The notes: a model not told the origin generated them from the letters alone. Counted from the stretch's first letter, positions 1 to 64,000 are shown. The stretch: DNA of 64,000 nt from Synechococcus sp. C9 (GCF_022984075.1 NZ_JALAAD010000001.1:2678501-2742500); one strand, 5' to 3'. Translations and numbers: made by a program.

Positions 1-2007
1 CTTAGTCATGTGAAAATTCTTGACCCGGCGGTGGGTTCTGGAGCTTTTCCGTTGGGGATGATGCAGGTGATTTTAAGCCTACGTCAGGTGGTGGCTCGCC
101 GGGAAGGGATGACAGTAGAACGGGGCAGTTTACTCATCAGCGAATGGAAGCGGGAAATTATTGCTAATAATCTTTACGGGGTGGATATTAAACCAGAAGC
201 GGTGGAGATTGCAAAATTGCGGTTGTGGCTATCGCTAGTGGTAGATATTCCTCGAATTGAGGATGTAGAACCTTTGCCCAATTTGGATTATAAACTGATG
301 TGCGGCGATTCACTCATCACGACAATCAATGGTGAACATATCATCCCTGACCCCCGTAAATCGGAATTACAACTGAGTTTGATGGTTAGTCCTTTGCAAG
401 CAGAAATTCAAAAGTTAGTTGAATTAGAGAAAAAGTTTTATTTTGTGAATGCGGAAGAACGCAACGCTCTGCGAACTGAGATTTTGAACATAGAAAGAAA
501 TATATTTATCACGGCTATTCAGAATCAACGTAAGCTATTAGAAGATAAAAGAAAGCTCAAAGAAGCCGGTTTGCTTTCAGCGACAAGAGTTAATAAAGCA
601 ATGCAGGACGAATATGACCGTATTTTATTATCTATTCAAAGATTAAATGAATTTGAGGCAGAGGTATTGAGAGGGGAACGGTCGCTGACATTTTTCCAGT
701 ATCCCCTACACTTCCAGGATGTGTTTCAACAGGGGGGATTTGATATTGTGATTGGCAACCCACCCTATGTACGCCAAGAACAAATTAAAGACTTGAAACC
801 AGCGTTACAGCGGGAGTACGAATGTTATACAGGCAGAGCCGATTTGTTTGTTTATTTCTATGAACAGGGATTGAATTTACTTAAACCGGGTGGGTATCTC
901 ACCTATATTTCCTCTAATAAATATATGCGTAGTAGTTATGGGGAAAAATTGCGGGATTTTTTAGGAAATAAAAGTAAAATTTTGCATCTGATAGATTTTG
1001 GGGATACGAATGTATTTGAAGAAGCGATTGCTTATCCAAGTATTATCCTATTACAGAAAGATGCGCCCAAACAAGACACCAACTCAGTCAAAGCATTAAC
1101 CTGGAGTCAGGATGAACCCCTCGACAATTTTCCAGCAGTTTTTAAGCAACGCAGTATTCTGATTTTACAAAAGGAATTAACTCGTGATGGTTGGCGGTTG
1201 GAGTCTCCATCAGTTTTACGCTTGTTGGAAAAACTCCGCAAAGCCGGTACACCCTTGGGGGAATATGTCAACGGACGGTTTTACTATGGGATTAAAACAG
1301 GGCTGAATGAAGCGTTTGTAGTGGATCGGGCGACGCGGGATAGATTGATTGCTGAACACCCCTCTTCTGCTGAAATTCTCAAGCCATTTCTACGGGGAAA
1401 AGATGTGAAAAGATGGTGTGTGGATTATCAGGATTTGTGGTTAATTTTTACTCGTCGAGGGACTGAGATCGAGAAATACCCCGCAATTAAGAAGCATTTA
1501 GACAACTATAAGGATCAACTTCTGAACAGAGCAACATCCCATTTACATCCTTGGTATGAACTTCAACAGCCTCAAGAAGGATGCTGGCAGGAGTTTGAGC
1601 GACTGAAGATTATTCTTGGTAGATTTATGGATAAACCAACTTTCGCATTTGATAGGGAGAAGTTTTTTCATAATGATGCTCTTTACATGATTTCAGGAGT
1701 TAGTGAGTATGTAGTTGCAATTTTAAACTCGTCAATAAGTTGGTGGTTTTTGAGGCAAATATGCACAGATTTACAAAACGGATATTTGCAGGCTTTTCAG
1801 AAGGATTTATTTCAAATCCCCATTCCCCCAGCCTCAGAACACGACAAAGAAGTGATTTGTTCTCTAGTGCAAAAATGCCTAGATTCTAGGGGACAAGGGG
1901 TAGAGCAATGGGAGCAAGAAATAGATGAGATTGTCGCTCGTTTATACGGTTTGACCGAGACAGAACGAGCCATCATCACAGAGAGGGACAATGATCGACG
2001 GGTTTGA
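1..2007 (+). CDS. N6-adenine DNA methyltransferase, Eco57I/PglX-like (5' truncated by window edge)
   Basis: The frame is open to base 1, so the true start is upstream. Visible are the SAM-binding motif I (DPAVGSGAFP, residues about 5-14 from the GTG at 10) and the catalytic motif IV NPPY near residue 249, the hallmark of gamma-class amino-methylating enzymes. The C-terminal half resembles the target-recognition region of Eco57I/TaqI-type methylases. It probably modifies host DNA as the self-marking half of a restriction-like system with the PLD-helicase at 3692-6958. It is on the same strand as that gene but separated from it by toxin-antitoxin genes. The missing N-terminus could carry a nuclease domain (type IIG) or belong to a PglX-like enzyme; this cannot be decided here. 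Confidence 0.85.
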   Translation, partial: LSHVKILDPAVGSGAFPLGMMQVILSLRQVVARREGMTVERGSLLISEWKREIIANNLYGVDIKPEAVEIAKLRLWLSLVVDIPRIEDVEPLPNLDYKLMCGDSLITTINGEHIIPDPRKSELQLSLMVSPLQAEIQKLVELEKKFYFVNAEERNALRTEILNIERNIFITAIQNQRKLLEDKRKLKEAGLLSATRVNKAMQDEYDRILLSIQRLNEFEAEVLRGERSLTFFQYPLHFQDVFQQGGFDIVIGNPPYVRQEQIKDLKPALQREYECYTGRADLFVYFYEQGLNLLKPGGYLTYISSNKYMRSSYGEKLRDFLGNKSKILHLIDFGDTNVFEEAIAYPSIILLQKDAPKQDTNSVKALTWSQDEPLDNFPAVFKQRSILILQKELTRDGWRLESPSVLRLLEKLRKAGTPLGEYVNGRFYYGIKTGLNEAFVVDRATRDRLIAEHPSSAEILKPFLRGKDVKRWCVDYQDLWLIFTRRGTEIEKYPAIKKHLDNYKDQLLNRATSHLHPWYELQQPQEGCWQEFERLKIILGRFMDKPTFAFDREKFFHNDALYMISGVSEYVVAILNSSISWWFLRQICTDLQNGYLQAFQKDLFQIPIPPASEHDKEVICSLVQKCLDSRGQGVEQWEQEIDEIVARLYGLTETERAIITERDNDRRV

Positions 2008-2136
2008 ACTCTCTGACTATGCCCGCTTCCAGATGCAAGATCAGATTTTGGAGGTAGATGGCTGCGAGTGATTGTCAACCCAACGGTTAATCCCCAACAA
2101 GTTGTTACGGTCTTTTTTGATAGGAGAGTTAAATGA
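1991..2136 (+). pseudogene. Remnant of a DUF4258 (toxin-like) gene
   Basis: An ATG at 1991, inside the end of the methylase gene, starts a peptide (MIDGFELSDYARFQMQ...) that looks like the N-terminus of DUF4258 proteins, but it stops after 25 codons. In another frame, 2059-2136 encodes LRVIVNPTVNPQQVVTVF followed by FDRRVK and a stop, which looks like the C-terminus of the same family. The middle is missing and the frame has shifted, so an internal deletion is likely. The stop overlaps the next start (ATGA at 2133), the usual layout of DUF4258/DUF2283 pairs, in which DUF4258 is presumed to be the toxin. Confidence 0.6.
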
Positions 2137-2333
2137 AAGTAACCGTGCATAAAGATGATGATGCCCTTTATTTACGGCTCGACGATACCCCCATCATTGA
2201 GTCCGAAGAAGTAAGCGATGGCATTATTCTGGATTACAACGCTGAGGGTAAAGTGATTGGCATTGAAATCCTTTACATTAGCCAGCGCAGTCCCAACTCC
2301 TGGCAACAAATTCTTCTGGAAACAACAACTTAG
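2133..2333 (+). CDS. DUF2283 family protein (putative antitoxin of a DUF4258/DUF2283 pair)
   Basis: This 66-residue protein starts at an ATG preceded by a good ribosome site (AGGAGAG). It has the compact beta-rich pattern of DUF2283: an initial VTVHKDDDALYLRL strand pair, then GIILDYNAEGKVIGIEIL. Such proteins commonly sit directly downstream of a DUF4258 gene and are presumed antitoxins. Here the start overlaps the stop of the DUF4258 remnant by four bases. With its partner broken, it is probably an orphan left in the transposon cargo. Function is inferred from family context only. Confidence 0.7.
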   Translation: MKVTVHKDDDALYLRLDDTPIIESEEVSDGIILDYNAEGKVIGIEILYISQRSPNSWQQILLETTT

Positions 2334-2369
2334 TGATAAAGAGAGGTAACTGAGCGTCAATCCAAATGT

Positions 2370-2612
2370 TCATGCAGTCAATCGAGGAAAGTCAGTACGT
2401 CGTGTAGCAAATAGCAAGCAAGCTTGAATGTCTTCAGGCTCTAGATCAGGAAAATCTTCCAAAATCTCTTTGACACTGACGTTTTCAGCCAGCATTTCTA
2501 AAATATCACTCACTCGAATTCTCATTCCTCGAATGCAAGGACGACCGCCACACTGACCAAGTGATAAAGAATAGCACCTGACAGCTAAATGACCATAAAA
2601 ATTATTACTCAA
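2370..2612 (-). CDS. DUF433 family protein (orphan antitoxin-like)
   Basis: The 80-residue product contains the DUF433 signature CGGRPCIRGMRIRVSDILE followed by a helical segment ending in EDFPDLEPEDIQACLLFA. DUF433 proteins are small winged-helix-like DNA-binding proteins usually paired with a PIN-like DUF5615 toxin. No such toxin is present downstream; the next 40 bases lead into the convergent DUF2283 gene. The only in-frame start before the domain is a TTG at 2612, and the first 15 residues are unlike the family, so the N-terminus may be decayed. It is probably a solitary antitoxin or a degraded module. Confidence 0.6.
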   Translation of the reverse strand: MSNNFYGHLAVRCYSLSLGQCGGRPCIRGMRIRVSDILEMLAENVSVKEILEDFPDLEPEDIQACLLFATRRTDFPRLTA

Positions 2613-2660
2613 CCGTACACAGAATTTGGTACACTGAATAAATAATGAGATTTTATAACT

Positions 2661-3113
2661 ATGGCTACAGTTTCCTCCCGTGATTTAGTTGCTCCCGCCC
2701 GAAAGGTAGAAGCAATCCAACATGACCCCCTCGCTATAGCTAGAGCTAAAGGAACGCAAATCAAAGCCAAGATTCTAGCCGAATCTGTTAGTAGTCAAAC
2801 GATCATTCGTATTTTGAAAATTTCTCGCCCAGTTCTGGATAAATACCGCAAGCAGGGTTTAATCCTAGCACTACCACAGGGACACAGAAGCTACATCTAT
2901 CCTCTTTGGCAGATTCATAAAGGTAAAATTCTCCCAGGTCTGCCACAAGTATTAGCTGAACTCTCAGGCATTTCTGATTGGGGAAAAGCTATTTTTCTGA
3001 CCACTGGCGACCTGCGACTGAATAATGCAACTCCTATTGATTGTTTACGGCAAGGTAAAGTGAAAGAAGTGATCGCCGCCGCTCAATTGTATGGTCATCA
3101 CTCCGCAACCTAG
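2661..3113 (+). CDS. Xre/MbcA/ParS-type antitoxin of a RES toxin
   Basis: This 150-residue protein is encoded immediately upstream of, and overlapping by 23 bases, the RES-domain gene. The N-terminal part (about residues 20-70) looks like a helix-turn-helix module; the C-terminal part (about 75-145) resembles the MbcA/ParS toxin-binding domain, with PGLPQVLAELSG and a conserved-looking GDLRLNNATPID stretch. In known pairs the antitoxin blocks the toxin NAD site and represses the operon. An AT-rich stretch with a TACACT/AATAAATAATG segment directly upstream probably holds the promoter. It stabilises the mobile element or acts in abortive defence; that role is inferred. Confidence 0.75.
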   Translation: MATVSSRDLVAPARKVEAIQHDPLAIARAKGTQIKAKILAESVSSQTIIRILKISRPVLDKYRKQGLILALPQGHRSYIYPLWQIHKGKILPGLPQVLAELSGISDWGKAIFLTTGDLRLNNATPIDCLRQGKVKEVIAAAQLYGHHSAT

Positions 3114-3690
3114 CCCCCACCCCGATCCACCTTCAGACTTTGACCAAAGACAATTACCCACAATTTCTATTACTGAACCACTCTATCGTTTTCATGCTAA
3201 TCAATATCAAGCCATCTATTTTTCCACTAAAGGAAATGGTAGATTTGATGGTAGAAACCAGGGTTATGGAATTTGTTACACAGGCATTGATGTCTATGTA
3301 GCATTTATCGAAACATTTGGTAGAACCTTGGGTAATAAAGCTGTAGCCTCAGCCGATCTTCGCTCCAGAACCTTATCAAAAATCACCGCAAATCGCCCTC
3401 TTATCCTTGTAAATATCACAGGTAGAAATCTGGTAAAAATTGGAGCAGACAGTAGGCTTTCATCAGGGGATTACGAAACATCTCGCACATGGGCAAAAGC
3501 CATATTTAATCATCCTAGCCAGCCGGATGGAATTTACTACCGTTCCCGCCATGATGATCAACGATTTTGTTGCGGGCTGTTTGATCGAGTTAAAGACCAC
3601 CTTACAGAAATTGGTCAAGGCAATTTAATAGACAACCATCCTGAGCTTCTGGCTGATATACTTAACCATTATGATTATGGCTTGATTTAA
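3091..3690 (+). CDS. RES-domain toxin (NAD+-degrading type)
   Basis: The 199-residue product has the RES-domain layout: an arginine in LYRFHA (near residue 32), a glutamate in VAFIETFG (near residue 74) and a serine in GIYYRSRHD (near residue 150), the three residues for which the family is named. Characterised RES toxins consume NAD+, with ADP-ribosyltransferase-like folds. The coding sequence starts inside the end of the antitoxin gene, so translation is probably coupled. The helicase gene starts one base after its stop codon, so the toxin is embedded in the restriction-like cargo operon. Confidence 0.8.
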   Translation: MVITPQPSPHPDPPSDFDQRQLPTISITEPLYRFHANQYQAIYFSTKGNGRFDGRNQGYGICYTGIDVYVAFIETFGRTLGNKAVASADLRSRTLSKITANRPLILVNITGRNLVKIGADSRLSSGDYETSRTWAKAIFNHPSQPDGIYYRSRHDDQRFCCGLFDRVKDHLTEIGQGNLIDNHPELLADILNHYDYGLI

Positions 3691-3691
3691 G

Positions 3692-6600
3692 ATGCCCTTA
3701 CCGGACTATATTGACAACACCCAGCACACCCTCGAAGCGATCCTCCGAGAACTCATCCAAACGCAAGAACAAACGACCCTCGACATCGCCACCGGATTTT
3801 TCCGTATCGAAGCCTGGGTGAAATTAGAACATCCTCTCAACCGTCTTACGCATCTACGACTTTTGATTGGGCGTGACCCCAGCATCCAACCCGCCGAACG
3901 CAGTTACATCAACTTACAAAAAGTGTTTCAAAAGGATATACAGACTCAACTAGAACAGACTGAGTTTAATCTTGCATACAAAGAGCAAATAGACCGTCTT
4001 ATTGCCTACCTCAGTAGGGAAACTGTTGAGGTGCGTCTCTATGGTGGTAAAGAGAATACAACAGCATCTTTTCTTCATGCTAAAGCCTATATTTTTGATG
4101 ATTATAGTATTATTGGCTCCAGCAACTTTACCCCTTCAGGACTAGAAGGTAATACAGAACTTAATGTTTTGATAAAACAGAGTGCCATTGCCAGAGACCT
4201 GAGAAATAACTGGTTTGCCAAATTTTGGAATCATGAGAGTGTGGATACGGAATATAAACAGAAACTAATTAACATTTTAGAAGCATCTAAATTTGGTAGC
4301 CGAGCTTACACCCCCTATCAAGTTTTTGTCAAAGCCCTTTATGAACTATTCAAAGAAGAAACTACGATTGATGAACATAACCGTACCACATTAGAACTGG
4401 CAAACTTTCAACAACAGGGTTTTGAACAAGCCGTCCGCCTGATTAACCGCCATCACGCTTGTATGATTGCCGATGCGGTGGGGCTGGGTAAAACCTACAT
4501 TGCCTTGCGCCTTATGGAGTATTACTTGACACAAGATCGGCGACCTGGTCATGTACCCCGTGCTTTGGTTATCTGTCCCGCCCAACTACGAGATTTAGTC
4601 TGGCGTAAAAAACTTGATGAATTTGGCATTAAAGCCGATATTGTTTCCCAAGAAGAAATTGCTCGGACAGGCTTTGAAATTAGAAACTACACGAAGCACG
4701 ATATTATTGTCGTTGATGAATCCCACAACTTCCGTAACTCTGGCACAAATCGTTACAACAACCTGCAAAAGATACTTGCCAGTGGTAAACGAGATAAAAA
4801 AGTTATACTACTCACCGCCACTCCGATTAACAATAGCATTTTTGATTTGTACCATCAATTTATGCTGATGGCTAGAAATAATCCCAACTATTACCGAGAA
4901 TGGGGGATTAGTAATCTCACCAGCTTTTTTAAGGCTTTGAACCGAGGTCAAATTGAAATTACAGAACTGTTATTTCTGGGCATGGTACGCCGTTCTCGAC
5001 TGGATGTTATCAAAAGGCAAAAGGCTGGTGAACCCGTAGTCATCGATGGCAAAGAAGTGCGATTTCCACAAAGACAACTCGAAAAGTTCACCTATAATTT
5101 TGAAGAGAATTATGCCGGACTATATGCTCGCCTTGCAGAGCAAATTGATCAACTCCATTTAGCTCCTTACAATATCAACTCATTTAAGTTAAAACTAAAT
5201 TCAGAAGAACAAGCACAGATGAAGCGTAATGAGGCTCTGGTAGCATTGATGAAAACGCTTTGGTTAAAACGCTTGGAAAGTTCATTAACTGCATTTCAAA
5301 ATAGTATTGAGAACCAACGCAAATTTCAGACAGAGTTTAATGAGTGTTTAAGTAGTGGTAAACTATTGGATACTCGGACATTTCGCAAAATACTCACCGC
5401 CGAAATTGATGAACAGGAAATTGTTGATCTAAATGCGCTAATCGAGAGCCTACAACCTGTTGACCCCAAAGAATATAATATCAGTGAACTACAAAAACAA
5501 ATTCATCATGATTTTACTACATTGGAAAATATTACCAATACACTCACACAAATTCGCCAGGGGTTCGCACAGGGCTTAGGAGCGAATGATAAAAAATTAG
5601 AATCTTTCAAAAACCTGCTAACAAATCAACTCCAAAGACAAAAAATCATTATTTTCAGTTATTTCAAAGATACGGCAAAATATTTGTATAATGAACTAAT
5701 CACAGATAAACTGTGGCTACAAAATATGGGTTCTCCGAAAATTGATTTAATCACTGGGGACACTAAAGGAAAGGAACGGGCAGATAAAGTTAAACGATTT
5801 TCTCCTCATTCTAATTGTAAAAGCGATGAAGAAACTCAAGAGTGTTTAGCCAATCCAATTGATATTTTAATCTGTACGGATGTGTTATCTGAAGGGCAAA
5901 ATCTTCAGGATGCCGGGGTATTAGTTAACTATGATTTGCATTGGAACCCAGTTCGTATGATTCAGAGAGCAGGACGTATAGACCGAATTGGTACTACTTT
6001 TGAAACGCTTTACATTTACAATTGCTTTCCTGAAGAAGGACTAGAAAAACTATTGGGATTAGTTGAAAGATTACAACAACGAATTGCCACAATTGACCGG
6101 GAAGTAGGACTCGATGGAAGTGTGTTAGGCGAAGCCATTTCTGAACGCTCCCTAGAAGAATTGAGGAAACTAAAGCAGGCAGACACAGATGCGGAAAAAG
6201 CCATTATTCTTGAGGAGCTAGAAGGAATTTCAGAATTAATTTCTTTAGATGAAATGCGCCTACCGCTCGCGGAATTTTTGAACCAAAGAGGGAGTGCATT
6301 GATTGAAGAGATTCCCATGGGAATCCACAGCACTCGTGATGGTAGAGAAGGGGTTTTTTTAGCATTTCAAGCCAAAGGACGTACTGCTTGGTATTTCTAC
6401 CCCCGTATTGATGGCAATATCGTCACTGACCGTCAGCAATTTGGTTCGCAGATAATTACTGATAAACGGCGTATTTTCAAAATGCTTCAATGTACTGAAA
6501 GTGATTACCCCGATCCAGAAAACCTTCCCCCTGTTCCTTTTAACAAAGAAATTTTTACGATTCTTGAGGGTGCCATTCAGAATGTAATAAATGACTTCCG

Positions 6601-6958
6601 TAAACAAGCCGGTATGCAACGAATCAAACCGAAACTCTCAAAAGTTCTTCAGCAAATTGCTCTTGCTTTGGAAGCAAATAATTCATTTCAAGATGAAACA
6701 GATCAAGAGCAAAAAGAACGTGTTTTCAGAATTATCACCACTTCTGAAAACTTGCGAGTCTATGAACCGGATATAAAACAGATTTGGGAAGATTATCGTA
6801 CCAATCATAGGGATGACATCAATTGGCTAAGCAATCGGCTAGACGAGTATTTTATAGAAAATGAAATTGGACAAGATTTATTAGACTCAGAGCCAACCAT
6901 GTCAGAATTTATCACAAAAGAGGATGTTCAATTAGTCTGCTATGAATGGTTTGAATGA
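3692..6958 (+). CDS. PLD-like nuclease fused to SNF2-family helicase
   Basis: This 1088-residue protein has two parts. The N-terminal 180 residues contain one HKD-type phospholipase D motif (HAKAYIF...GSSNFTPSGL, around residues 128-155), a nuclease signature in several defence systems. Residues from about 245 onward form a superfamily 2 helicase: Walker A GLGKT near 262, DESH box near 341, SAT-like LTATPIN near 370, and motif VI QRAGRIDRIG near 757. Similar helicases accompany N6 methylases in DISARM-, BREX- and Hma-like phage defence. Its start is one base past the RES toxin stop, and with the methylase at 1-2007 it probably forms a restriction-like system. No DUF1998 or DrmA/B gene is visible, so it is not assigned to a named system. 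Confidence 0.85.
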   Translation: MPLPDYIDNTQHTLEAILRELIQTQEQTTLDIATGFFRIEAWVKLEHPLNRLTHLRLLIGRDPSIQPAERSYINLQKVFQKDIQTQLEQTEFNLAYKEQIDRLIAYLSRETVEVRLYGGKENTTASFLHAKAYIFDDYSIIGSSNFTPSGLEGNTELNVLIKQSAIARDLRNNWFAKFWNHESVDTEYKQKLINILEASKFGSRAYTPYQVFVKALYELFKEETTIDEHNRTTLELANFQQQGFEQAVRLINRHHACMIADAVGLGKTYIALRLMEYYLTQDRRPGHVPRALVICPAQLRDLVWRKKLDEFGIKADIVSQEEIARTGFEIRNYTKHDIIVVDESHNFRNSGTNRYNNLQKILASGKRDKKVILLTATPINNSIFDLYHQFMLMARNNPNYYREWGISNLTSFFKALNRGQIEITELLFLGMVRRSRLDVIKRQKAGEPVVIDGKEVRFPQRQLEKFTYNFEENYAGLYARLAEQIDQLHLAPYNINSFKLKLNSEEQAQMKRNEALVALMKTLWLKRLESSLTAFQNSIENQRKFQTEFNECLSSGKLLDTRTFRKILTAEIDEQEIVDLNALIESLQPVDPKEYNISELQKQIHHDFTTLENITNTLTQIRQGFAQGLGANDKKLESFKNLLTNQLQRQKIIIFSYFKDTAKYLYNELITDKLWLQNMGSPKIDLITGDTKGKERADKVKRFSPHSNCKSDEETQECLANPIDILICTDVLSEGQNLQDAGVLVNYDLHWNPVRMIQRAGRIDRIGTTFETLYIYNCFPEEGLEKLLGLVERLQQRIATIDREVGLDGSVLGEAISERSLEELRKLKQADTDAEKAIILEELEGISELISLDEMRLPLAEFLNQRGSALIEEIPMGIHSTRDGREGVFLAFQAKGRTAWYFYPRIDGNIVTDRQQFGSQIITDKRRIFKMLQCTESDYPDPENLPPVPFNKEIFTILEGAIQNVINDFRKQAGMQRIKPKLSKVLQQIALALEANNSFQDETDQEQKERVFRIITTSENLRVYEPDIKQIWEDYRTNHRDDINWLSNRLDEYFIENEIGQDLLDSEPTMSEFITKEDVQLVCYEWFE

Positions 6959-7092
6959 AAGTTAAACTACCCAGGCATTTGTATCAATTCATAGCTACTG
7001 AGAATATGCCCCAGATTGGCTCTAATTGCTAACATAGGAATCTGATTTTCAGACCTAAAAAGGTAACTTTCAGTTTTATTCATTGTAAATAA

Positions 7093-7587
7093 CTAAAAAC
7101 TTTTTTGCATTATTTGCATGGACTCGAACGTGATACCACACCGGTCGCAGTATCCAGTCCAAAGGGCTGGAATTCCAAATCTTTTTTTACACTTCGGACA
7201 CTCGGATAAGAGCCGCAACCGATGTTTTTCACACCCTGACGTTTGCTTATATTGCCACGCCAATCGGTGGTATGGAGCCTCGGCGTAACACGCCGCACAT
7301 AAACGGGATGGTTCCAACTTGATAGGGACACCACAAGGGGGCAACATCCCTAGCACCGCCTCTGGACTTATCCCCATGTACCCGGCTAAATCTGCGATTT
7401 GCTTTGCTGTGGGAAAGGGATTGAGATAAAAATGTTCTAATCGTTTGATGAACATACCCCCCAAACCACTTGCCGTTCCCAAGGCAGAAATAGTGAGATA
7501 ATTTGCACGGCGAAACCGTCCCAAGTAATGGCTCAAACTCTCACCTGGATAGGGTTCAATTTGATACAACCAAGGCTGTATTTCCAC
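7093..7587 (-). CDS. tniQ: TniQ, transposition target adaptor
   Basis: The 164-residue protein begins WLYQIEPYPGESLSHYLGRF, the TniQ N-terminal signature, and has two zinc-binding groups: CAACYAEAPYH near residues 98-108 and CPKCKKRF/CDRCG near 132-155. Its small size matches TniQ of Cas12k-associated transposons rather than the longer TnsD or Cascade-associated forms. In those systems it bridges the Cas12k-RNA complex and TnsC. The start is a GTG overlapping the tnsC stop (TAGTG). No gene lies between its stop and the convergent helicase stop. Confidence 0.88.
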   Translation of the reverse strand: MEIQPWLYQIEPYPGESLSHYLGRFRRANYLTISALGTASGLGGMFIKRLEHFYLNPFPTAKQIADLAGYMGISPEAVLGMLPPCGVPIKLEPSRLCAACYAEAPYHRLAWQYKQTSGCEKHRLRLLSECPKCKKRFGIPALWTGYCDRCGITFESMQIMQKSF

Positions 7588-8381
7588 TAATCATACCCCG
7601 CCATAACTTCTTTAAGCGTTTCCAGGTCAATCTTGAACTTCCCTTTACTTAACGCAACAATCGCCGCCTGTCGCAAAATCATATCCAGTATCCCAATGTA
7701 GCCCCGTGTTTTTTCCCGCAAAAGTTTTAACGCTGATTTGTTTGTTAGATTTGAAGGTACAGGTAATCGGAGAATATCTCGCTCCCAAATTGCTACTGTC
7801 TGCCCAAACTGTTCCGAGTGAATTACCCCCATCTGAAAATAAGCTAAAAAGCGGTTTTTGACCTGTTCATCTCGATTAATTACAGTAGTGAGGCGTTCTG
7901 TCCCCACCAAAATTACAGCAATATTCAACTTATCGTAAATGTCTCGCACATCTGCAAAAGTCTTGGGCTTGATTCGATCCGCCTCATCAATTATCAACAT
8001 TTCCACTTGGCAGTCTTTAAGAAGTCGATAGACCCGCCGCCGTAAATCCTCAATGGTTCCTTTGGTAATCTTAAATTGCAAAGATTCGATAATCAGAGTA
8101 TAAAGTTGCTTTGCACCACAATCTTGAGGCACTTCCACCAACACTACTGGGAATCTAAGCACTGAACCCGAAACTTGTTGAGACGGATGCTCCATTAAAT
8201 AACTTTTGACACCACACGATTTGCCGGTACGGGACTCCCCCACAATCCGACCCGGTTGACGACTGATGCGTTGAAGGTCTAACCAAGTATGCAAGGAACG
8301 TACCTGGTCTAATTCAACAATTTGAGACGCTTTTAGTCGCTTAATCTCCTGCTCAATATCAAGTGTTAGGGTAGTAGTCAT
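7587..8381 (-). CDS. tnsC: TnsC, AAA+ transposition regulator
   Basis: About 264 residues. Motifs: Walker A GESRTGKS near residue 50, Walker B MLIIDEADR near residue 130, sensor-like VILVGTERL near 160, and a C-terminal helical region ending LRQAAIVALSKG. These match the compact TnsC/TniB ATPases that form filaments on target DNA and recruit TnsB. An ATG at 8408 is possible, but the ATG at 8381 lies two bases after the tnsB stop and has GGAG ten bases upstream, so it is preferred. It is the middle gene of the tnsB-tnsC-tniQ operon. Confidence 0.88.
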   Translation of the reverse strand: MTTTLTLDIEQEIKRLKASQIVELDQVRSLHTWLDLQRISRQPGRIVGESRTGKSCGVKSYLMEHPSQQVSGSVLRFPVVLVEVPQDCGAKQLYTLIIESLQFKITKGTIEDLRRRVYRLLKDCQVEMLIIDEADRIKPKTFADVRDIYDKLNIAVILVGTERLTTVINRDEQVKNRFLAYFQMGVIHSEQFGQTVAIWERDILRLPVPSNLTNKSALKLLREKTRGYIGILDMILRQAAIVALSKGKFKIDLETLKEVMAGYD

Positions 8382-8383
8382 AC

Positions 8384-9987
8384 CTAAATTTCTCCATCTA
8401 AATTCCATACTTTTACAGGGGGTATCTCTATAGGATTCTCTGGCGCTAATTCATCGGCTGTAATGGTGGGTTGAGGCTCATCCCATGTACCTCCAATATC
8501 CGCCTGGGCTTGCTTACGCCGTGCCTTTTTCGTGTTCACCACTTCCTGTTGACGACGCTCCACTTCTGCCAAAATAGCCGCATTACTTAAGCTCTTTTGT
8601 TGTTCCCTCAGTCGTTGCTGTGCCGCTTTTGCCTCGTAGAGGGATATTTTCGCTCCCTCCAACCCTTGGGCATGGGCTTGGGTCACAAAGACTTCCTTCC
8701 CCTGCTCCAGACGGTACACCCAAACCGTAGTGATGTCGGTCGGTTGGTACCGTAGGCTCACTTGCGTCCCTTCATAACCGCTCAAGCGTTCCCCCTTGTA
8801 GATGAAGTTCTCGAACTGGATACAACCCCCCCGTTGCACACGCCGCTGGGTGGATTTCATCAAGCACACATCCAACTCCCGCTCGGTCGGTAAATCCGGC
8901 ACTGCGGGTAGCCCTGACTCCCACCGCTGGTAGCGGGTTTGGTCACCCATGCGCGCATCCAGGGATTGGTTGTAGTTGTCCACCACATAGCGCACCAACA
9001 ACCGCTCCAAATCGGTGAGCATCAAAGTAGCCTCCTTCTCTGCTTCTTTGGGACGCTCCTGCACATTAGAACCGGTGTAGCCGGGCAAAGTAGAAAAAAG
9101 TTGCGTATTCAAGGTCTTGAACGGTCGTTCCACCAGTCCCCCATCTGAGGGTTGCCTGCGTAAGTAACAGGTGAATCCGAGTTGGACCCCGATGTGTTCA
9201 AGGTGCTGGGAGCGAAAGTCTTTGCCCCCGTCGGTGTACAGATATTGAGGTCTGCCAAAAGTACCCCACTCACAATGGAGTCCGTAGCCATGTCCATAGC
9301 ATTTCGGCAAAATCGCATGGCGGAGAGCCAGTGCCACAACCGTCGAGCTAGGCGCATCAAATCCAAGGTGAAACCCCATGATGCACCGGGAATAACTATC
9401 AATGATGGTGGTCAACCAAGGGCGACCAAGCAACTTGCCTTCACTATCAACCAGCAGAACATCCACCTGGGTATGGTCACACTGCCAAACTTGGTTACTG
9501 TACTCAATTAGTAATTCTTTGCCATCCCTGGTTTTGAGAGCCAGTCGCTCCCCCTGCCACCCTGGGAAATGGAATTTTTTACCTTTTTTGCTTCATATAC
9601 AGGAGCCAGGAAGCGATAGACCGAGGCTCGGCTTGGGGGTTTCAGTTGCGCCTGCTGAGCCTTGAGTTTGACTTGCACATAGACTTGCTGGGGTGTCATT
9701 TTCTTACCCCCCCGATTCCCTTGCTGAAACGTCTTGAGGATGAACTCCTGCCACTCCTTGGCGAGGCGAAATTGACCTTTATCCGCACGATGTATTGATA
9801 CAAACCCATCAAGACCGTCGTTTTGCCAGCGTTGCATCCATCGTTGGACAGTCCGAACCGACTTCCCCAACCGCTCGGCTGTCTCCCGGAGCCTTTGTCC
9901 GTAGGTAACCTTGTCACACGGCTCCATCAGGCGCAAGAGGGCATCGAGAAGTTCTTGGTTAACTTGTGGCTCTGAGGTATTGTCCAT
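8384..9987 (-). CDS. tnsB: TnsB, DDE transposase (one-base frameshift; possible programmed -1 frameshifting)
   Basis: The N-terminal part (9987 to 9508) has tandem helix-turn-helix regions (LGKSVRTVQRWMQRW; PPSRASVYRFLAP). The DDE core lies in the -1 frame (to 8384): CDHT near the junction, TDGGKDFRS, and a glutamate in GGLVERPFKTLN. Joined by a -1 shift at the A runs at 9589-9574 they give about 534 residues, near the size of V-K TnsB. The joined frame is open throughout. A separate start at GTG 9466 would omit the first catalytic Asp (CDHT), so the downstream frame alone cannot make a complete active site. The frameshift could be functional, a mutation or a sequencing error in a homopolymer. 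Confidence 0.82.
9574..9589 (-). promoter_or_regulatory. Tandem slippery heptamers in tnsB (A AAA AAG and A AAA AAT)
   Basis: Read on the minus strand in the upstream frame, the codons are GCA AAA AAG GTA AAA AAT. They hold two heptamers of the X XXY YYZ form two bases apart, the first identical to the dnaX/IS911-type A AAA AAG site. A -1 slip at either moves ribosomes into the transposase-core frame. Downstream lie short inverted repeats: GGGAGC/GCUCUC with a five-base loop, and a weaker UUCCC/GGGGA pair. These could act as stimulators. Confidence 0.45.
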
Positions 9988-10053
9988 ATAACTCTATAAA
10001 ACACATACGCTATTTTAGCGAAATGAGAACAAGGATGGTGACATCCAAAGTGA

Positions 10054-10218
10054 GACAATTTCGGAATATGTCAGCTAATTTGAGATTGTTGATGGGGGGG
10101 AGAGTCTTCCACAACAGAATACCCAAAACCCTCTATCCCCGATGGACGTTGCATTTTAGGAACTTTACTTCCGGTGACAGCTAATTTGAGATCACGTCAA
10201 ACAATTTGAGATTGTACA
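10054..10218 (-). repeat. Candidate transposon left end with TnsB-binding-type repeats
   Basis: Read inward from 10218 the sequence begins TGTACAATCTCAAATTG, and TGTACA is the typical terminus of Tn7-like/CAST ends. The motif AATTTGAGAT recurs at 10078-10087, 10183-10192 and 10204-10212, twice preceded by a CAGCT/GTCAGCT context. This multi-site arrangement lies between tnsB and the flanking MITE, as expected for TnsB-binding sites. The opposite end is outside the window, so the target duplication (possibly GCCAT at 10219-10223) cannot be checked. Confidence 0.65.
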
Positions 10219-10225
10219 GCCATCC

Positions 10226-10314
10226 TATAGCCATCCTACTTGATTAGTGAACAGAGATTTCCCAGAACCATACACCGCAGGTGCTTCTTGGACGGGGGTA
10301 GTGCCCTGCGACCC
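10226..10314 (+). repeat. MITE copy A, truncated, abutting the transposon end
   Basis: Begins TATAGCCATCCTACTTGATT and matches the copy at 21958-22085 through the GTGCTTCTTGGACGGGG segment; the right half is replaced by unrelated sequence. The transposon end at 10218 is eight bases to the left, with an extra partial GCCATCCTA between. From here to 10506 nothing else is recognised. Confidence 0.65.
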
Positions 10315-10506
10315 TTGGCTTTGTAAATGTAAATCTTTCCTCACAAATCAAATGTGATCGTGATATGAGTCTGAATCGGCTCACCGTCTTCGGTGTCAGT
10401 AATTGCCATGCCTGGATCACAAAACGAAAAATATCGTAACTTTTGGGCGATGGGTGGCAAAAAGTAGCGAAAATAATCAATATAAAAATATCCAGTTGTA
10501 ACAGGG

Positions 10507-10767
10507 ATGAAAAGGGTAAAAATTCAAAGTGTAATTGCCGCCGGAGTGTTGACGAGCCTATTGGGGGGGATGTTCGCCCTAGCCGTTTCCCATGTTGGTC
10601 AAAAGGATTTCAACCGGCTCCGATTTGAGAGTGAATTTTACCATCGCTTACATCGGCGGTATTTTGTGGTGATTGGGGCAGGATTGGGATTCGCTCTGGG
10701 GGCGGCACAGTGTTATATCGTCCAGTTGAGTAAAATTAAAATTGACCCGGAACGGGAAGATTTATGA
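10507..10767 (+). CDS. Small two-helix membrane protein, unknown
   Basis: 86 residues starting at ATG after an AACAGGG ribosome-site-like stretch. Two hydrophobic segments are visible: residues about 8-27 (VIAAGVLTSLLGGMFALAVS) and 53-72 (YFVVIGAGLGFALGAAQCYI), separated by a basic, aromatic linker. The GxxxG-like spacing in both suggests helix packing. It sits between two MITE remnants. It is not recognised as a known family; the ordered hydrophobic pattern is the main support. Confidence 0.5.
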   Translation: MKRVKIQSVIAAGVLTSLLGGMFALAVSHVGQKDFNRLRFESEFYHRLHRRYFVVIGAGLGFALGAAQCYIVQLSKIKIDPEREDL

Positions 10768-10900
10768 ATAGCGGGCATGGGGAAGTCATGGTTACAACAT
10801 CAGCGAGAACCCCCTACCACCGATGAAATTGCCGAAATTACAATTATTGGAACCGATTGAAGGTTATCTCGCTCAAATACACATACTATTGAAAACCAAA

Positions 10901-10952
10901 GACGGGAGATACCCCCTGCGACCCCTATTTCATTTTCATTTAGGATTGCTAT
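10901..10952 (+). repeat. MITE remnant, right-hand end
   Basis: GACGGGAGATACCCCCTGCG followed by ATTTAGGATTGCTAT corresponds to the right third of the copy at 21958-22085. The left half is absent. It lies in the 221-base gap after the small membrane protein, which is otherwise featureless. Confidence 0.55.
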
Positions 10953-10988
10953 GGGTAGCGAGATGATGTTCGGCTGGTTCAAATAAAC

Positions 10989-11717
10989 TCACTTAATGGT
11001 GGTGAGATTCTCTAGTCCTTTTGTTACAGTAGCACTGGTGATCCGGTCCCCTTGTTTAATTTTATCCACCACTTCCATGCCCTTGGTGACATAGCCAAAC
11101 ACCGCATAATTCCCATCCAAAAAACTGGTTTCCGCCAGGGTAATGTAAAACTGGGACGAAGCGGAATTGGGATTTTGCGACCGTGCCATCGCCAGTGCCC
11201 CCCGATTGTGCCTGAGTTTAGGAGCTTGCCGGATGTTTTGCTCCGGGAACGTGCGCCCATAGACTGCTTGCTGACCATCCACCGGCTTGATTTCCAAAGG
11301 AATCACCCGCTCCCGCTGGGTCTGTGGGTCAACAAAACCCCCCGTCCCATTGCCCTTGGGGTCGCCCCCCTGCACTACAAACGGCTGAGGTTCCCGCACC
11401 ACCCGATGGAAGGTCAAATTATTGTAAAAGCCCCGCTGTACCAAATCCACGAAATTCCCCGCTGTCACCGGCGCATCCTCCCCATTCACCTCCAGGGTGA
11501 TGGTTTGCCCGTTGACCACCATGTCCACCGTCGCTTTGCCATTCAAACAGGGATAGCCCTGCAGGGGTTGCACCAATTCCGGTGGGATATTGCAATTGGT
11601 ACTGCTCATGGCGATGGTTCCCTCCTTAGTTGGTGCGCTGGTCAGGCTGTCCGCATTGGCTTGACAACCCATTAAGCACAATAGCATTAAACCCGCAAAC
11701 AACCAACGCCCCATCAC
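10989..11717 (-). CDS. Cyclophilin-type peptidyl-prolyl isomerase, lipoprotein
   Basis: 242 residues. The N-terminus ([15 protein letters not shown]) is a lipoprotein signal with the lipobox LMGC, placing the protein on the outside of a membrane (periplasm or thylakoid lumen). The cyclophilin domain covers about 60-240: a catalytic-region [42 protein letters not shown] and YAVFGYV. It isomerises prolyl bonds to help folding of exported proteins. Its start overlaps the ycf4 stop by four bases, so the two are probably co-translated. Confidence 0.92.
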
Positions 11718-12274
11718 AACCCCTCCACCGGTACGCCTAAAAACCGTGCCAGCCGGGCCGCCTGATCCTCCAACTCGGACAGAGCCAAAGGTCGCCCCAC
11801 CTGGGTCAAGGGAATATCCCGTTTCCCCCGCAGACGTAAGTACAATGCCCGCTTCGGGTTAAACCCATCCTTCACATCCACCCGAATCCCTTGCACCTCG
11901 TCGAGGGGGTAGATCAATTCCACCCGCCGGTCTTTCCCCGGCCAACCCCAGCGGAAAATTTTCACCTGATTGGTTCGTTTATTGTACTCATTGTAACCAC
12001 CCCCCACATCCCACCAGATCAGCAACCAGAGAAATAGACTTAAGCCAATTCCCGCCACCCCGTAGGCACCCATGACAATCCCTTGGGGAATAAAAATCAA
12101 CTGGGTTGGGTCGGCAAAGGGGAGCAAATTCACGTGGGTATAGCTGGAAATGCCCGCCAGCAAAAACCCCACGCCCCCCAAACCTACCACCACTGCCCAC
12201 CAGTAGTTACTCAAACGACGGGTACCCTGCACCCGGTCAATATAGCATTCTGCCGTTGTGGTTTCCGTGGTCAT
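11714..12274 (-). CDS. ycf4: Photosystem I assembly protein Ycf4
   Basis: 186 residues with the Ycf4 pattern: an N-terminal [20 protein letters not shown] transmembrane helix, a second helix around residues 65-88 ending [15 protein letters not shown], then a soluble domain with [14 protein letters not shown] and [14 protein letters not shown]. Ycf4 is a thylakoid membrane protein that scaffolds PsaA/PsaB assembly. It lies 47 bases after rpaA on the same strand and overlaps the downstream cyclophilin lipoprotein gene, so one transcript is plausible. Confidence 0.95.
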
Positions 12275-12321
12275 AGACCTGCCAAGATTGATCCAGCTTG
12301 TTCTATGGTACCAGCCCCGGT

Positions 12322-13065
12322 CTAGGAAGCCGCCATCTCATTCCGACTCGCTGGAGCAACATTATCCAGAGCGGGCAATTCTAAACAATAACCTGCCCCA
12401 TAAACCGTCTTGATGTACTGGGGATGGCGGGGGTCGGGTTCCAACTTCGTGCGTAAATGCCGTACGTGAACCCGGATGGTTTCAATGTCATCGTTGGGGT
12501 CATAGCCCCAAACTTCCCGCAAAATGTCGCTGGGAGAAACGGTCTGACCATGCCGTTGGAGCAAACAATGCAGGAGGTCAAATTCCAGGTGGGTGAGTTT
12601 CACGGTTTGATTGAACCACACCGCCTCAAACCGTTCCGGGATCAGGGTCAAAGGTCCATAGCTGAGAATTTCCCCGTGGTTCGCCTGGGGTACCCGGTCA
12701 GAGCGCCGCAGTAACGCCCGCACCCGTGCCAACATCTCCTGCACCTCAAAGGGTTTGGTGAGATAATCGTCCGCTCCGGCATTAAAACCCTCTACCTTGT
12801 CCTGGGTCTGGCTCAGAGCCGTGAGCATCAAAATGGGAATGTCCCCCGTCCGTTCATCCCGCCGCAACCGCTGGCAGAGGGTCAACCCATCCACCCGGGG
12901 CAACATCAAATCCAACATGATCAAATCCGGTAGGAGTTGCACCGCCAAAGCCTGCCCCTTCACCCCATCACTGGCTTCGCTCACGTCGTAACCGGCTAGT
13001 TCCAGATTCACCCTGACCAATTCGGTGATGGCGGCATCATCATCAATAACGAGAATCCGGGGCAT
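12322..13065 (-). CDS. rpaA: OmpR-family response regulator RpaA
   Basis: 247 residues. The receiver domain (1-120) has the acidic pocket DDD at 8-10, phosphoacceptor Asp52 in IMLDLMLP, and the switch Lys in YLTKPFEV. A winged-helix DNA-binding domain (about 140-235) contains the near-invariant RpaA-type segments [35 protein letters not shown] and [13 protein letters not shown]. RpaA is the master output regulator of the KaiABC clock, phosphorylated by SasA, and also affects phycobilisome energy transfer. It could be confused with the paralogue RpaB, but the receiver sequence fits RpaA better. Confidence 0.88.
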
Positions 13066-13169
13066 ATAACATCAGTTAAAAAAACGGCATTTTATAACAC
13101 AATACGCAACAAAGCGTAATGCTCATTTCCATTATAAACGTTTGTCAAGCCAGTTTTTGGTACAAGTAC

Positions 13170-13811
13170 CTAGGATTCAGTTTGGGAGCGGCTACGGCTA
13201 GCCTGTTTCGCCCGTTGGGCACTGCGTTTGAGGGCATCGAGGCGAGCTTCATAGCGGCGGCGACGGGCTTTATCGGGGGTTTGTTCCGCCAACAGTTTCA
13301 GGGCACTGCCCAGGCTCTTGTAGGCATTCGGCAGGGTGTAGCCGTACTGGGTCGCCAGTTGAATCGCCCGTTCATCAGCTTTGATGGCAAGTTTCAGGGC
13401 GTTTTGTTTTTGGTTGCGCCGCCATAACCGATACCCCGCAAACCCGGTCAAGCCCAGAGACAGCAACAGCAGGAGCGTATCTTGCACCCACAGTTCCCCC
13501 ACTGTGCCTCCCAAGCCAATCGCCAGAGCAGCCATTTCCCACCCCTCCTTGGGCAGGGTATCGCTCTGGATGCGGGCGACCTCATGCCAAAACAGCAAAT
13601 TTCTTTGATCCAAAGCCAACTGTTCCCAGCGCACCGGGTCAATTTGCACCTCCACCTGATCCTTATCCACCTCTTCGGTAGTGATCACGGGGGGATTCAT
13701 GGCGGTGGAAGCCACAATCGTCACCCAACCCCGCATTTCCCCGGGTAGGAGCCCTTGCAGGCGGCGAAATTCCCCTTGGTAGGCATCCGCAGTGGCAGTG
13801 TAGGCAGGCAT
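13170..13811 (-). CDS. DUF3318 family membrane protein
   Basis: About 213 residues from an ATG at 13811; a TTG at 13862 would add 17 residues unlike the rest. The N-terminal half is soluble (GEMRGWVTIVAS, EVDKDQVEVQIDPVRW, LLFWHEVARIQ). Two adjacent hydrophobic stretches (about residues 95-135) follow, then a highly basic C-terminus (RRRRYEARLDALKRSAQRAK). The pattern matches the cyanobacterial DUF3318 family, whose function is not known. WHEVARIQ has an HE pair reminiscent of a metalloprotease helix, but no full HEXXH motif is present. Confidence 0.75.
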   Translation of the reverse strand: MPAYTATADAYQGEFRRLQGLLPGEMRGWVTIVASTAMNPPVITTEEVDKDQVEVQIDPVRWEQLALDQRNLLFWHEVARIQSDTLPKEGWEMAALAIGLGGTVGELWVQDTLLLLLSLGLTGFAGYRLWRRNQKQNALKLAIKADERAIQLATQYGYTLPNAYKSLGSALKLLAEQTPDKARRRRYEARLDALKRSAQRAKQASRSRSQTES

Positions 13812-13871
13812 GAACCGTACGTTCCTAATGGTTAACTCATGACTATTTACAACTATAGGCAAATTAGGGCG

Positions 13872-14075
13872 TTACCGGAGTGCCACCACCCGAAATCCCA
13901 TCGCACATTCAAAGGCAAGGGGTTCCTGAGCTTCGCCCCGCTGGGCGGGATGACCACACCCCAACCGACCGCTCAACCAACGGGGAGCACCCGTGTGATG
14001 GGCAAGGGGGCAGTTTTGGCAGACCGATTCGGGGGGCAGTACCTGGTCATTGAGTACAATTCTTAAGGTTGGCAT
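13872..14075 (-). CDS. Small cysteine-containing conserved protein
   Basis: 67 residues from an ATG at 14075. It begins MPTLRIVLNDQVLPPESVCQ and carries four cysteines: CQNC near residues 19-22, one in RLGCGHP and one in FECAMG, a spacing that could bind a metal or form disulfides. It resembles a small protein conserved in cyanobacteria but has no function I can name. It is divergent from the nrdJ fragment and shares a 100-base intergenic region with it. Confidence 0.6.
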   Translation of the reverse strand: MPTLRIVLNDQVLPPESVCQNCPLAHHTGAPRWLSGRLGCGHPAQRGEAQEPLAFECAMGFRVVALR

Positions 14076-14120
14076 AGACGAAACTGAGCGTTAGATGCCT
14101 GGTGATGTCCCTGTCCCAGT

Positions 14121-14135
14121 TGCGATTATATCGCA
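14121..14135. promoter_or_regulatory. Palindrome upstream of nrdJ fragment
   Basis: TGCGATTATATCGCA is a perfect six-base inverted repeat with a three-base centre, 60 bases before the ATG of the nrdJ fragment. A TATGAT -10-like box follows at 14151-14156 and AAGGAA, a possible ribosome site, at 14160-14165. The spacing suggests an operator just upstream of a promoter. No known regulator is assigned. Confidence 0.35.
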
Positions 14136-14194
14136 GGTGAGGTTGGGGTATATGATAGCTAAGGAATCCCTCTCTGTCGTTGCGTGAGTCCCCC

Positions 14195-17100
14195 ATGACC
14201 CAAGCGCCTGAACGTCCGCCCCAGACTACCGACCCGGCTATCGAAGCGGAACTCGACCACCGCATGAGCCGCTATGGGCTGAATCCATGCGGGGAAATAT
14301 TGGGTGCAGATTTCCATTGTGTGGCGGGAAATACGCTGTTAATTACTCGTAGTGGTTTGGGTTCGATTCAGTCTTTAGTGGGGCAAGTTGTTGAAGTTTG
14401 GAATGGGCGGCGATGGAGTGCAGTTGTACCCCTATTAACTGGGCGAGAACGGCAATTGTATCGAGTGCATTTCGGGGATGGTACTTGGTTGGATGTGACG
14501 GACTACCATCGCTTTTTTGTACGCCATCGTTTTGGCAAAGATTACTTGGAAATGACGACCCAAGAGATTCAAAACTATCTGGAATCGGGCGGCTACCAAC
14601 TGCATACGGAACCTTTTTGTATTGATTACAGGGACGGGGAATTTGTTGACCCCATTTGGGCATACACGTTGGGGCAACTGGTAGGCGATGGTTCCCTCTG
14701 GCAATCTCACGGTCAACCTCAATTACAATTGCGTTTATACGGTGCTAAAAGTTATCGTGCTTTGACTATTGCCAGTCGCTCATCAGGACAGGTTAGTTAC
14801 TATACTGAAAATCAGACCACTCCATGTTTGCGTTACACCGGATTTGCGGAAGCATTTAACCCAGAATGGGTGCGACAACTGAAGTATGACCCTACGGCTT
14901 TGGAGTCTTTAGCCCAGTGGAATCGTGAGGCGATTTTGCATTTTGTCGCTGGATTCATTGATGCGGATGGGACAGCAACTCCTAGTGGTGGGGTACGGCT
15001 TTATCTATCGAATTACGACCGAGCCTATCGAATTTATTTGCTCCTGCTAAAATGTGGGATTCGTTCCTCCATCAATCTCTGTGCTAAGGCGGGAACAACC
15101 ACCAATTTGGGTCGGCGGCATCAGGATTTATGGTATTTACAAATCACGGATTGCCAAGGGATTCCCTGCCAGCAAGTGGACACGACCCAGGGACATCAAC
15201 CACCCACGAAAGGGAAATGGCAAACGATTCGCAAGGTGGAATTATTACCTGGTTTCCATGACACCTATTGTTTCCATGAATTGGAAGTTCATAAGGGGGT
15301 TTTTGGTGGGACATTGACGGGGCAGTGTAATTTAGCAGAAATTCACCTGAATCAAATTGATCCCCATAACTTTGAGGAGCAGGAAAGGGCATTTACCGCC
15401 GGAGCTTTATCGGTAGCGGCACTGCTCAATCACCGATTTGTTGAACCGAGATTCCAGTATTCCCGTGAACTTGACCCGATTGTGGGGGTGTCTTTTACCG
15501 GGTTGTTTGACTTTTTTGTACACGCCTTTGGTAAGGAATGGTTGCAGTGGTGGGCGGCGGATCGACCGAAGAGTGAATTGGGTTTAATTTTGCGGCAAAA
15601 AGAAACGGATTATTTGCAATTTTGGCGGGATGTGGTGCATCGGGTGGTGTGGGATTATTGTGACCGGCATGGTCTGCGGCGACCCAATCGTTGTACAACG
15701 GTGCAACCGGCAGGATGTTTGGATCGCACGGCGTTACGCATTTTTGATCAGGGCTTACTTTATGCGGATGAAATTGTGGAACCTGGCAGTGGGGAAAGTC
15801 GAGGTTTAGGGTTGACGGTACGTCATGGGATTCCGACGGATACGGCTATTGCCAATCCACCGCTACCGCTGGTGCGAGTCACCCTGAAAAATGGTCGGGT
15901 TTTGCGAATGACCCCCAATCATCGCCTCTCGATTGCCGCTCAATGGGTCAGAGCCGATCAGCTAAAAATTGGCATGGAAATTGATTATTCTTTGGGTGAA
16001 TATCGCCATAGGGAAGATGCCCCACTGATCAGCCTCAATTTGGCTCAATATACCCGTGCGGGTCGGAAAGAATTTTTAGGACATGGGCGAGGGGTACTGA
16101 CCGCAGAAATCACGACACCTACCACTTTGAATCCTGAATTGGGTTATTTTTTAGGTTGCTTGTTTGGTGATGGTGCGATTAGTGAATGTAAGGATCGGGT
16201 ACGGTTTGCGTTTAATGCCAAAGAATTAGACTTGGTGGAGCGTTTACAGGGGATTGCCCAAAGGCAGTTTGGTATTGGTGGAACCATTAGCTATGACGCT
16301 CGTAATGGTGGCACAAGAAGTGAATTGGTTTTTGCTTCTAAACAACTGTTTGATTGGCTGAAGTTGAATCAATTACAGAAACCTAATAGCAAAGATTTAG
16401 AACGGATTCCCCTAGCAATTCGTAAGTCTTCCCGAGAGACAATTTTGGCGTTTTTCTGCGGCTTGATTGATACTGATGGCTGTGTACGGTCAACAGGTTC
16501 TCTGTGCATTGATTCTTCGAATGAAACCTTTATTCGCAATTTACAACAGGTTGCCGAAGCAGTTGGTTTATGCTTTAGTATTTATCACAACATCCAGGGG
16601 GAGAACTTCCAATATCAAAAGGATATGTGGGGCTTATCCCTTAGTCCTATGTGGTCACAACCGGAAGCTTTAGCTTATCTCAATACCCATAGTCGTAAAT
16701 GTCAGTTGTGTCCATTACCAGAACCCAAGCGTCAATTTGTCTTTCATCCCTATCGCATCGTTGATATTGAGTGGGAAACCACCCCTGATTACAGTTATGA
16801 CTTTGCGGTATCGGGCATAGATGATGATGATTCCTGGTACTGGCAAGGGGCGTTGAAATCCCACAACACCAAAAGTTTACTCACCAATGCCTCTCCCGGT
16901 TGGCATCCCCCAAAAGCCCAGCGGTACATTCGCCGCATTACGTTTGCCAAAAATGACCCGGTCGCCCTAGCCTGTATGGATTATGGGTACTCGGTGGTGC
17001 CGGGACAATCGGATAAGGATGACCAGGGCAATTTGCTCAATGACCCCTTTGATCCCCGCTGTAATGAATGGTTGGTGGAAATTCCGGTGGCGGTTTCCTG

Positions 17101-17527
17101 GGCGGATATTGCCGACGAAGCGGGCATAGATATTAGTCGGTTCAATGCCTTGGCGCAATTTGATTTTTATATGAATGTCCAACGGAATTACACCACCCAC
17201 AATACCTCGGCGACAATTGAATTTCGGGAGTATGAAATCGAGGCATTAGCCGACCGCATTTACCAAGCCATTCAACGGGATGAGGGGTATATTAGTGCAG
17301 CATTATTATCCCGGTTTGATGCCCTGCAAACTTTTCCCCGTCTGCCGTTTGAACCGATTAGCAAAGAACGGTATGAGCAGTTAGTTCAAGAGGTTTTACA
17401 ACGACGGAAATTGGCTGATTTTGGGGCATTGTTACGTCGCTATGACCAGCCGGATTTGCAATTGGTTCCCCAAGTTGCCGCCTGCGAAGGCGTGACCTGC
17501 GAATTACCTGCCCAACCCCCGGGTTAA
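14195..17527 (+). CDS. nrdJ: Class II (B12-dependent) ribonucleotide reductase, C-terminal half only, with two inteins
   Basis: Exteins total about 390 residues. They hold the radical-site block NPCGEI (thiyl Cys plus Glu), the second redox Cys in FHC/NLAEIH, the TKSLLTNASPGWHPPKAQRY segment, and a C-terminal CEGVTC pair that would re-reduce the active site. They match the second half of cyanobacterial NrdJ (usually about 770 residues or more). The first 380 or so residues, including the other active-site Cys and the rest of the barrel, are missing: an in-frame stop at 14156 excludes upstream extension. The N-terminus MTQAPERPPQTTDPA is unlike NrdJ. Either an N-terminal subunit is encoded elsewhere, as in split NrdJa/NrdJb enzymes, or the gene is broken. 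Starts TTG 14180 and ATG 14195 are both possible. Confidence 0.88.
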   Translation: MTQAPERPPQTTDPAIEAELDHRMSRYGLNPCGEILGADFHCVAGNTLLITRSGLGSIQSLVGQVVEVWNGRRWSAVVPLLTGRERQLYRVHFGDGTWLDVTDYHRFFVRHRFGKDYLEMTTQEIQNYLESGGYQLHTEPFCIDYRDGEFVDPIWAYTLGQLVGDGSLWQSHGQPQLQLRLYGAKSYRALTIASRSSGQVSYYTENQTTPCLRYTGFAEAFNPEWVRQLKYDPTALESLAQWNREAILHFVAGFIDADGTATPSGGVRLYLSNYDRAYRIYLLLLKCGIRSSINLCAKAGTTTNLGRRHQDLWYLQITDCQGIPCQQVDTTQGHQPPTKGKWQTIRKVELLPGFHDTYCFHELEVHKGVFGGTLTGQCNLAEIHLNQIDPHNFEEQERAFTAGALSVAALLNHRFVEPRFQYSRELDPIVGVSFTGLFDFFVHAFGKEWLQWWAADRPKSELGLILRQKETDYLQFWRDVVHRVVWDYCDRHGLRRPNRCTTVQPAGCLDRTALRIFDQGLLYADEIVEPGSGESRGLGLTVRHGIPTDTAIANPPLPLVRVTLKNGRVLRMTPNHRLSIAAQWVRADQLKIGMEIDYSLGEYRHREDAPLISLNLAQYTRAGRKEFLGHGRGVLTAEITTPTTLNPELGYFLGCLFGDGAISECKDRVRFAFNAKELDLVERLQGIAQRQFGIGGTISYDARNGGTRSELVFASKQLFDWLKLNQLQKPNSKDLERIPLAIRKSSRETILAFFCGLIDTDGCVRSTGSLCIDSSNETFIRNLQQVAEAVGLCFSIYHNIQGENFQYQKDMWGLSLSPMWSQPEALAYLNTHSRKCQLCPLPEPKRQFVFHPYRIVDIEWETTPDYSYDFAVSGIDDDDSWYWQGALKSHNTKSLLTNASPGWHPPKAQRYIRRITFAKNDPVALACMDYGYSVVPGQSDKDDQGNLLNDPFDPRCNEWLVEIPVAVSWADIADEAGIDISRFNALAQFDFYMNVQRNYTTHNTSATIEFREYEIEALADRIYQAIQRDEGYISAALLSRFDALQTFPRLPFEPISKERYEQLVQEVLQRRKLADFGALLRRYDQPDLQLVPQVAACEGVTCELPAQPPG
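14318..15325 (+). other. Intein 1 in nrdJ (336 residues, LAGLIDADG endonuclease)
   Basis: Starts at Cys (CVAGNTLLITRSG) and ends TLTGQ before the +1 residue Cys of the extein CNLAEIH. Block B is near VTDYHRFFV. The homing endonuclease has LGQLVGDGS and VAGFIDADG dodecapeptides. The terminal residue is Gln rather than the usual Asn, which is rare but known. The +1 Cys is the expected redox-active cysteine of the reductase, so the enzyme is inactive until splicing. Confidence 0.85.
15716..16867 (+). other. Intein 2 in nrdJ (384 residues, LAGLIDADG endonuclease)
   Basis: Starts at Cys (CLDRTALRIFDQG) after the extein VQPAG and ends GALKSHN before the +1 Thr of TKSLLTN. Canonical features: MTPNHRLSI as block B, LGCLFGDGA and CGLIDTDGC as LAGLIDADG motifs, and a C-terminal His-Asn. 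The insertion point lies in a highly conserved catalytic-domain loop. Confidence 0.88.
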
Positions 17528-17539
17528 ATTGCTAATTTC

Positions 17540-18109
17540 ATGTCCTCTTTTCAGTTGATCGTTGGTCTGGGTAATCCGGGGAGTAAATATGCGTTTACCC
17601 GTCACAACGTTGGTTTTATGGCTGTCGATAGACTCGCCAAAAGATGGAGTATTGCTTGGCAGGAAAAAAGTAAATTGCACGGGTGGATTGCCCAAGGTAA
17701 CGAAGTGATTTTGCTGAAGCCGAATACCTATATGAACCATTCGGGACAGGCGGTGCAGGCGGTCTGCCATTGGTTCAAAATCATGCCCCGTTATGTATTG
17801 GTAATTTATGACGATTTAGATTTACCCTTTGGCAAATTGCGCTTACGAAAACAGGGTTCCGCCGGGGGTCACAACGGCATGAAATCCATTATTCAACATT
17901 TAGGCACCCAGGAATTTCCCCGCTTACGCATCGGCATTGGTCGCCCAGTAGAGGGAGAGAGTGCCCACTACGTTTTAGAAGCGTTTAATAGTGAACAAAA
18001 AGAAAAATTACCTAGCATTTTAGACCAGGCAGTGCGGGTGATTGAACTAGGAAGAAAACAGGGTTTAGACTACGCTATGAATGAGTGTAATGCTTGGAAT
18101 ATTGAATGA
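17540..18109 (+). CDS. pth: Peptidyl-tRNA hydrolase
   Basis: 189 residues, the usual length. Motifs: LIVGLGNPGSKYAFTRHNVG with the catalytic His, LLKPNTYMNHSG, and YDDLDLPFGKLRLRKQGS leading to GGHNGMKS with the catalytic-pocket Asp, His and Asn. It releases peptide from tRNAs that drop off the ribosome, recycling tRNA in the cytoplasm. It starts 12 bases after the nrdJ stop, so the two may be co-transcribed. Confidence 0.96.
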   Translation: MSSFQLIVGLGNPGSKYAFTRHNVGFMAVDRLAKRWSIAWQEKSKLHGWIAQGNEVILLKPNTYMNHSGQAVQAVCHWFKIMPRYVLVIYDDLDLPFGKLRLRKQGSAGGHNGMKSIIQHLGTQEFPRLRIGIGRPVEGESAHYVLEAFNSEQKEKLPSILDQAVRVIELGRKQGLDYAMNECNAWNIE

Positions 18110-18196
18110 AGAATCATGCTAAAAACTAGGTTGCAAGCCTATTACTTCTAGGCTTAGTTCTGCATAGCCTGTATGGGTTGGCAACGGTAGGGTATT

Positions 18197-18865
18197 TCAT
18201 GGAACGTTTGCCGCTTGTTCTAACCCCAATTCTACCCGCCAATCCGCTAAGGGTTTCTCCCAGTGGTCTTCCCATCGTTCAGCCAGCAGTGGTTTCGCTT
18301 GACGTCCCAGACGGTATCCACGGGCAAGGTGTTCAAGCAGGGTCTCTAAATCCTGGGGAGCCTTGAACAGGGTACTGATGAGACCGCCAGTAATCAGTAT
18401 TACAGCCATAGTGCGACGGGTTTGCGCCAGTTCAAATGCTTTCAATCCTAATTCCCCTGGCACATCCGTATGAAAACCTGTGACGATATGCCAAATATCA
18501 TGGGTTTGCCGCATTCGTAACAACACATAATTGGTGTCGTCTTTGACGGGAATCAGGCGATAGAAATTTGGGTCAAATCCTGAAGAAATAATGTAATCCG
18601 CATAGGTACGCCCCAAGGAACCGACAGGCAATTTTTGGAGGGCTTCGACGTCAACCTTCGGCGGTAAATAGCGATCACGAATCAACTCAGCCACCCCCGG
18701 TAAGGATTGAACAAATTCAACAGATAGTCGAGTCGCTTGGGTATCCCGTAGCCCATCTTCGATATCATACACAGACTGGGTGTGAGCCGGGTCTTCGAGA
18801 AGAGACACCACTCCTTTTAAGGCACTAATATAACCGAGTTGTTGTTCAAGATTCACCCAAGCCAT
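18197..18865 (-). CDS. Coq4 family protein
   Basis: About 222 residues; the ATG at 18865 has AAGAGG eight bases upstream and is preferred to 18871. The Coq4 zinc-site pattern HDIWH followed by a glutamate in GELGLKAFEL lies near residues 110-128. In mitochondria Coq4 is needed for ubiquinone synthesis and was shown to act in C1 decarboxylation/hydroxylation. Cyanobacteria make plastoquinone, not ubiquinone, so the role here is unknown; a quinone- or isoprenoid-related job is a guess. Confidence 0.8.
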   Translation of the reverse strand: MAWVNLEQQLGYISALKGVVSLLEDPAHTQSVYDIEDGLRDTQATRLSVEFVQSLPGVAELIRDRYLPPKVDVEALQKLPVGSLGRTYADYIISSGFDPNFYRLIPVKDDTNYVLLRMRQTHDIWHIVTGFHTDVPGELGLKAFELAQTRRTMAVILITGGLISTLFKAPQDLETLLEHLARGYRLGRQAKPLLAERWEDHWEKPLADWRVELGLEQAANVP

Positions 18866-19097
18866 GATCATTGCCTCTTAAGCCACCTATTTATCGTATC
18901 AAAAAGTTTGCTTAAGCTGATACAGTCTGTTCATGTAGCTAAACATACCAAGGTTGACATGATATGGGTCGCTGGGCGTAGCCCCACATTGGTTTCCCAG
19001 AATCTTAAGGCGACAACCTTAACCTACCTAGCTATAAATGAAAGGATACAATTTTTTTTTCTAAGACTTGACTTGAATGAAGTGAGAACAAGTGGGT

Positions 19098-19134
19098 TTA
19101 CAGCCCTATCCCGTAACCACTTAAAAGGCTGTAA
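19098..19134. repeat. Inverted repeat between coq4-like gene and mazG
   Basis: TTACAGCC and GGCTGTAA form a perfect eight-base stem with a 21-base loop just past the mazG stop codon. No T-run follows it in the mazG direction, so it may be a weak terminator or a processing hairpin. The rest of the 270-base gap holds no gene that I can see. Confidence 0.35.
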
Positions 19135-19138
19135 TAGG

Positions 19139-20044
19139 CTATACCTTCAAGTTATGCTGTTCTACTATAGATTGATTCATTATTGATAAAGCCAGATTCG
19201 GGTCTAGGTGATGGGCAGTTCCCCAGGCGGCGAGCATAAATAATAATCGCCCCAAATGTTCCTGATCCGGTTGGGCTAAAAATGCCTGGAATTGCTCATT
19301 GAGGGTCTGGGAATTGATAGAGAGGTTCAGGTGTTCTGGGTCTTGGAGATGCAGTTTTTGATAGATTTTACCAGCGGCAATCAGAGCCGGGAATGTCGCC
19401 ATATAATGATGAAGTTTTTCAGTAAGCGAATGCCCCTGTTCCTGTTGCTTAATCGCTTCCCAATTTTGACGCACCACCGCCACATCTGCCACTACTAATT
19501 CACCAAATACGTGGGGATGACGACGGATCAATTTTTCACTGATACTAGCGGCAACTTCTGCTAGGGAAAATTCACCCATTTCTTGTGCGATTTGTGATTG
19601 GAGTACCACCTGCAAAAGTAAATCTCCCAATTCTTCTTGGATGGCGGCGGACTGCCCAGTACCGATGGCGTGGACGACTTCGTAGGCTTCTTCGATGATA
19701 TAGGGGGTTAAACTGGTTGGGGTTTGGGCTAAATCCCAGGGACAACCGGTTTGAGGATGGCGCAGTTGGGCAACAATATCCACCAATTGCCGACAGCGTT
19801 CTCCCACCGGATCACCAAGATAAAGGTGAAGGGGATAGGTAAATTCCTGGTGAGATAATTGGGATTTTTCCCCAGTAAAAATGATGGTTTGAGAATTAAA
19901 AATCGTCAGGGGTTGGGTAGGAGCGCAATCGTGCAAAATTGTATCTAATTCTTGAGCATTTTGAATGTGTAAAAAAAGGGCAGGTAATCGCAGTTCTTGC
20001 CCCGGTTGCCAGTGATCAATTGACAGTAAATTCAAACCGTTCAT
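19139..20044 (-). CDS. mazG: MazG family nucleoside triphosphate pyrophosphohydrolase
   Basis: 301 residues. The MazG fold lies in the centre: LRHPQTGCPWDLAQTPTSL, then the metal-binding EEAYEVVHA and EELGDLLLQVV (EExxE/ExxD pattern), followed by RRHPHVFGE and VRQNWEAIKQQEQ. It hydrolyses non-canonical or excess NTPs to NMP and pyrophosphate. The N-terminal 90 residues are an extra domain seen in cyanobacterial forms. Its start overlaps the stop of the upstream coiled-coil gene by four bases. Confidence 0.92.
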   Translation of the reverse strand: MNGLNLLSIDHWQPGQELRLPALFLHIQNAQELDTILHDCAPTQPLTIFNSQTIIFTGEKSQLSHQEFTYPLHLYLGDPVGERCRQLVDIVAQLRHPQTGCPWDLAQTPTSLTPYIIEEAYEVVHAIGTGQSAAIQEELGDLLLQVVLQSQIAQEMGEFSLAEVAASISEKLIRRHPHVFGELVVADVAVVRQNWEAIKQQEQGHSLTEKLHHYMATFPALIAAGKIYQKLHLQDPEHLNLSINSQTLNEQFQAFLAQPDQEHLGRLLFMLAAWGTAHHLDPNLALSIMNQSIVEQHNLKV

Positions 20045-20550
20045 TTGCGTCCCATATCCCGTTTTAATTGTTCAAATTCCCTTTCCAATTCTAAATTTCT
20101 AAACTCCTTTTCTACCCTATCGGGTGTCTGGTAGCCGGAGGAGCTATCGGTTGGGGGCTGAACCTGTTGACGTTTGGATTGAATTTGCGTCAGTAACGCC
20201 TGCAACTGTTGAATCCGTTTTTTGGCAACGGTTAGTTCTGCCCAATATTGGTTGCCCTGGGTCATCAATATCCCCTGGCGCATTTTCGCCGCATGGATCA
20301 AATCCTGCCGTCCTGCTCGTTCCGCCAGTGCCAACCGTTCATGCCACAGCCGAATTTGCTCGCCCGTTGCCAGAATTTTTTGCTCCAATGTTTGGGTTTC
20401 CCCCTGCAATTGTTGGAGGAGTTGGCGGGTCTGGGTTTCCTGTTCGGCGAGGGTGTCCTGTTCCATCTCCGCCGCTAAATCCGGGTGCGCCCGCAAAAAA
20501 TCATCTAATTTGGCTGTTAAAGAAGCCTCCAATTCATCCCACCAACCCAT
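20041..20550 (-). CDS. TIGR04376-type coiled-coil protein (linked to hercynine metabolism)
   Basis: About 169 residues from MGWWDELEASL (ATG 20550; an upstream start at 20565 adds five residues). The central 110 residues are a long charged helix with Gln/Glu/Leu heptads (ETQTRQLLQQLQGETQTLEQK; AKKRIQQLQALLTQIQSKR), giving a coiled coil. The family is annotated as a hercynine-metabolism protein by association, but its activity is not established. It overlaps mazG by four bases. Confidence 0.7.
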   Translation of the reverse strand: MGWWDELEASLTAKLDDFLRAHPDLAAEMEQDTLAEQETQTRQLLQQLQGETQTLEQKILATGEQIRLWHERLALAERAGRQDLIHAAKMRQGILMTQGNQYWAELTVAKKRIQQLQALLTQIQSKRQQVQPPTDSSSGYQTPDRVEKEFRNLELEREFEQLKRDMGRK

Positions 20551-20618
20551 AGATGCCCTCACCATAGGATAATAAGTATAGTTTAACGGTTTGACTGCAC
20601 TCTGTTCTAGGTTATCCG

Positions 20619-21950
20619 ATGTTTAACACCGATAACAATCTGTGGATACACCAAGCCCAATTATTAGGGGAAGATGGCATATTACGCCCCTATAACCTGG
20701 GGATTCAAGGGGGTAAAATTACAGCCATTACCACTGAGGATCATCGCCGTGAATATGAACATATTTTAGACGCTCAGGGTTGGGTTCTATTACCAGGAGT
20801 TATTGACCCCCAAGTACATTTTCGGGAACCGGGTTTAGAGCATAAAGAGGATTTTTGGACTGCCAGTCATGCCTGCGCCAAGGGAGGGGTAACCTCTTTT
20901 TTAGAAATGCCCAATACTCGCCCATTGACTACCAATCAGATAACTCTTGATGACAAATTGCATCGAGCCGCCCAGAAATCCTTGGTAAATTATGGTTTTT
21001 TTGTGGGAGCAACCCGGTACAATCTCACGGAACTCAATCAGGTACACCCCGTTTGTGGGATCAAAATTTTCATGGGTTCAATGCACGGCGACCTGCTCAT
21101 GGATGATCCCGATTATTTAGAACAAATCTTCGCCCAGGGTACCCGTTTAATTGCGGTTCATGCGGAAAATCAACAACGGATCACCCAACGCCGCCAGCAA
21201 TTTGCGACCCAGTATCATATCCCGGATATTCATTCGGAAATTCAGGATGATATTGCTGCCCTCCAGGCGACAGAATTAGCCGTCAATCTTGCGATTAAAT
21301 ATCGCCGCAGATTACATATTTTGCATTTGTCCACCGCTTTAGAAGTGGAATTTTTACGCCTACACAAACAGCCTTGGATCACCGCAGAAGTGACCCCACA
21401 ACATTTGCTCCTGAATCGTTCTGCCTATCAAGAATTAGGCACGCTTGCTCAGATGAATCCACCCCTCCGTACCGCCCATGACAATCAGGTACTATGGCAG
21501 GGATTGCAGGAGGGATTGATTGATTTTATGGCAACGGATCACGCCCCCCATACGTTAGCAGAAAAAGCCCAGCCCTATCCCCAATCTCCCTCAGGAATGC
21601 CGGGGGTGGAAACCCTTTTGCCCCTGATGCTGACCCAAATGAAACAAGGGAAATGCACCCTCAAACAAGTGACCCAGTGGTTATCTACCAAGGTGGCAGA
21701 AGCCTATAAAATTCCCAACAAGGGACGGATTGCCCCTGGCTATGATGCGGATTTAGTTCTAGTAGATTTGGAACAGGAATATCCCGTGCGGCGAGCGGAT
21801 TTGCAAACTAAGTGTGGGTGGAGTCCCTTTGAAAATTGGGTACTCACAGGTTGGCCGCAGGTGACGATTGTGGGGGGGCGGATTGTTTATTATCAAGGGC
21901 AATTTAATGAGGAAGTTCGAGGCACAGCATTGCAGTTTTTATCTGATTAA
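20619..21950 (+). CDS. pyrC: Dihydroorotase
   Basis: 443 residues, class I length. Metal ligands: DPQVHFREPG (HxH-like pattern), the carboxylated Lys in GIKIFMGSMHGD, His in LIAVHAENQ and LHILHLST, and the catalytic Asp in MATDHAPHT. It closes carbamoyl-aspartate to dihydroorotate in pyrimidine synthesis. DPQVHF replaces the common DxHxH, so one zinc ligand appears changed, as in some non-catalytic or divergent members. The short promoter region is shared with the divergent coiled-coil gene. Confidence 0.9.
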   Translation: MFNTDNNLWIHQAQLLGEDGILRPYNLGIQGGKITAITTEDHRREYEHILDAQGWVLLPGVIDPQVHFREPGLEHKEDFWTASHACAKGGVTSFLEMPNTRPLTTNQITLDDKLHRAAQKSLVNYGFFVGATRYNLTELNQVHPVCGIKIFMGSMHGDLLMDDPDYLEQIFAQGTRLIAVHAENQQRITQRRQQFATQYHIPDIHSEIQDDIAALQATELAVNLAIKYRRRLHILHLSTALEVEFLRLHKQPWITAEVTPQHLLLNRSAYQELGTLAQMNPPLRTAHDNQVLWQGLQEGLIDFMATDHAPHTLAEKAQPYPQSPSGMPGVETLLPLMLTQMKQGKCTLKQVTQWLSTKVAEAYKIPNKGRIAPGYDADLVLVDLEQEYPVRRADLQTKCGWSPFENWVLTGWPQVTIVGGRIVYYQGQFNEEVRGTALQFLSD

Positions 21951-21957
21951 TTGCAGG

Positions 21958-22085
21958 TATAGCAATCCTACTTGATTAGTGAACAGAAGTGAACAGAGAT
22001 TTCCCAGAACCATACACCGCAGGTGCTTCTTGGACGGGGACGGTGCCCCTGCGACCCCTATTCCATTTTTATTTAGGATTACTAT
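21958..22085 (+). repeat. MITE copy (full length) after pyrC
   Basis: Runs from TATAGCAATCCTACTTGATT to TTTAGGATTACTATA; the ends are inverted copies of each other and match the IS630 termini at 55732-56863. The core contains a GC-rich inverted repeat around GGGGACGGTGCCCC. A short direct duplication of AGTGAACAGA is present near the left end. Confidence 0.8.
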
Positions 22086-22121
22086 AGTTTTATTGGCTAA
22101 TAATTTGTGAACGGGCTGTAC

Positions 22122-22817
22122 TTACCCCTTAGTTTTGGTTTTGGATTTGCTCACCGGGGCTTTGGCGGGCATATCCGCTTTCCCCGTCGCCACCACCAAA
22201 ATTCCCACCACCGAGAATCCCGCCTGTGCTAATACGGTTTGGGCTGTGCGGGCCGTCGCTCCCGTCGTGTAAATGTCATCCAAAATCAACACCGGGTTCT
22301 TGGGAGGGGGATGGCGGGGATGAATGGCAAACGCTGTCGCCAAATTCGCCTCCCGTTCCTGCGCCGATAGGGAATGTTGCGCCTGGGTATCGGTTTGCCG
22401 CAGGAGTAAATTGCTGTACAGTTTTAAGCCAACATACTCACAAAAGGCTTCTGCCAATAGTTCTGCTTGGTTGTACCCCCGGCTTTTGCGTTTTTCCGGA
22501 TGAATGGGAATGGGTACCACCGCAGGCGGTTGTGGCAGTCCATGCCCCCCCGTTAACCATAAATCCCCCAGATGATGCCCCAGGGGCCGGGCAAGCTCCG
22601 GGCGGTTGTGGTATTTGAGTGCCCCCAAGACCCGTTTGAGCGCATCCCCATACCTTCCCCAAGCCGCCAAAGGTAGGGGTTCCTGCCAAAATTGCCAGGG
22701 CTGGGGCAAACGGGTGGCGGCGATCTGCCGTTGACAATCAATACAAAAACAGCCCTGCGCTGGCCGGGTACACAAGGGGCAAGCGGGTCGAAATACGGTC
22801 GTCAACAGGGAGCGCAT
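22122..22817 (-). CDS. comF: ComF family phosphoribosyltransferase-like protein
   Basis: 231 residues. The N-terminus has a zinc-finger pattern CPLCTRPAQGCFCIDCQRQ, then VVPIPIHPEKRKSRGYNQAELLA and the PRPP-binding loop VLILDDIYTTGATART, the ComF hallmarks. In competent bacteria ComF acts in the cytoplasm during uptake of transforming DNA. The C-terminus ends in a lysine-rich tail (SKSKTKTKG). It stands alone, divergent from rbcL. Confidence 0.92.
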   Translation of the reverse strand: MRSLLTTVFRPACPLCTRPAQGCFCIDCQRQIAATRLPQPWQFWQEPLPLAAWGRYGDALKRVLGALKYHNRPELARPLGHHLGDLWLTGGHGLPQPPAVVPIPIHPEKRKSRGYNQAELLAEAFCEYVGLKLYSNLLLRQTDTQAQHSLSAQEREANLATAFAIHPRHPPPKNPVLILDDIYTTGATARTAQTVLAQAGFSVVGILVVATGKADMPAKAPVSKSKTKTKG

Positions 22818-23191
22818 GACCCCAATCGGTGGCGGTTACCCCTACTCTAACCCAGGGCTGGAGATTACAGAATCGTTGTACAAACTTCACACAAAGCAAT
22901 GTTCTAAAAAATGATTAAAAATCATGATGACTCTTATCACTAATACCAATAAATTTCTAGGGTATGCACCAGAATCCCCGATTTTATCGCCGGGAACCTG
23001 GATAAATTTCTTCACAAACAGTAATGAATAACTTTTCATTATCACTCCTATAAAACCTTACAAAGTTGCATAGGGCAACCTTCGTGATAGCGTGAAATTA
23101 AACCCGTCCTAGTCCCAGTTCATCCCGTTACCGATGGGGAGAATTTTTCTGATTGGGTCGGCATTAACCGTTTGCGAAGGAGTTAGGGAAT
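22818..23191 (+). promoter_or_regulatory. rbcL upstream region with inverted repeats
   Basis: No gene is seen in these 374 bases. ATGATTAAAAATCAT at 22911-22925 is a six-base inverted repeat with an AT-rich centre, and GTTGCATAGGGCAAC at 23065-23079 is a second one close to a TATAAAACC stretch. LysR-type regulators such as RbcR bind AT-rich dyads upstream of rbcL, and rbcR lies at 56868-57830. The ribosome site AAGGAG at 23176-23181 fixes the rbcL start at 23192. Confidence 0.4.
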
Positions 23192-24613
23192 ATGGCCCCA
23201 CGAACCCAAGCCCAGGCCGGATTTCAGGCCGGGGTGAAAGATTATCGCCTCACCTATTACACACCGGATTACACACCGAAGGACACGGATTTGTTGGCCT
23301 GTTTTCGGGTCACGCCCCAGCCCGGGGTGCCGCCGGAGGAAGCCGGAGCCGCCGTGGCCGCCGAGTCTTCTACCGGGACTTGGACGACGGTGTGGACGGA
23401 CAACTTGACCGATTTGGAGCGGTACAAAGGCCGTTGCTACGACATCGAACCGGTGCCGGGGGAAGACAATCAATACTTTATGTTTGTGGCCTACCCCTTG
23501 GATTTGTTTGAAGAGGGTTCCGTCACCAATATGCTCACCTCGATTGTGGGGAATGTGTTTGGGTTCAAAGCCCTGAAAGCCCTACGGTTGGAGGATTTAC
23601 GCATTCCGGTGGCCTATTTGAAAACCTTTCAAGGCCCGCCGCACGGCATTGTGGTGGAGCGGGACAAGTTGAATAAGTACGGTCGTCCCCTGCTGGGCTG
23701 TACGATTAAGCCGAAACTGGGCTTGTCGGCGAAAAACTACGGGCGGGCGGTGTACGAATGTCTGCGGGGCGGTTTGGACTTCACCAAAGACGACGAAAAC
23801 ATCAACTCCCAGCCCTTTATGCGCTGGCGGGACCGGTTCCTGTTTGTGCAGGAAGCCATTGAAAAAGCCCAGGCGGAAACCGGGGAAATCAAGGGGCACT
23901 ACCTGAATGTGACCGCCCCCACCTGCGAAGAAATGCTCAAACGGGCGCAGTTTGCCAAGGAAATCAAAACCCCGATCATCATGCACGATTATTTGACCGG
24001 GGGCTTTACTGCCAACACCACCCTGGCGAAATTCTGTCGGGACAACGGCCTGCTATTGCACATCCACCGGGCCATGCACGCCGTGATTGACCGGCAACGC
24101 AACCACGGGATTCACTTCCGGGTCTTGGCCAAATGCCTGCGGATGTCCGGGGGCGACCACCTGCACTCCGGCACCGTGGTGGGCAAACTGGAAGGGGAAC
24201 GGGGCATTACCATGGGCTTCGTGGACCTGATGCGGGAGGACTACGTGGAGGAAGACCGCTCCCGGGGGATTTTCTTCACCCAGGACTACGCCTCGATGCC
24301 GGGGGTGATGCCCGTGGCCTCCGGGGGGATTCACGTGTGGCACATGCCCGCCCTGGTGGAAATTTTTGGGGACGACTCCTGTCTGCAATTCGGGGGTGGT
24401 ACCCTGGGTCACCCCTGGGGGAATGCGCCGGGAGCCACCGCCAACCGGGTTGCCCTGGAAGCCTGTATCCAAGCCCGCAATGAAGGCCGGGATTTGGCCC
24501 GTGAAGGCAACCAAGTGATCCGGGAAGCCGCCAAATGGTCGCCGGAATTGGCTGTGGCCTGCGAACTCTGGAAGGAAATTAAGTTTGAATTCCAGGCGGT
24601 GGACACCCTTTAG
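23192..24613 (+). CDS. rbcL: Rubisco large subunit, form IB
   Basis: 473 residues. Catalytic features: [14 protein letters not shown], the carbamylated Lys in [10 protein letters not shown], loop 6 [11 protein letters not shown] and the HIHRAMHAV segment. [20 protein letters not shown] and the overall sequence are green-type form IB, as in beta-cyanobacteria and plants. It fixes CO2 to RuBP in carboxysomes. It is first in rbcL-rbcX-rbcS and has a strong ribosome site. The coding sequence is notably GC-rich compared with the flanks, as expected for a highly expressed gene here. Confidence 0.99.
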
Positions 24614-24687
24614 GTTCTGTGCTCAGGAAACCGGCAAGATGCTGGCGCTTATGGCACCATGAAGGTTACCGGTTTCCCCCCTTGCCT

Positions 24688-25065
24688 ATGGATTATCCGC
24701 ACATTGCCCGCCAAACCAGCCGTGTCCTGAGCAGTTATCTCACCTACCAGGCTGTGCGGGTGGTGGTGGGGCAACTTTCCCAGACCGACCCCCCCCTGGC
24801 CATCTGGCTGAATGGGTTTTCGGCCACCGGCAAAATCCAGGACGGGGAGCAATACCTGAGGGAGTTGTTGCAGGAACGGCAGGAACTGGCCTTGCGGGTC
24901 ATGACCGTGCGGGAACACCTGGCGGAAACTATCCTCGATGTCCTACCGGAAATGGTGCGGGCGGACATTCAGCAGGCCAATATCCAACAGCGCAAACACC
25001 ATTTGGAGCGCATCACCCAAGTTGCCTCCAGCGAAGCGGCCACCTGGCCGGAATTGGAATCTTAA
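24688..25065 (+). CDS. rbcX: Rubisco assembly chaperone RbcX
   Basis: 125 residues from an ATG at 24688 ([20 protein letters not shown]). It has the helical RbcX pattern, with [20 protein letters not shown] forming the peptide-binding groove, then [20 protein letters not shown]. The dimer clamps the RbcL C-terminus ([12 protein letters not shown] here) during assembly of the L8 core. The open frame extends upstream to 24619, but those residues are unlike the family. It lies between rbcL and rbcS. Confidence 0.95.
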
Positions 25066-25082
25066 CCTACGGAGACCCAACC

Positions 25083-25412
25083 ATGAAAACCTTACCTAAG
25101 CAACGGCGGTACGAAACCCTTTCCTACCTGCCCCCGTTGACCGATGCCCAAATCGCCAAGCAAATCCAGTACATCTTGGACAAGGGCTTTATCCCGGCGG
25201 TGGAATTTAATGAAACCTCCTCGGCGGAAGAACACTACTGGACCATGTGGAAATTGCCCCTATTCGGTGCCACCTCCACCCAAGAGGTGCTGAATGAAGT
25301 CCAAGCCTGCCGCTACGAATACCCGGATGCCTACATCAAAGTGGTGGCCTTCGATAACATCAAGCAGTGTCAGATGATTAGCTTCATCGTCCACAAGCCT
25401 GCTAAAATATAG
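25083..25412 (+). CDS. rbcS: Rubisco small subunit
   Basis: 109 residues, typical for cyanobacteria. Motifs: [41 protein letters not shown] and VKVVAFDN-like [13 protein letters not shown]. It caps the L8 core to form L8S8 Rubisco. The ATG follows a GGAG ribosome site by seven bases. It is last in the operon, 17 bases after rbcX, and followed by a strong terminator. Confidence 0.98.
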
Positions 25413-25434
25413 TCTTAGCATTTCGTCATTCCAG

Positions 25435-25468
25435 CCATCGGGGTCGGTTGACTTCGATGGTTTTTTTT
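25435..25468 (+). terminator. Rho-independent terminator of rbcLXS
   Basis: CCATCGGGGTC and GACTTCGATGG pair over 11 positions (two G-U pairs) around a GGTT loop, followed at once by eight T residues. Confidence 0.9.
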
Positions 25469-25494
25469 ACGGCGATCCTATGGCTGGTTTCGGA

Positions 25495-25698
25495 TATAGC
25501 CATCCTAAATGAGAATAGAACAGGGGTTGCAGGGGCACCGCCCCCGTCCTTGGTTCTGGAAAATTTCTGTATGCCTACGGCACGCAAGCTATAGCCATCC
25601 TAAATGAGAAAATGAGAATAGAATAGGGGTCGCAGGGGCACCGCCCCCGTCCTTGGTTCTGGAGAATTCTTGTTTGTTAATCAAGTAGGATCGCTATA
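25495..25698 (+). repeat. Two tandem MITE copies downstream of rbcS
   Basis: Copy one (25495-25589) begins TATAGCCATCCTAAATGAG and lacks its right terminal repeat. Copy two (25590-25698) begins with the same bases and ends AAGTAGGATCGCTATA. Both have the GC-rich core GGGGCACCGCCCCCGTCC. The gap 25413-26025 holds these, a third remnant and the rbcS terminator, but no gene. Confidence 0.8.
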
Positions 25699-25769
25699 AT
25701 CAAATAGAACTGCCACAGACCTTGGCAATAAGGTTCTGGGTATCCTTTAATTTGTGAACAGACTGTAGG

Positions 25770-25870
25770 GCACCTTTATAAATTCAAAGTTAGCGGTCGC
25801 AGGGGGGCACCCCCGCCCTTGGTTCTGGGTAATATTGGTATGCCAACGATGGGATTGATGATTGGTTCAA
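25770..25870 (+). repeat. Degenerate MITE remnant
   Basis: The core GGTCGCAGGGGGGCACCCCC and the TTGGTTCTGG segment match the family, followed by a TGCCAACGATGGG variant of the TATGCCTACGG segment. The terminal repeats are lost. Nothing else is visible up to 26025. Confidence 0.55.
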
Positions 25871-26025
25871 ATAAATAGAGATGCCCTAGAGGTTCCCTGT
25901 AATTTAATTAATTTAATATAAATTCCCATTGCTATCAGCACCAAACTTACTTTTCACTTTTGACCAACAGTTCTCAATAAATAAATTATGATTCAGAACT
26001 CAACCCCTGCGATGGATGACAGACC

Positions 26026-27126
26026 CTAAGTCTGCCCCTCTGCCATCCGGTTCAGCCACACCTCCATACGGGTGCCGGGGGGGCTGATCAGGGTAATCCG
26101 CCCGCCCATTTGATGCACCAGTTCCCGCACCACCGCCAAACCCAACCCATCCCCAGGGGTGGTAGCCGCCGTCTGTGCCCCCCGATAGTGCCGTAAAAAA
26201 ACCTGCTCCTGTTCCGCCGGGGGAATCCCTGGCCCGTCATCCTGCACCCAAATGACCACCCCATCCTCAGTAGCCCGGGTGCCCACCTCGATATGTCCCC
26301 CCTTGGGAGTGTACTTGAGGCTATTGTCCAGGAGATTGCTCACCACCTCCCGCAGGGCTGTGGCATCCGCTAGGGCAATGGGGCTAGGAACGGGCGGGTC
26401 GTAGCTGAGGGTCAACCCCCGCTCCTGAGCGGTCAACTGCGCCGCCATCACCAACGGAGTGAGAACGTCCACCACCGCCACCGGCTCTTGGGTCAACCCC
26501 GGCAAGAGTAGGGGCACCGTGCCGCCAGGTAAAAGCGGCTGGGGAGTCGTGGGTTCCAACCGATGCAGGAGTTCGGCGATCCGCTCCGTTTGGGCCAACA
26601 TCCCTGCCAGCACCTCCTGGTTGGGGGTTCCCGCCAAACGTTTGTAGAGCAATTTGGCAAAGGTTTTGAGGGCACTCAGGGGACTGCGGAGTTGGTGGAG
26701 CACTGTGGCTAACAATTCCCGGTGCTGTGCCTGTCCCAGGGCTAGGTTTTGGGCTTGGGTTTGCCAGCCCTGCCGCTGTTGCTCCAACCGCCAAGCCAAC
26801 ACCAAAGTCTGCGCCGCCCGGTGGAGTTGCTCCTGCTCCCAACCGCTCCACAACATCCCCGGACGCAACAACACCAACAGCCCCAGCAGAACCTCCCCCT
26901 GCAGTAAGGGCAACACCAATTGATCCGGTTTGGCATTGGTCAACCAGGGACTACCGGGCAGGGCGGCTTGGTTTTGGGGATAGGTGGCTACCGGGGTAAA
27001 TGACCAGCGTTCCGCCGATTCCCGTAAGTACATAGTACAGTGGGAAACCTGCAATAACTGCCCCAATAATTCCAGTTGCGCTTGGCAGAAGGTGACAAAT
27101 TCTGGACTCCAGGGGGGGGATGTCAT
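26026..27126 (-). CDS. GAF-domain sensor histidine kinase, Hik2/CSK-like
   Basis: About 366 residues; the ATG at 27126 is preferred to TTG 27132. Residues 10-110 form a GAF-like sensor domain with no transmembrane helix, so it is cytoplasmic. The dimerisation/phosphoacceptor region reads LHQLRSPLSALKTFAKLLYK, the distinctive form of cyanobacterial Hik2 and chloroplast sensor kinase. ATP-binding motifs: N box NLLDNSLKYTP, G1 DDGPGIPP, and DGLGLAVVREL. Hik2/CSK is thought to sense plastoquinone redox state and pass phosphate to Rre1-type regulators. No regulator gene is adjacent. The Hik2 assignment comes from the H-box form. Confidence 0.8.
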   Translation of the reverse strand: MTSPPWSPEFVTFCQAQLELLGQLLQVSHCTMYLRESAERWSFTPVATYPQNQAALPGSPWLTNAKPDQLVLPLLQGEVLLGLLVLLRPGMLWSGWEQEQLHRAAQTLVLAWRLEQQRQGWQTQAQNLALGQAQHRELLATVLHQLRSPLSALKTFAKLLYKRLAGTPNQEVLAGMLAQTERIAELLHRLEPTTPQPLLPGGTVPLLLPGLTQEPVAVVDVLTPLVMAAQLTAQERGLTLSYDPPVPSPIALADATALREVVSNLLDNSLKYTPKGGHIEVGTRATEDGVVIWVQDDGPGIPPAEQEQVFLRHYRGAQTAATTPGDGLGLAVVRELVHQMGGRITLISPPGTRMEVWLNRMAEGQT

Positions 27127-27206
27127 GGTCAAGAGGGGCGGGATGGGGGGCGAGTCACTTGCTCTTAGCCCCGGTATTGGTTATTTTATGATCCAAACCC
27201 TTTGGC

Positions 27207-28823
27207 GTGCACGAGTCTTTGGCGGGAACCGGTCTGTACGGGGATATTCGGGGCTTGAAACCGGCTCAACTGCGCCAGTTGCAACGCCTGTACCGGTTGC
27301 GTTTGCCCCAGGATGTGTTGATCACCCCGGAACTGGGACAACGGCTGTGGCAGATTACCCTGCTGATTGAGGCTCCGGTGTGTCTCTATGTCAACCGGCG
27401 GGGGCAAATCCTGCGGGTGGCGGTGGGAACCCCGGAAACTACCCGGGTGCCCCTGTATGAGTTACCCCGGTATGGGGCGGGGCGGTTGTCTGGCTGGCGG
27501 TGTTTGAGTACGGCTTTGCACCCGGATGCTCCGAGTCATGCGGATTTGACCACCCTGATGGAGCAACGGTGGGATGCCCTGGTCACGGTGCATGGTCAGC
27601 AGGTGTCTTGGGCTTATCCCGGCAGTACGACTTGGGTATTATCGGCACCCTTGCCCCTCCCTGCCCTGGCGGAATTGGACTGGCTGACCCAACTGCAACA
27701 GGCGGAACAGGAGCGTCACCCCGTCACGGTTTCCACCCGTACCCCGGACTGCCAGGGGGTGATTTTGGTGGGCACCCGACCGACGACCCTTTCCCTGAGT
27801 GCCTTTCAGGCGGGCTTACAGGAAATGGCATTACTCATCGCCAGTGCGGGGGCAGAGGTGGTGGCGACGGTGGTACAAACCCGAGCGCAGGGGTTGGGAG
27901 CGGGGAAAATCCAGGAGATACGCCGGTTGGGGCGACTCCAGGGGGTGAATGTGGTGGTCTTTAACGGGGATTTGTCCCCAGCGCAGGTACGCAACCTGGA
28001 GCAACAGTTGGAAATGCGGGTGGTGGACCGCACGGAACTGATCCTGGATATTTTTGCCCAGCGGGCCCGTTCCCAGGCGGGTAAATTGCAGGTGGAATTG
28101 GCGCAATTGCAGTACCGCCTCACCCGCTTGACGGGGCAGGGGCAGGCACTTTCCCGGTTGGGGGGGGGTATTGGCACCCGGGGGCCGGGGGAAACCCGTC
28201 TGGAAACCGAACGGCGCACCATTCAACGGCGGATTGCCCATTTACAAAAACAGGTGGAGCAGTTGCGGCAACATCGCAGTCGTCTGCGCCAACAACGGCA
28301 GAAGCGGGAGGTACCGACGGTGGGTTTGGTGGGATACACCAATGCGGGCAAATCCACGTTGTTTAATGCCCTCACCCGGGCGGAGGTGTATGCTTCGGAT
28401 CAGTTGTTTGCCACCCTGGACCCCACCAGCCGCCGGTTGGTCTTAGGAGCCAGCCCCCAGCCCCTGGTGTTAACCGATACGGTGGGATTTATCGAAAACC
28501 TGCCGCCGCCCCTGTGGTCTGCCTTTCGAGCCACCCTGGAGGAACTGACCGAGGCGGATTTATTGCTCCATGTGGTGGATTTATCCCATCCCGATTGGCA
28601 GGCGCAAATGCAGGCGGTGGAAACCTGTTTAGCCCAGATGTCCCCGGTGCCCGGCCCCACGTGGCTGGTGTTTAACAAACTCGACCAGGTGGATAGTGAA
28701 ACCCTACGGCAGGCGCAACAGACCTATCCCCAGGCTCTCTACATCGCCGCCCGGGAGCGGATTGGCTTGGATACCCTCCGGCGAGCCTTGGTGGGGTGGT
28801 TAAACCATGCCCTGGCCAGTTAA
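27207..28823 (+). CDS. hflX: Ribosome-associated GTPase HflX
   Basis: 538 residues from a GTG start. The central HflX domain carries RAQGLGAGKIQEIRRL, VVFNGDLSPAQVRNLEQQL and RTELILDIFAQRA, followed by the Gly-rich GGIGTRGPGETRLETERR and a coiled coil. The G domain has GYTNAGKST (near 378), DTVGFIENLPP and NKLD. It binds the 50S subunit and splits stalled or hibernating ribosomes. The N-terminal 170 residues are an extension typical of cyanobacterial HflX. Confidence 0.95.
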   Translation: MHESLAGTGLYGDIRGLKPAQLRQLQRLYRLRLPQDVLITPELGQRLWQITLLIEAPVCLYVNRRGQILRVAVGTPETTRVPLYELPRYGAGRLSGWRCLSTALHPDAPSHADLTTLMEQRWDALVTVHGQQVSWAYPGSTTWVLSAPLPLPALAELDWLTQLQQAEQERHPVTVSTRTPDCQGVILVGTRPTTLSLSAFQAGLQEMALLIASAGAEVVATVVQTRAQGLGAGKIQEIRRLGRLQGVNVVVFNGDLSPAQVRNLEQQLEMRVVDRTELILDIFAQRARSQAGKLQVELAQLQYRLTRLTGQGQALSRLGGGIGTRGPGETRLETERRTIQRRIAHLQKQVEQLRQHRSRLRQQRQKREVPTVGLVGYTNAGKSTLFNALTRAEVYASDQLFATLDPTSRRLVLGASPQPLVLTDTVGFIENLPPPLWSAFRATLEELTEADLLLHVVDLSHPDWQAQMQAVETCLAQMSPVPGPTWLVFNKLDQVDSETLRQAQQTYPQALYIAARERIGLDTLRRALVGWLNHALAS

Positions 28824-28851
28824 GGTGAAAGGGTATTTTTGTGTAACCATC

Positions 28852-28959
28852 ATGGAACAATGGACACCGATCTTGGTGGCAATGGGGTTAACCATCCTCC
28901 TGCTGGTGCTGATCCCTTGGGTGCTGACGGATTGGCTGGTGCTGAGCCGCCGGTTTTGA
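28852..28959 (+). CDS. Single-helix small membrane protein, 35 residues
   Basis: An ATG at 28852 encodes MEQWTPILVAMG, then a strongly hydrophobic helix (LTILLLVLIPWVLTDWLVL) and a positive SRRF tail. This is the form of many small thylakoid subunits, but I do not recognise it as a known Psb, Psa, Pet or Ndh peptide. Its stop overlaps a possible TTG start of the next gene (TTGA), suggesting translational coupling. Alternatively the two are one gene with a frameshift. Confidence 0.5.
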   Translation: MEQWTPILVAMGLTILLLVLIPWVLTDWLVLSRRF

Positions 28960-29474
28960 CCTGGCACATTTCCGCTTTGGTGCGCTATCCCCTGTATGGG
29001 CTGTACGGGGTTGTATTGGCACCCCTACCATTTTTAGCCCGGATGCAGGGGCAAATTCTCGGGGCTTGGCTGTTAGGACTGGGGTTCATGGTGGGTTTTG
29101 TCCTGTTATCCGGTCTGCTCAGCCAACGGGTAAGGGCAGATGACACCGGGTTACAGGTGGTTTACCCCGGCTGGGTACCCCTGGTACGGGGGTGGCGGGT
29201 AAATTGGCAGGACATTGTACAAATTGCTACCCGTCCGACCGGTCAGGGGGGGCGAGTCCATTACCTGGTCACCACCGATGGGCAGGGTTATTTAATTCCC
29301 ATGCGGATCAGTGGGTTTAGCCGTTTGTTGAACACCATTACCCACCATACGGGGCTACCCACCAGCGCCATCAAACCCCTGGCGCAACCCTGGATGTATG
29401 GAGCCCTTGGGCTATGTGTTTTGATTTTGCTCCCGTTTGACCTATGGCTGATCGCCCAAACCTGGCGGGGTTAG
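28956..29474 (+). CDS. Membrane protein of unknown function
   Basis: About 172 residues if started at TTG 28956 (LTWHISALVRYPLYG); GTG 28980 is also possible. The frame stays open back to 28839, but those residues are a Gly/Ala/Pro-rich misreading of the preceding small gene. Helices: about residues 12-28, 36-56 and a C-terminal one near 145-168 (GALGLCVLILLPFDLWLI). A soluble domain between them (VNWQDIVQIATRPTGQG, VHYLVTTDGQGYLIPM) looks like a small PH-like beta domain. No family is assigned. Confidence 0.55.
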   Translation: MTWHISALVRYPLYGLYGVVLAPLPFLARMQGQILGAWLLGLGFMVGFVLLSGLLSQRVRADDTGLQVVYPGWVPLVRGWRVNWQDIVQIATRPTGQGGRVHYLVTTDGQGYLIPMRISGFSRLLNTITHHTGLPTSAIKPLAQPWMYGALGLCVLILLPFDLWLIAQTWRG

Positions 29475-29728
29475 ACCGGTTCCCAAACAGCGGGCTTGGG
29501 CTGAGCGGGAGTGCGGAACTGTTGACCCACCCAAAATCCCAGTGCCGCCCCCAGTTCTCCCCCCAATAGGGAACCAAGCAGAGAGCCAGTCAGGGAACCC
29601 ACCAAGCCACCCCACAGGGGTTCGACCAGCAGACCAAGAATACCGCCCCCTACGGCACCCACCAGGGAACCCACGAGGGAACCGAGGAGAGAGCCGGTGT
29701 ATAGACAAAACCCGGTTAAACTTGTCAT
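29471..29728 (-). CDS. Glycine-zipper membrane protein
   Basis: 85 residues. Residues 12-68 are made of GSLLGSLVGSLVGAVGGG and a similar second block GSLTGSLLGSLLGGELGA, split by LLVEPLWGG. This gives a four-residue Gly/Ser period typical of glycine-zipper helical hairpins. The C-terminus is polar (TPAQPKPAVWEPV). Such proteins pack in membranes or oligomerise. It converges on the upstream membrane-protein gene with a four-base overlap. The composition could arise by chance on a GC-rich antisense strand, but the repeat period is orderly. Confidence 0.5.
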   Translation of the reverse strand: MTSLTGFCLYTGSLLGSLVGSLVGAVGGGILGLLVEPLWGGLVGSLTGSLLGSLLGGELGAALGFWVGQQFRTPAQPKPAVWEPV

Positions 29729-29790
29729 AAATTTACCCCGTACAACTTGGCTACAATTGTAAACTTTAGAATATCGAGCCAGACGTTCCA

Positions 29791-29863
29791 GCCGTAGTAG
29801 CTCAGGGGATAGAGCACCCGCCTTCTAAGCGGTCGGTCATAGGTTCAAATCCTATCTACGGCG
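29791..29863 (+). tRNA. tRNA-Arg (anticodon UCU)
   Basis: A full cloverleaf: acceptor GCCGTAG/CTACGGC, D stem GCTC/GAGC, anticodon loop CTTCTAA with TCT at positions 34-36, T arm ATAGG-TTCAAAT-CCTAT and discriminator G. The top pair of the anticodon stem is mismatched (C-U). CCA is not encoded. A short AAAACGTTTT palindrome with a T-run just after it may terminate transcription. Confidence 0.95.
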
Positions 29864-29899
29864 TACTAACAAAACGTTTTTTTATCGATGGCAATCTTA

Positions 29900-30616
29900 T
29901 CAGCCCAGCGCCGCATCCATCACCGCCCCGTTGGGAAGGGTAGCCCCGGTCAAGTCCACATCGGTTAAGACCGCTTTTTGCCAGTCGGCCTCCACCAAAT
30001 AGGCTGAGCGCAAATTGGCAGACTGGAGTACCGCCCCGTTCAAACTCGCCCCTTTCAGGTTGGCCCCCTGGAGATTCGCCAAGCGCAAGATCGCCCGGGA
30101 CAAATCCGCCTCCCGCAGACTGGCTTGCGCTAAATTTGCTTCCCGCAGAACCGCCCGACACAAGTCCGCCTGCCAAAAATTCGCTTCCCGGGCATCCACC
30201 CGATGCAAATAGGCTCCCGATAAATTCACACTGGTCAATTCCCCCTGGATCAGCACCGCCCCGCTCACATCCGCCCGGCTCAGGTTGGCGCCACTCAAAT
30301 CCGCCCGGGACAAATCCGCCCCCGCCAACACCGCCCCCAATAATTTCCCCTGCACCAGGGTGGCACCCACCAGGATGCAATCGCTCAGGTCGGCTTCCCG
30401 CAAAATCGCCTGTTTCAGCTTGGCTTGGGTGAGGTTGGCTCCGGCGAGATACGCCCCCGTCAATTTCGCCCCACTCAGGTCAGCGCCAGTCAGATTGGCT
30501 TCGCTTAAATTCACCCCGTTCAGTGCCGCTTTGTACAAATCCACACCGGATAAATCCTGACCGATGAACTCCCGCTCGCCGGTGCGGTACCGTTCCAATA
30601 GCTCTTCTGCGTTCAT
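29900..30616 (-). CDS. Pentapeptide-repeat protein
   Basis: About 238 residues from MNAEELLERYRTGEREF (ATG 30616). Almost the whole chain is A(D/N)LXX repeats (GANLTQAKLKQAILREADLS and so on), which fold into a right-handed quadrilateral beta helix. The short helical N-terminus is common in cyanobacterial members. Biochemical roles are mostly unknown. The start overlaps the purQ stop by four bases, so it is translated with the purine genes. Confidence 0.9.
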   Translation of the reverse strand: MNAEELLERYRTGEREFIGQDLSGVDLYKAALNGVNLSEANLTGADLSGAKLTGAYLAGANLTQAKLKQAILREADLSDCILVGATLVQGKLLGAVLAGADLSRADLSGANLSRADVSGAVLIQGELTSVNLSGAYLHRVDAREANFWQADLCRAVLREANLAQASLREADLSRAILRLANLQGANLKGASLNGAVLQSANLRSAYLVEADWQKAVLTDVDLTGATLPNGAVMDAALG

Positions 30617-31305
30617 AAAGACAGGCGACAACAGGCATTCTCAGCATACCACGCCAACAGCCCTTGAAATAACCCCAGACCATCCGTGCCCCCCAAGTCG
30701 GCATCGCTTGCCCGTTCCGGGTGGGGCATCATGCCCAACACATTCCCCTGGGGATTGCAAATACCCGCAATCTCCGCCACTGAACCATTGGGATTCGTAC
30801 CATGATAACGAAAAACCACCTGCCGCCGCTGTTCCAATTCCTGAAGAACCGGCGGTTCAGCGTAATAACATCCCTCCCCGTGGGCAATGGGCAGGGTCAG
30901 AATTTGATTTACATCATACTGACACGTCCAAGCTAAATCCCGGCGTTCCACCCGCACTGCCACCTGGTCGCAGATGAAGCGCAATTCCCGATTTCGCATC
31001 AATGTCCCCGGCAGTAGCCCCGCCTCGGTCAAAATCTGAAACCCGTTGCACACCCCCAACACCCATTTCCCGGCTTGGGCATGGCGCACCACCGCCCCCA
31101 TCACTGGGGAAAACCGTGCCAACGCCCCGCAGCGCAGGTAATCCCCGTAGCTGAACCCCCCCGGCAAAATCACCAGGTCAGCCTCCCCCAAATCCGTTTC
31201 CCCATGCCAGACCAGGCGGGTGGGTTGCTGGAGTATTTGTTCCGTCACCCATGCCATGTCCCGGTCACAGTTTGACCCAGGGAAAACCACGATGGCGCAC
31301 TTCAC
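30613..31305 (-). CDS. purQ: FGAM synthase glutaminase subunit PurQ
   Basis: 230 residues. It has the class I glutaminase triad: the nucleophile Cys in LGVCNGFQIL, and His/Glu in MMPHPERA. Start block VVFPGSNCDRD and LPGGFSYGDYLR are PurQ signatures. It supplies ammonia to PurL for the FGAR-to-FGAM step of purine synthesis. It overlaps purS upstream by four bases and a pentapeptide gene downstream by four. purL is not in the window. Confidence 0.97.
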   Translation of the reverse strand: MKCAIVVFPGSNCDRDMAWVTEQILQQPTRLVWHGETDLGEADLVILPGGFSYGDYLRCGALARFSPVMGAVVRHAQAGKWVLGVCNGFQILTEAGLLPGTLMRNRELRFICDQVAVRVERRDLAWTCQYDVNQILTLPIAHGEGCYYAEPPVLQELEQRRQVVFRYHGTNPNGSVAEIAGICNPQGNVLGMMPHPERASDADLGGTDGLGLFQGLLAWYAENACCRLSL

Positions 31306-31583
31306 CGCCCCGCCTCCAGGGTAAAGCGATAGGTTTCAATCACCGGATTGGTCAGCACTTCCTGGCACATCCGTTCCACCTGGGCATGGGCGGTGGCGGG
31401 GTCTGTGGCGGTTAATGTTAGTTCAATGTATTTGCCAATCCGCACCTGTTGCACCCCCTCGTACTGCTGTTGTTGCAAGCCTTTGGTAATGGCTGTCCCC
31501 GCCGGGTCAAGGACAGAAGGCTTGAGGGTGATGTAAATTTCCGCCCGATAGACCGGCAAGGGCGTGGGGGGTTCTGGGGGCAT
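31302..31583 (-). CDS. purS: FGAM synthase subunit PurS
   Basis: About 93 residues from ATG 31583 (31610 also possible). The core YRAEIYITLKPSVLDPAGTA, VRIGKYIELTL and MCQEVLTNPVIETYRF matches PurS, the small dimer that bridges PurQ and PurL. The open frame upstream of these starts is Gly-rich antisense-like sequence and is not counted. Its stop overlaps the purQ start (ATGA). Confidence 0.93.
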   Translation of the reverse strand: MPPEPPTPLPVYRAEIYITLKPSVLDPAGTAITKGLQQQQYEGVQQVRIGKYIELTLTATDPATAHAQVERMCQEVLTNPVIETYRFTLEAGR

Positions 31584-31630
31584 GGGCAACCCAAGCGTGC
31601 TCCTCCCCATTGTACCGGCTGGGGGAAAGC

Positions 31631-32275
31631 CTAAGCCCCCATTTGCCCGTCCGGCATGATTGTTTGGGATAAATCCGCCCAGTCCCAAACCGCCGCCGCC
31701 ACCTGCGCCTGGTACAAATTGGCGCCCGTTAAATTTGCCCCACTCAAATCCGTCCCCAAGAGATGCGCCTGTTGACACCGGCTGTGGCTCAGGTCAGCCC
31801 CGCTCAAATCCGCCCCCGCCAAGTCCGCCCCCACCAACTGGGTTTCCCGCAGGTCAGCGCCGATGCCCACCACTTCCCGCCAATTACTGCCGTGACAGCG
31901 GGCTTGAGTAAGCGTCGCACCGGTCAAATCCGCCCCCTGGAGACAGCTTGCCGCCAAATCCGCCTCCGTCAACTGGGCACCCCCCAACTGCGCCTGGGTC
32001 AAATCCGCCCGTACCAAGTCAGCCTGGTCGAATACGGCGCCCGTGAGGTTGGCATGGCTGAGATTCGCACCGCTCAGGTTCGCCCGCCGGAACTTAGCCC
32101 CCCCCAAATTCGCCGCCTGGAAATTCACCCCCACCAAAATCCCGTCGCTGAAATCCACCCCCCGCAAATCCCGCTGGGACAGGTCGGCAAAGCTCAGATT
32201 CACCCCCCCAAACCGGCGGCGACCCCCCTCATAGGCGACCAATACATCCGTCACCCCTAGGCGGACTTCCGACAT
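31631..32275 (-). CDS. Pentapeptide-repeat protein
   Basis: 214 residues, mostly A(D/N)LXX repeats (RRANLSGANLSHANLTGAVF and similar), predicted to fold as a quadrilateral beta helix. The repeat array is interrupted once near residue 130 (ARCHGSNWREVVGIG), possibly a kink or loop. It overlaps the phosphoesterase upstream by 19 bases and ends about 20-50 bases before purS. It is the second pentapeptide gene flanking purS-purQ. Confidence 0.9.
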   Translation of the reverse strand: MSEVRLGVTDVLVAYEGGRRRFGGVNLSFADLSQRDLRGVDFSDGILVGVNFQAANLGGAKFRRANLSGANLSHANLTGAVFDQADLVRADLTQAQLGGAQLTEADLAASCLQGADLTGATLTQARCHGSNWREVVGIGADLRETQLVGADLAGADLSGADLSHSRCQQAHLLGTDLSGANLTGANLYQAQVAAAVWDWADLSQTIMPDGQMGA

Positions 32276-33348
32276 AATTCCCGCATGGGCAAGGGTAACA
32301 CCGCCTCATTATCCCCCGGCGGACGGTCACTACAGGCTTCAAAAAATTCCCGCACCGGCGACGGCAAATCCGGCAAGCGAAACCGGGCATCCCCCCAGGC
32401 AATATCCGCCCAAAAATGCCCCAACCGGGGTGCCAACGCCTGCGCCTGCGCCAAAGGCAAACTCAGGGGCGGGTGGGTGAGCAAATGCACGATGAATTGG
32501 GGGGAACGCTCCTCCATCCAGCGACGGGCATCCGCCAGCAGATTGGGAGCTTCCGGTAGGGTGGTAATCCGTTCGGTGGTAATCCGCAGTTGCCCTGCCT
32601 GCCAGGTCAGCAAACGGTAGGCGTGGGGATAGCTGACCAAAGAACCGGTGGTCACATCAAAAAAACCCTCTTCTTCGGCAATATCCTGGACGTGCAAATG
32701 CCCGGTGAATACTACCTGAATCCCATGTTTTTTTAATAAATTTTTCAGTGCGTGCCGATTATCTAAAAGATAGCGTTGCCCCAAAATACTCCGGGATTGA
32801 TTGGGCAAATGTTCACAGACATTGTGATGCACCATGACCAAGATATTTTGCCAGGGCTGGGCATTCAACAGATGTTCCAACCATGCCCATTGGCGGGGGT
32901 CAATCGTGCCAATGAGTTCGCCATCGGGGGTAAATTGGTTGGAATTTAAGCCGATCAACCCCAAACCGGGTAAAATTTCCTGGGCGTAGTACAATTCCTC
33001 CGTGTCCCGATAGCCGTGCTGGCGGTAGTAGGCGGGAAATTCCGTCGCCGGGATCGCCCCTGGGTCGGGGGGAATGTCATGGTTGCCGGGAATCACATAA
33101 CTGGGGAAGGGCAGTTGCCCCAGGCGTTTGGAGAGCCAAGTGTGGTTTTCCGGTTCCCCGTGCTGGGTCAAGTCTCCAGGAATTAATAAAAAATCCAAGG
33201 TTTGTTGGCTGAGGCGGTCAAGGGTGGCTTCCAGGATGGGAATGCTGTACTCCAGGCGGTGCAGGCGGTGGGCATAGTGCCGGTAGGTCGCCGGGGTGGT
33301 GATGTGGGGGTCAGTCAAAACGGCGAAACGGTACACCGGCGCATTCAT
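32257..33348 (-). CDS. Calcineurin-like metallophosphoesterase
   Basis: About 363 residues from ATG 33348 (MNAPVYRFAVLTDPH). Metal ligands of the superfamily: TDPHI, PGDLTQHGEPEN, GNHD, VHHN and GHLHVQ. The central domain looks like the CpdA-type/cyclic-nucleotide phosphodiesterase branch, but the substrate cannot be told. The C-terminal 100 residues are unrelated and rich in Leu/Pro. It heads a minus-strand run of phosphoesterase, pentapeptide, purS, purQ, pentapeptide. Confidence 0.88.
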   Translation of the reverse strand: MNAPVYRFAVLTDPHITTPATYRHYAHRLHRLEYSIPILEATLDRLSQQTLDFLLIPGDLTQHGEPENHTWLSKRLGQLPFPSYVIPGNHDIPPDPGAIPATEFPAYYRQHGYRDTEELYYAQEILPGLGLIGLNSNQFTPDGELIGTIDPRQWAWLEHLLNAQPWQNILVMVHHNVCEHLPNQSRSILGQRYLLDNRHALKNLLKKHGIQVVFTGHLHVQDIAEEEGFFDVTTGSLVSYPHAYRLLTWQAGQLRITTERITTLPEAPNLLADARRWMEERSPQFIVHLLTHPPLSLPLAQAQALAPRLGHFWADIAWGDARFRLPDLPSPVREFFEACSDRPPGDNEAVLPLPMRELCRKSA

Positions 33349-33504
33349 CAGGACACCTCTACCAATAAATTGAAATTCCAAAATTGCAAAATAGCCGTCG
33401 GGCGCGCTTGGTTCGCCAGGAGTTCCCCATGCCAGGCATGAAATTTGCGGTTGATTCTAATAGTAATGGTGTTAATAATGTTCACTAGCACACCTCCAAA
33501 GTAT

Positions 33505-33545
33505 AGGCAACAGGGGTACAGTCCCGGATTTGGTTCTGGATATTA
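33505..33545 (+). repeat. Small MITE-like remnant
   Basis: GGGGTACAGTCCCGGATTTG followed by GTTCTGGATATTATG resembles the MITE core. The 290-base gap between the phosphoesterase and antiporter genes holds nothing else that I can identify. Confidence 0.35.
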
Positions 33546-33636
33546 TGAGCATTCCAGCGAGATAAGGTTCTAGCAGTGATGATAACCATAAGGTGTGCAT
33601 AACTATTAGATTTCCTTAAGCATTTCCCCCTCCACT

Positions 33637-35421
33637 TTAACTTGCCGAGGACAAGGACGGGGGACTCAAAGGCAAGAGACAGGCAGGTTCCGCCAGGTTT
33701 AAGTCCTGGTAGTGGTGGTTGCGGATCGCCGCCAGTTCCATCTGAATTTCCTGGGGCGGTACCCCCAACTGGGTGAGCAAATGGCTACTCAAGCCCAAAC
33801 TGGCTTCAAAATCCGGGTGAATCACCTTGGTCGCCCCCAGCCGGTAGAGGGTATCAATGTGTTCTCTGCGGGGGGCGCAGACAATCACCTCCCGGTCAGG
33901 AGCCAATTGCAACGCCCGTTTCAGGCACAGCCGGATGCTCGCCAAATCGGGAATCGTCACCACTAGGGCTTGGGCTTGGGGCAAATTCGCCCGTTGCAAA
34001 ATCCCCCAGGACGTGGCATCCCCGCACAAGTAGGGCAAACCCCGCCCCCGCAAATGGGCAATCGCCCCCTCCGACTGCTCCAAAATCAGCAGGGAACAGC
34101 CGTGCGCCGCCAAAATCTGGGCCACATCCTGACCAATTTGCCCATACCCCGCAATCACAATATGCTCCCGAAAGATGGGCGCTACCGGCATTTCTGGGGG
34201 GGGAGTCCCCATCTGCCACTGTTCTAAAAACCCCACCACCCACTGCAACAGCACCGGGCTGACCAGCAGGGTAATCGCCGTCGTCCCCACCACCAGCAGG
34301 TAGAGATGGCGAGAAATTAAGCCCAACCCCTGCGCCGCCGTTGCCAAAATGAAGGAAAATTCCCCAATCTGGCTCAACCCACAGCCCACGATCAGCGCCA
34401 TTGTCCAGGGATAGCCAAACAAGCGGGTGACCGGCACCACCACTCCAAATTTGCCCAGCATCACCAACAGCACCAACCCAGCAATCAGGGGGGCATGGGT
34501 GAGGATAAATTGGGGGTCAATCAACATCCCAATACTGGCGAAAAATAACGCCCCAAACACATCCCGCAGGGGTTCCACATAGTCCAACGTTTGGTCCGCA
34601 TATTCCACATCGGCAATCATCAACCCCGCCACAAATGCTCCCATTTCACTGGATAAACCCAACGCCTGGGTCAACAGGGCAATCCCCATACACAGGCACA
34701 CCACCCCCAGCAAAAACAATTCCCGGCTCTCCCGCTGAGCCAAAAACCTTAGTAAGGGCGGCACCCCCCACCGTCCCAGGGCGAAGGCGCCCAAACTAAA
34801 CCCCACCAATTTCAGCAGGGCAAACCCCAGCGCCGACCCCAGCCCCTCCCCGGTCGCCGTGAGCGCCGGTAAAACGGCTAACATCAGCCCCACCGCCAAA
34901 TCCTGCACAATCAAAATGCCCAACATCGCCTGCCCCGCCAGACTCTCGGTTTGCCCGGTTTCCGCCAGGGATTTGAGCGCCACCGCCGTGGACGATAGGG
35001 CTAAAATGCTTCCCAACACCACCCCGGACATGGGGGCCAGCCAGCCCGTTAGGGACACCGCCGCCGCCGTCAACCCCACCGTTAAGCCCATTTGCAGTAA
35101 GCCGCCCCCCAGGGCAACCCCCCCGACCCGCCGGAGCTTCCCCAGGGAAAATTCCACCCCCAGGGAAAACAACAGGAGCGTCACCCCAAACTGAGCCAGG
35201 GTTTCCACCTGCACCACTTCCCGGATGCCTGCCAACCCCGCTGGACCGATGACCACCCCCGCCAGAATGTAGCCCAACAGGGGCGGTTGTTTGAGTGCCG
35301 AAGCCAGCAGACCCCCACCCAGAGCCGTCGCCAGCACGATCAACAGGTCAACAATCAGCCGTAAATCCTCTTGCACAAGCAACCTATTCCAATCCCCTTC
35401 CCCACCATAGCGATTTTTCAC
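33637..35421 (-). CDS. CPA2-family cation/proton antiporter with TrkA-N domain (KefB-like)
   Basis: 594 residues; GTG 35376 (VQEDLRLIVDLL) may be the true start. About 12 membrane helices span residues 20-400 with hallmark GYILAGVVIGP, FSLGVEFSLGKLRR and STAVALKSLAE segments. A Rossmann TrkA-N domain follows (HIVIAGYGQIGQDVAQIL, near 420), then a short TrkA-C-like tail. Such proteins exchange K+ or Na+ for H+ across the plasma or thylakoid membrane, gated by NAD(H). It is divergent from ftsW. Confidence 0.92.
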   Translation of the reverse strand: MKNRYGGEGDWNRLLVQEDLRLIVDLLIVLATALGGGLLASALKQPPLLGYILAGVVIGPAGLAGIREVVQVETLAQFGVTLLLFSLGVEFSLGKLRRVGGVALGGGLLQMGLTVGLTAAAVSLTGWLAPMSGVVLGSILALSSTAVALKSLAETGQTESLAGQAMLGILIVQDLAVGLMLAVLPALTATGEGLGSALGFALLKLVGFSLGAFALGRWGVPPLLRFLAQRESRELFLLGVVCLCMGIALLTQALGLSSEMGAFVAGLMIADVEYADQTLDYVEPLRDVFGALFFASIGMLIDPQFILTHAPLIAGLVLLVMLGKFGVVVPVTRLFGYPWTMALIVGCGLSQIGEFSFILATAAQGLGLISRHLYLLVVGTTAITLLVSPVLLQWVVGFLEQWQMGTPPPEMPVAPIFREHIVIAGYGQIGQDVAQILAAHGCSLLILEQSEGAIAHLRGRGLPYLCGDATSWGILQRANLPQAQALVVTIPDLASIRLCLKRALQLAPDREVIVCAPRREHIDTLYRLGATKVIHPDFEASLGLSSHLLTQLGVPPQEIQMELAAIRNHHYQDLNLAEPACLLPLSPPSLSSAS

Positions 35422-35513
35422 CGCCGCTGGGGCACCCTGGGGCTGGGGATGGGCTAAGTCCGAGGCGTAAAAGCGTGTACACTATAAAGCAAGTTCACTG
35501 GCATTGAACTGAC

Positions 35514-36674
35514 ATGGTGGATACAGTTCGCAGGTGGCTTTTCCCCTTTGCTGACCCGCAGGTGGCGGAGTGGTCCGGGTCTGCCCGCTGGTTGCAACGG
35601 TTAACCTTTCTCTGGTTGGCGGTCGGATTGGTTGTTTTATTTTCCGCATCCTTCCCGGTGAGTTTGGCGGACCATGGGGATGGGTTTTATTACATCAAAC
35701 GCCAGGTGGCTTGGGCGGTCATGGGTATCCTGGGCTACGGGGCGATCCTGCGGATACCGTTGAAATGGTGGTGGCAGGGGGCGGGGTTCGGGTTGCTGGT
35801 GTGTGCGGTGCTGATGGGGTTGACCCTTTCCCACGGGACGGAGGTGAATGAGGCGACCCGGTGGTTGGCACTGGGACCGTTGTTGATCCAGCCTTCGGAA
35901 CTGGTGAAGCCGTTTTTGATCCTGCAAAGCAGTCGCTTGTTTGCCAACTGGTTTCATTTGTCCTGGTTAACTCGGGCGTTGTGGTTGGGGGTGTTTGGGC
36001 TGGTGGTGGGGATGATTTTGCTCCAGCCGAATCTGAGTATGGCGGGGCTGACGGGGCTGACCCTGTGGGTGCTGGCGTTGGCGGCGGGGTTACCCTGGTT
36101 TTATTTGGCAACCACGGCTCTGGGGGGAGCAACGGTGGCGGGGTTGAGTTTGCTGGTGAAGGAATACCAACGGCGGCGGGTGATTTCCTTTCTGGACCCC
36201 TGGGCGGATCCCTTGGGGCATGGGTATCAGTTGGTGCAAAGCCTGTTGGCGGTGGGTTCCGGGGGCATCTGGGGTACGGGGTTGGGTTTGTCGCAACAAA
36301 AGCTGTTTTTCCTGCCGATTCAGCATACGGATTTTATCTTTGCCGTATTTGCCGAGGAGTTGGGGTTGGTGGGGAGTTTGTTGTTTTTGGGGTTTTTGCT
36401 GGTCTATGCCAGTTTGGGTCTGCGGGTGGCGATGGGGGCGGAAACCCAACCGGGACTGCGTTTGGTGGCTCTGGGGGGGACGGTATTGTTGGTGGGGCAG
36501 TCTTTATTGAATATGGGGGTGGCGACGGGGGTTCTGCCGACTACGGGGTTGCCGTTGCCCTTTTTTAGCTATGGGGGCAATTCCCTGCTGGCGAGTTTTT
36601 TGCTGGCGGGGCTGTTGGTGCGGGTGGCGCGGGAAACCCAGCGGGGGGCGGTGATTCCCTGGCGGAGGGGTTAG
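35514..36674 (+). CDS. ftsW: Septal peptidoglycan polymerase FtsW
   Basis: 386 residues with about ten membrane helices. SEDS-family signatures: EATRWLALGPLLIQPSELVKP, the catalytic-loop region and GLPLPFFSYGGNS near the C-terminus. FtsW polymerises lipid II at the septum with FtsI. RodA is the alternative, but the short N-terminal cytoplasmic segment and the context fit FtsW as well. The next gene starts 40 bases downstream. Confidence 0.93.
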   Translation: MVDTVRRWLFPFADPQVAEWSGSARWLQRLTFLWLAVGLVVLFSASFPVSLADHGDGFYYIKRQVAWAVMGILGYGAILRIPLKWWWQGAGFGLLVCAVLMGLTLSHGTEVNEATRWLALGPLLIQPSELVKPFLILQSSRLFANWFHLSWLTRALWLGVFGLVVGMILLQPNLSMAGLTGLTLWVLALAAGLPWFYLATTALGGATVAGLSLLVKEYQRRRVISFLDPWADPLGHGYQLVQSLLAVGSGGIWGTGLGLSQQKLFFLPIQHTDFIFAVFAEELGLVGSLLFLGFLLVYASLGLRVAMGAETQPGLRLVALGGTVLLVGQSLLNMGVATGVLPTTGLPLPFFSYGGNSLLASFLLAGLLVRVARETQRGAVIPWRRG

Positions 36675-36714
36675 CCCCCTTATACTAAAAACTGAAGGCT
36701 TGCTCGTGGTGACC

Positions 36715-37842
36715 ATGACTTCCAAGGTGCCCCGAAAACATTTGCGTCGCCGGACGGTGCTCTCCCTGGGGTTCCTGGCGGTGGGGCTGGCGGCGGGTTT
36801 GGCACCTCTGCCGGGGGAATCCCGTACCCTGGTGGTGGTGGCGGGGACGGAACTGCAACAGGCGCTGACGGCTTTGAAATCCGGGTTTGAACAAAGCCAA
36901 CCGGGGGTGCGGCTGGAACTGCGGTTCCGGGGTTCCCAAGCCCTGGCGAATGATTACCTGGATGACCGCTATCAGGACGTGACCCCGACGATTTTGATCC
37001 CGGCGAGTGGGGAAATTTTGCAACGGTTGGCGCAGGATTGGCGCGCTCGCTACGGGGATGAACCGTTTTATAGTCCCCCCCAGCCGATTGCCAAGACCTT
37101 TTTGGTGGGGATTGCCTGGCCGGAACGGGGTCGGGTGCTGTTTCCCCAGGGGCGGTTTGAGTGGGAACGGGTAGTGCAGGCGATGCGGGCGGGGCAGTGG
37201 TCTGCCTTGGGGGCACCGGCCAGTTGGGGGAGTTTTGATTTCCGCATGACCGACCCGTTGCGCTCCAACAGCGGGCAATTGACCCTATTCCTCTGGGCGG
37301 GGGCGGTGCTGGGGACACCAGCCACAGCGGATAACCTGAACACGGAGGCGATCAATCAGTTATTCAGGTTGATCAAGCGCTCCGTGTATCAGCCGCCCAA
37401 CTCCACGGATACCCTACTGGAGGCATTCATCTCCCAGGGGGTGAATGAGGGGGATGTGGCGGTGGTGTATGAGAGTATTGCCCTGAGCCGTTGGCCCCAG
37501 GCGCGGGTCTCCCAGCCCCAGGGGTATCAGATTTACTACCTGAGTCCTACGGTGGAAACCGTGTCCACGGCGGCAGTCGTCCGGCGCAATGTCCCCCCAG
37601 CGTTAGCCCGCACGGCCCAACAATTCCTGGACTTTTTGCGGGCACCGGATCAGCAGAAAATCCTGGTGCAACAGGGGTTTCGACCGGTAGTGGACTTGGA
37701 TTTAACCACGGTGGCGGGGAGTCCTTTCAGCCAGGGGATTCCGGGCGTAGCGGTGTCCCCCCCGGTGGAGCTTTTACCCGCCCCCCCTTCAGCGGTTTTG
37801 CAAGAAATTCAAAAACAATGGCAACGGGCGACAGTGGGTTAG
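36715..37842 (+). CDS. Periplasmic substrate-binding protein-like
   Basis: About 375 residues from ATG 36715 (TTG 36700 also possible). A twin-arginine-like or Sec signal, RKHLRRRTVLSLGFLAVGLA, is followed by a type II binding-protein fold: LVVVAGTELQQALTALKSGF, GSFDFRMTDPLRSNSGQL and VAVVYESIALSRWPQ. The fold is related to sulfate/molybdate binders, but the anion-site residues are not clear. No ABC permease is adjacent, so it may be a sensory or orphan binder for the CHASE2-kinase that starts four bases downstream. Confidence 0.8.
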   Translation: MTSKVPRKHLRRRTVLSLGFLAVGLAAGLAPLPGESRTLVVVAGTELQQALTALKSGFEQSQPGVRLELRFRGSQALANDYLDDRYQDVTPTILIPASGEILQRLAQDWRARYGDEPFYSPPQPIAKTFLVGIAWPERGRVLFPQGRFEWERVVQAMRAGQWSALGAPASWGSFDFRMTDPLRSNSGQLTLFLWAGAVLGTPATADNLNTEAINQLFRLIKRSVYQPPNSTDTLLEAFISQGVNEGDVAVVYESIALSRWPQARVSQPQGYQIYYLSPTVETVSTAAVVRRNVPPALARTAQQFLDFLRAPDQQKILVQQGFRPVVDLDLTTVAGSPFSQGIPGVAVSPPVELLPAPPSAVLQEIQKQWQRATVG

Positions 37843-37846
37843 GACG

Positions 37847-39922
37847 GTGAAAGCCCAATGGTGGCGGGCGGGTCTGGTGGTGGCTTTGGTCACCCTGGGG
37901 GTGGGGTGGTTGGATGGCTTGGCGGTATGGACCGCTGGGGAATTGTGGGTCTATGACCGATTCCTCCCGTGGCAACCGGCGGCAACCCTGGAACGACCCC
38001 TCCTGCTGGTGACGATCACCCCGGCGGATTTACAGGGGCGGGAGCGGATCACGGACCGGGAGTTGCAGGCTCTGCTGGAAACATTGCTGGCGGCACGGGT
38101 GGCAGTGGTCGGCGTGGATGTGATCCGGGATGTGCCGGTGGGGGGGGATAGGGCGGCGCAAAAAAAATTGGTGCAGTTGGTGAACCGCCAGGCGAATGCC
38201 CCGGAGGGTGCGGTGATTTTGACCTGTTTTTTACCGGATGCAACCCACAAGGGGGTCTTGCCACCGCCGGGATTAGGGGATCAGGCGCAGGTGGTGGGGT
38301 TTGCGGATGTTCTGCCGGATGCGGACCGGGTGGTGCGGCGCAATTTACTCGCCCAATCCACGGGGGATGCCTCCCCCAGCCCCAGTTGCCAGTCCCGCTA
38401 TTCCCTGGGTTTTTTAACCGCACTGACCTACCTCGCCCAGCAGGGGTACGAACTGACCACCACCCCCCAGCAAGCATTACGCATTCATCGTGCCCTGATT
38501 GCTCCCCTACCGAGGGATGCGGGGCCCTACCGGGATTTGGATACGGCGGGGTATCAGGTCTTTCTGCGCTATCGCCCCCTCTCGACCCTGGCGGAGACCG
38601 TGACCCTGACCCAGGTGATGCAGGGCCGGACGGGGATGCCGCTACGGAACCGGGTGGTGCTGGTGGGGTATGCCCAGTCGGCGGCCAAGCCGGTGGTCAC
38701 CCCTTTGGGCCCCATGCCTTCGGTGGAATTTCACACCCAAGGGGCGGGGCAAATCCTGCGGGTGGCGCTGGGCGGGGAACGGTGGCTCTGGTGGTGGCCC
38801 CGGTGGGGGCAAGGGCTGTGGTTGTGGGTTTGGAGTGGGGTGGGGGCAGTAGTGGGTTGGCGGGCCCGGCGCCGCTGGCCCCCGGAACTGGCATGGGCAC
38901 CAGTAGTTTTACTCCTGAGCGCCTGGGGAGCGAGTGGGCTGGGGGGGTGGGTACCCTTGGTGGCTCCCGGTGTGGCGTACCTGGTCACGGGAATGGTGAT
39001 TTGGTGGTGGTTGCCCCGTCCCCTAGCTGTCCTGCGGTCGCGGCTGACCCGACCCCTGCCCCGAGCCAAGACCCTCGACCCGAAAGGCCGGTATGGGGTG
39101 CAAACTTGCCTGGGTCAAGATGAGTGGGGCTGGCTGTACGAAGCCACGGATCAACACGTGGGGAAGACGGTAGTTGTCCGGGTGCTCAAACTTACCCCCT
39201 CACCCCAACGGCGGGAAGAACTGCGGCGCACCTTTGTTGCCCAACTGGAACGCTACGTATCCTTAGATAATTTGCATCTGATCCAAATTTTGGATTTTGG
39301 GCTGACCAAGGAGGGATTTCCCTTTTATGTGCGGGAGTATTTACCGGGGGTGAGTCTGCGGCAACGCCTCCGCCAACAGGCACAATTTTCCCCCACCCAG
39401 GCGGTTTATCTGATCCGGCAAATCTGTAAAGGGTTAGAACCGGCCCACCGGCACGGTTGGGTGCATCAGGACTTGAAACCAGACACGATTTTTCTCATCC
39501 CTACGGGTGCCAGACCGCCCTTTGCCGAACTGGTGAAACTGCTGGATTTTGGCTTGAGCCAATGGATTTATGAAAGTACGGCGGACACGGTCAGGGCGGC
39601 CAACAGCAGTAGTCTCCCCTACACTGCCCCGGAATTATTCATGGAGACGACCGCCACCCCTAGTGCCGACATTTATAGTTTGGGCGTTTTACTTTATTGG
39701 ATGGTCAGCGGCCACTATCCCTTCCCATTGAATGAGGGGGCATCCTTTTCCCAATGGTCGGAGGCGCACTGCCACCAAGCCCCTCTGCCCCTATCTCCCC
39801 CCCATCCCGTCGAACTCCAGCCGATCCTCCGCCGTTGTCTGGACAAGGACCCAAGCCGCCGTTACCCCCATGCCCAAGCCCTGGATCAAGCCCTGGAAGA
39901 TTGGCAAAATCAATGGGTGTAA
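37847..39922 (+). CDS. CHASE2-domain protein with Ser/Thr kinase-like domain
   Basis: 691 residues from GTG. An N-terminal helix, an extracytoplasmic CHASE2 sensor (about 40-290, with VAVVGVDVIRD) and three membrane helices (to about 400) lead to a kinase-like domain (415-690). DFG is intact (LLDFGLSQ) and the catalytic Asp is present (HQDLKPD). However, the VAIK lysine is Arg (VVVRVLKL), the alpha-C Glu position appears to be Gln (FVAQLERY) and the catalytic-loop Asn is Thr (KPDTIFL). It may be a weak or pseudo-kinase. It follows the binding-protein gene by four bases. Confidence 0.9.
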   Translation: MKAQWWRAGLVVALVTLGVGWLDGLAVWTAGELWVYDRFLPWQPAATLERPLLLVTITPADLQGRERITDRELQALLETLLAARVAVVGVDVIRDVPVGGDRAAQKKLVQLVNRQANAPEGAVILTCFLPDATHKGVLPPPGLGDQAQVVGFADVLPDADRVVRRNLLAQSTGDASPSPSCQSRYSLGFLTALTYLAQQGYELTTTPQQALRIHRALIAPLPRDAGPYRDLDTAGYQVFLRYRPLSTLAETVTLTQVMQGRTGMPLRNRVVLVGYAQSAAKPVVTPLGPMPSVEFHTQGAGQILRVALGGERWLWWWPRWGQGLWLWVWSGVGAVVGWRARRRWPPELAWAPVVLLLSAWGASGLGGWVPLVAPGVAYLVTGMVIWWWLPRPLAVLRSRLTRPLPRAKTLDPKGRYGVQTCLGQDEWGWLYEATDQHVGKTVVVRVLKLTPSPQRREELRRTFVAQLERYVSLDNLHLIQILDFGLTKEGFPFYVREYLPGVSLRQRLRQQAQFSPTQAVYLIRQICKGLEPAHRHGWVHQDLKPDTIFLIPTGARPPFAELVKLLDFGLSQWIYESTADTVRAANSSSLPYTAPELFMETTATPSADIYSLGVLLYWMVSGHYPFPLNEGASFSQWSEAHCHQAPLPLSPPHPVELQPILRRCLDKDPSRRYPHAQALDQALEDWQNQWV

Positions 39923-40029
39923 GACAATTTTATGTGCGCCGTGCAACCGTTACTATGGGACATGGCAGGGAGCAATGAAAATTAACTGATGATTGGGTGT
40001 ATGCAAAACTTCAACCGAAGGGTGTATTT

Positions 40030-41001
40030 GTGACTTTAATTTGGGGATTGCTGATCATTGTCGGTGTGGTTTTGATTGTGTGGGGAGCGGAAGCCTTTGC
40101 CGAACATTTGGGGGCGGCGGCGGTGCGCTTACGGATGAGTGCCTTTGCCCTGGCATTGCTGTTGGCGGGCGCGGAACCGGAAGAACTGGCGACGGCGGTA
40201 ACCGCATCCCTGCGGGAGGCACCAGCGATTGCCTTTGGGGATGTAGTGGGTGCCAATATCGCTATCTGTCTGGTGGCGTTGGGGGTGGGGGCATGGATTG
40301 CGCCTTTGCCATTTGGGAAACGGGTGAGGCGCTATGCCCTGTTGGGTTTGCCAATTGCGTCCCTTGCAACGGGATTGATTTGGGATGGCGTGATTCGTCG
40401 CCTGGAAGGGCTGGGCTTGGTTGGGCTGTACGTTCTCTATGTGGGGATCATCTGGTGGGTAGAACGCCAACCCCCGGCGTTGGGGGAAACTGGGGAGTTC
40501 GCAGAAGCGACCGAGGCATTTGCCGCCGAGCCAGCCAGGGGCATATCGCAGTGGGTAGCTAAAGAATTAGGCTGGGTTTTGGCGGGATTGGGTGCCATGA
40601 TGGCAGGCTCGATTGTATTGGTGGAAGCGGTGCGTCAGCTCAGTCACGTGGAAACCACCCAAACCAAATTAGCCCTCTCCCTGGTTGGTTTTGCTACGGC
40701 GTTTGAATTGGTGATTTTGGCTTGGTCAACCGCCCGTAGAGGCGCAACGGAAGCGGCTGTTGCCGGAGTGGTCGGTTCGTTTACGTACAATGTCACCATG
40801 ACCTTAGGGTCAGCGGCGGTGGTGCGACCGTTGCAAATCCTAGATGCCAGCCTACTGCATCTGCCCCTGATCGCCATGCTGGGGGCTTTCACGTTGGTTC
40901 TTGTTTTAGCATCCTTCACCGGTTCTCTACACAAAAGTGCCAGCCTGATTTTACTGTCGGCTTATCCGCTCTTTCTCATCGTTTTGTGGGTGATGGAGTA
41001 G
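40030..41001 (+). CDS. CaCA-family sodium/calcium (cation) antiporter
   Basis: About 323 residues from GTG 40030; GTG 39997 adds 11 polar residues. Two inverted five-helix halves each have an alpha-repeat: LLLAGAEPEELATAVTASLR near 45-70 and LSLVGFATAFELVILAWSTA near 220-240, where conserved acidic residues bind cation. It probably exports Ca2+ in exchange for H+ or Na+. GAEPEE and ATAFE differ from the usual GTSxPE, so the ion preference is uncertain. Confidence 0.85.
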   Translation: MTLIWGLLIIVGVVLIVWGAEAFAEHLGAAAVRLRMSAFALALLLAGAEPEELATAVTASLREAPAIAFGDVVGANIAICLVALGVGAWIAPLPFGKRVRRYALLGLPIASLATGLIWDGVIRRLEGLGLVGLYVLYVGIIWWVERQPPALGETGEFAEATEAFAAEPARGISQWVAKELGWVLAGLGAMMAGSIVLVEAVRQLSHVETTQTKLALSLVGFATAFELVILAWSTARRGATEAAVAGVVGSFTYNVTMTLGSAAVVRPLQILDASLLHLPLIAMLGAFTLVLVLASFTGSLHKSASLILLSAYPLFLIVLWVME

Positions 41002-41029
41002 TCACCCCCCCTGGAATCAACTTAGGGGC

Positions 41030-41266
41030 TTAAGCTGTTGGAGAGTTAATAACCAGATACTTTGTCCGCCCAGATTGCCCAAATTTAATCGTCACAGCAG
41101 ACTTGGGACAACTAAAGTGTTTTGCGACCAAGGCAAGCAGTTCAGCATTAGCTTTCCCATCTACAGGTGGGGATTTGAGCCGTGCCAGCCAGTTACCGTC
41201 AGGCATTTGCTCCAAGGAGGAGATACGGGAATTTGGCTTCACGTGCACTTGCAGTATGATTTCCAT
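41030..41266 (-). CDS. DUF167/YggU family protein
   Basis: About 78 residues from MEIILQVHVKPNSRISSLEQ (ATG 41266; 41275 also possible). It has the YggU pattern: WLARLKSPPVDGKANAELLA, then HFSCPKSAVTIKFGQSGRTK. It is a small conserved alpha/beta protein; no biochemical role is established. It converges on the CaCA antiporter. Confidence 0.9.
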   Translation of the reverse strand: MEIILQVHVKPNSRISSLEQMPDGNWLARLKSPPVDGKANAELLALVAKHFSCPKSAVTIKFGQSGRTKYLVINSPTA

Positions 41267-41298
41267 AGGGAACACCTAAATCAATAGCAAGCAACAAC

Positions 41299-41442
41299 TA
41301 TAGCAGTCCTATTTCATTAGCGTTAGCTTGCGTGCCGTAGGCATACAAAAATTCTCCAGAACCAAGGACGGGGGCGGTGCCCCTGCGACCGTTATTTTAA
41401 TAGGGATAGCGTGGCGTTGCCCTACTTAGTTAGGGTTACTAT
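41299..41442 (-). repeat. MITE copy, inverted orientation
   Basis: TATAGCAGTCCTATTTCATT at one end and TTAGGGTTACTAT at the other; the core AGAACCAAGGACGGGGGCGG is the reverse complement of the core of most other copies. The right part carries extra sequence (GGATAGCGTGGCGTTGCCC). It fills the gap between the YggU-like gene and the lipoprotein gene. Confidence 0.75.
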
Positions 41443-41443
41443 T

Positions 41444-42160
41444 TTATTCCACGGGGGGAAAGATACCTATTTCGACAATCCGGTCGTTTTTCACCACAAA
41501 CATAATCCCATCTGGGTACACATATTTTCTCACCTGATCCCGTTCTCGGTATCCCGTGCCCCCTAGATACAAGCCCCGGGTAGCATCGTCAGGGAGTAAA
41601 TCGGAGCCGTACACCTCAAGAGCCGTTTCTGGATCAAGTAAGGTGACCCCTTGATCTGTCCGCATCGGATAGGGCAATTCTCCTATGTCTGCTTGGTTGT
41701 ATGTAACAACCGCTCCAATATAAACCAAAGGGAGTTTGCCACAGGCGGGGGAGCGGGTCACCCAAGCTCGCAAATTCTGATCTGCCCTACCATCCGCTTC
41801 GAGGGGATCACTGGTGCATTCGGAGTCAGAAGCTTGGAAAAACGCTAGTTCTTCGGATTGGTAGAGTTGGATGTGGTCGGTCGTTTCAGAACGGAAGCTA
41901 ACTGGAATATATCGGCCTTGTCTCGAATTGATGGGAAAGTTCTCTTCGGGAAATTGTTTCAGGAAGTCTGCTAAGGTTGTCTGATTGAGGCGTAAATCTC
42001 CCCAACCCACCCCCGCAACTAAAGGTTGAGTCAGTTGGGCAGTCACATTGGGTGTCCCCAGTTGAACCACCTGACGAGTGACCTGGGAACAGCCTATTAG
42101 GATCACCACAAAAATTCCCAAGACCAGGTAACGATAGGGTCTCAAGATTGCTAATTTCAT
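41444..42160 (-). CDS. Lipoprotein of unknown function
   Basis: 238 residues. A signal helix (RYLVLGIFVVILIGC) ends in lipobox LIGC, so the mature protein is lipid-anchored. Residues 50-235 form a soluble domain with four Cys/acidic patches (DSECTSDPLEADGRAD; RSPACGKLPLVYIG), perhaps with a disulfide. There is no match to a family I know. The C-terminal VYPDGIMFVVKNDRIVEIGI has the look of a PRC-like or PepSY-like beta repeat. Its ends abut a MITE. Confidence 0.7.
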   Translation of the reverse strand: MKLAILRPYRYLVLGIFVVILIGCSQVTRQVVQLGTPNVTAQLTQPLVAGVGWGDLRLNQTTLADFLKQFPEENFPINSRQGRYIPVSFRSETTDHIQLYQSEELAFFQASDSECTSDPLEADGRADQNLRAWVTRSPACGKLPLVYIGAVVTYNQADIGELPYPMRTDQGVTLLDPETALEVYGSDLLPDDATRGLYLGGTGYRERDQVRKYVYPDGIMFVVKNDRIVEIGIFPPVE

Positions 42161-42297
42161 GACTCAATCAATGGCTGAAAGTAGGAAATGTTACTTCACA
42201 GCCTACACACAATATTCTCGGACAGCAACCCCAGACAATCCTCACCGGAATAGGCAACAAAACCCAATTTTAGACTTACGCTCAGTCACCCTCCTCG

Positions 42298-43944
<1,647 letters not shown>

Positions 43945-43964
43945 TCAAATGAGTTTCGGTGAAT

Positions 43965-44972
43965 TTAGGATTTGGGCGTGTAACGAATCTCGTGGGGGCA
44001 AGGGCGACCCGCCGCAAAATCGCTGATATTACTAATGGTTGTTGTAGCAATATCCGTGAGGGCTTCCTGGGTAAAAAACGCCTGATGCCCCGTGACCAAA
44101 ACATTGGGAAACGTCAGCAAACGTTGAAATATATCATCCTGGATAATTTTGAAGGATAAATCTTGGAAAAATAAGTCCTCTTCCTCCTCATAGACATCCA
44201 ACCCCAAAGCCCCAATTTTTTGGGATTTTAACCCCTCAATCATCGCCTCCGTATCAATTAAAGCCCCCCGACTCACATTGATTAAAATCACCCCCGGTTT
44301 CATTTTTTCCAGGGCAGAAGCATTGATCAAGTGATGGGTTTCCGGGAGCAATGGGCAGTGGAGCGAAATAATATCCGCCTGGGCATAAAGTTCATCCAAG
44401 GTAACGTATTCCGCCCGGTTAAACTTCGGAAAATTGGGATTCGGATAGGCATCATACCCCAACAACCGACAGCCAAATCCCTGTAAAATTTCCGCCAAGA
44501 CCATGCCAATTTTGCCCGTGCCAATGATCCCTACCGTGCGGGCGTGCAGGTCAAAACCCAACAACCCATCCAGGGAAAAATTCCCCTCCCGTACCCGGTT
44601 AAAAGCCCGATGATATTTGCGACTCAAACATAAAATCAAACCCACGGCGTGTTCCGCCACCGAGTAGGGAGAATAGGCCGTCACCCGCACCACCGTTAAC
44701 CCCAATTCCCCAGCGGCTTGTAAATCTACGTTGTTAAATCCCGTACACCGCAGGGCGATTAATTTTACCCCGCATTGGTGGAGAATTTCTAACGTAGCTC
44801 GATCCAAAACATCATTCACAAACACGCACACCGCCGGGGCATTTCCCACCAAAGGTGCCGTACTGGCATCTAATTTAGAGTCGTAATATACCAACTCATG
44901 CCCCACCGCCTCGTTGGCCGCATTGAGGAACGTTTTGTCGTAGGATTTACTACTAAATACCGCCACTTTCAT
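43965..44972 (-). CDS. ldhA: D-lactate dehydrogenase (2-hydroxyacid dehydrogenase)
   Basis: About 335 residues from ATG 44972 (MKVAVFSSKSYDK). NAD-binding GIIGTGKIGMVLA, substrate-binding Arg in NVSRGALIDT and the preceding RCTGFNNVD, and catalytic His near GHQAFFT/Glu in LDVYEEEEDLFF match fermentative D-LDH. It reduces pyruvate to D-lactate with NADH in the dark or anoxia. It lies between the phosphoketolase and phosphoglucomutase genes. Confidence 0.95.
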   Translation of the reverse strand: MKVAVFSSKSYDKTFLNAANEAVGHELVYYDSKLDASTAPLVGNAPAVCVFVNDVLDRATLEILHQCGVKLIALRCTGFNNVDLQAAGELGLTVVRVTAYSPYSVAEHAVGLILCLSRKYHRAFNRVREGNFSLDGLLGFDLHARTVGIIGTGKIGMVLAEILQGFGCRLLGYDAYPNPNFPKFNRAEYVTLDELYAQADIISLHCPLLPETHHLINASALEKMKPGVILINVSRGALIDTEAMIEGLKSQKIGALGLDVYEEEEDLFFQDLSFKIIQDDIFQRLLTFPNVLVTGHQAFFTQEALTDIATTTISNISDFAAGRPCPHEIRYTPKS

Positions 44973-45048
44973 ACCTGATTTTCTCCCGAAAAGAATCACA
45001 CAAAGAGGGGAGTTAGCCCTGAGCCTCCTCCCCCAATGTTACGGAACC

Positions 45049-47487
45049 CTAGTAAGGCCAGCGCCAATTTACAACCTCGGGAATATCCACCCCGTATTTG
45101 TAGGCATAGTTGCGGCAATCAATCTGCATATTCAGGAATTTCTCCTTCGCATGGGCACCCGCCACCTTGAGTTTGGGCACCCGATTGATCACATCCATCG
45201 CCAGGGTAAACCGGTCAATATTATTGGCAATCGCCAACTCCATCGGCGTGTTGATATTCCCCTCTTCTTTGTAGCCCCGCACGTGCATATTGTTGTGGTT
45301 ATGCCGCCGATAGGCTAAGCGGTGAATCAACCAGGGATAGCCGTGGAAATTGAAAATGATCGGCTTATCCAGGGTGAATAAACTGTCAAAATCATGGTCG
45401 CTCATGCCGTGGGGATGCTCCGTATCCGGTTGTAGCCGGAACAAGTCCACCACATTGATAAACCGGATTTTCAAATCGGGAAACTCCCGGCGCAGCAGAT
45501 CGGTCGCAGCCAAGGCTTCCTGGGTGGGAATATCCCCGCACCCCACCATCACCACATCCGGTTCACTGCCCTGGTCATTGCTGGCCCAATCCCAAATGCC
45601 CAGCCCCTTGGTACAGTGCCGAATGGCATCGTCCATATTCATATATTGCAGGTGCATTTGCTTATCGGACACGATCACATTCACGTAATCCTTGCTCCGC
45701 AGGCAGTGATCCGCACAGGAAAGCAGGGAATTCACATCCGGGGGCAAATAAATCCGGGTGACCCGGGAACTCTTATTCACCACCACGTCTAGGAAGCCGG
45801 GGTCCTGGTGGGTAAACCCATTGTGATCCTGCCGCCAAACCGTAGAAGTGATCAACAAATTCAACGAAGAAATGGACTGCCGCCAAGCAATGTCATGGCA
45901 AATATCCAACCATTTGGCGTGTTGGTTGAACATGGAATCAATCACATGGACAAACGCCTCGTAGGTGGAGAAAAACCCATGCCGCCCGGTCAACAAATAC
46001 CCTTCCAACCACCCCTCTAAGGTATGTTCGCTCAGGTATTCCATCACCCGCCCGTCGGTGGACAACTCGCCCCCATCCGCATCCTCCGGGAAATATTCGG
46101 CAATCCAGAACTTTTTACTCACCTCATAAATCGCATCCAGCTTATTCGAGGTATTTTCATCAGGGCCAAACACCCGGAAATTGGTCATATTGCGAGCCAT
46201 CACATCCCGCAGAAACACCCCCAGGGGCTTGGTGTTCATCGCCTCGATGGTGCCCGGTTTGTCAAAGTGGATGGCATATTTCGGGTCACGGAAATCCGGC
46301 ATCCGCAAATCCCGCCGCAACAGCCCGCCGTTGGCATAGGGGGTCGAACCCAGGCGTTTGGTGCCCGTGGGAGCCGCCGCCATCACCTCCGGTTTGGGTG
46401 CCCCGTGGTCATCAAACAGTTCCTCCGGTTTGTAGCTCCGCATCCATGCTTCTAAGATGCGTAAATGCTCCGGGTTATTTTTCATCCCCCCCATCGGCAC
46501 CTGGTGCGCCCGCCAAAACCCCTCGATTTTTTTGCCATCCACATAGGCAGGACAGGTCCAGCCCTTGGGGGTACGCAGGACAATCATCGGCCAGCGGGGG
46601 CGGGTCACATTGCCGGTCGAACGGGCTTCGGTTTGAATCCGGTGAATCTCCGTAATACAGTGATCCATCGTGGCCGCCATCGCCTGGTGCATACTTTCCG
46701 GGTCGGAGCCTTCCACAAAGTAGGGCGTATAACCATAGCCCCGGAACAGGGCTTCCAGTTCCTCATGGCTGACCCGCGCCAAGACCGTCGGGTTGTTAAT
46801 TTTGTACCCATTCAGGTGCAGGATGGGCAGTACCGCCCCGTCCCGGATCGGATTGATAAATTTATTGCTGTGCCAGGAGGTTGCCAGAGGCCCCGTTTCC
46901 GCCTCCCCATCCCCAGCCAGCGCCACCACAATCAGGTTCGGGTTGTCAAAAGCCGCCCCGTAGGCATGGGAAATGGAATAGCCCAACTCCCCCCCCTCAT
47001 GGATGGAACCGGGGGTTTCCGGCGTACAGTGACTGCCAATACCGCCCGGGAAGGAAAACTGTTTGAAAAACCGCTTCATCCCCGCCTCATCCAAACTGCA
47101 ATTAGGGTAGAACTCGCTGTAGCTCCCCTCCAGGTAACAGGGGGCAAGAAATCCCGGTGCCCCATGCCCCGGCCCGACCATGTAGAGCATATCCTGGTCA
47201 AATTTTTTGATGATCCGGTTCAGGTGCGTATAGACAAACGCAATCCCCGGACTCGCCCCCCAGTGACCCAACAGGCGATTTTTAATATGGTCACTATGCA
47301 GGGGTTGCCGCAGGAGGGGATTGTCCTGTAAATAAATCATCCCCACCGCCAAATAGTTCGATGCCCGCCAATAGGCATCCATCTGGTGCAGTTCCTCGGG
47401 GGACAAAGGCGTACCCGTGATCGTGGCGCGGGCAGGCCCAAAGGCACTGAGATTCCCCACTTCTGGCTTCGTCGGTGTCGCTACCAT
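45049..47487 (-). CDS. xfp: Xylulose-5-P/fructose-6-P phosphoketolase
   Basis: 812 residues. ThDP-dependent signatures: the GHWGASPG block, [18 protein letters not shown], the [11 protein letters not shown] ThDP-Mg motif and the C-terminal [19 protein letters not shown]. It splits Xu5P or F6P into acetyl-P and GAP or E4P, bypassing CO2 loss at pyruvate. It heads the operon with ldhA and pgm. An inverted-repeat-rich 160-base gap separates it from the methyltransferase. Confidence 0.97.
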
Positions 47488-47646
47488 ACCGAATTCCTCA
47501 AAAATGTTTCCCGGTAACAGTTTTCCTGGCGAGCTTGTCCCAATGACCAGCTACCCTTGCTAACACTCTAGCCCCGCTTGCCGGGAATCGGGATGTAATT
47601 TATACGGGTTTAAGGTTTCTGGCACCCAGGGTATTACGCCTATCCC

Positions 47647-48405
47647 CTAAACCGCCATTTTTACCGCTTTGCCAATATAAATCACGTCCGTATCGTCATT
47701 AATTTGTACTTTTAACGCCCTGCGGGTTGCATCACTTTGTAGCCCAGATAACAAAAGGGAAACCAAAGTTTTTAGATTGCCGCCATCCGTGAGGTCGAAG
47801 CCCCGGCAGGTGATGTCCCCGAAACCATTCTGGGTTAAAAAAGCAGTGAGTTCAGCGGGGGTAATGAATTTTTCCCAATCGTGAATCCCCTGGGGAATTT
47901 GCTGTAAAATGTCTTCCATCAGCCAAATCATCAGGATTTTGGATTTCCAGGTGCGGTTAATCGTATCAAATAAAAACAGCCCCCCCGGTTGCAATACTCG
48001 CCCGCATTCCCGCACCACCTGCCCCACCTCTTGCACGTGTTCCAGCACATCCACGCAGACCACCGCCTGAAACTGCTGGTCCCCAAAGGGGAGGGCTTCG
48101 CCGGTGCCTTCCCGGTACTCAATGGTCAGCCCCTGGGTTTGGGCGTGTTCCCGGGCGGTGGCGAGGGAGCGGGGGGAGGGGTCCACGCCAGAGACAATGG
48201 CTCCCCGTTGGGCAAGAAATTCGCAGGTCAAGCCGCCCCCACAGCCCACATCTAAGACCTTCAGCCCCCGCCAGTCGGGCACGTACTGGTCAAAAAATTG
48301 GAACCGACCGGGGTTAAGGTGTTGCAACAGGTTAAGGGTACCCCCCGGTTGCCACCATTGGTCGGCGTGCCGGTCGTAGTAGTCCAGGTCGTTGCGGATC
48401 ACCAT
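47647..48405 (-). CDS. UbiG-like O-methyltransferase
   Basis: 252 residues. SAM motif I VLDVGCGGGLTCEFLAQRGA, VSGVDPSPRSLATAREHA and VVCVDVLEHV, as in UbiG (quinol O-methyltransferase). Family members methylate polyprenyl phenols or catechols. As cyanobacteria do not make ubiquinone, the substrate is unknown. Its 5' end is next to the TnpB element. Confidence 0.85.
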   Translation of the reverse strand: MVIRNDLDYYDRHADQWWQPGGTLNLLQHLNPGRFQFFDQYVPDWRGLKVLDVGCGGGLTCEFLAQRGAIVSGVDPSPRSLATAREHAQTQGLTIEYREGTGEALPFGDQQFQAVVCVDVLEHVQEVGQVVRECGRVLQPGGLFLFDTINRTWKSKILMIWLMEDILQQIPQGIHDWEKFITPAELTAFLTQNGFGDITCRGFDLTDGGNLKTLVSLLLSGLQSDATRRALKVQINDDTDVIYIGKAVKMAV

Positions 48406-48519
48406 TGGGAATGATTGGCGGGATAATAATGCAGGTCGTTTTTATTATCAAAAAACTTGGGTCTAAAACCCCGTTCTTTCTTTAGGACGGCTTTATGTTC
48501 TGTATGCTAACATAAAAGA

Positions 48520-49737
48520 ATGCTAGTCCTAGAATTCAAGCTAAAAGGAAAAAAAAGCCAGTTCGCATTAGTGGACGAGGCGCTCCGAACCGTGCAGTTC
48601 GTGCGGAATAAAGCCTTGCGGTTTTGGATGGACGGACACGGCAAATCGCAATACGACCTAAACAAGTACTGTGCAGTCTTGGCAAAAGAGTTTGAGTGGG
48701 CAAAAAAGCTCAATTCTCAAGCACGACAAGCGGCGGCAGAACGGGCATGGTCAGCCATTGCGAGGTTCTTTAACAACTGCAGGAAAGCTATTTCTGGCAA
48801 AAAAGGATACCCCAAGTTCCAGAAAGACAATCGCTCGGTGGAGTACAAAACTTCCGGGTGGAAACTTTCAAAAGACAGGACTGTCCTTACCTTCACCGAT
48901 GGATTTGGCATAGGTAGTTTCAAGCTCTTGGGTAGCCGGGACTTGAACTTCTATCCGATTGACCAAATCAAGCGGGTGAGAGTTATAAGACGGGCGGATG
49001 GGTATTACTGCCAGTTTGGCATTCTAGTTGAGCGTAAAGTGGCGACTGAACCGACAGGAAAGGCTTTGGGGATTGACCTGGGGCTTAAGTATTTCTTGGC
49101 TGGTTCAGATGGTCAAACGCTCCAAAATCCTCAATATTTGCGGAAGTCTGAGCAACACATCAAACGGTGGCAACGGCAAGTGTCCCGCAAGCAGAAGGGT
49201 TCAAAGAACCGTATCAAGGCGAGAAAAAGACTAGCCAAAAAACATTTGCAAGTAGCAAGGCAACGCAGAGATTTTGCAGTAAAGACTGCCAGAGCGTTAA
49301 TCTTGTCTAACGACCTGATCGCCTATGAAAACTTGCAGGTGCAGAACATGGTCAAAAATCATGTGTTAGCTAAATCAATCTCTGATGCAAGCTGGGGGAT
49401 ATTTGTGCAATGGCTTGGCTATTTCGGTCAGGTATTTGGCAAGGTTGTTGTGCCAGTACCACCGCAATATACTAGCCAAGATTGTGCAAACTGTGGGCAG
49501 AGAGTGCCTAAGACCCTGAGTACCCGTACCCATACTTGTCCTAAGTGCAATTACTGCGAGTGTCGCGATGTTAATGCCGCCCGAGTAATCTTGCAAAAGG
49601 GATTGAAATTAGCCTCTGAAAAGTACCCACGGGCAGTGGGAAACTTAACGCTTGGGGAGAGCTTGACCGCTACTTTGAGCAATGAGAATTGCTTGAAGCA
49701 AGTCATCTCGCTGAACCAAGAATCCCCGCACCTTTAG
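48520..49737 (+). CDS. tnpB: TnpB RNA-guided nuclease
   Basis: 405 residues. The RuvC-like site is complete: Asp in GIDLGLK (near 185), Glu in AYENLQ (near 268) and Asp in RDVNAAR (near 348). Between the last two lies a zinc ribbon, CANCG then CPKC. TnpB cleaves DNA matching a guide RNA made from the element's right end, which preserves the element in the population. The reading frame is intact. Its stop lies in the right-end hairpin. Confidence 0.92.
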   Translation: MLVLEFKLKGKKSQFALVDEALRTVQFVRNKALRFWMDGHGKSQYDLNKYCAVLAKEFEWAKKLNSQARQAAAERAWSAIARFFNNCRKAISGKKGYPKFQKDNRSVEYKTSGWKLSKDRTVLTFTDGFGIGSFKLLGSRDLNFYPIDQIKRVRVIRRADGYYCQFGILVERKVATEPTGKALGIDLGLKYFLAGSDGQTLQNPQYLRKSEQHIKRWQRQVSRKQKGSKNRIKARKRLAKKHLQVARQRRDFAVKTARALILSNDLIAYENLQVQNMVKNHVLAKSISDASWGIFVQWLGYFGQVFGKVVVPVPPQYTSQDCANCGQRVPKTLSTRTHTCPKCNYCECRDVNAARVILQKGLKLASEKYPRAVGNLTLGESLTATLSNENCLKQVISLNQESPHL

Positions 49738-49755
49738 GTCGGGGAGTGTCAAGTC
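49580..49755 (+). ncRNA. Probable omega RNA (reRNA) at tnpB 3' end
   Basis: In IS200/605 elements the guide scaffold spans the end of tnpB and the right-end hairpin, with the guide read from flanking DNA. Here the hairpin at 49724-49744 and GGGGAGTGTC after it fit that position. Boundaries are inferred, not seen. The guide would derive from the bases just before the glycosyltransferase start. Confidence 0.5.
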
Positions 49756-49758
49756 AGT

Positions 49759-50931
49759 ATGTGGGTCTGGGTGATGGGTGTGGCGTTGCTGGGGTGGCTG
49801 GGGCTGTGGTTGGGACGGGGTGGGTTTTGGCGGGCGGACCAGGTGTTGCCCCCTCCGTCGGAACCGTTGACCGATTGCCCAGGGGTGGCGGTGCTGATCC
49901 CCGCACGCAATGAAGCCAACGCTTTACCCCAAACCTTGCCTTCTTTATTACAACAGCAGTATGGGGGGGCTTGGGAAATCTGGTTGATTGATGACCAAAG
50001 CGAGGATGGGACGGGGGCAGTGGCGGCGCAAATTGCCCAGGCGTTGGGGGGTACGGAACGATTACATATTCTCACGGGCAGGGCGTTACCGGCGGGCTGG
50101 TCGGGAAAACTCTGGGCATTGGAACAGGGCTGGCAAGCAGTACAAGCGCAGGCGCAAACACCGGATAAATTTAAGTATCTTTTACTAACGGATGCGGATA
50201 TTTGCCATGCCCCGGACAGTCTGGCGCAGTTGGTCACCCAGGCGGAACGTCAAGGGTTGGGGCTGGTGTCCTGGATGGTGCGGTTGCGCTGTGAATCCGT
50301 TTGGGACTGCCTGCTGATTCCGGCGTTTGTGTTTTTTTTCCAGAAACTTTATCCCTTTCCCTGGGTGAATGACCCAACAAAACGGACGGCGGCGGCGGCG
50401 GGGGGCTGTATTTTGTTAGCCCAAACAGTGCTGGAACAACTGGGGGGCTTTGGCAGTTTGCAGGGGGCGTTGATTGACGATTGCACCCTGGCGCAACGGG
50501 TGAAGGGGTTGGGGGTGCCCATTTGGCTGGGGTTGACCAGTAGTACCTTCAGCGTGCGTCCCTACGGCACTTTGGCGAGTACCTGGGGCATGGTCAGCCG
50601 CACGGCGTTCACCCAATTGCACTATTCCCCCTGGCTGTTGCTGGGGACGGTGCTGGGGATGGGGTTGATGTACCTATTCCCCCCACTGGGATTGGGCTGG
50701 GGGCTGGTCCGGGGCATTCCCTGGCTGGTGGCGGTGACTGGCTTGACCTGGGGCTTGATGGGAGCTTTGTATCGTCCCACCTTACGTTGGTACAATTTAC
50801 CGACAGTGTGGGGATTAACCCTACCCCTAGCCGCTGGACTTTATACGCTCATGACCCTGGATTCCGCCTGGCAACATTGGCGAGGACGGGGGTCAGCCTG
50901 GAAAGGGCGGGTCTATCCCAAGGGGAGTTGA
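49759..50931 (+). CDS. hpnB: HpnB-like glycosyltransferase (family 2, hopanoid-associated)
   Basis: 390 residues. An N-terminal helix, then a GT-A domain (VAVLIPARNEANAL; IWLIDDQSEDGTG; LLLTDADICH) with the distinctive GWSGKLWALEQGW and GGCILLAQTVL blocks of the HpnB family, and two or three C-terminal helices. HpnB homologues are linked to hopanoid clusters, but none is adjacent. It starts 21 bases past the tnpB stop, so the TnpB element sits where its promoter would be. Confidence 0.82.
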   Translation: MWVWVMGVALLGWLGLWLGRGGFWRADQVLPPPSEPLTDCPGVAVLIPARNEANALPQTLPSLLQQQYGGAWEIWLIDDQSEDGTGAVAAQIAQALGGTERLHILTGRALPAGWSGKLWALEQGWQAVQAQAQTPDKFKYLLLTDADICHAPDSLAQLVTQAERQGLGLVSWMVRLRCESVWDCLLIPAFVFFFQKLYPFPWVNDPTKRTAAAAGGCILLAQTVLEQLGGFGSLQGALIDDCTLAQRVKGLGVPIWLGLTSSTFSVRPYGTLASTWGMVSRTAFTQLHYSPWLLLGTVLGMGLMYLFPPLGLGWGLVRGIPWLVAVTGLTWGLMGALYRPTLRWYNLPTVWGLTLPLAAGLYTLMTLDSAWQHWRGRGSAWKGRVYPKGS

Positions 50932-51230
50932 GGCTCTTTGGGACGGGGGGGCAGACCATTCGCCGGGGCGGGGGCGGTTTCCGGCGGGTTTTCGATGGTC
51001 AACGCCTGGGGGCGGGCTTGACAAATTTCCCAGGTGATCCCCTCCGCCTGTTCCCCCATTAGGTCTTCGAGGTAGCCCGGTTGCGCCATCATCGCCTCCT
51101 GTCGGGTCGCAAAGGGTCCAAAGTAGTATTCACAGGCAGGGCGGGTCGTGCGAATCTTCACCCACCAAGCCAACCCCACCCGCTCCAACACCGAGGTAAA
51201 CAATTCGCGAAACGAATCTTGGAATCTCAT
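50913..51230 (-). CDS. DUF1816 domain protein
   Basis: 105 residues. The DUF1816 block spans about 20-65 (AWWVKIRTTRPACEYYFGPF; EAMMAQPGYLEDLMGEQAEG), known mainly in cyanobacteria and related to phycobilisome CpcD-like linkers. The Pro-rich tail (ENPPETAPAPANGLPPRPKE) is probably disordered. It converges on the glycosyltransferase with a 19-base overlap. Confidence 0.8.
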   Translation of the reverse strand: MRFQDSFRELFTSVLERVGLAWWVKIRTTRPACEYYFGPFATRQEAMMAQPGYLEDLMGEQAEGITWEICQARPQALTIENPPETAPAPANGLPPRPKEPQLPLG

Positions 51231-51386
51231 AGGAAAATACCACCAGTAACGCCACTGCTCGAGCCGCCCAACCCTTTGTCAAAATGGTTTTACCTAGATT
51301 CTACCGAAAGTGATACTAAATTTTTGTAATTATCCTTAAAGTTTTGTAACGATTTTCAGGAGCGAGACTCATATTGATGCGCTATA

Positions 51387-52304
51387 TCAGTCTGATATTT
51401 TGTCCACCAACCGGGCGGGGGGGTGTTGGCGGCGCACTTCGTAGAGGGCAATGGCACAGGCGACGGCGGCGTTGAGGCTAGGGGTTTTGCCCGCGAGGGG
51501 GATGCACAGGGAAACGTCACAGTGGCGGCGCAGGTTGAGGGTCAGACCCGTGCCTTCGGAGCCGACGACCAGGGCGACCGGGCCGGAAAATTGCACCTGT
51601 TCCAGGCGGGTGGTGGCTTCGGGTACCAGGGCATAGCTCCAAAACCCGGCGGTTTTCAGTTCTTCGAGGGTGCGGGTGAGGTTGACGACCCGGACGATGG
51701 GCAGATGGCTCAAGGCTCCGGTTGCCACTTTGGCTACGGTGCTGGTGACCCCCACACACCGCCGTTGGGGAATGATCAGCCCTTGGCCGCCCAGGGCTTC
51801 GGTGGTGCGGATGATGGCACCCAAATTTTGCGGGTCCATAATGCCTTCAGCGACCACCACCAGGGGATGGGGATGGGGGCGGAGCCGTTCCAGAAATTGG
51901 GCTAAATCCCAATAGCGATAGGGGGCGACCTGGGCAACCACCCCTTGGTGCCTGGCGCCTTGGGTCAGTTGATCCAGACGGGTGGCATCCACCTGGTCAA
52001 TGACCGTGCCCTGCCCTTGAGCTTGCGCCAAAAGGGTTTGGAAGCGATGGTCATAGCGCAGGGAGGGAATGATCCAGATGCGATTCAGGGTTTGTTTTTG
52101 TTCCAAAGCGGTCAGTACGGTATGCCGCCCATAGATATAGTCCGGGGGGTCGGGGATGGGGGTCAATTCCTGGTCGGCTGGGAGGGCCGATGGGGCTTGC
52201 GGTGCTGATTTCCGCACGGGACGGGGCAGGCGGGGGGCGGGCTGGGGACGCAGGTTTTTTTTGGACAGGACAGGGCGTTTCCGGGGGCGGGGCGGGGAAG
52301 GCAT
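51387..52304 (-). CDS. rlmB: 23S rRNA 2'-O-methyltransferase RlmB/TrmH family
   Basis: About 305 residues from ATG 52304. A basic Pro-rich N-terminus precedes the substrate-binding domain (YIYGRHTVLTALEQ) and the SpoU knot: motif 1 EGIMDPQNLGAIIRTTEALG, motif 2 VVGSEGTGL and motif 3 IPLAGKTPSLNAAVACAI. It methylates a guanosine ribose (2251 in E. coli) in 23S rRNA. Confidence 0.92.
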   Translation of the reverse strand: MPSPPRPRKRPVLSKKNLRPQPAPRLPRPVRKSAPQAPSALPADQELTPIPDPPDYIYGRHTVLTALEQKQTLNRIWIIPSLRYDHRFQTLLAQAQGQGTVIDQVDATRLDQLTQGARHQGVVAQVAPYRYWDLAQFLERLRPHPHPLVVVAEGIMDPQNLGAIIRTTEALGGQGLIIPQRRCVGVTSTVAKVATGALSHLPIVRVVNLTRTLEELKTAGFWSYALVPEATTRLEQVQFSGPVALVVGSEGTGLTLNLRRHCDVSLCIPLAGKTPSLNAAVACAIALYEVRRQHPPARLVDKISD

Positions 52305-52380
52305 GACAACGGGCAAGCAACGACAGAATTTATAGTTTAACGGTTGGGCTGGGGGGGGCGGGCAAGAACTTTATACTGTC

Positions 52381-53631
52381 TTATGCAGAGGGGGCTGGGG
52401 TGGTTCCCTGGAGTGTTGCCGCCAATTCCAGAGCCGCTGTGGGGGTACAAATTCGCCCTTCGGCATGGGCAAGCGCCAGCCAGTGCAGGAGTTGACCGAC
52501 CTGGGGGCCCGGGGGCAGGTGGAGCCGTTCCATCAAATCATGGCCGCTGACCAGGGGCAGGGCGTGGGCAATGGGGTCCTGGGGATTGGTAAATCGTTCC
52601 AGCCAACCTGCCACCACCGGCCAGCCGTAGTCATGGACTAATGCCACCGCTACCAATCCAGGGAGTGCCTGCCCTGCCTGTTGAAACAGGTCAAATTGCG
52701 CCGGGATCGGTGGGTTGGGCGAGGTGATTAATAGCTCGAATACGGGCCAAAGGGCAATCAATTTATCAATGTATTGCATTTCTGCACGGCTATAGCGCAA
52801 CCGGGTCAAAATTTGCTGGGCAGTTTCCCGATGTTCTGGGAGTAAACAACGTAATTTGAGTTGGTGCAAGACGGAACGATCCTGGCGTATTTTTCGTTCT
52901 AATTGGGGTGCCAGTGCTGGATAAGCAGATAATCGTTCATCCCAGCGGGGAAGTAAGTGCAACCAATGGGGTTGAATCTCGGGAAACCAAGGGGTTAAAA
53001 TCCCGTCCGCACTAGCCTGGATTAAATGGTTACTCCCCCGATGGGTATCGAATAATAAATGTAATTCATTTTGAACTCGTTCCGGCGCAACATTGATGAG
53101 TAATGATGCTAAATTTTTAATGGTTTGATGGGTCTCAGATTCAATGGTAAAGTTTAGTTGTGCCGCCAACCGATAGGCGCGCAATAATCGTAGGGGGTCA
53201 TGGCGTAAATTCTGCGGCTGGATCATGCGAATGATTTGATTTTCCAGGTCGTTTTGCCCCTGATGGGGATCATGGAGTTCCTGGGTGTGATAATCCCAAG
53301 CAATAGCATTAATGGTAAAATCCCGCTGACTTAAATCCGTAGTAATATCCTCACCATACATTTGGCATAAATCTAATGTTAACTCTGGAAAAACCAGTCG
53401 AGCAATCTGACGTTCGGCATCTAAAATCACAAAACCAGCGTGATATTTTTGGGCAAGTTTCTGGGCGAAAGGAATCACATCAACGGCTAAAATAATATCC
53501 AAATCCCAGTGTTTTTTATGGCGGTGCAAGAGGCCATCTCGGACTGCCCCTCCCACCAGATAGCCTCCTGGGGGTAGATCAGTGAGGTGAAAAGGCCACG
53601 TTTTGGGTTCAAAGGGATGCAGATCAGACAT
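52381..53631 (-). CDS. cca: tRNA CCA nucleotidyltransferase / poly(A) polymerase family
   Basis: 416 residues. Catalytic motifs: GGAVRDGLLHR, the metal-binding DLDII and the ERQIARLVF/RDFTINAIA segments. RNA-binding domains follow (DPLRLLRAYRLAAQL). It adds or repairs 3' CCA; the tRNA gene here lacks encoded CCA. The start codon overlaps the terminal repeat of a MITE: the TA of CATATAGC is shared. Confidence 0.9.
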   Translation of the reverse strand: MSDLHPFEPKTWPFHLTDLPPGGYLVGGAVRDGLLHRHKKHWDLDIILAVDVIPFAQKLAQKYHAGFVILDAERQIARLVFPELTLDLCQMYGEDITTDLSQRDFTINAIAWDYHTQELHDPHQGQNDLENQIIRMIQPQNLRHDPLRLLRAYRLAAQLNFTIESETHQTIKNLASLLINVAPERVQNELHLLFDTHRGSNHLIQASADGILTPWFPEIQPHWLHLLPRWDERLSAYPALAPQLERKIRQDRSVLHQLKLRCLLPEHRETAQQILTRLRYSRAEMQYIDKLIALWPVFELLITSPNPPIPAQFDLFQQAGQALPGLVAVALVHDYGWPVVAGWLERFTNPQDPIAHALPLVSGHDLMERLHLPPGPQVGQLLHWLALAHAEGRICTPTAALELAATLQGTTPAPSA

Positions 53632-53745
53632 ATAGCAATCCTAAATGAATTGAGAATATCGGTCGCAGGGGGGCACCCCCGTCCTTGGTTCTGGAAAATT
53701 TCTGTATGCCTATGGTACGCACGCTAACGAGGAGGATTGCCCTAT
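53631..53745 (-). repeat. MITE copy at the cca start
   Basis: Begins TATAGCAATCCTAAATGA at 53631 and carries the core GGTCGCAGGGGGGCACCCCC, TGGTTCTGG and TATGCCTATGG. The left terminal repeat abuts the cca ATG. The gap 53632-54134 contains this copy, a second copy and an AT-rich spacer (53746-53866) with no gene. Confidence 0.75.
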
Positions 53746-53866
53746 TTACTTAGACTTAATTTATTTTTTTTAATTTATTTTTATAGGTAGCTCTATTAAT
53801 TTAAGCCAGCCAACCATCTCATCGTTAGCATACCCATTGCTGTTGGGAATTCGATGCAGGGTATTT

Positions 53867-54025
53867 TATAGCAATCCTAAATGAAATGAATTTAGAACAG
53901 GGGTCGCAGGGCACCGCCCCGCATTTGGTTCTAGGGAATCTCACTCCTCACTTCTCGTCGCCGGGCACCGCCCCCGTCCTTGGTTCTGGAACATTTTTAT
54001 TTGCAAATCAAGTAGGATTGCTATA
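53867..54025 (+). repeat. MITE copy, long form with duplicated core
   Basis: From TATAGCAATCCTAAATGA to AGTAGGATTGCTATA. The core appears twice: GGGTCGCAGGGCACCGCCC and a second CGGGCACCGCCCCCGTCC. It is thus an internal duplication or two nested copies. Confidence 0.8.
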
Positions 54026-54134
54026 GGTACTGTAATAAGAATTGTGCCGACGCTTGACCTTGTACTTGAGTACAATCTCGTAGTGTAGTTGTAATCTCAA
54101 CCTCACCCACCGATGCGCCCTGGAGGTATGGACA

Positions 54135-54287
54135 ATGGCTAACGATATGATTGATGTTAACCATCCCGTGATCTGCCAAGTGCTGACCCTTAAACCGATC
54201 CAACGGCGGACGGAACACCTGCGGCGACTCTTGCAAATCCTGGATGCGGGGATCATTGAACGCAAACCTTCGTCAGCCCGTGGTTGA
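54135..54287 (+). CDS. Small basic protein upstream of ybeY
   Basis: 50 residues from ATG 54135, preceded by a strong ribosome site GGAGG at 54122-54126. The product ([14 protein letters not shown]..., then [16 protein letters not shown]) is basic and helical. It overlaps ybeY, whose start is at ATG 54244 or GTG 54280, so translation may be coupled. No family is known to me; the ribosome site and coding pattern are the support. Confidence 0.5.
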
Positions 54288-54777
54288 ACTGGAATTAGAC
54301 CTAACCTGGCACCAAGTTGACCCGACCGCCTGGAATTTACCCTGGCAGGGATGGTTGACCAACTGGCTAACGGCGTTGAACCCACCCCCGGCCCCCCGCT
54401 ACGAATTGGGCTTGCGGTTCACCAATGACCAGGAAATCCAAACCCTCAACCGGGATTATCGGGGTCAGGATGCGCCGACGGATGTTTTAGCGTTTAGTGC
54501 CTTGGAAACGGGGGTACCCACCGCCCCGGATGCGCCCCTATTTTTGGGGGATATTGTCATTTCCCTCCCGACGGCCCAACGCCAAGCTACGGCAGGGCAA
54601 GTGACCCAGGAATTGGCCTGGTTGACGGCCCACGGGTTATTGCACCTCCTGGGTTGGGATCATCCCGATGACACCCGGTTAGCCCAGATGTTAACCCAGC
54701 AACGGCGATTATTAGAACAGGTTGGCCTGACTGCCCCACAGCCCGACCGCCAGGAGACCCCCCCCCAAAGCGTGTAA
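54244..54777 (+). CDS. ybeY: rRNA-processing endoribonuclease YbeY
   Basis: 177 residues from ATG 54244; GTG 54280 may be used instead. The YbeY signature [15 protein letters not shown] (H3-XH5-type zinc site) and the substrate motif [13 protein letters not shown] are present. It acts in 16S rRNA maturation and ribosome quality control. It converges on menA with a 66-base overlap of the 3' ends, and in this arrangement read-through could be antisense. Confidence 0.95.
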
Positions 54778-55608
54778 CCCGACCGCCAAGGGCATGGCTC
54801 CGCCGCTGGCTGGACCTTCGTAGTGGTGCCACAAAAAGCTGACCAACCGCCAGGCTAGGGGAACACTGACCCAAAAGAGCAAGGCCGTCAGGGGTAAAAT
54901 GCCCATGCCTACCCCCACCAGCGTCACCCCATAGGCAGGCAAAACCACCCAGGGATAAATCCGACTGGCTCGCCGGCCGCCCCATTGCACCACCGGGGAG
55001 CGTTTCCCCGCCCGGGCATCATCCTCCGCCTGGGGAAAATGGTGGGCAAAAATGATCCCCGTCACCAAGCACCCCACCACCAGGGAAGCCCAGAATGCCG
55101 TCAGGCTAAACCGTCCCAATTGGGCATAGCTGGCCGCTAGGGTTGCCAGAGGACCAAAAGCCACAAAAGTCATCGGTTCCCCCCAGCCCCGATAGCTGAA
55201 GCGAAAGGGTGGCCCCTGGTAGCAATACCCCAGTGCAATCCCCAGCCCGGAAATTCCCAAAATCCAGTTGTCCGCCAAATTTGCATTGACAATATAAATA
55301 CACATCGCCCCCAAAGCCAAGCACGACCACGCAATAATTTGTAATAACATGGGTTGACCCGTCAGATTGACCAGGGACGAGGGTTTGTTCACATCTACCC
55401 CGGTGGCCGCATCATAGACATCATTGGTGATATTCAACCAAGCCTGCAGTAGGACGACCCCCGCTAGAACCCAGAGAAAAATATTTGTTTTAACCAATGC
55501 CGGGGCTTCGGCGTAGCTGGCGGCTGTCCCCACGAGGACGGGAATAACGGCGGCGGTATAAATCAGGGGATTCAGGGCTTGGAACCACAGGTCAGCACGG
55601 GCAGTCAT
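54712..55608 (-). CDS. menA: 1,4-dihydroxy-2-naphthoate phytyl/prenyltransferase
   Basis: 298 residues, with eight or so membrane helices. The UbiA-type Asp motif [14 protein letters not shown] and a second motif [14 protein letters not shown] bind Mg-prenyl diphosphate. In cyanobacteria MenA attaches a phytyl chain to make phylloquinone, the A1 cofactor of photosystem I. Its 5' flank contains the IS630 element. Confidence 0.94.
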
Positions 55609-55715
55609 CGGCGGGGCATGGGTAGGGGCATGGTGGAACTAACGCCTTCATTGTACGTGCAGGTGACCACCCGCTTCAAACCCTAGCCGGTTTCCCCAGG
55701 GCAGGATTGCTAGGG

Positions 55716-56805
55716 CTACAGAGAATGACCATATAGCAATCCTAAATGAGAATAGAATATTTTAGGGAAAGCAAATTTCTGATGACTTAAAGCAAAATTA
55801 AATAGCCATTTGACAGTGGAAAAAAATTGGAGTCGGTACCAAAAATTTCTCAAAAAATTCTTGCCATGTAACCACACATCTTCAACAGGGTTTGGCTCAA
55901 GACAATTTGGTGCAAGTAAAATACAAGTCAACTCCCACTCATTTTCTGCTTTGCCTTGGTTTACTGAGGCAAAAAATTCTTTTATCTCCCGTGATTTGTG
56001 ATAGGTGGCTCCATCCCAAATTAACCCAATCCTTTTCCCACGAAACTTACTTCTCAGGTACTTCACAAAGGCGATAGTACTTGCTCCATTCGCACCATCA
56101 TATTCCCGGAGAATAAATTCTTTTGTCGGATAGTTTAAAGCTCCAAAATAAGTTTGTCTATTGCGTTCATTTACGATAGGAATTTCTATCCTAATATCTG
56201 ACCGCCCCCACACATAACCACAAACATCGCCCCAACACAAATGACACTCATCTGAAAATAGAACTACCAACCGTCCTGACCGGATTTCAGACTGATTGAC
56301 TCGTATAAATTCTTGAATTTCTTCTGGTTTTTTTTACGACTTCTAGCTCGGTTTTGGGGTTTACTTTCTGAGACCTCTTCCAGGCAATTCCTGCTTCTGA
56401 AAACAAGTCATAATAACTTTGTTTAGATTGATAAATTACATCATAATTCGCGTCAATATGAGTTATTAGTTCATCTAAATTCCAGTACCCCTTTGTTTGT
56501 AGCCAGTCAATTATTTCCTGTCTTTCTTCTTTTAATAGGTGGCTTTTTCTACCATGATAACCAAGTTTAAGTCCCTCAATTCCTTTTTCATAAAACTCTT
56601 GTTTCCAGCGAGTAATAAACGACTTATAGACTTCTAATAATTCGGCAATTTCACTATAAGGTTTACCTTCTATAGCCATTTTGACTGCCAAGGCGCGTTT
56701 CAGTTCCCTTACATCAGAAGTACTGCGGATAAATTCCCCTAAAAGAGCAACCATTTCTGGCTTTGTACAGGTCAGCATTCTTAGCTCCTCAGTGGTGCCT
56801 CTCAC
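55716..56805 (-). CDS. IS630-family transposase (two frames joined by a -1 shift)
   Basis: The first frame (56805-56287) has the helix-turn-helix domain (MAIEGKPYSEIAELLEVYKS; YDLFSEAGIAWKRS). The second (to 55716) has the DDE core: FSDECHLCWGD, GLIWDGATYHKS and PNCLEPNPVEDVW. An A8 run at 56335-56328 lies where the frame must shift -1 (reading AAA AAA AAA CCA GAA). IS630 elements often use such frameshifting. The second frame reads through the end at 55732 and stops at 55716, outside the element. Confidence 0.85.
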
Positions 56806-56863
56806 AGTTTAATTAGTTAGTATAGCCCACTTAACCGTTCTAAATCAAACTAGGATTGCTATA
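55732..56863 (-). mobile_element. IS630-family insertion sequence
   Basis: Both termini begin TATAGCAATCCTA read inward, with TA at the outer edge as expected for IS630 target duplication. The left end shares its first 26 bases (TATAGCAATCCTAAATGAGA then ATAGAA) with MITE copies. The element lies between menA and rbcR, 5 bases past the rbcR stop codon. Confidence 0.85.
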
Positions 56864-56867
56864 TGTT

Positions 56868-57830
56868 TTAGGATTCCACGCCAACGGGAATTTTCAAAGC
56901 ATCCGGGAGCAAATTGGGAAAGAGGGGCAGCACCTCACGGGTAAAGGTTTCGGCGGCACGGGATTGGTAGCGATTGGGATTAAGAATTAACCAAAGAATC
57001 CGGCGGATGCTAATGTTTTCAATCCGTACCCGTTGTAATGTTCCTAGTTCTAATTCTTTGCTAATGGCTGAGTTTGAGACAAAAGCCGCTCCCAACCCGG
57101 ATTGCACCGCATTTTTAATTGCCTCAATCGAATTTAATTCCATCTCCACTCGAAACCGGCTGGTATCAATACCGTACTGGCTGAGGATTTTATCAATCAC
57201 CTTGCGGATGGTGGACTGGGCATCCAGGGTGATAAAACGCAGTTGGTACAGTTCGTCCCGGGTGATCACATCCCCCCGACTGAGCAGATGTTTTGGGGGC
57301 AAAATCAATACCAATTCATCCTCCGCAAAGGCGCGCACGTCCAGGGAATCCTGCAATTCCGGGGGCACTTCGCCGCCAATAATCGCCAAATCCAATTGCC
57401 CATTCGCCACACTCCAACAGGTACGCCGGGTGGAATGCACCTGCAGTCGCACCGACACCTGGGGATACCGCTGGCGAAAAATACCGATCAACCGGGGCAT
57501 GAGATAGGTGCCCGTGGTCTGGGATGCCCCCACGATTAAAGTCCCCCCTTGCAGGTTTTGCAAATCCTCCAACGCCCGACAGGTTTCCTCGCACAGAGCG
57601 AGAATTTTATCCCCGTAGTGCAGGAGTAAATGCCCCGCCTCCGTCAGTTGCGCCCGCCGTCCCCCCCGGTCAAACAGGGGCACATTCAACTGCCGCTCCA
57701 AATTTTGCACCTGCAAACTCACCGCCGGTTGGGACACATAGAGCGTGTCGGCGGCCCGTTTGAAGCTCCCTTCGGCGGCAATCGCCTTGAGGATGCGGAG
57801 TTGGTCCAAAGTAAAGGGTAATTCAGTCAT
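56868..57830 (-). CDS. rbcR: LysR-type regulator RbcR (Ycf30)
   Basis: 320 residues. [29 protein letters not shown] then the Ycf30/RbcR-conserved [14 protein letters not shown] and [19 protein letters not shown]. It controls the Rubisco operon in response to carbon status, probably through dyads upstream of rbcL (about 34 kb away). CmpR/NdhR are paralogues; the effector-domain sequence fits RbcR. The IS630 element sits directly after its stop. Confidence 0.92.
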
Positions 57831-57978
57831 GGACGTTGAGCGGCAATCACTTATTCATACAGTACGGGTTTCGGTATCCGTTCGGGACATTTTTGTAAAT
57901 TTTTTGGCATATAAACTGGCTCAATTCACCAAAATCCCGCTTGTTACCCCCTCGGTAAAAGCCACCCTGATGGCCCGC

Positions 57979-58743
57979 TCATAAACGCCCAAATCGCCGT
58001 TGCCGTTGCTGAAAAGCGACGAGGGCTTGGTGAAAACTCGCCCGGTCAAAATCCGGCCAGAGGGTCTCCGTGACGTACAACTCGGCGTAGGCAATCTGCC
58101 ACAGCAGAAAATTACTCAGGCGCATCTCACCGCTGGTGCGGATCAACAAATCCGGGTCGGGACTCGATGACGTGTACAACTGCTGGGCAAACCGGGTTTC
58201 GTCAATGTCTTCCGGTGCCAGTTCCCCCCGTTGCACCTGTTGCGCTAGGGCTTGACAGGCACGCACGATCTCCTGCCGCCCGCCGTAATTGGTCGCTACG
58301 GTCAACCACACCCGCTGGTGATGTCGGGTCAACGCCACCGCTTCGCTGATTTGGGTCTGCAAACTTTGGGGAAGCGCCTGCAACTGCCCCACAAATTCAA
58401 TCCGCACCTGCTCCCGGATCAACTCCTGCAATTCCTGGCGCAGTACCCGCTCAAATAGGGTGAGCAAAAATTCCACCTCCAAGCCCGGTCGCCCCCAGTT
58501 TTCTGTGGAAAAGGCGTAGCAGGTCAGGTGGGGAATCCCCCAATCCCGACAACAGCGCAAAAGTTCCTTGAGGGTTTCCACCCCCTGTTGATGCCCCATG
58601 ACCCGGGGTAAATGCCGTTGCCGGGCCCACCGCCCATTGCCGTCCATGATCACCGCCACGTGCTGGGGCAAACGCTGGGGGTCTAAATCCGCAGGCAAGG
58701 TCCGCAGAGGGTGGGTAGCGGTGCTGGGTTGGGAATGGGTCAT
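57979..58743 (-). CDS. uppS: Undecaprenyl/isoprenyl diphosphate synthase
   Basis: 254 residues. Cis-prenyltransferase motifs: [15 protein letters not shown] (catalytic Asp), [11 protein letters not shown], and [18 protein letters not shown] near the C-terminus. It makes undecaprenyl-PP for wall synthesis. It lies 47 bases after cdaA on the same strand. Confidence 0.96.
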
Positions 58744-58790
58744 GCGCTGGTGCTAAAAACTAAAAACAAAATTAAGGGATGATGTGAGCA

Positions 58791-59456
58791 TCATAGGCGA
58801 TTTTTCCCCCGTTCCAGTTGTTCCCGCAGTTGCTCCAGGGTGAGATTGGTCAAGAGTTGACCCCGGCGCGCTAGGGCGACCTGCCCGGTTTCTTCAGATA
58901 CCACAATTGCCAGCCCGTCCGGTTGGTATTCCGTTACCCCTAGGGCGGCTCGATGACGGGTGCCCAAGCCCAGAGCCATTGGTGCGGTCGAGATGGGGAC
59001 AATCACCCCGGCGGCTAGCACCATGCCACTGCGTACCACCACTGCCCCATCGTGGAGTGGGCTGAGGGGAGAGAGCAAACTGAGTAGGAGTTCCGCCGAA
59101 AGTTGCGCCTGGAGTTTCACGCCGGGCAGGGTATGGGGCATATCCGCTGAGGGAGCCAGCCACACCACCAACGCGCCCCACCGTCTTTGCGTACATTCGG
59201 TAACCACCTTGAGAATCACCCCCGTATCCTGCGCAGGCGGTTGCCAATCCGTTCGTCCCCACCGCCACCGGGGGAGTACCCCCACCAGGATTGCCCCCAA
59301 CCCCAACCCCTGGGCGGTCCAGGGCAGATGGTGCGCCTCCGCCCATAGAGCTAGTCCCGCCACCAGGGCTACAGCCAGCCCCCGCCACCCCAACAACAAG
59401 GGCAGACAGACCAACACCCCCACCACCAGCAGGGCATCCCAGGGTTCGCTCATCAC
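58791..59456 (-). CDS. cdaA: Diadenylate cyclase CdaA
   Basis: 221 residues. Three short N-terminal helices, then the DAC domain with the DGA motif (PLHDGAVVV) and the RHR motif (GTRHRAALG), which bind ATP. It makes c-di-AMP, which controls K+ and osmolyte transport and, in cyanobacteria, dark survival. The start is ATG 59456 or 59453. It is between the DUF1400 gene and uppS. Confidence 0.94.
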   Translation of the reverse strand: MMSEPWDALLVVGVLVCLPLLLGWRGLAVALVAGLALWAEAHHLPWTAQGLGLGAILVGVLPRWRWGRTDWQPPAQDTGVILKVVTECTQRRWGALVVWLAPSADMPHTLPGVKLQAQLSAELLLSLLSPLSPLHDGAVVVRSGMVLAAGVIVPISTAPMALGLGTRHRAALGVTEYQPDGLAIVVSEETGQVALARRGQLLTNLTLEQLREQLERGKNRL

Positions 59457-59492
59457 CGTTGTGACTGCCCCCTGCCGGATGGGTTGACCGAA

Positions 59493-60077
59493 CTAACGGG
59501 GCAAACAACCCGCACTGAACTTAAATCCCGGCATGACCAGGGGAAGAAGTTCATCCACAGCCGCCAATACCTGGGGTAAATTTTGGGCATCCGCCTGGAT
59601 TTGCTTATAGATCGCCATTGCCTTTTGGGCATCCACGGTCATATCACCGGGGTAGTTTTTGATCAAATTGATGAGGGTGATGGGATTATTCTGGGCGGAC
59701 TGACTCAACCCCGTTTTGATCGCCGCCACCCCGTCGCCCCCATTCACCGGTTGGATAAAAGTCGCCACTTGGCTGAGAATGATGTTCCCCACAAAACTAT
59801 TGACTATTTTATCTAGGGTGGCTGGTTGCACCGGTACGGGGGTGGACAAAAATTTCTGGGCATCGGCGGCTTGTATCCCAGCTAACCCCAACAAGCTGGT
59901 CAGGCGTTCCGAAGCTTGTCCCGTCGTCGCCAAGGTTTGTAGGTCATTCACGGTCACTGGGGTACTAATCGGACCAAATTTCACCATGATCTGATCCGCC
60001 GCCCAACTGGGTAACGCCCATAACCCCCAAGCCAAGACCGCACCCACCAAACCACGCCGCAGGGTTACTCCCAGCAT
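59493..60077 (-). CDS. DUF1400 protein, exported
   Basis: 194 residues with a Sec signal (GLVGAVLAWGLWALPSWA, cleaved near residue 27). DUF1400 (about 30-150; KFGPISTPVTVNDLQTLATT) is normally the N-terminal domain of cyanobacterial alpha/beta-hydrolases. Here it ends without a hydrolase, so it is a stand-alone form. The remainder (TLDKIVNSFVGNIILSQ; DAQKAMAIYKQIQADA) is helical. Function is unknown. It heads a run with cdaA and uppS. Confidence 0.75.
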   Translation of the reverse strand: MLGVTLRRGLVGAVLAWGLWALPSWAADQIMVKFGPISTPVTVNDLQTLATTGQASERLTSLLGLAGIQAADAQKFLSTPVPVQPATLDKIVNSFVGNIILSQVATFIQPVNGGDGVAAIKTGLSQSAQNNPITLINLIKNYPGDMTVDAQKAMAIYKQIQADAQNLPQVLAAVDELLPLVMPGFKFSAGCLPR

Positions 60078-60218
60078 AGATATGCTCCTGTTTGCTCCGA
60101 AAAGTTCTGGTTTACATTAGCACTTTACCAGGACTATCCCTGGGGGGGGGAGTTCCCTGGATTTGCCACCCGCTCCCCTCGGGGGATAAAGTAAAACTAT
60201 TCACAATTCTTAATAGTT

Positions 60219-60428
60219 ATGACCACCACCATTAACTGTGCGGAAGCCTGTGTTAACGGTTGCATCCTGGGAGAAGATTGTCCCCACCGGGAGCATTTGG
60301 CGCAGGCGTTGAAATTTGTGGCGGAACACGACCTGGATCATTTGGTGGAGGTGGCGCAGAACAGTGCCCCCCAACGGATGTTGCGGCAGTTGGAGAAGGG
60401 GAACCTGCCGGGATACCCCCCTGCCTAG
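60219..60428 (+). CDS. Small cysteine-rich protein
   Basis: 69 residues from ATG (TTCACAATTCTTAATAGTTATG). The first 22 residues have four Cys (CAEACVNGCILGEDCPHR), a possible metal or iron-sulfur site, then a helix (HLAQALKFVAEHDLDHLVEV). It resembles a conserved cyanobacterial hypothetical. It is 56 bases upstream of the cellulose-synthase-like gene on the same strand, so they may be co-transcribed. Confidence 0.6.
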   Translation: MTTTINCAEACVNGCILGEDCPHREHLAQALKFVAEHDLDHLVEVAQNSAPQRMLRQLEKGNLPGYPPA

Positions 60429-60484
60429 AACCGGAACCTGGGGCGTTGCGTATCAGAGACAAGGATTTCAGGGAGTACTTGGTT

Positions 60485-62605
60485 ATGATTCAGCTTCGCC
60501 GGTTGATTGGGTCGCCCCCTTTGCCCACGCCTGGTTTCCCTTGGTGGGCGCTGGGAATGGCTCTGCTGGCGGGCTGGGGCGTGATCCAACTTTTGAACCT
60601 CATCCTGCCCCCGACCTGGCTGGCGGTGCCCGTGACGGAACCCTTGTCCCTGTGGGGGATCGCCCTCACCATTACCGGGGTGTGCTGGGCAATTACCCGC
60701 CTCTATCCCCGACCGGGCACTTGGTCACGCCTGATTCTGCTGGCAATCCTGCTGGTGTTGGCGGGGCGGTATCTGCTCTGGCGGGTGTTGGGCACCCTGC
60801 GCTGGGAATCCTGGGGGTTGGCAATGTTTTCCCTGGCGTTTCTGGCGCTGGAGGTGCTGAGTTCCGCCGGGGGCTGGATTCAGTTATTTTTGATGGCGCA
60901 AACCCGTGACCGGCGCGCCGAAGCGGATGTGTACAGTGTAGCGGTGACCGCAGGCAAATACCGTCCCACCGTTGATATTCTCATCCCTACCTACAATGAA
61001 CCGGCGTTTATCCTGAAACGGACGATTTTGGGGTGTCAAGCCCTGGATTATGAACCGAAACGGATTTACCTGCTCGACGATACCCGTCGCCCGGAGATAC
61101 GGACACTGGCGCAGGAATTGGGGTGCGAATACCTGACCCGCCCGGATAACCGCCATGCCAAAGCGGGGAATTTGAACCATGCCCTGCCCCTGACCCAAGG
61201 GGAATTGGTTGCTGTATTTGATGCGGACTTTATCCCCACCCGCAATTTTCTCACCCGCACGGTGGGGTTTTTCCAAAATTCCCAGGTGGCACTGGTGCAA
61301 ACCCCCCAGACGTTTTACAACCCTGACCCGGTGGCGCACAATTTGGGACTGAGTGGGGTGCTGACCCCGGAGGAGGAGATTTTTTACCGACAGATTCAGC
61401 CCATGCGGGACGGGGTACAGGGGGTGATCTGCTCCGGGACATCCCTGGTGGTACGGCGGGCACCCCTGGAGGCCATCGGTGGGTTCGTCACTACCTCCCT
61501 GAGTGAGGACTATTTCACGGGGGTCGAGTTGGCGGCACGGGGGTATGAGGTGATTTACCTGCAAGAGAAACTCAGTGCTGGCTTAGCGGCTGAGAATATG
61601 GCCGCCCATATCAGCCAACGTCTGCGCTGGGCCCAGGGGACGGTGCAGGGCTTATTCATCCCCAGTAATCCCCTCACCATTCCGGGCTTAAATGTCAAAC
61701 AGCGGTTAGCCCACTTGGAAGGCTTGTTAAATTGGTTTACTGCCTGGGCACGGGTAGGTTTTTTGTTGATCCCTGTCCTGGTTGCTCTGTTCAACACCCT
61801 ACCATTTCGGGCAACATCTGCAGAACTTTTGTATTATTTTTTGCCCTATTATTTAGCCCAATTTATCGTTTATCCTTGGCTCAATGGCCGTAGCCGCTCC
61901 CTTCTCACAGCCGATTTGTACGTGTTGACCACCTGCTGGCCGGTAAGTGTGGCGGTATGGCAAACCCTAGTGCGCCCCTTTGGTCGGGGGTTTCGGGTCA
62001 CCCCCAAGGGCTTGAGCAATTCCCAATTTACGGTGAATTGGCCGTTGATCACCCCCCTGCTGGTGTTTTTGGGGCTGAATTTCGCCTGCTTTGTGTGGTT
62101 CATGCTCACCCAGGGCTGGCAATGGGTCTGGGTCTGGAGTATTTACAATTTAATCATGTTGTGCTTGGCTTGTCTGGCTTTAGTGGATGCCCCCCAAGCC
62201 TCGCCCTATCCTTGGTTCCCCCTGCAGAAACTGGTGCAATTCCGGCAGGGAGAGCGTACCGCCTGGGGCGTGACCGAGCAGATGTCGGAACTGGGAGCCA
62301 CTGTGACCCTGACCCAGGGACGATTAACCCGGGAACCCGTTACCGTGACCTTACCGGAGGTGGGGCTGACCCTCACCGCCCAACCGCACCACCAGGAGGC
62401 TGGACGGGTGACCCTCGCCTGGACAAACCTCACCCTTGAGCAGGAACGGCGGTTGATTCCCCTACTTTTTTGCCGTCCGGGACAATGGCAGGAGCGGCAG
62501 GTGCCGGGGGAATGGCGTTCTCTGGGGTGGCTGTTGCAGTCCTTAGTACGTTGGCCGTTGCGGGCACAGCTTAGGGATAGAGTCCCGGCGCATAGGCTTC
62601 GATGA
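60485..62605 (+). CDS. Cellulose-synthase-like glycosyltransferase (GT2, BcsA-type)
   Basis: 706 residues from ATG 60485; the open frame continues upstream to 60260 but those residues are antisense-like and excluded. Three N-terminal helices, then the processive GT2 core: DD at 196-197, DAD near 246, TSLSED near 338 and QRLRW near 377. Four or five C-terminal helices follow, then a PilZ-like tail (residues 585-690). This is the membrane synthase of beta-1,4-glucan or a similar polymer. The PilZ RxxxR c-di-GMP motif is not clear, so regulation is uncertain. Confidence 0.9.
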   Translation: MIQLRRLIGSPPLPTPGFPWWALGMALLAGWGVIQLLNLILPPTWLAVPVTEPLSLWGIALTITGVCWAITRLYPRPGTWSRLILLAILLVLAGRYLLWRVLGTLRWESWGLAMFSLAFLALEVLSSAGGWIQLFLMAQTRDRRAEADVYSVAVTAGKYRPTVDILIPTYNEPAFILKRTILGCQALDYEPKRIYLLDDTRRPEIRTLAQELGCEYLTRPDNRHAKAGNLNHALPLTQGELVAVFDADFIPTRNFLTRTVGFFQNSQVALVQTPQTFYNPDPVAHNLGLSGVLTPEEEIFYRQIQPMRDGVQGVICSGTSLVVRRAPLEAIGGFVTTSLSEDYFTGVELAARGYEVIYLQEKLSAGLAAENMAAHISQRLRWAQGTVQGLFIPSNPLTIPGLNVKQRLAHLEGLLNWFTAWARVGFLLIPVLVALFNTLPFRATSAELLYYFLPYYLAQFIVYPWLNGRSRSLLTADLYVLTTCWPVSVAVWQTLVRPFGRGFRVTPKGLSNSQFTVNWPLITPLLVFLGLNFACFVWFMLTQGWQWVWVWSIYNLIMLCLACLALVDAPQASPYPWFPLQKLVQFRQGERTAWGVTEQMSELGATVTLTQGRLTREPVTVTLPEVGLTLTAQPHHQEAGRVTLAWTNLTLEQERRLIPLLFCRPGQWQERQVPGEWRSLGWLLQSLVRWPLRAQLRDRVPAHRLR

Positions 62606-62741
62606 CCTGGCCGCTGGCGGCGTGGAGGATCATCAGGTAATCACAGTGGGGACATTCCGTCTCCAACCGACCGGACTCCGTCTGGAGGGAACGCTGGGCG
62701 TATTGGCCGCAGTTGGGGCAACGAACCAGTTCTGATGGCAT
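62571..62741 (-). CDS. Zinc-ribbon small protein
   Basis: 56 residues from ATG 62741 to the stop at 62571. Two CxxC pairs (CPNCGQ near 8-13 and CPHCDY near 30-35) form a four-Cys zinc ribbon, then a beta-strand tail (GQVIEAYAPGLYP). It overlaps the end of the convergent glycosyltransferase gene by 35 bases. It looks like a conserved cyanobacterial protein; function is unknown. Confidence 0.7.
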   Translation of the reverse strand: MPSELVRCPNCGQYAQRSLQTESGRLETECPHCDYLMILHAASGQVIEAYAPGLYP

Positions 62742-63079
62742 TTTTGGTAATCCTCTAAAAATGGGTTTATTATCGGTTATCCTTGATCCCCATCATAAAT
62801 AAGCCCATTCATTTTGTGGTTTTCTCTTAATGAATCTTTGGAGATATGTCCCACGTAGTACAGCAAATTTTAGGACATTTTTAGGTGTTCTACGGGTTTG
62901 TACCCCCAGCCAGGGATGGTAATCTCATCTGAATCGTGAGAAATATTTTAATTATTCTAAAATTATTCTAAAAATTTTATGGTTAGAAAATTAAAGTTTG
63001 CAAGACCACTGCCCCCTGGGTCGTATTGATGGATGATTTATGGAGGGCAAAAGATAAATGTTGTGATTTTAGATGAAAA

Positions 63080-63180
63080 TATAGCAGTCCTAAATGGGAA
63101 TAGAACAGGGGTCGCAGGGGCACCGCCCCCGTATTTGGTTCTGGAACATTTTTATTTGCAAATCAAGTAGAATTGCTATA
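63080..63180 (+). repeat. MITE copy (101 bp, complete)
   Basis: TATAGCAGTCCTAAATGGG to AGTAGAATTGCTATA, with core GGGGTCGCAGGGGCACCGCC. The right end AAATCAAGTAGAATTGC matches copies at 25698 and 54025. The gap 62742-63244 holds this copy and an AT-rich stretch without a gene. Confidence 0.85.
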
Positions 63181-63244
63181 TGAATGTGGAGTTTCACAGG
63201 TAACCTATTTTATGCTTGTGAAATCACGGTAGTAGGTGAAGGGC

Positions 63245-64000
63245 ATGGTCATGTTTGGGCAATCCTGGCGGTGGGGGCAACGGTTTGGCAGTACGGTGTT
63301 GCTGTGGGGACAGGTGCTGGTGCATCTGCTCCAGGGGCGGGTACATCGGCGCAATCTGCTCACCCAACTGGAAGTGGTGGGTCCCGAATCCCTGCTGGTG
63401 GTGATTCTCACGGGTTCGTTTGTGGGGATGGTCTTTACGATTCAGGTGGCACGGGAATTTATCCAGTTTGGTTCCGGGGATTTGGTCGGGGGGGTGTTGG
63501 CGCTGGCGCTGGTGCGGGAGTTGGCGCCGGTGTTAACCGCTGTGATCGTGGCGGGGCGGGTGGGAGCCGCTTTTGCCGCTGAGTTGGGTACCATGCAGGT
63601 TACGGAACAGATTGATGCCCTCTATATGCTTAAAACCGACCCGGTGGATTATTTGGTTTTGCCCCGAGTGTTGGCTTGCATTTTGATGGTGCCATTACTC
63701 ACTGTGGTTGCCTTTGTGGTGGGGGTTACGGGTGGAGTTATGATTGCCAATAGTATGTACAATCTTAGTATATCTCAGTTTATGGACTCGGTACAGCAAT
63801 TTATGGATGGCTGGGATATGGTCAAGGCGTTGATCAAAGGGGCAATTTTTGGGATGTTGGTGGCGACCATTGGCTGTGGCTGGGGTTTGACTACTACCGG
63901 TGGGGCGAAAGGGGTGGGGCAAGCGACGACGGCGGCGGTGGTGACGGGGCTATTAGCCATTTTTGTTTCGGATTTTTTCCTATCCTGGTTGATGTTTCGG
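63245..64000 (+). CDS. MlaE/TGD1-type ABC permease (3' truncated by window edge)
   Basis: 252 codons are visible and the frame is open to base 64000. The start is ATG 63245 or 63251. The MlaE signature is clear: LLVVILTGSFVGMVFTIQVA, LALVRELAPVLTAVIVAGRV, ELGTMQVTEQIDAL, KALIKGAIFGMLVATIGCGWG and TTAAVVTGLL. These permeases pair with an MCE protein and an ATPase to move lipids between envelope membranes; the plant homologue is TGD1. The partner genes would lie beyond base 64000. Confidence 0.93.
   Translation, partial: MVMFGQSWRWGQRFGSTVLLWGQVLVHLLQGRVHRRNLLTQLEVVGPESLLVVILTGSFVGMVFTIQVAREFIQFGSGDLVGGVLALALVRELAPVLTAVIVAGRVGAAFAAELGTMQVTEQIDALYMLKTDPVDYLVLPRVLACILMVPLLTVVAFVVGVTGGVMIANSMYNLSISQFMDSVQQFMDGWDMVKALIKGAIFGMLVATIGCGWGLTTTGGAKGVGQATTAAVVTGLLAIFVSDFFLSWLMFR

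Follow-up and report, generated by a model that had tools for sequence, protein, structure and literature searches.

The window analysed here, a 64,000-nucleotide stretch of Synechococcus sp. C9 (GCF_022984075.1 NZ_JALAAD010000001.1:2678501-2742500), contains on its plus strand a stop-to-stop frame at positions 14159–17527, within which the C-terminal half of nrdJ starts at the ATG at 14195 (MTQAPER...), a start common to all seven C-halves of the genus. The open reading frame (ORF) from this ATG (14195–17527) encodes 1,110 amino acids, or 390 by computation once both of its inteins are spliced out, and its length, together with its seven orthologues, shows that it is not a chance frame. It matches TIGR02505 (that is, the adenosylcobalamin-dependent ribonucleoside-triphosphate reductase, RTPR, of the monomeric class II type) over profile positions 387–723 only, with 345.8 bits against a cut-off of 340.05; this profile was used because Pfam does not recognize the reductase part of the RTPR family. 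The original prediction, that the window holds only the C-terminal half of a class II reductase in a frame that stays intact through two inteins to a C-terminal CEGVTC motif, is borne out by these matches.

All features of this ORF lie on the plus strand. Extein 1 (14195–14317) comprises the MTQAPER start, the helix ELDHRMSR and the finger loop GLNPCGEI, and runs up to FH; alignment to PDB 1L1L places the codon of the radical Cys (C408 of Lactobacillus leichmannii RTPR), in NPCGEI, at 14288–14290. Two inteins with LAGLIDADG endonuclease domains interrupt the gene. Intein 1 (14318–15325; 336 amino acids, first residue Cys, end ...GTLTGQ) is inserted at H/C, immediately ahead of the active-site Cys equivalent to C419, which is the first residue of extein 2 (15326–15715), and intein 2 (15716–16867; 384 amino acids, CLDRTALRI...LKSHN) is inserted at the G/T of QPAG/TKSLLT. 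Extein 3 (16868–17524) runs to the C-terminal redox Cys pair CEGVTC (17483–17500), part of an ACEGxxC motif common to the genus and its sister genus G007. For context, pth (17540–18109, plus strand) is the 3' neighbour of the C-half in every genus genome compared, and gene-order comparison identifies a conserved divergent neighbour upstream (13170–13862, minus strand). The ribosome site of the original prediction is not clear, no obvious Shine-Dalgarno sequence being present ahead of the ATG at 14195.

The N-terminal half

A search of the organism's own genome (2.96 Mb in four contigs, 99.98% complete) with TIGR02505 located the N-half, which had been predicted to lie elsewhere, as an intact 792-amino-acid ORF (C1:2606737-2609115) that matches profile positions 17–353 (in segments 17–280 and 277–353) and carries the partner Cys. 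It is found 83.6 kb upstream of the C-half start on the same strand, with pipX on one side and, on the other, a gene for a small membrane protein and then uvrA (genes named from sequence). The ORF contains one intein (394 amino acids), the spliced product having 398 amino acids with the C119-type Cys (SGAYNCTS) as residue 105 of NrdJ-N. Its C terminus reads ...YLRELLLAQGS (that is, ...FLELYNTDPQQARGYLRELLLAQGS) followed directly by a stop codon, and neither this end nor the start of NrdJ-C carries a split-intein fragment, contrary to one option raised in the original prediction; intein motifs are absent from both cut ends throughout the genus, and the N-half locus gave no match to an RNA family in Rfam.

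The whole length of TIGR02505 is covered by the two halves jointly and by neither alone, and no essential part is missing between them when they are overlaid on the undivided NrdJ of the sister genus. Likewise, the set of catalytic Cys residues is complete only across the pair, with the C119-type residue in NrdJ-N and the C408 and C419 equivalents plus CEGVTC in NrdJ-C. The cut was placed on a structure of the unsplit relative L063 that was predicted with AlphaFold2 (mean pLDDT 73.6, about 86–94 around the cut) and for which PDB 1L1L is the best structural match. The cut maps to loop 386–390 of this model, between helices 378–385 and 391–398, after strand 342–347 and before the finger loop (Cys406) and strand 417–422. 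Given that the barrel consists of two five-stranded halves linked by the finger loop (PMC9669993) and that the cut falls just before this loop, NrdJ-N corresponds to the first half-barrel with the region preceding it, and NrdJ-C to the finger loop, the redox tail and the second half-barrel. The two Cys residues of the active-site disulfide reside on different chains, and each subunit would give part of one active site.

Both halves occur, unlinked and at the same two loci, in all six genus genomes that are more than 90% complete (two of these being single contigs), and the C-half alone was seen in a seventh (83% complete); in the sister genus G007, nrdJ is unsplit and forms one frame of 797 amino acids. 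In the genus, MTQAPER running into ELDHRMSRYGLNPC is the invariable beginning of the C-half, every N-half finishes near ARxYLRELL with a variable tail, and each of the two loci keeps its gene neighbours in every genus genome compared. Intein content varies, with a further intein at NP/C, directly ahead of the radical Cys, in five members and none in either half of G003, which indicates that the enzyme is independent of its inteins. The ratio dN/dS within the genus is 0.04–0.11 for the N-half and 0.00–0.08 for the C-half (some dS values being near saturation), and purifying selection acts on both halves. Searches in which the controls responded detected no PF02867 protein, of either class I or the dimeric class II type, in the 19 genomes found to carry the split (see below) and no class III reductase (NRDD) in the organism's own genome. 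The split enzyme is the sole reductase found in this cyanobacterium and its genus, in agreement with the original view of a split essential enzyme rather than a relic.

The split in other cyanobacteria and its intron

Profile A2, built on the tail of the split N-half, left a clear gap when searched against 390 cyanobacterial genomes: 19 genomes scored at least 97 bits and the rest at most 81, except that a single divergent, unsplit copy reached 90. Of the 19, 13 do not belong to the window's genus and are sporadically distributed over five families (for example, Microcoleus sp. FACHB-1515, a Pseudanabaena metagenome-assembled genome (MAG) and a Leptolyngbyaceae MAG). All 13 have the two halves side by side, in the order N-half, stop codon, short spacer, ATG, about 25–33 codons to GLNPCG, intron and remainder of the C-half, and in most of them a purine-rich, Shine-Dalgarno-like sequence precedes the C-half ATG. 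The C exon of one MAG (G423) is additionally broken by a frameshift.

An intron at NPCG/EI interrupts every one of the 13 split genes from outside the genus, against 27 of 101 unsplit genes (the samples are not phylogenetically independent), and no trace of it is left in the window's genus. Its site and 5' sequence match interruptions in many unsplit Nostocales genes, including that of N. punctiforme NIES-2108 (L110), which is interrupted at NPCG/EI. Many Nostocales genes appear split at first sight; as NPCG is exactly where the first frame stops, they were classed as intron-interrupted, and G015 was likewise rejected as split because it has the intron only. A frameshift in the cut loop of G014 (L050) comes with neither an intron nor a split-type tail. 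The ribonucleotide reductase intron of Nostoc punctiforme is termed group I where it is mentioned in PMC12702839 (Meng et al. 2007, also cited in PMC3984707); an Rfam search of the present intron assigned no family, the group I label being taken from that N. punctiforme literature. The Microcoleus intron contains an endonuclease-like ORF, with weak matches to Phage_endo_I and NUMOD3; in the adjacent form this ORF sits within the intron, about 25–33 codons past the second start, and not between the halves. At the cut ends in the window's genus, no endonuclease gene was found.

With the junction left out, a tree of the gene (669 columns, 71 rows) groups the window's genus with G007 (support 100) and scatters the other split genes among unsplit ones of their own lineages (G045 and G058 with G031; G131, G179, G211 and G234 with G029). 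The rest of the gene rejects a single clade of all split genes (AU test, P about 1e-6), and on its tree the split label needs at least seven changes outside the genus. The junction-only tree (81 columns) places all 18 split rows in one clade (support 99). As the tract is short (76–81 columns), this clade could partly reflect shared constraint on the cut ends; after removal of the tail (48 columns), a tree that holds the split rows together still has the better likelihood. Only at reference positions 361–420 is the window's genus markedly closer to other split genes than to unsplit genes or G007.

Pairs of split and unsplit genes from the same genus (G045 versus G031 and G234 versus G029) are 83–94% identical except for a block of about 150 bp, and this replaced block stops at the intron site or at most 16 bp from it. 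By analogy with phage intron homing, for which exon co-conversion has been described (PMC2988022), such a block is the footprint expected for intron homing with co-conversion of the upstream exon. The two marks of a mobile intron, sporadic distribution and a replaced exon tract beside it, are thus both seen in species outside the window's genus. In a tree that includes 49 viral tails, one branch (support 98) parts the unsplit cyanobacterial genes, with eight host-like viral rows, from the split genes and most viral rows, the inner forks being weak. The nrdJ of one viral contig (L187) is unsplit and shares with the split genes both the tract type and the start of the intron; no barrel-split nrdJ was found among the viral genes sampled. 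The junction tract thus resembles phage nrdJ, and a viral origin, for which the one branch of a noisy tree is the basis, is the least secure step of the scenario set out below.

A proposed two-subunit reductase and its possible origin

Taking these observations together, we propose, with a probability of roughly 85%, that the locus belongs to a two-subunit split RTPR (that is, a non-covalent pair of NrdJ-N and NrdJ-C) whose split has a single origin, spread by intron homing and was followed by later loss of the intron. The locus in the window would be the gene for the C-terminal subunit of a B12-dependent class II ribonucleotide reductase of the monomer type that is split in nature. Each precursor would remove its inteins in cis, and the mature chains of 398 and 390 amino acids would associate non-covalently into one RTPR-like unit, to which NrdJ-N may contribute the first half-barrel with the C119-type Cys, and NrdJ-C the finger loop with the thiyl-radical Cys, the C419-type Cys, the second half-barrel and the redox tail. 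Splicing is predicted here, chain association and activity are inferred from conservation, and a functional two-subunit enzyme is the most likely reading.

If the C-half were the relic of a broken nrdJ, with DNA synthesis fed by another reductase, its truncation relative to the family would be accounted for; the intact N-half, dN/dS values far below 1 in both halves, the conserved catalytic residues and the lack of any other reductase in the 19 split genomes make this reading scarcely credible. Alternatively, the halves could be joined covalently into one NrdJ chain by a split intein or by RNA trans-splicing. Split-intein forms of NrdJ are known from metagenomes, a point in favour of covalent joining. 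Another is that cyanobacterial DnaE uses a split intein (PMC12702839). The cut ends in the genus (...YLRELLLAQGS and MTQAPER...) are nonetheless free of intein motifs, so that a gene fractured by a split intein is not what is found; the adjacent form has a stop codon, a Shine-Dalgarno-like sequence and an ATG between the halves; and the N-half locus matches no RNA family, all of which leaves covalent joining very improbable, if a little less so than a relic.

The single origin of the split has its own competitors. Transfer of the whole split gene pair, with no local conversion alongside the intron, would explain why the split label is scattered over the tree, but outside the tract every split gene clusters with unsplit relatives from the same lineage, in the window's genus as in the G031 and G029 groups, and we regard such a transfer as only marginally more plausible than covalent joining. 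Several independent splits at a tolerant loop, with convergent similarity of the tails, deserve more weight, as the tract is short and the loop may indeed be tolerant (compare the G014 frameshift). However, the split genes also have in common the uncut portion of the tract on its upstream side (TPEKK..FLxLY), the likelihood favours keeping the split rows together even without the tail, and the same-genus pairs show a sharply replaced block that ends at the intron; independent splits are therefore unlikely, although they remain the most serious of these competitors.

Under the two-subunit reading with a single split, the cut would have arisen once, in a phage-type nrdJ stretch with an intron at NPCG/EI, and the intron and its flanks, inferred to derive from such a gene, would have been distributed by homing among cyanobacteria, a process that also converted about 150 bp of upstream exon. 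The window's genus would have gained the split before its radiation, and would later have shed the intron and moved the two halves apart. In a more general form, which we hold to be slightly better than an even bet, this amounts to an infectious gene split, in which a phage-derived homing intron at the radical-Cys codon converts the upstream exon and so makes an intact host nrdJ two-cistron, and the two-subunit state outlasts the intron, leaving a new essential enzyme that is an obligate heterodimer. The intron may even profit from the split, because ribosomes translating the long upstream frame would be kept off its 5' splice site; translation across this site interferes with splicing according to the title of a reference in PMC3984707. 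Linkage within one conversion tract is by itself enough for the split and the intron to travel together.

The closest cellular comparison is with NrdJa/NrdJb of Pseudomonas and other Proteobacteria, called the sole split reductase in a non-viral organism (PMC4520616). The original prediction had drawn this parallel, and it is apt in that a class II reductase is again made from two polypeptides (both needed in vivo, as shown for NrdJa/NrdJb). It is only a loose parallel as regards the cut: the NrdJa/NrdJb genes (734 and 229 amino acids) share one operon, and their cut frees the C-terminal redox part only, leaving cofactor binding and all of catalysis in NrdJa (PMC4520616), whereas the present cut falls within the catalytic barrel, ahead of the finger loop and beside the radical Cys, in an enzyme of the monomeric RTPR family whose genes are unlinked in the genus (83.6 kb apart here). 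The nearest functional analogue is NrdA-a/NrdA-b of Aeromonas phage Aeh1, in which insertion of the mobE homing endonuclease gene split the catalytic subunit and the chains reassemble into a functional enzyme (PMC2988022, PMC3653736). Both systems have a reductase catalytic subunit in two chains, a cut in a critical region and an involvement of a homing endonuclease, with reassembly predicted in the present case. Unlike Aeh1, which has a class Ia phage enzyme with the endonuclease gene within the split gene, this is a cellular class II enzyme and sole reductase, split in the exon beside an intron; no endonuclease gene parts the coding halves.

Other known systems differ further. The class II nrdJ-a/nrdJ-b of Thermus phage phiYS40 are adjacent ORFs (797 and 199 amino acids) cut near the C terminus, judging by length, and not in the barrel. 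The N. punctiforme intron (Meng et al. 2007, as cited in PMC12702839 and PMC3984707) likewise lies in a cyanobacterial nrdJ, but in an unsplit gene, and the intron of the Microcoleus split gene is longer and has the endonuclease-like ORF. L. leichmannii RTPR (PDB 1L1L) is of the same family and fold, and its catalytic Cys residues are conserved across our two halves jointly, but it is a single chain. A literature search found no report of this barrel split of nrdJ.

If our reading is correct, this would be, within the literature searched, the first cellular ribonucleotide reductase cut in its catalytic barrel, where the half-barrels meet, with active-site Cys residues on different chains. It would provide a natural experiment on whether each half-barrel can fold by itself, and on how a radical enzyme copes with an open joint next to its finger loop. 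A 2014 review saw little evidence for bacterial introns moving between bacterial species (PMC3984707), and the mosaics of split and unsplit nrdJ are evidence of such movement. Across many genomes, a gene fission apparently passes horizontally in the form of a short conversion tract that is linked to a mobile intron, which would represent a possible route by which selfish DNA gives rise to a new protein complex.

Different histories of the two nrdJ halves

The N-half and C-half of the split reductase do not have the same history in G001 and G006, two genomes of the genus: between them (loci L038, L042, L043 and L048), 60% of synonymous sites differ in the N-half, and only 11% differ in the C-half with the NP|C intein, which shows zero amino-acid changes within the compared columns. 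Recombination acts on each unlinked half on its own, perhaps through intein homing. Five members of the genus (L043, L044, L046, L047 and L048) have this extra intein immediately ahead of their radical cysteine (LNP|C); neither the window's genome nor G003 carries it. Viral nrdJ genes, including L244, carry an intein at the same LNP|C position and with the same start (CVTADTW).

nrdJ junctions in other genomes

Besides a normal nrdJ elsewhere in its genome, G143 has a divergent, unsplit and intein-containing copy (L181; contig C1, about 777.8 kb) that possesses the split-type junction (SPEKKALFLSLYQESIEAAKAYLKSL) and a C-terminus, ACEGLIC, resembling that of the window's genus; L181 is possibly a relative of the tract donor. 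In G014, nrdJ (L050; C2:97785-100062) is interrupted by a frameshift, with overlapping frames, in the same loop as the split cut. Its junction has neither the intron nor the split-type tail, and the break may be an artefact of sequencing, the result of frameshifting, or a split that arose independently.

The intron in viral reductase genes

Two viral nrdJ genes, L187 (IMGVR_UViG_3300018933_000001) and L266 (IMGVR_UViG_3300018890_000001), have the same intron at NPCG as the cyanobacterial genes, that of L266 being only about 240 bp. The same 5′ sequence of the intron also occurs at NPCG in reductase genes on the viral contigs L268, L270 and L271; these genes appear unlike RTPR, which suggests that a single family of introns follows the codon for the radical cysteine from one reductase class to another.
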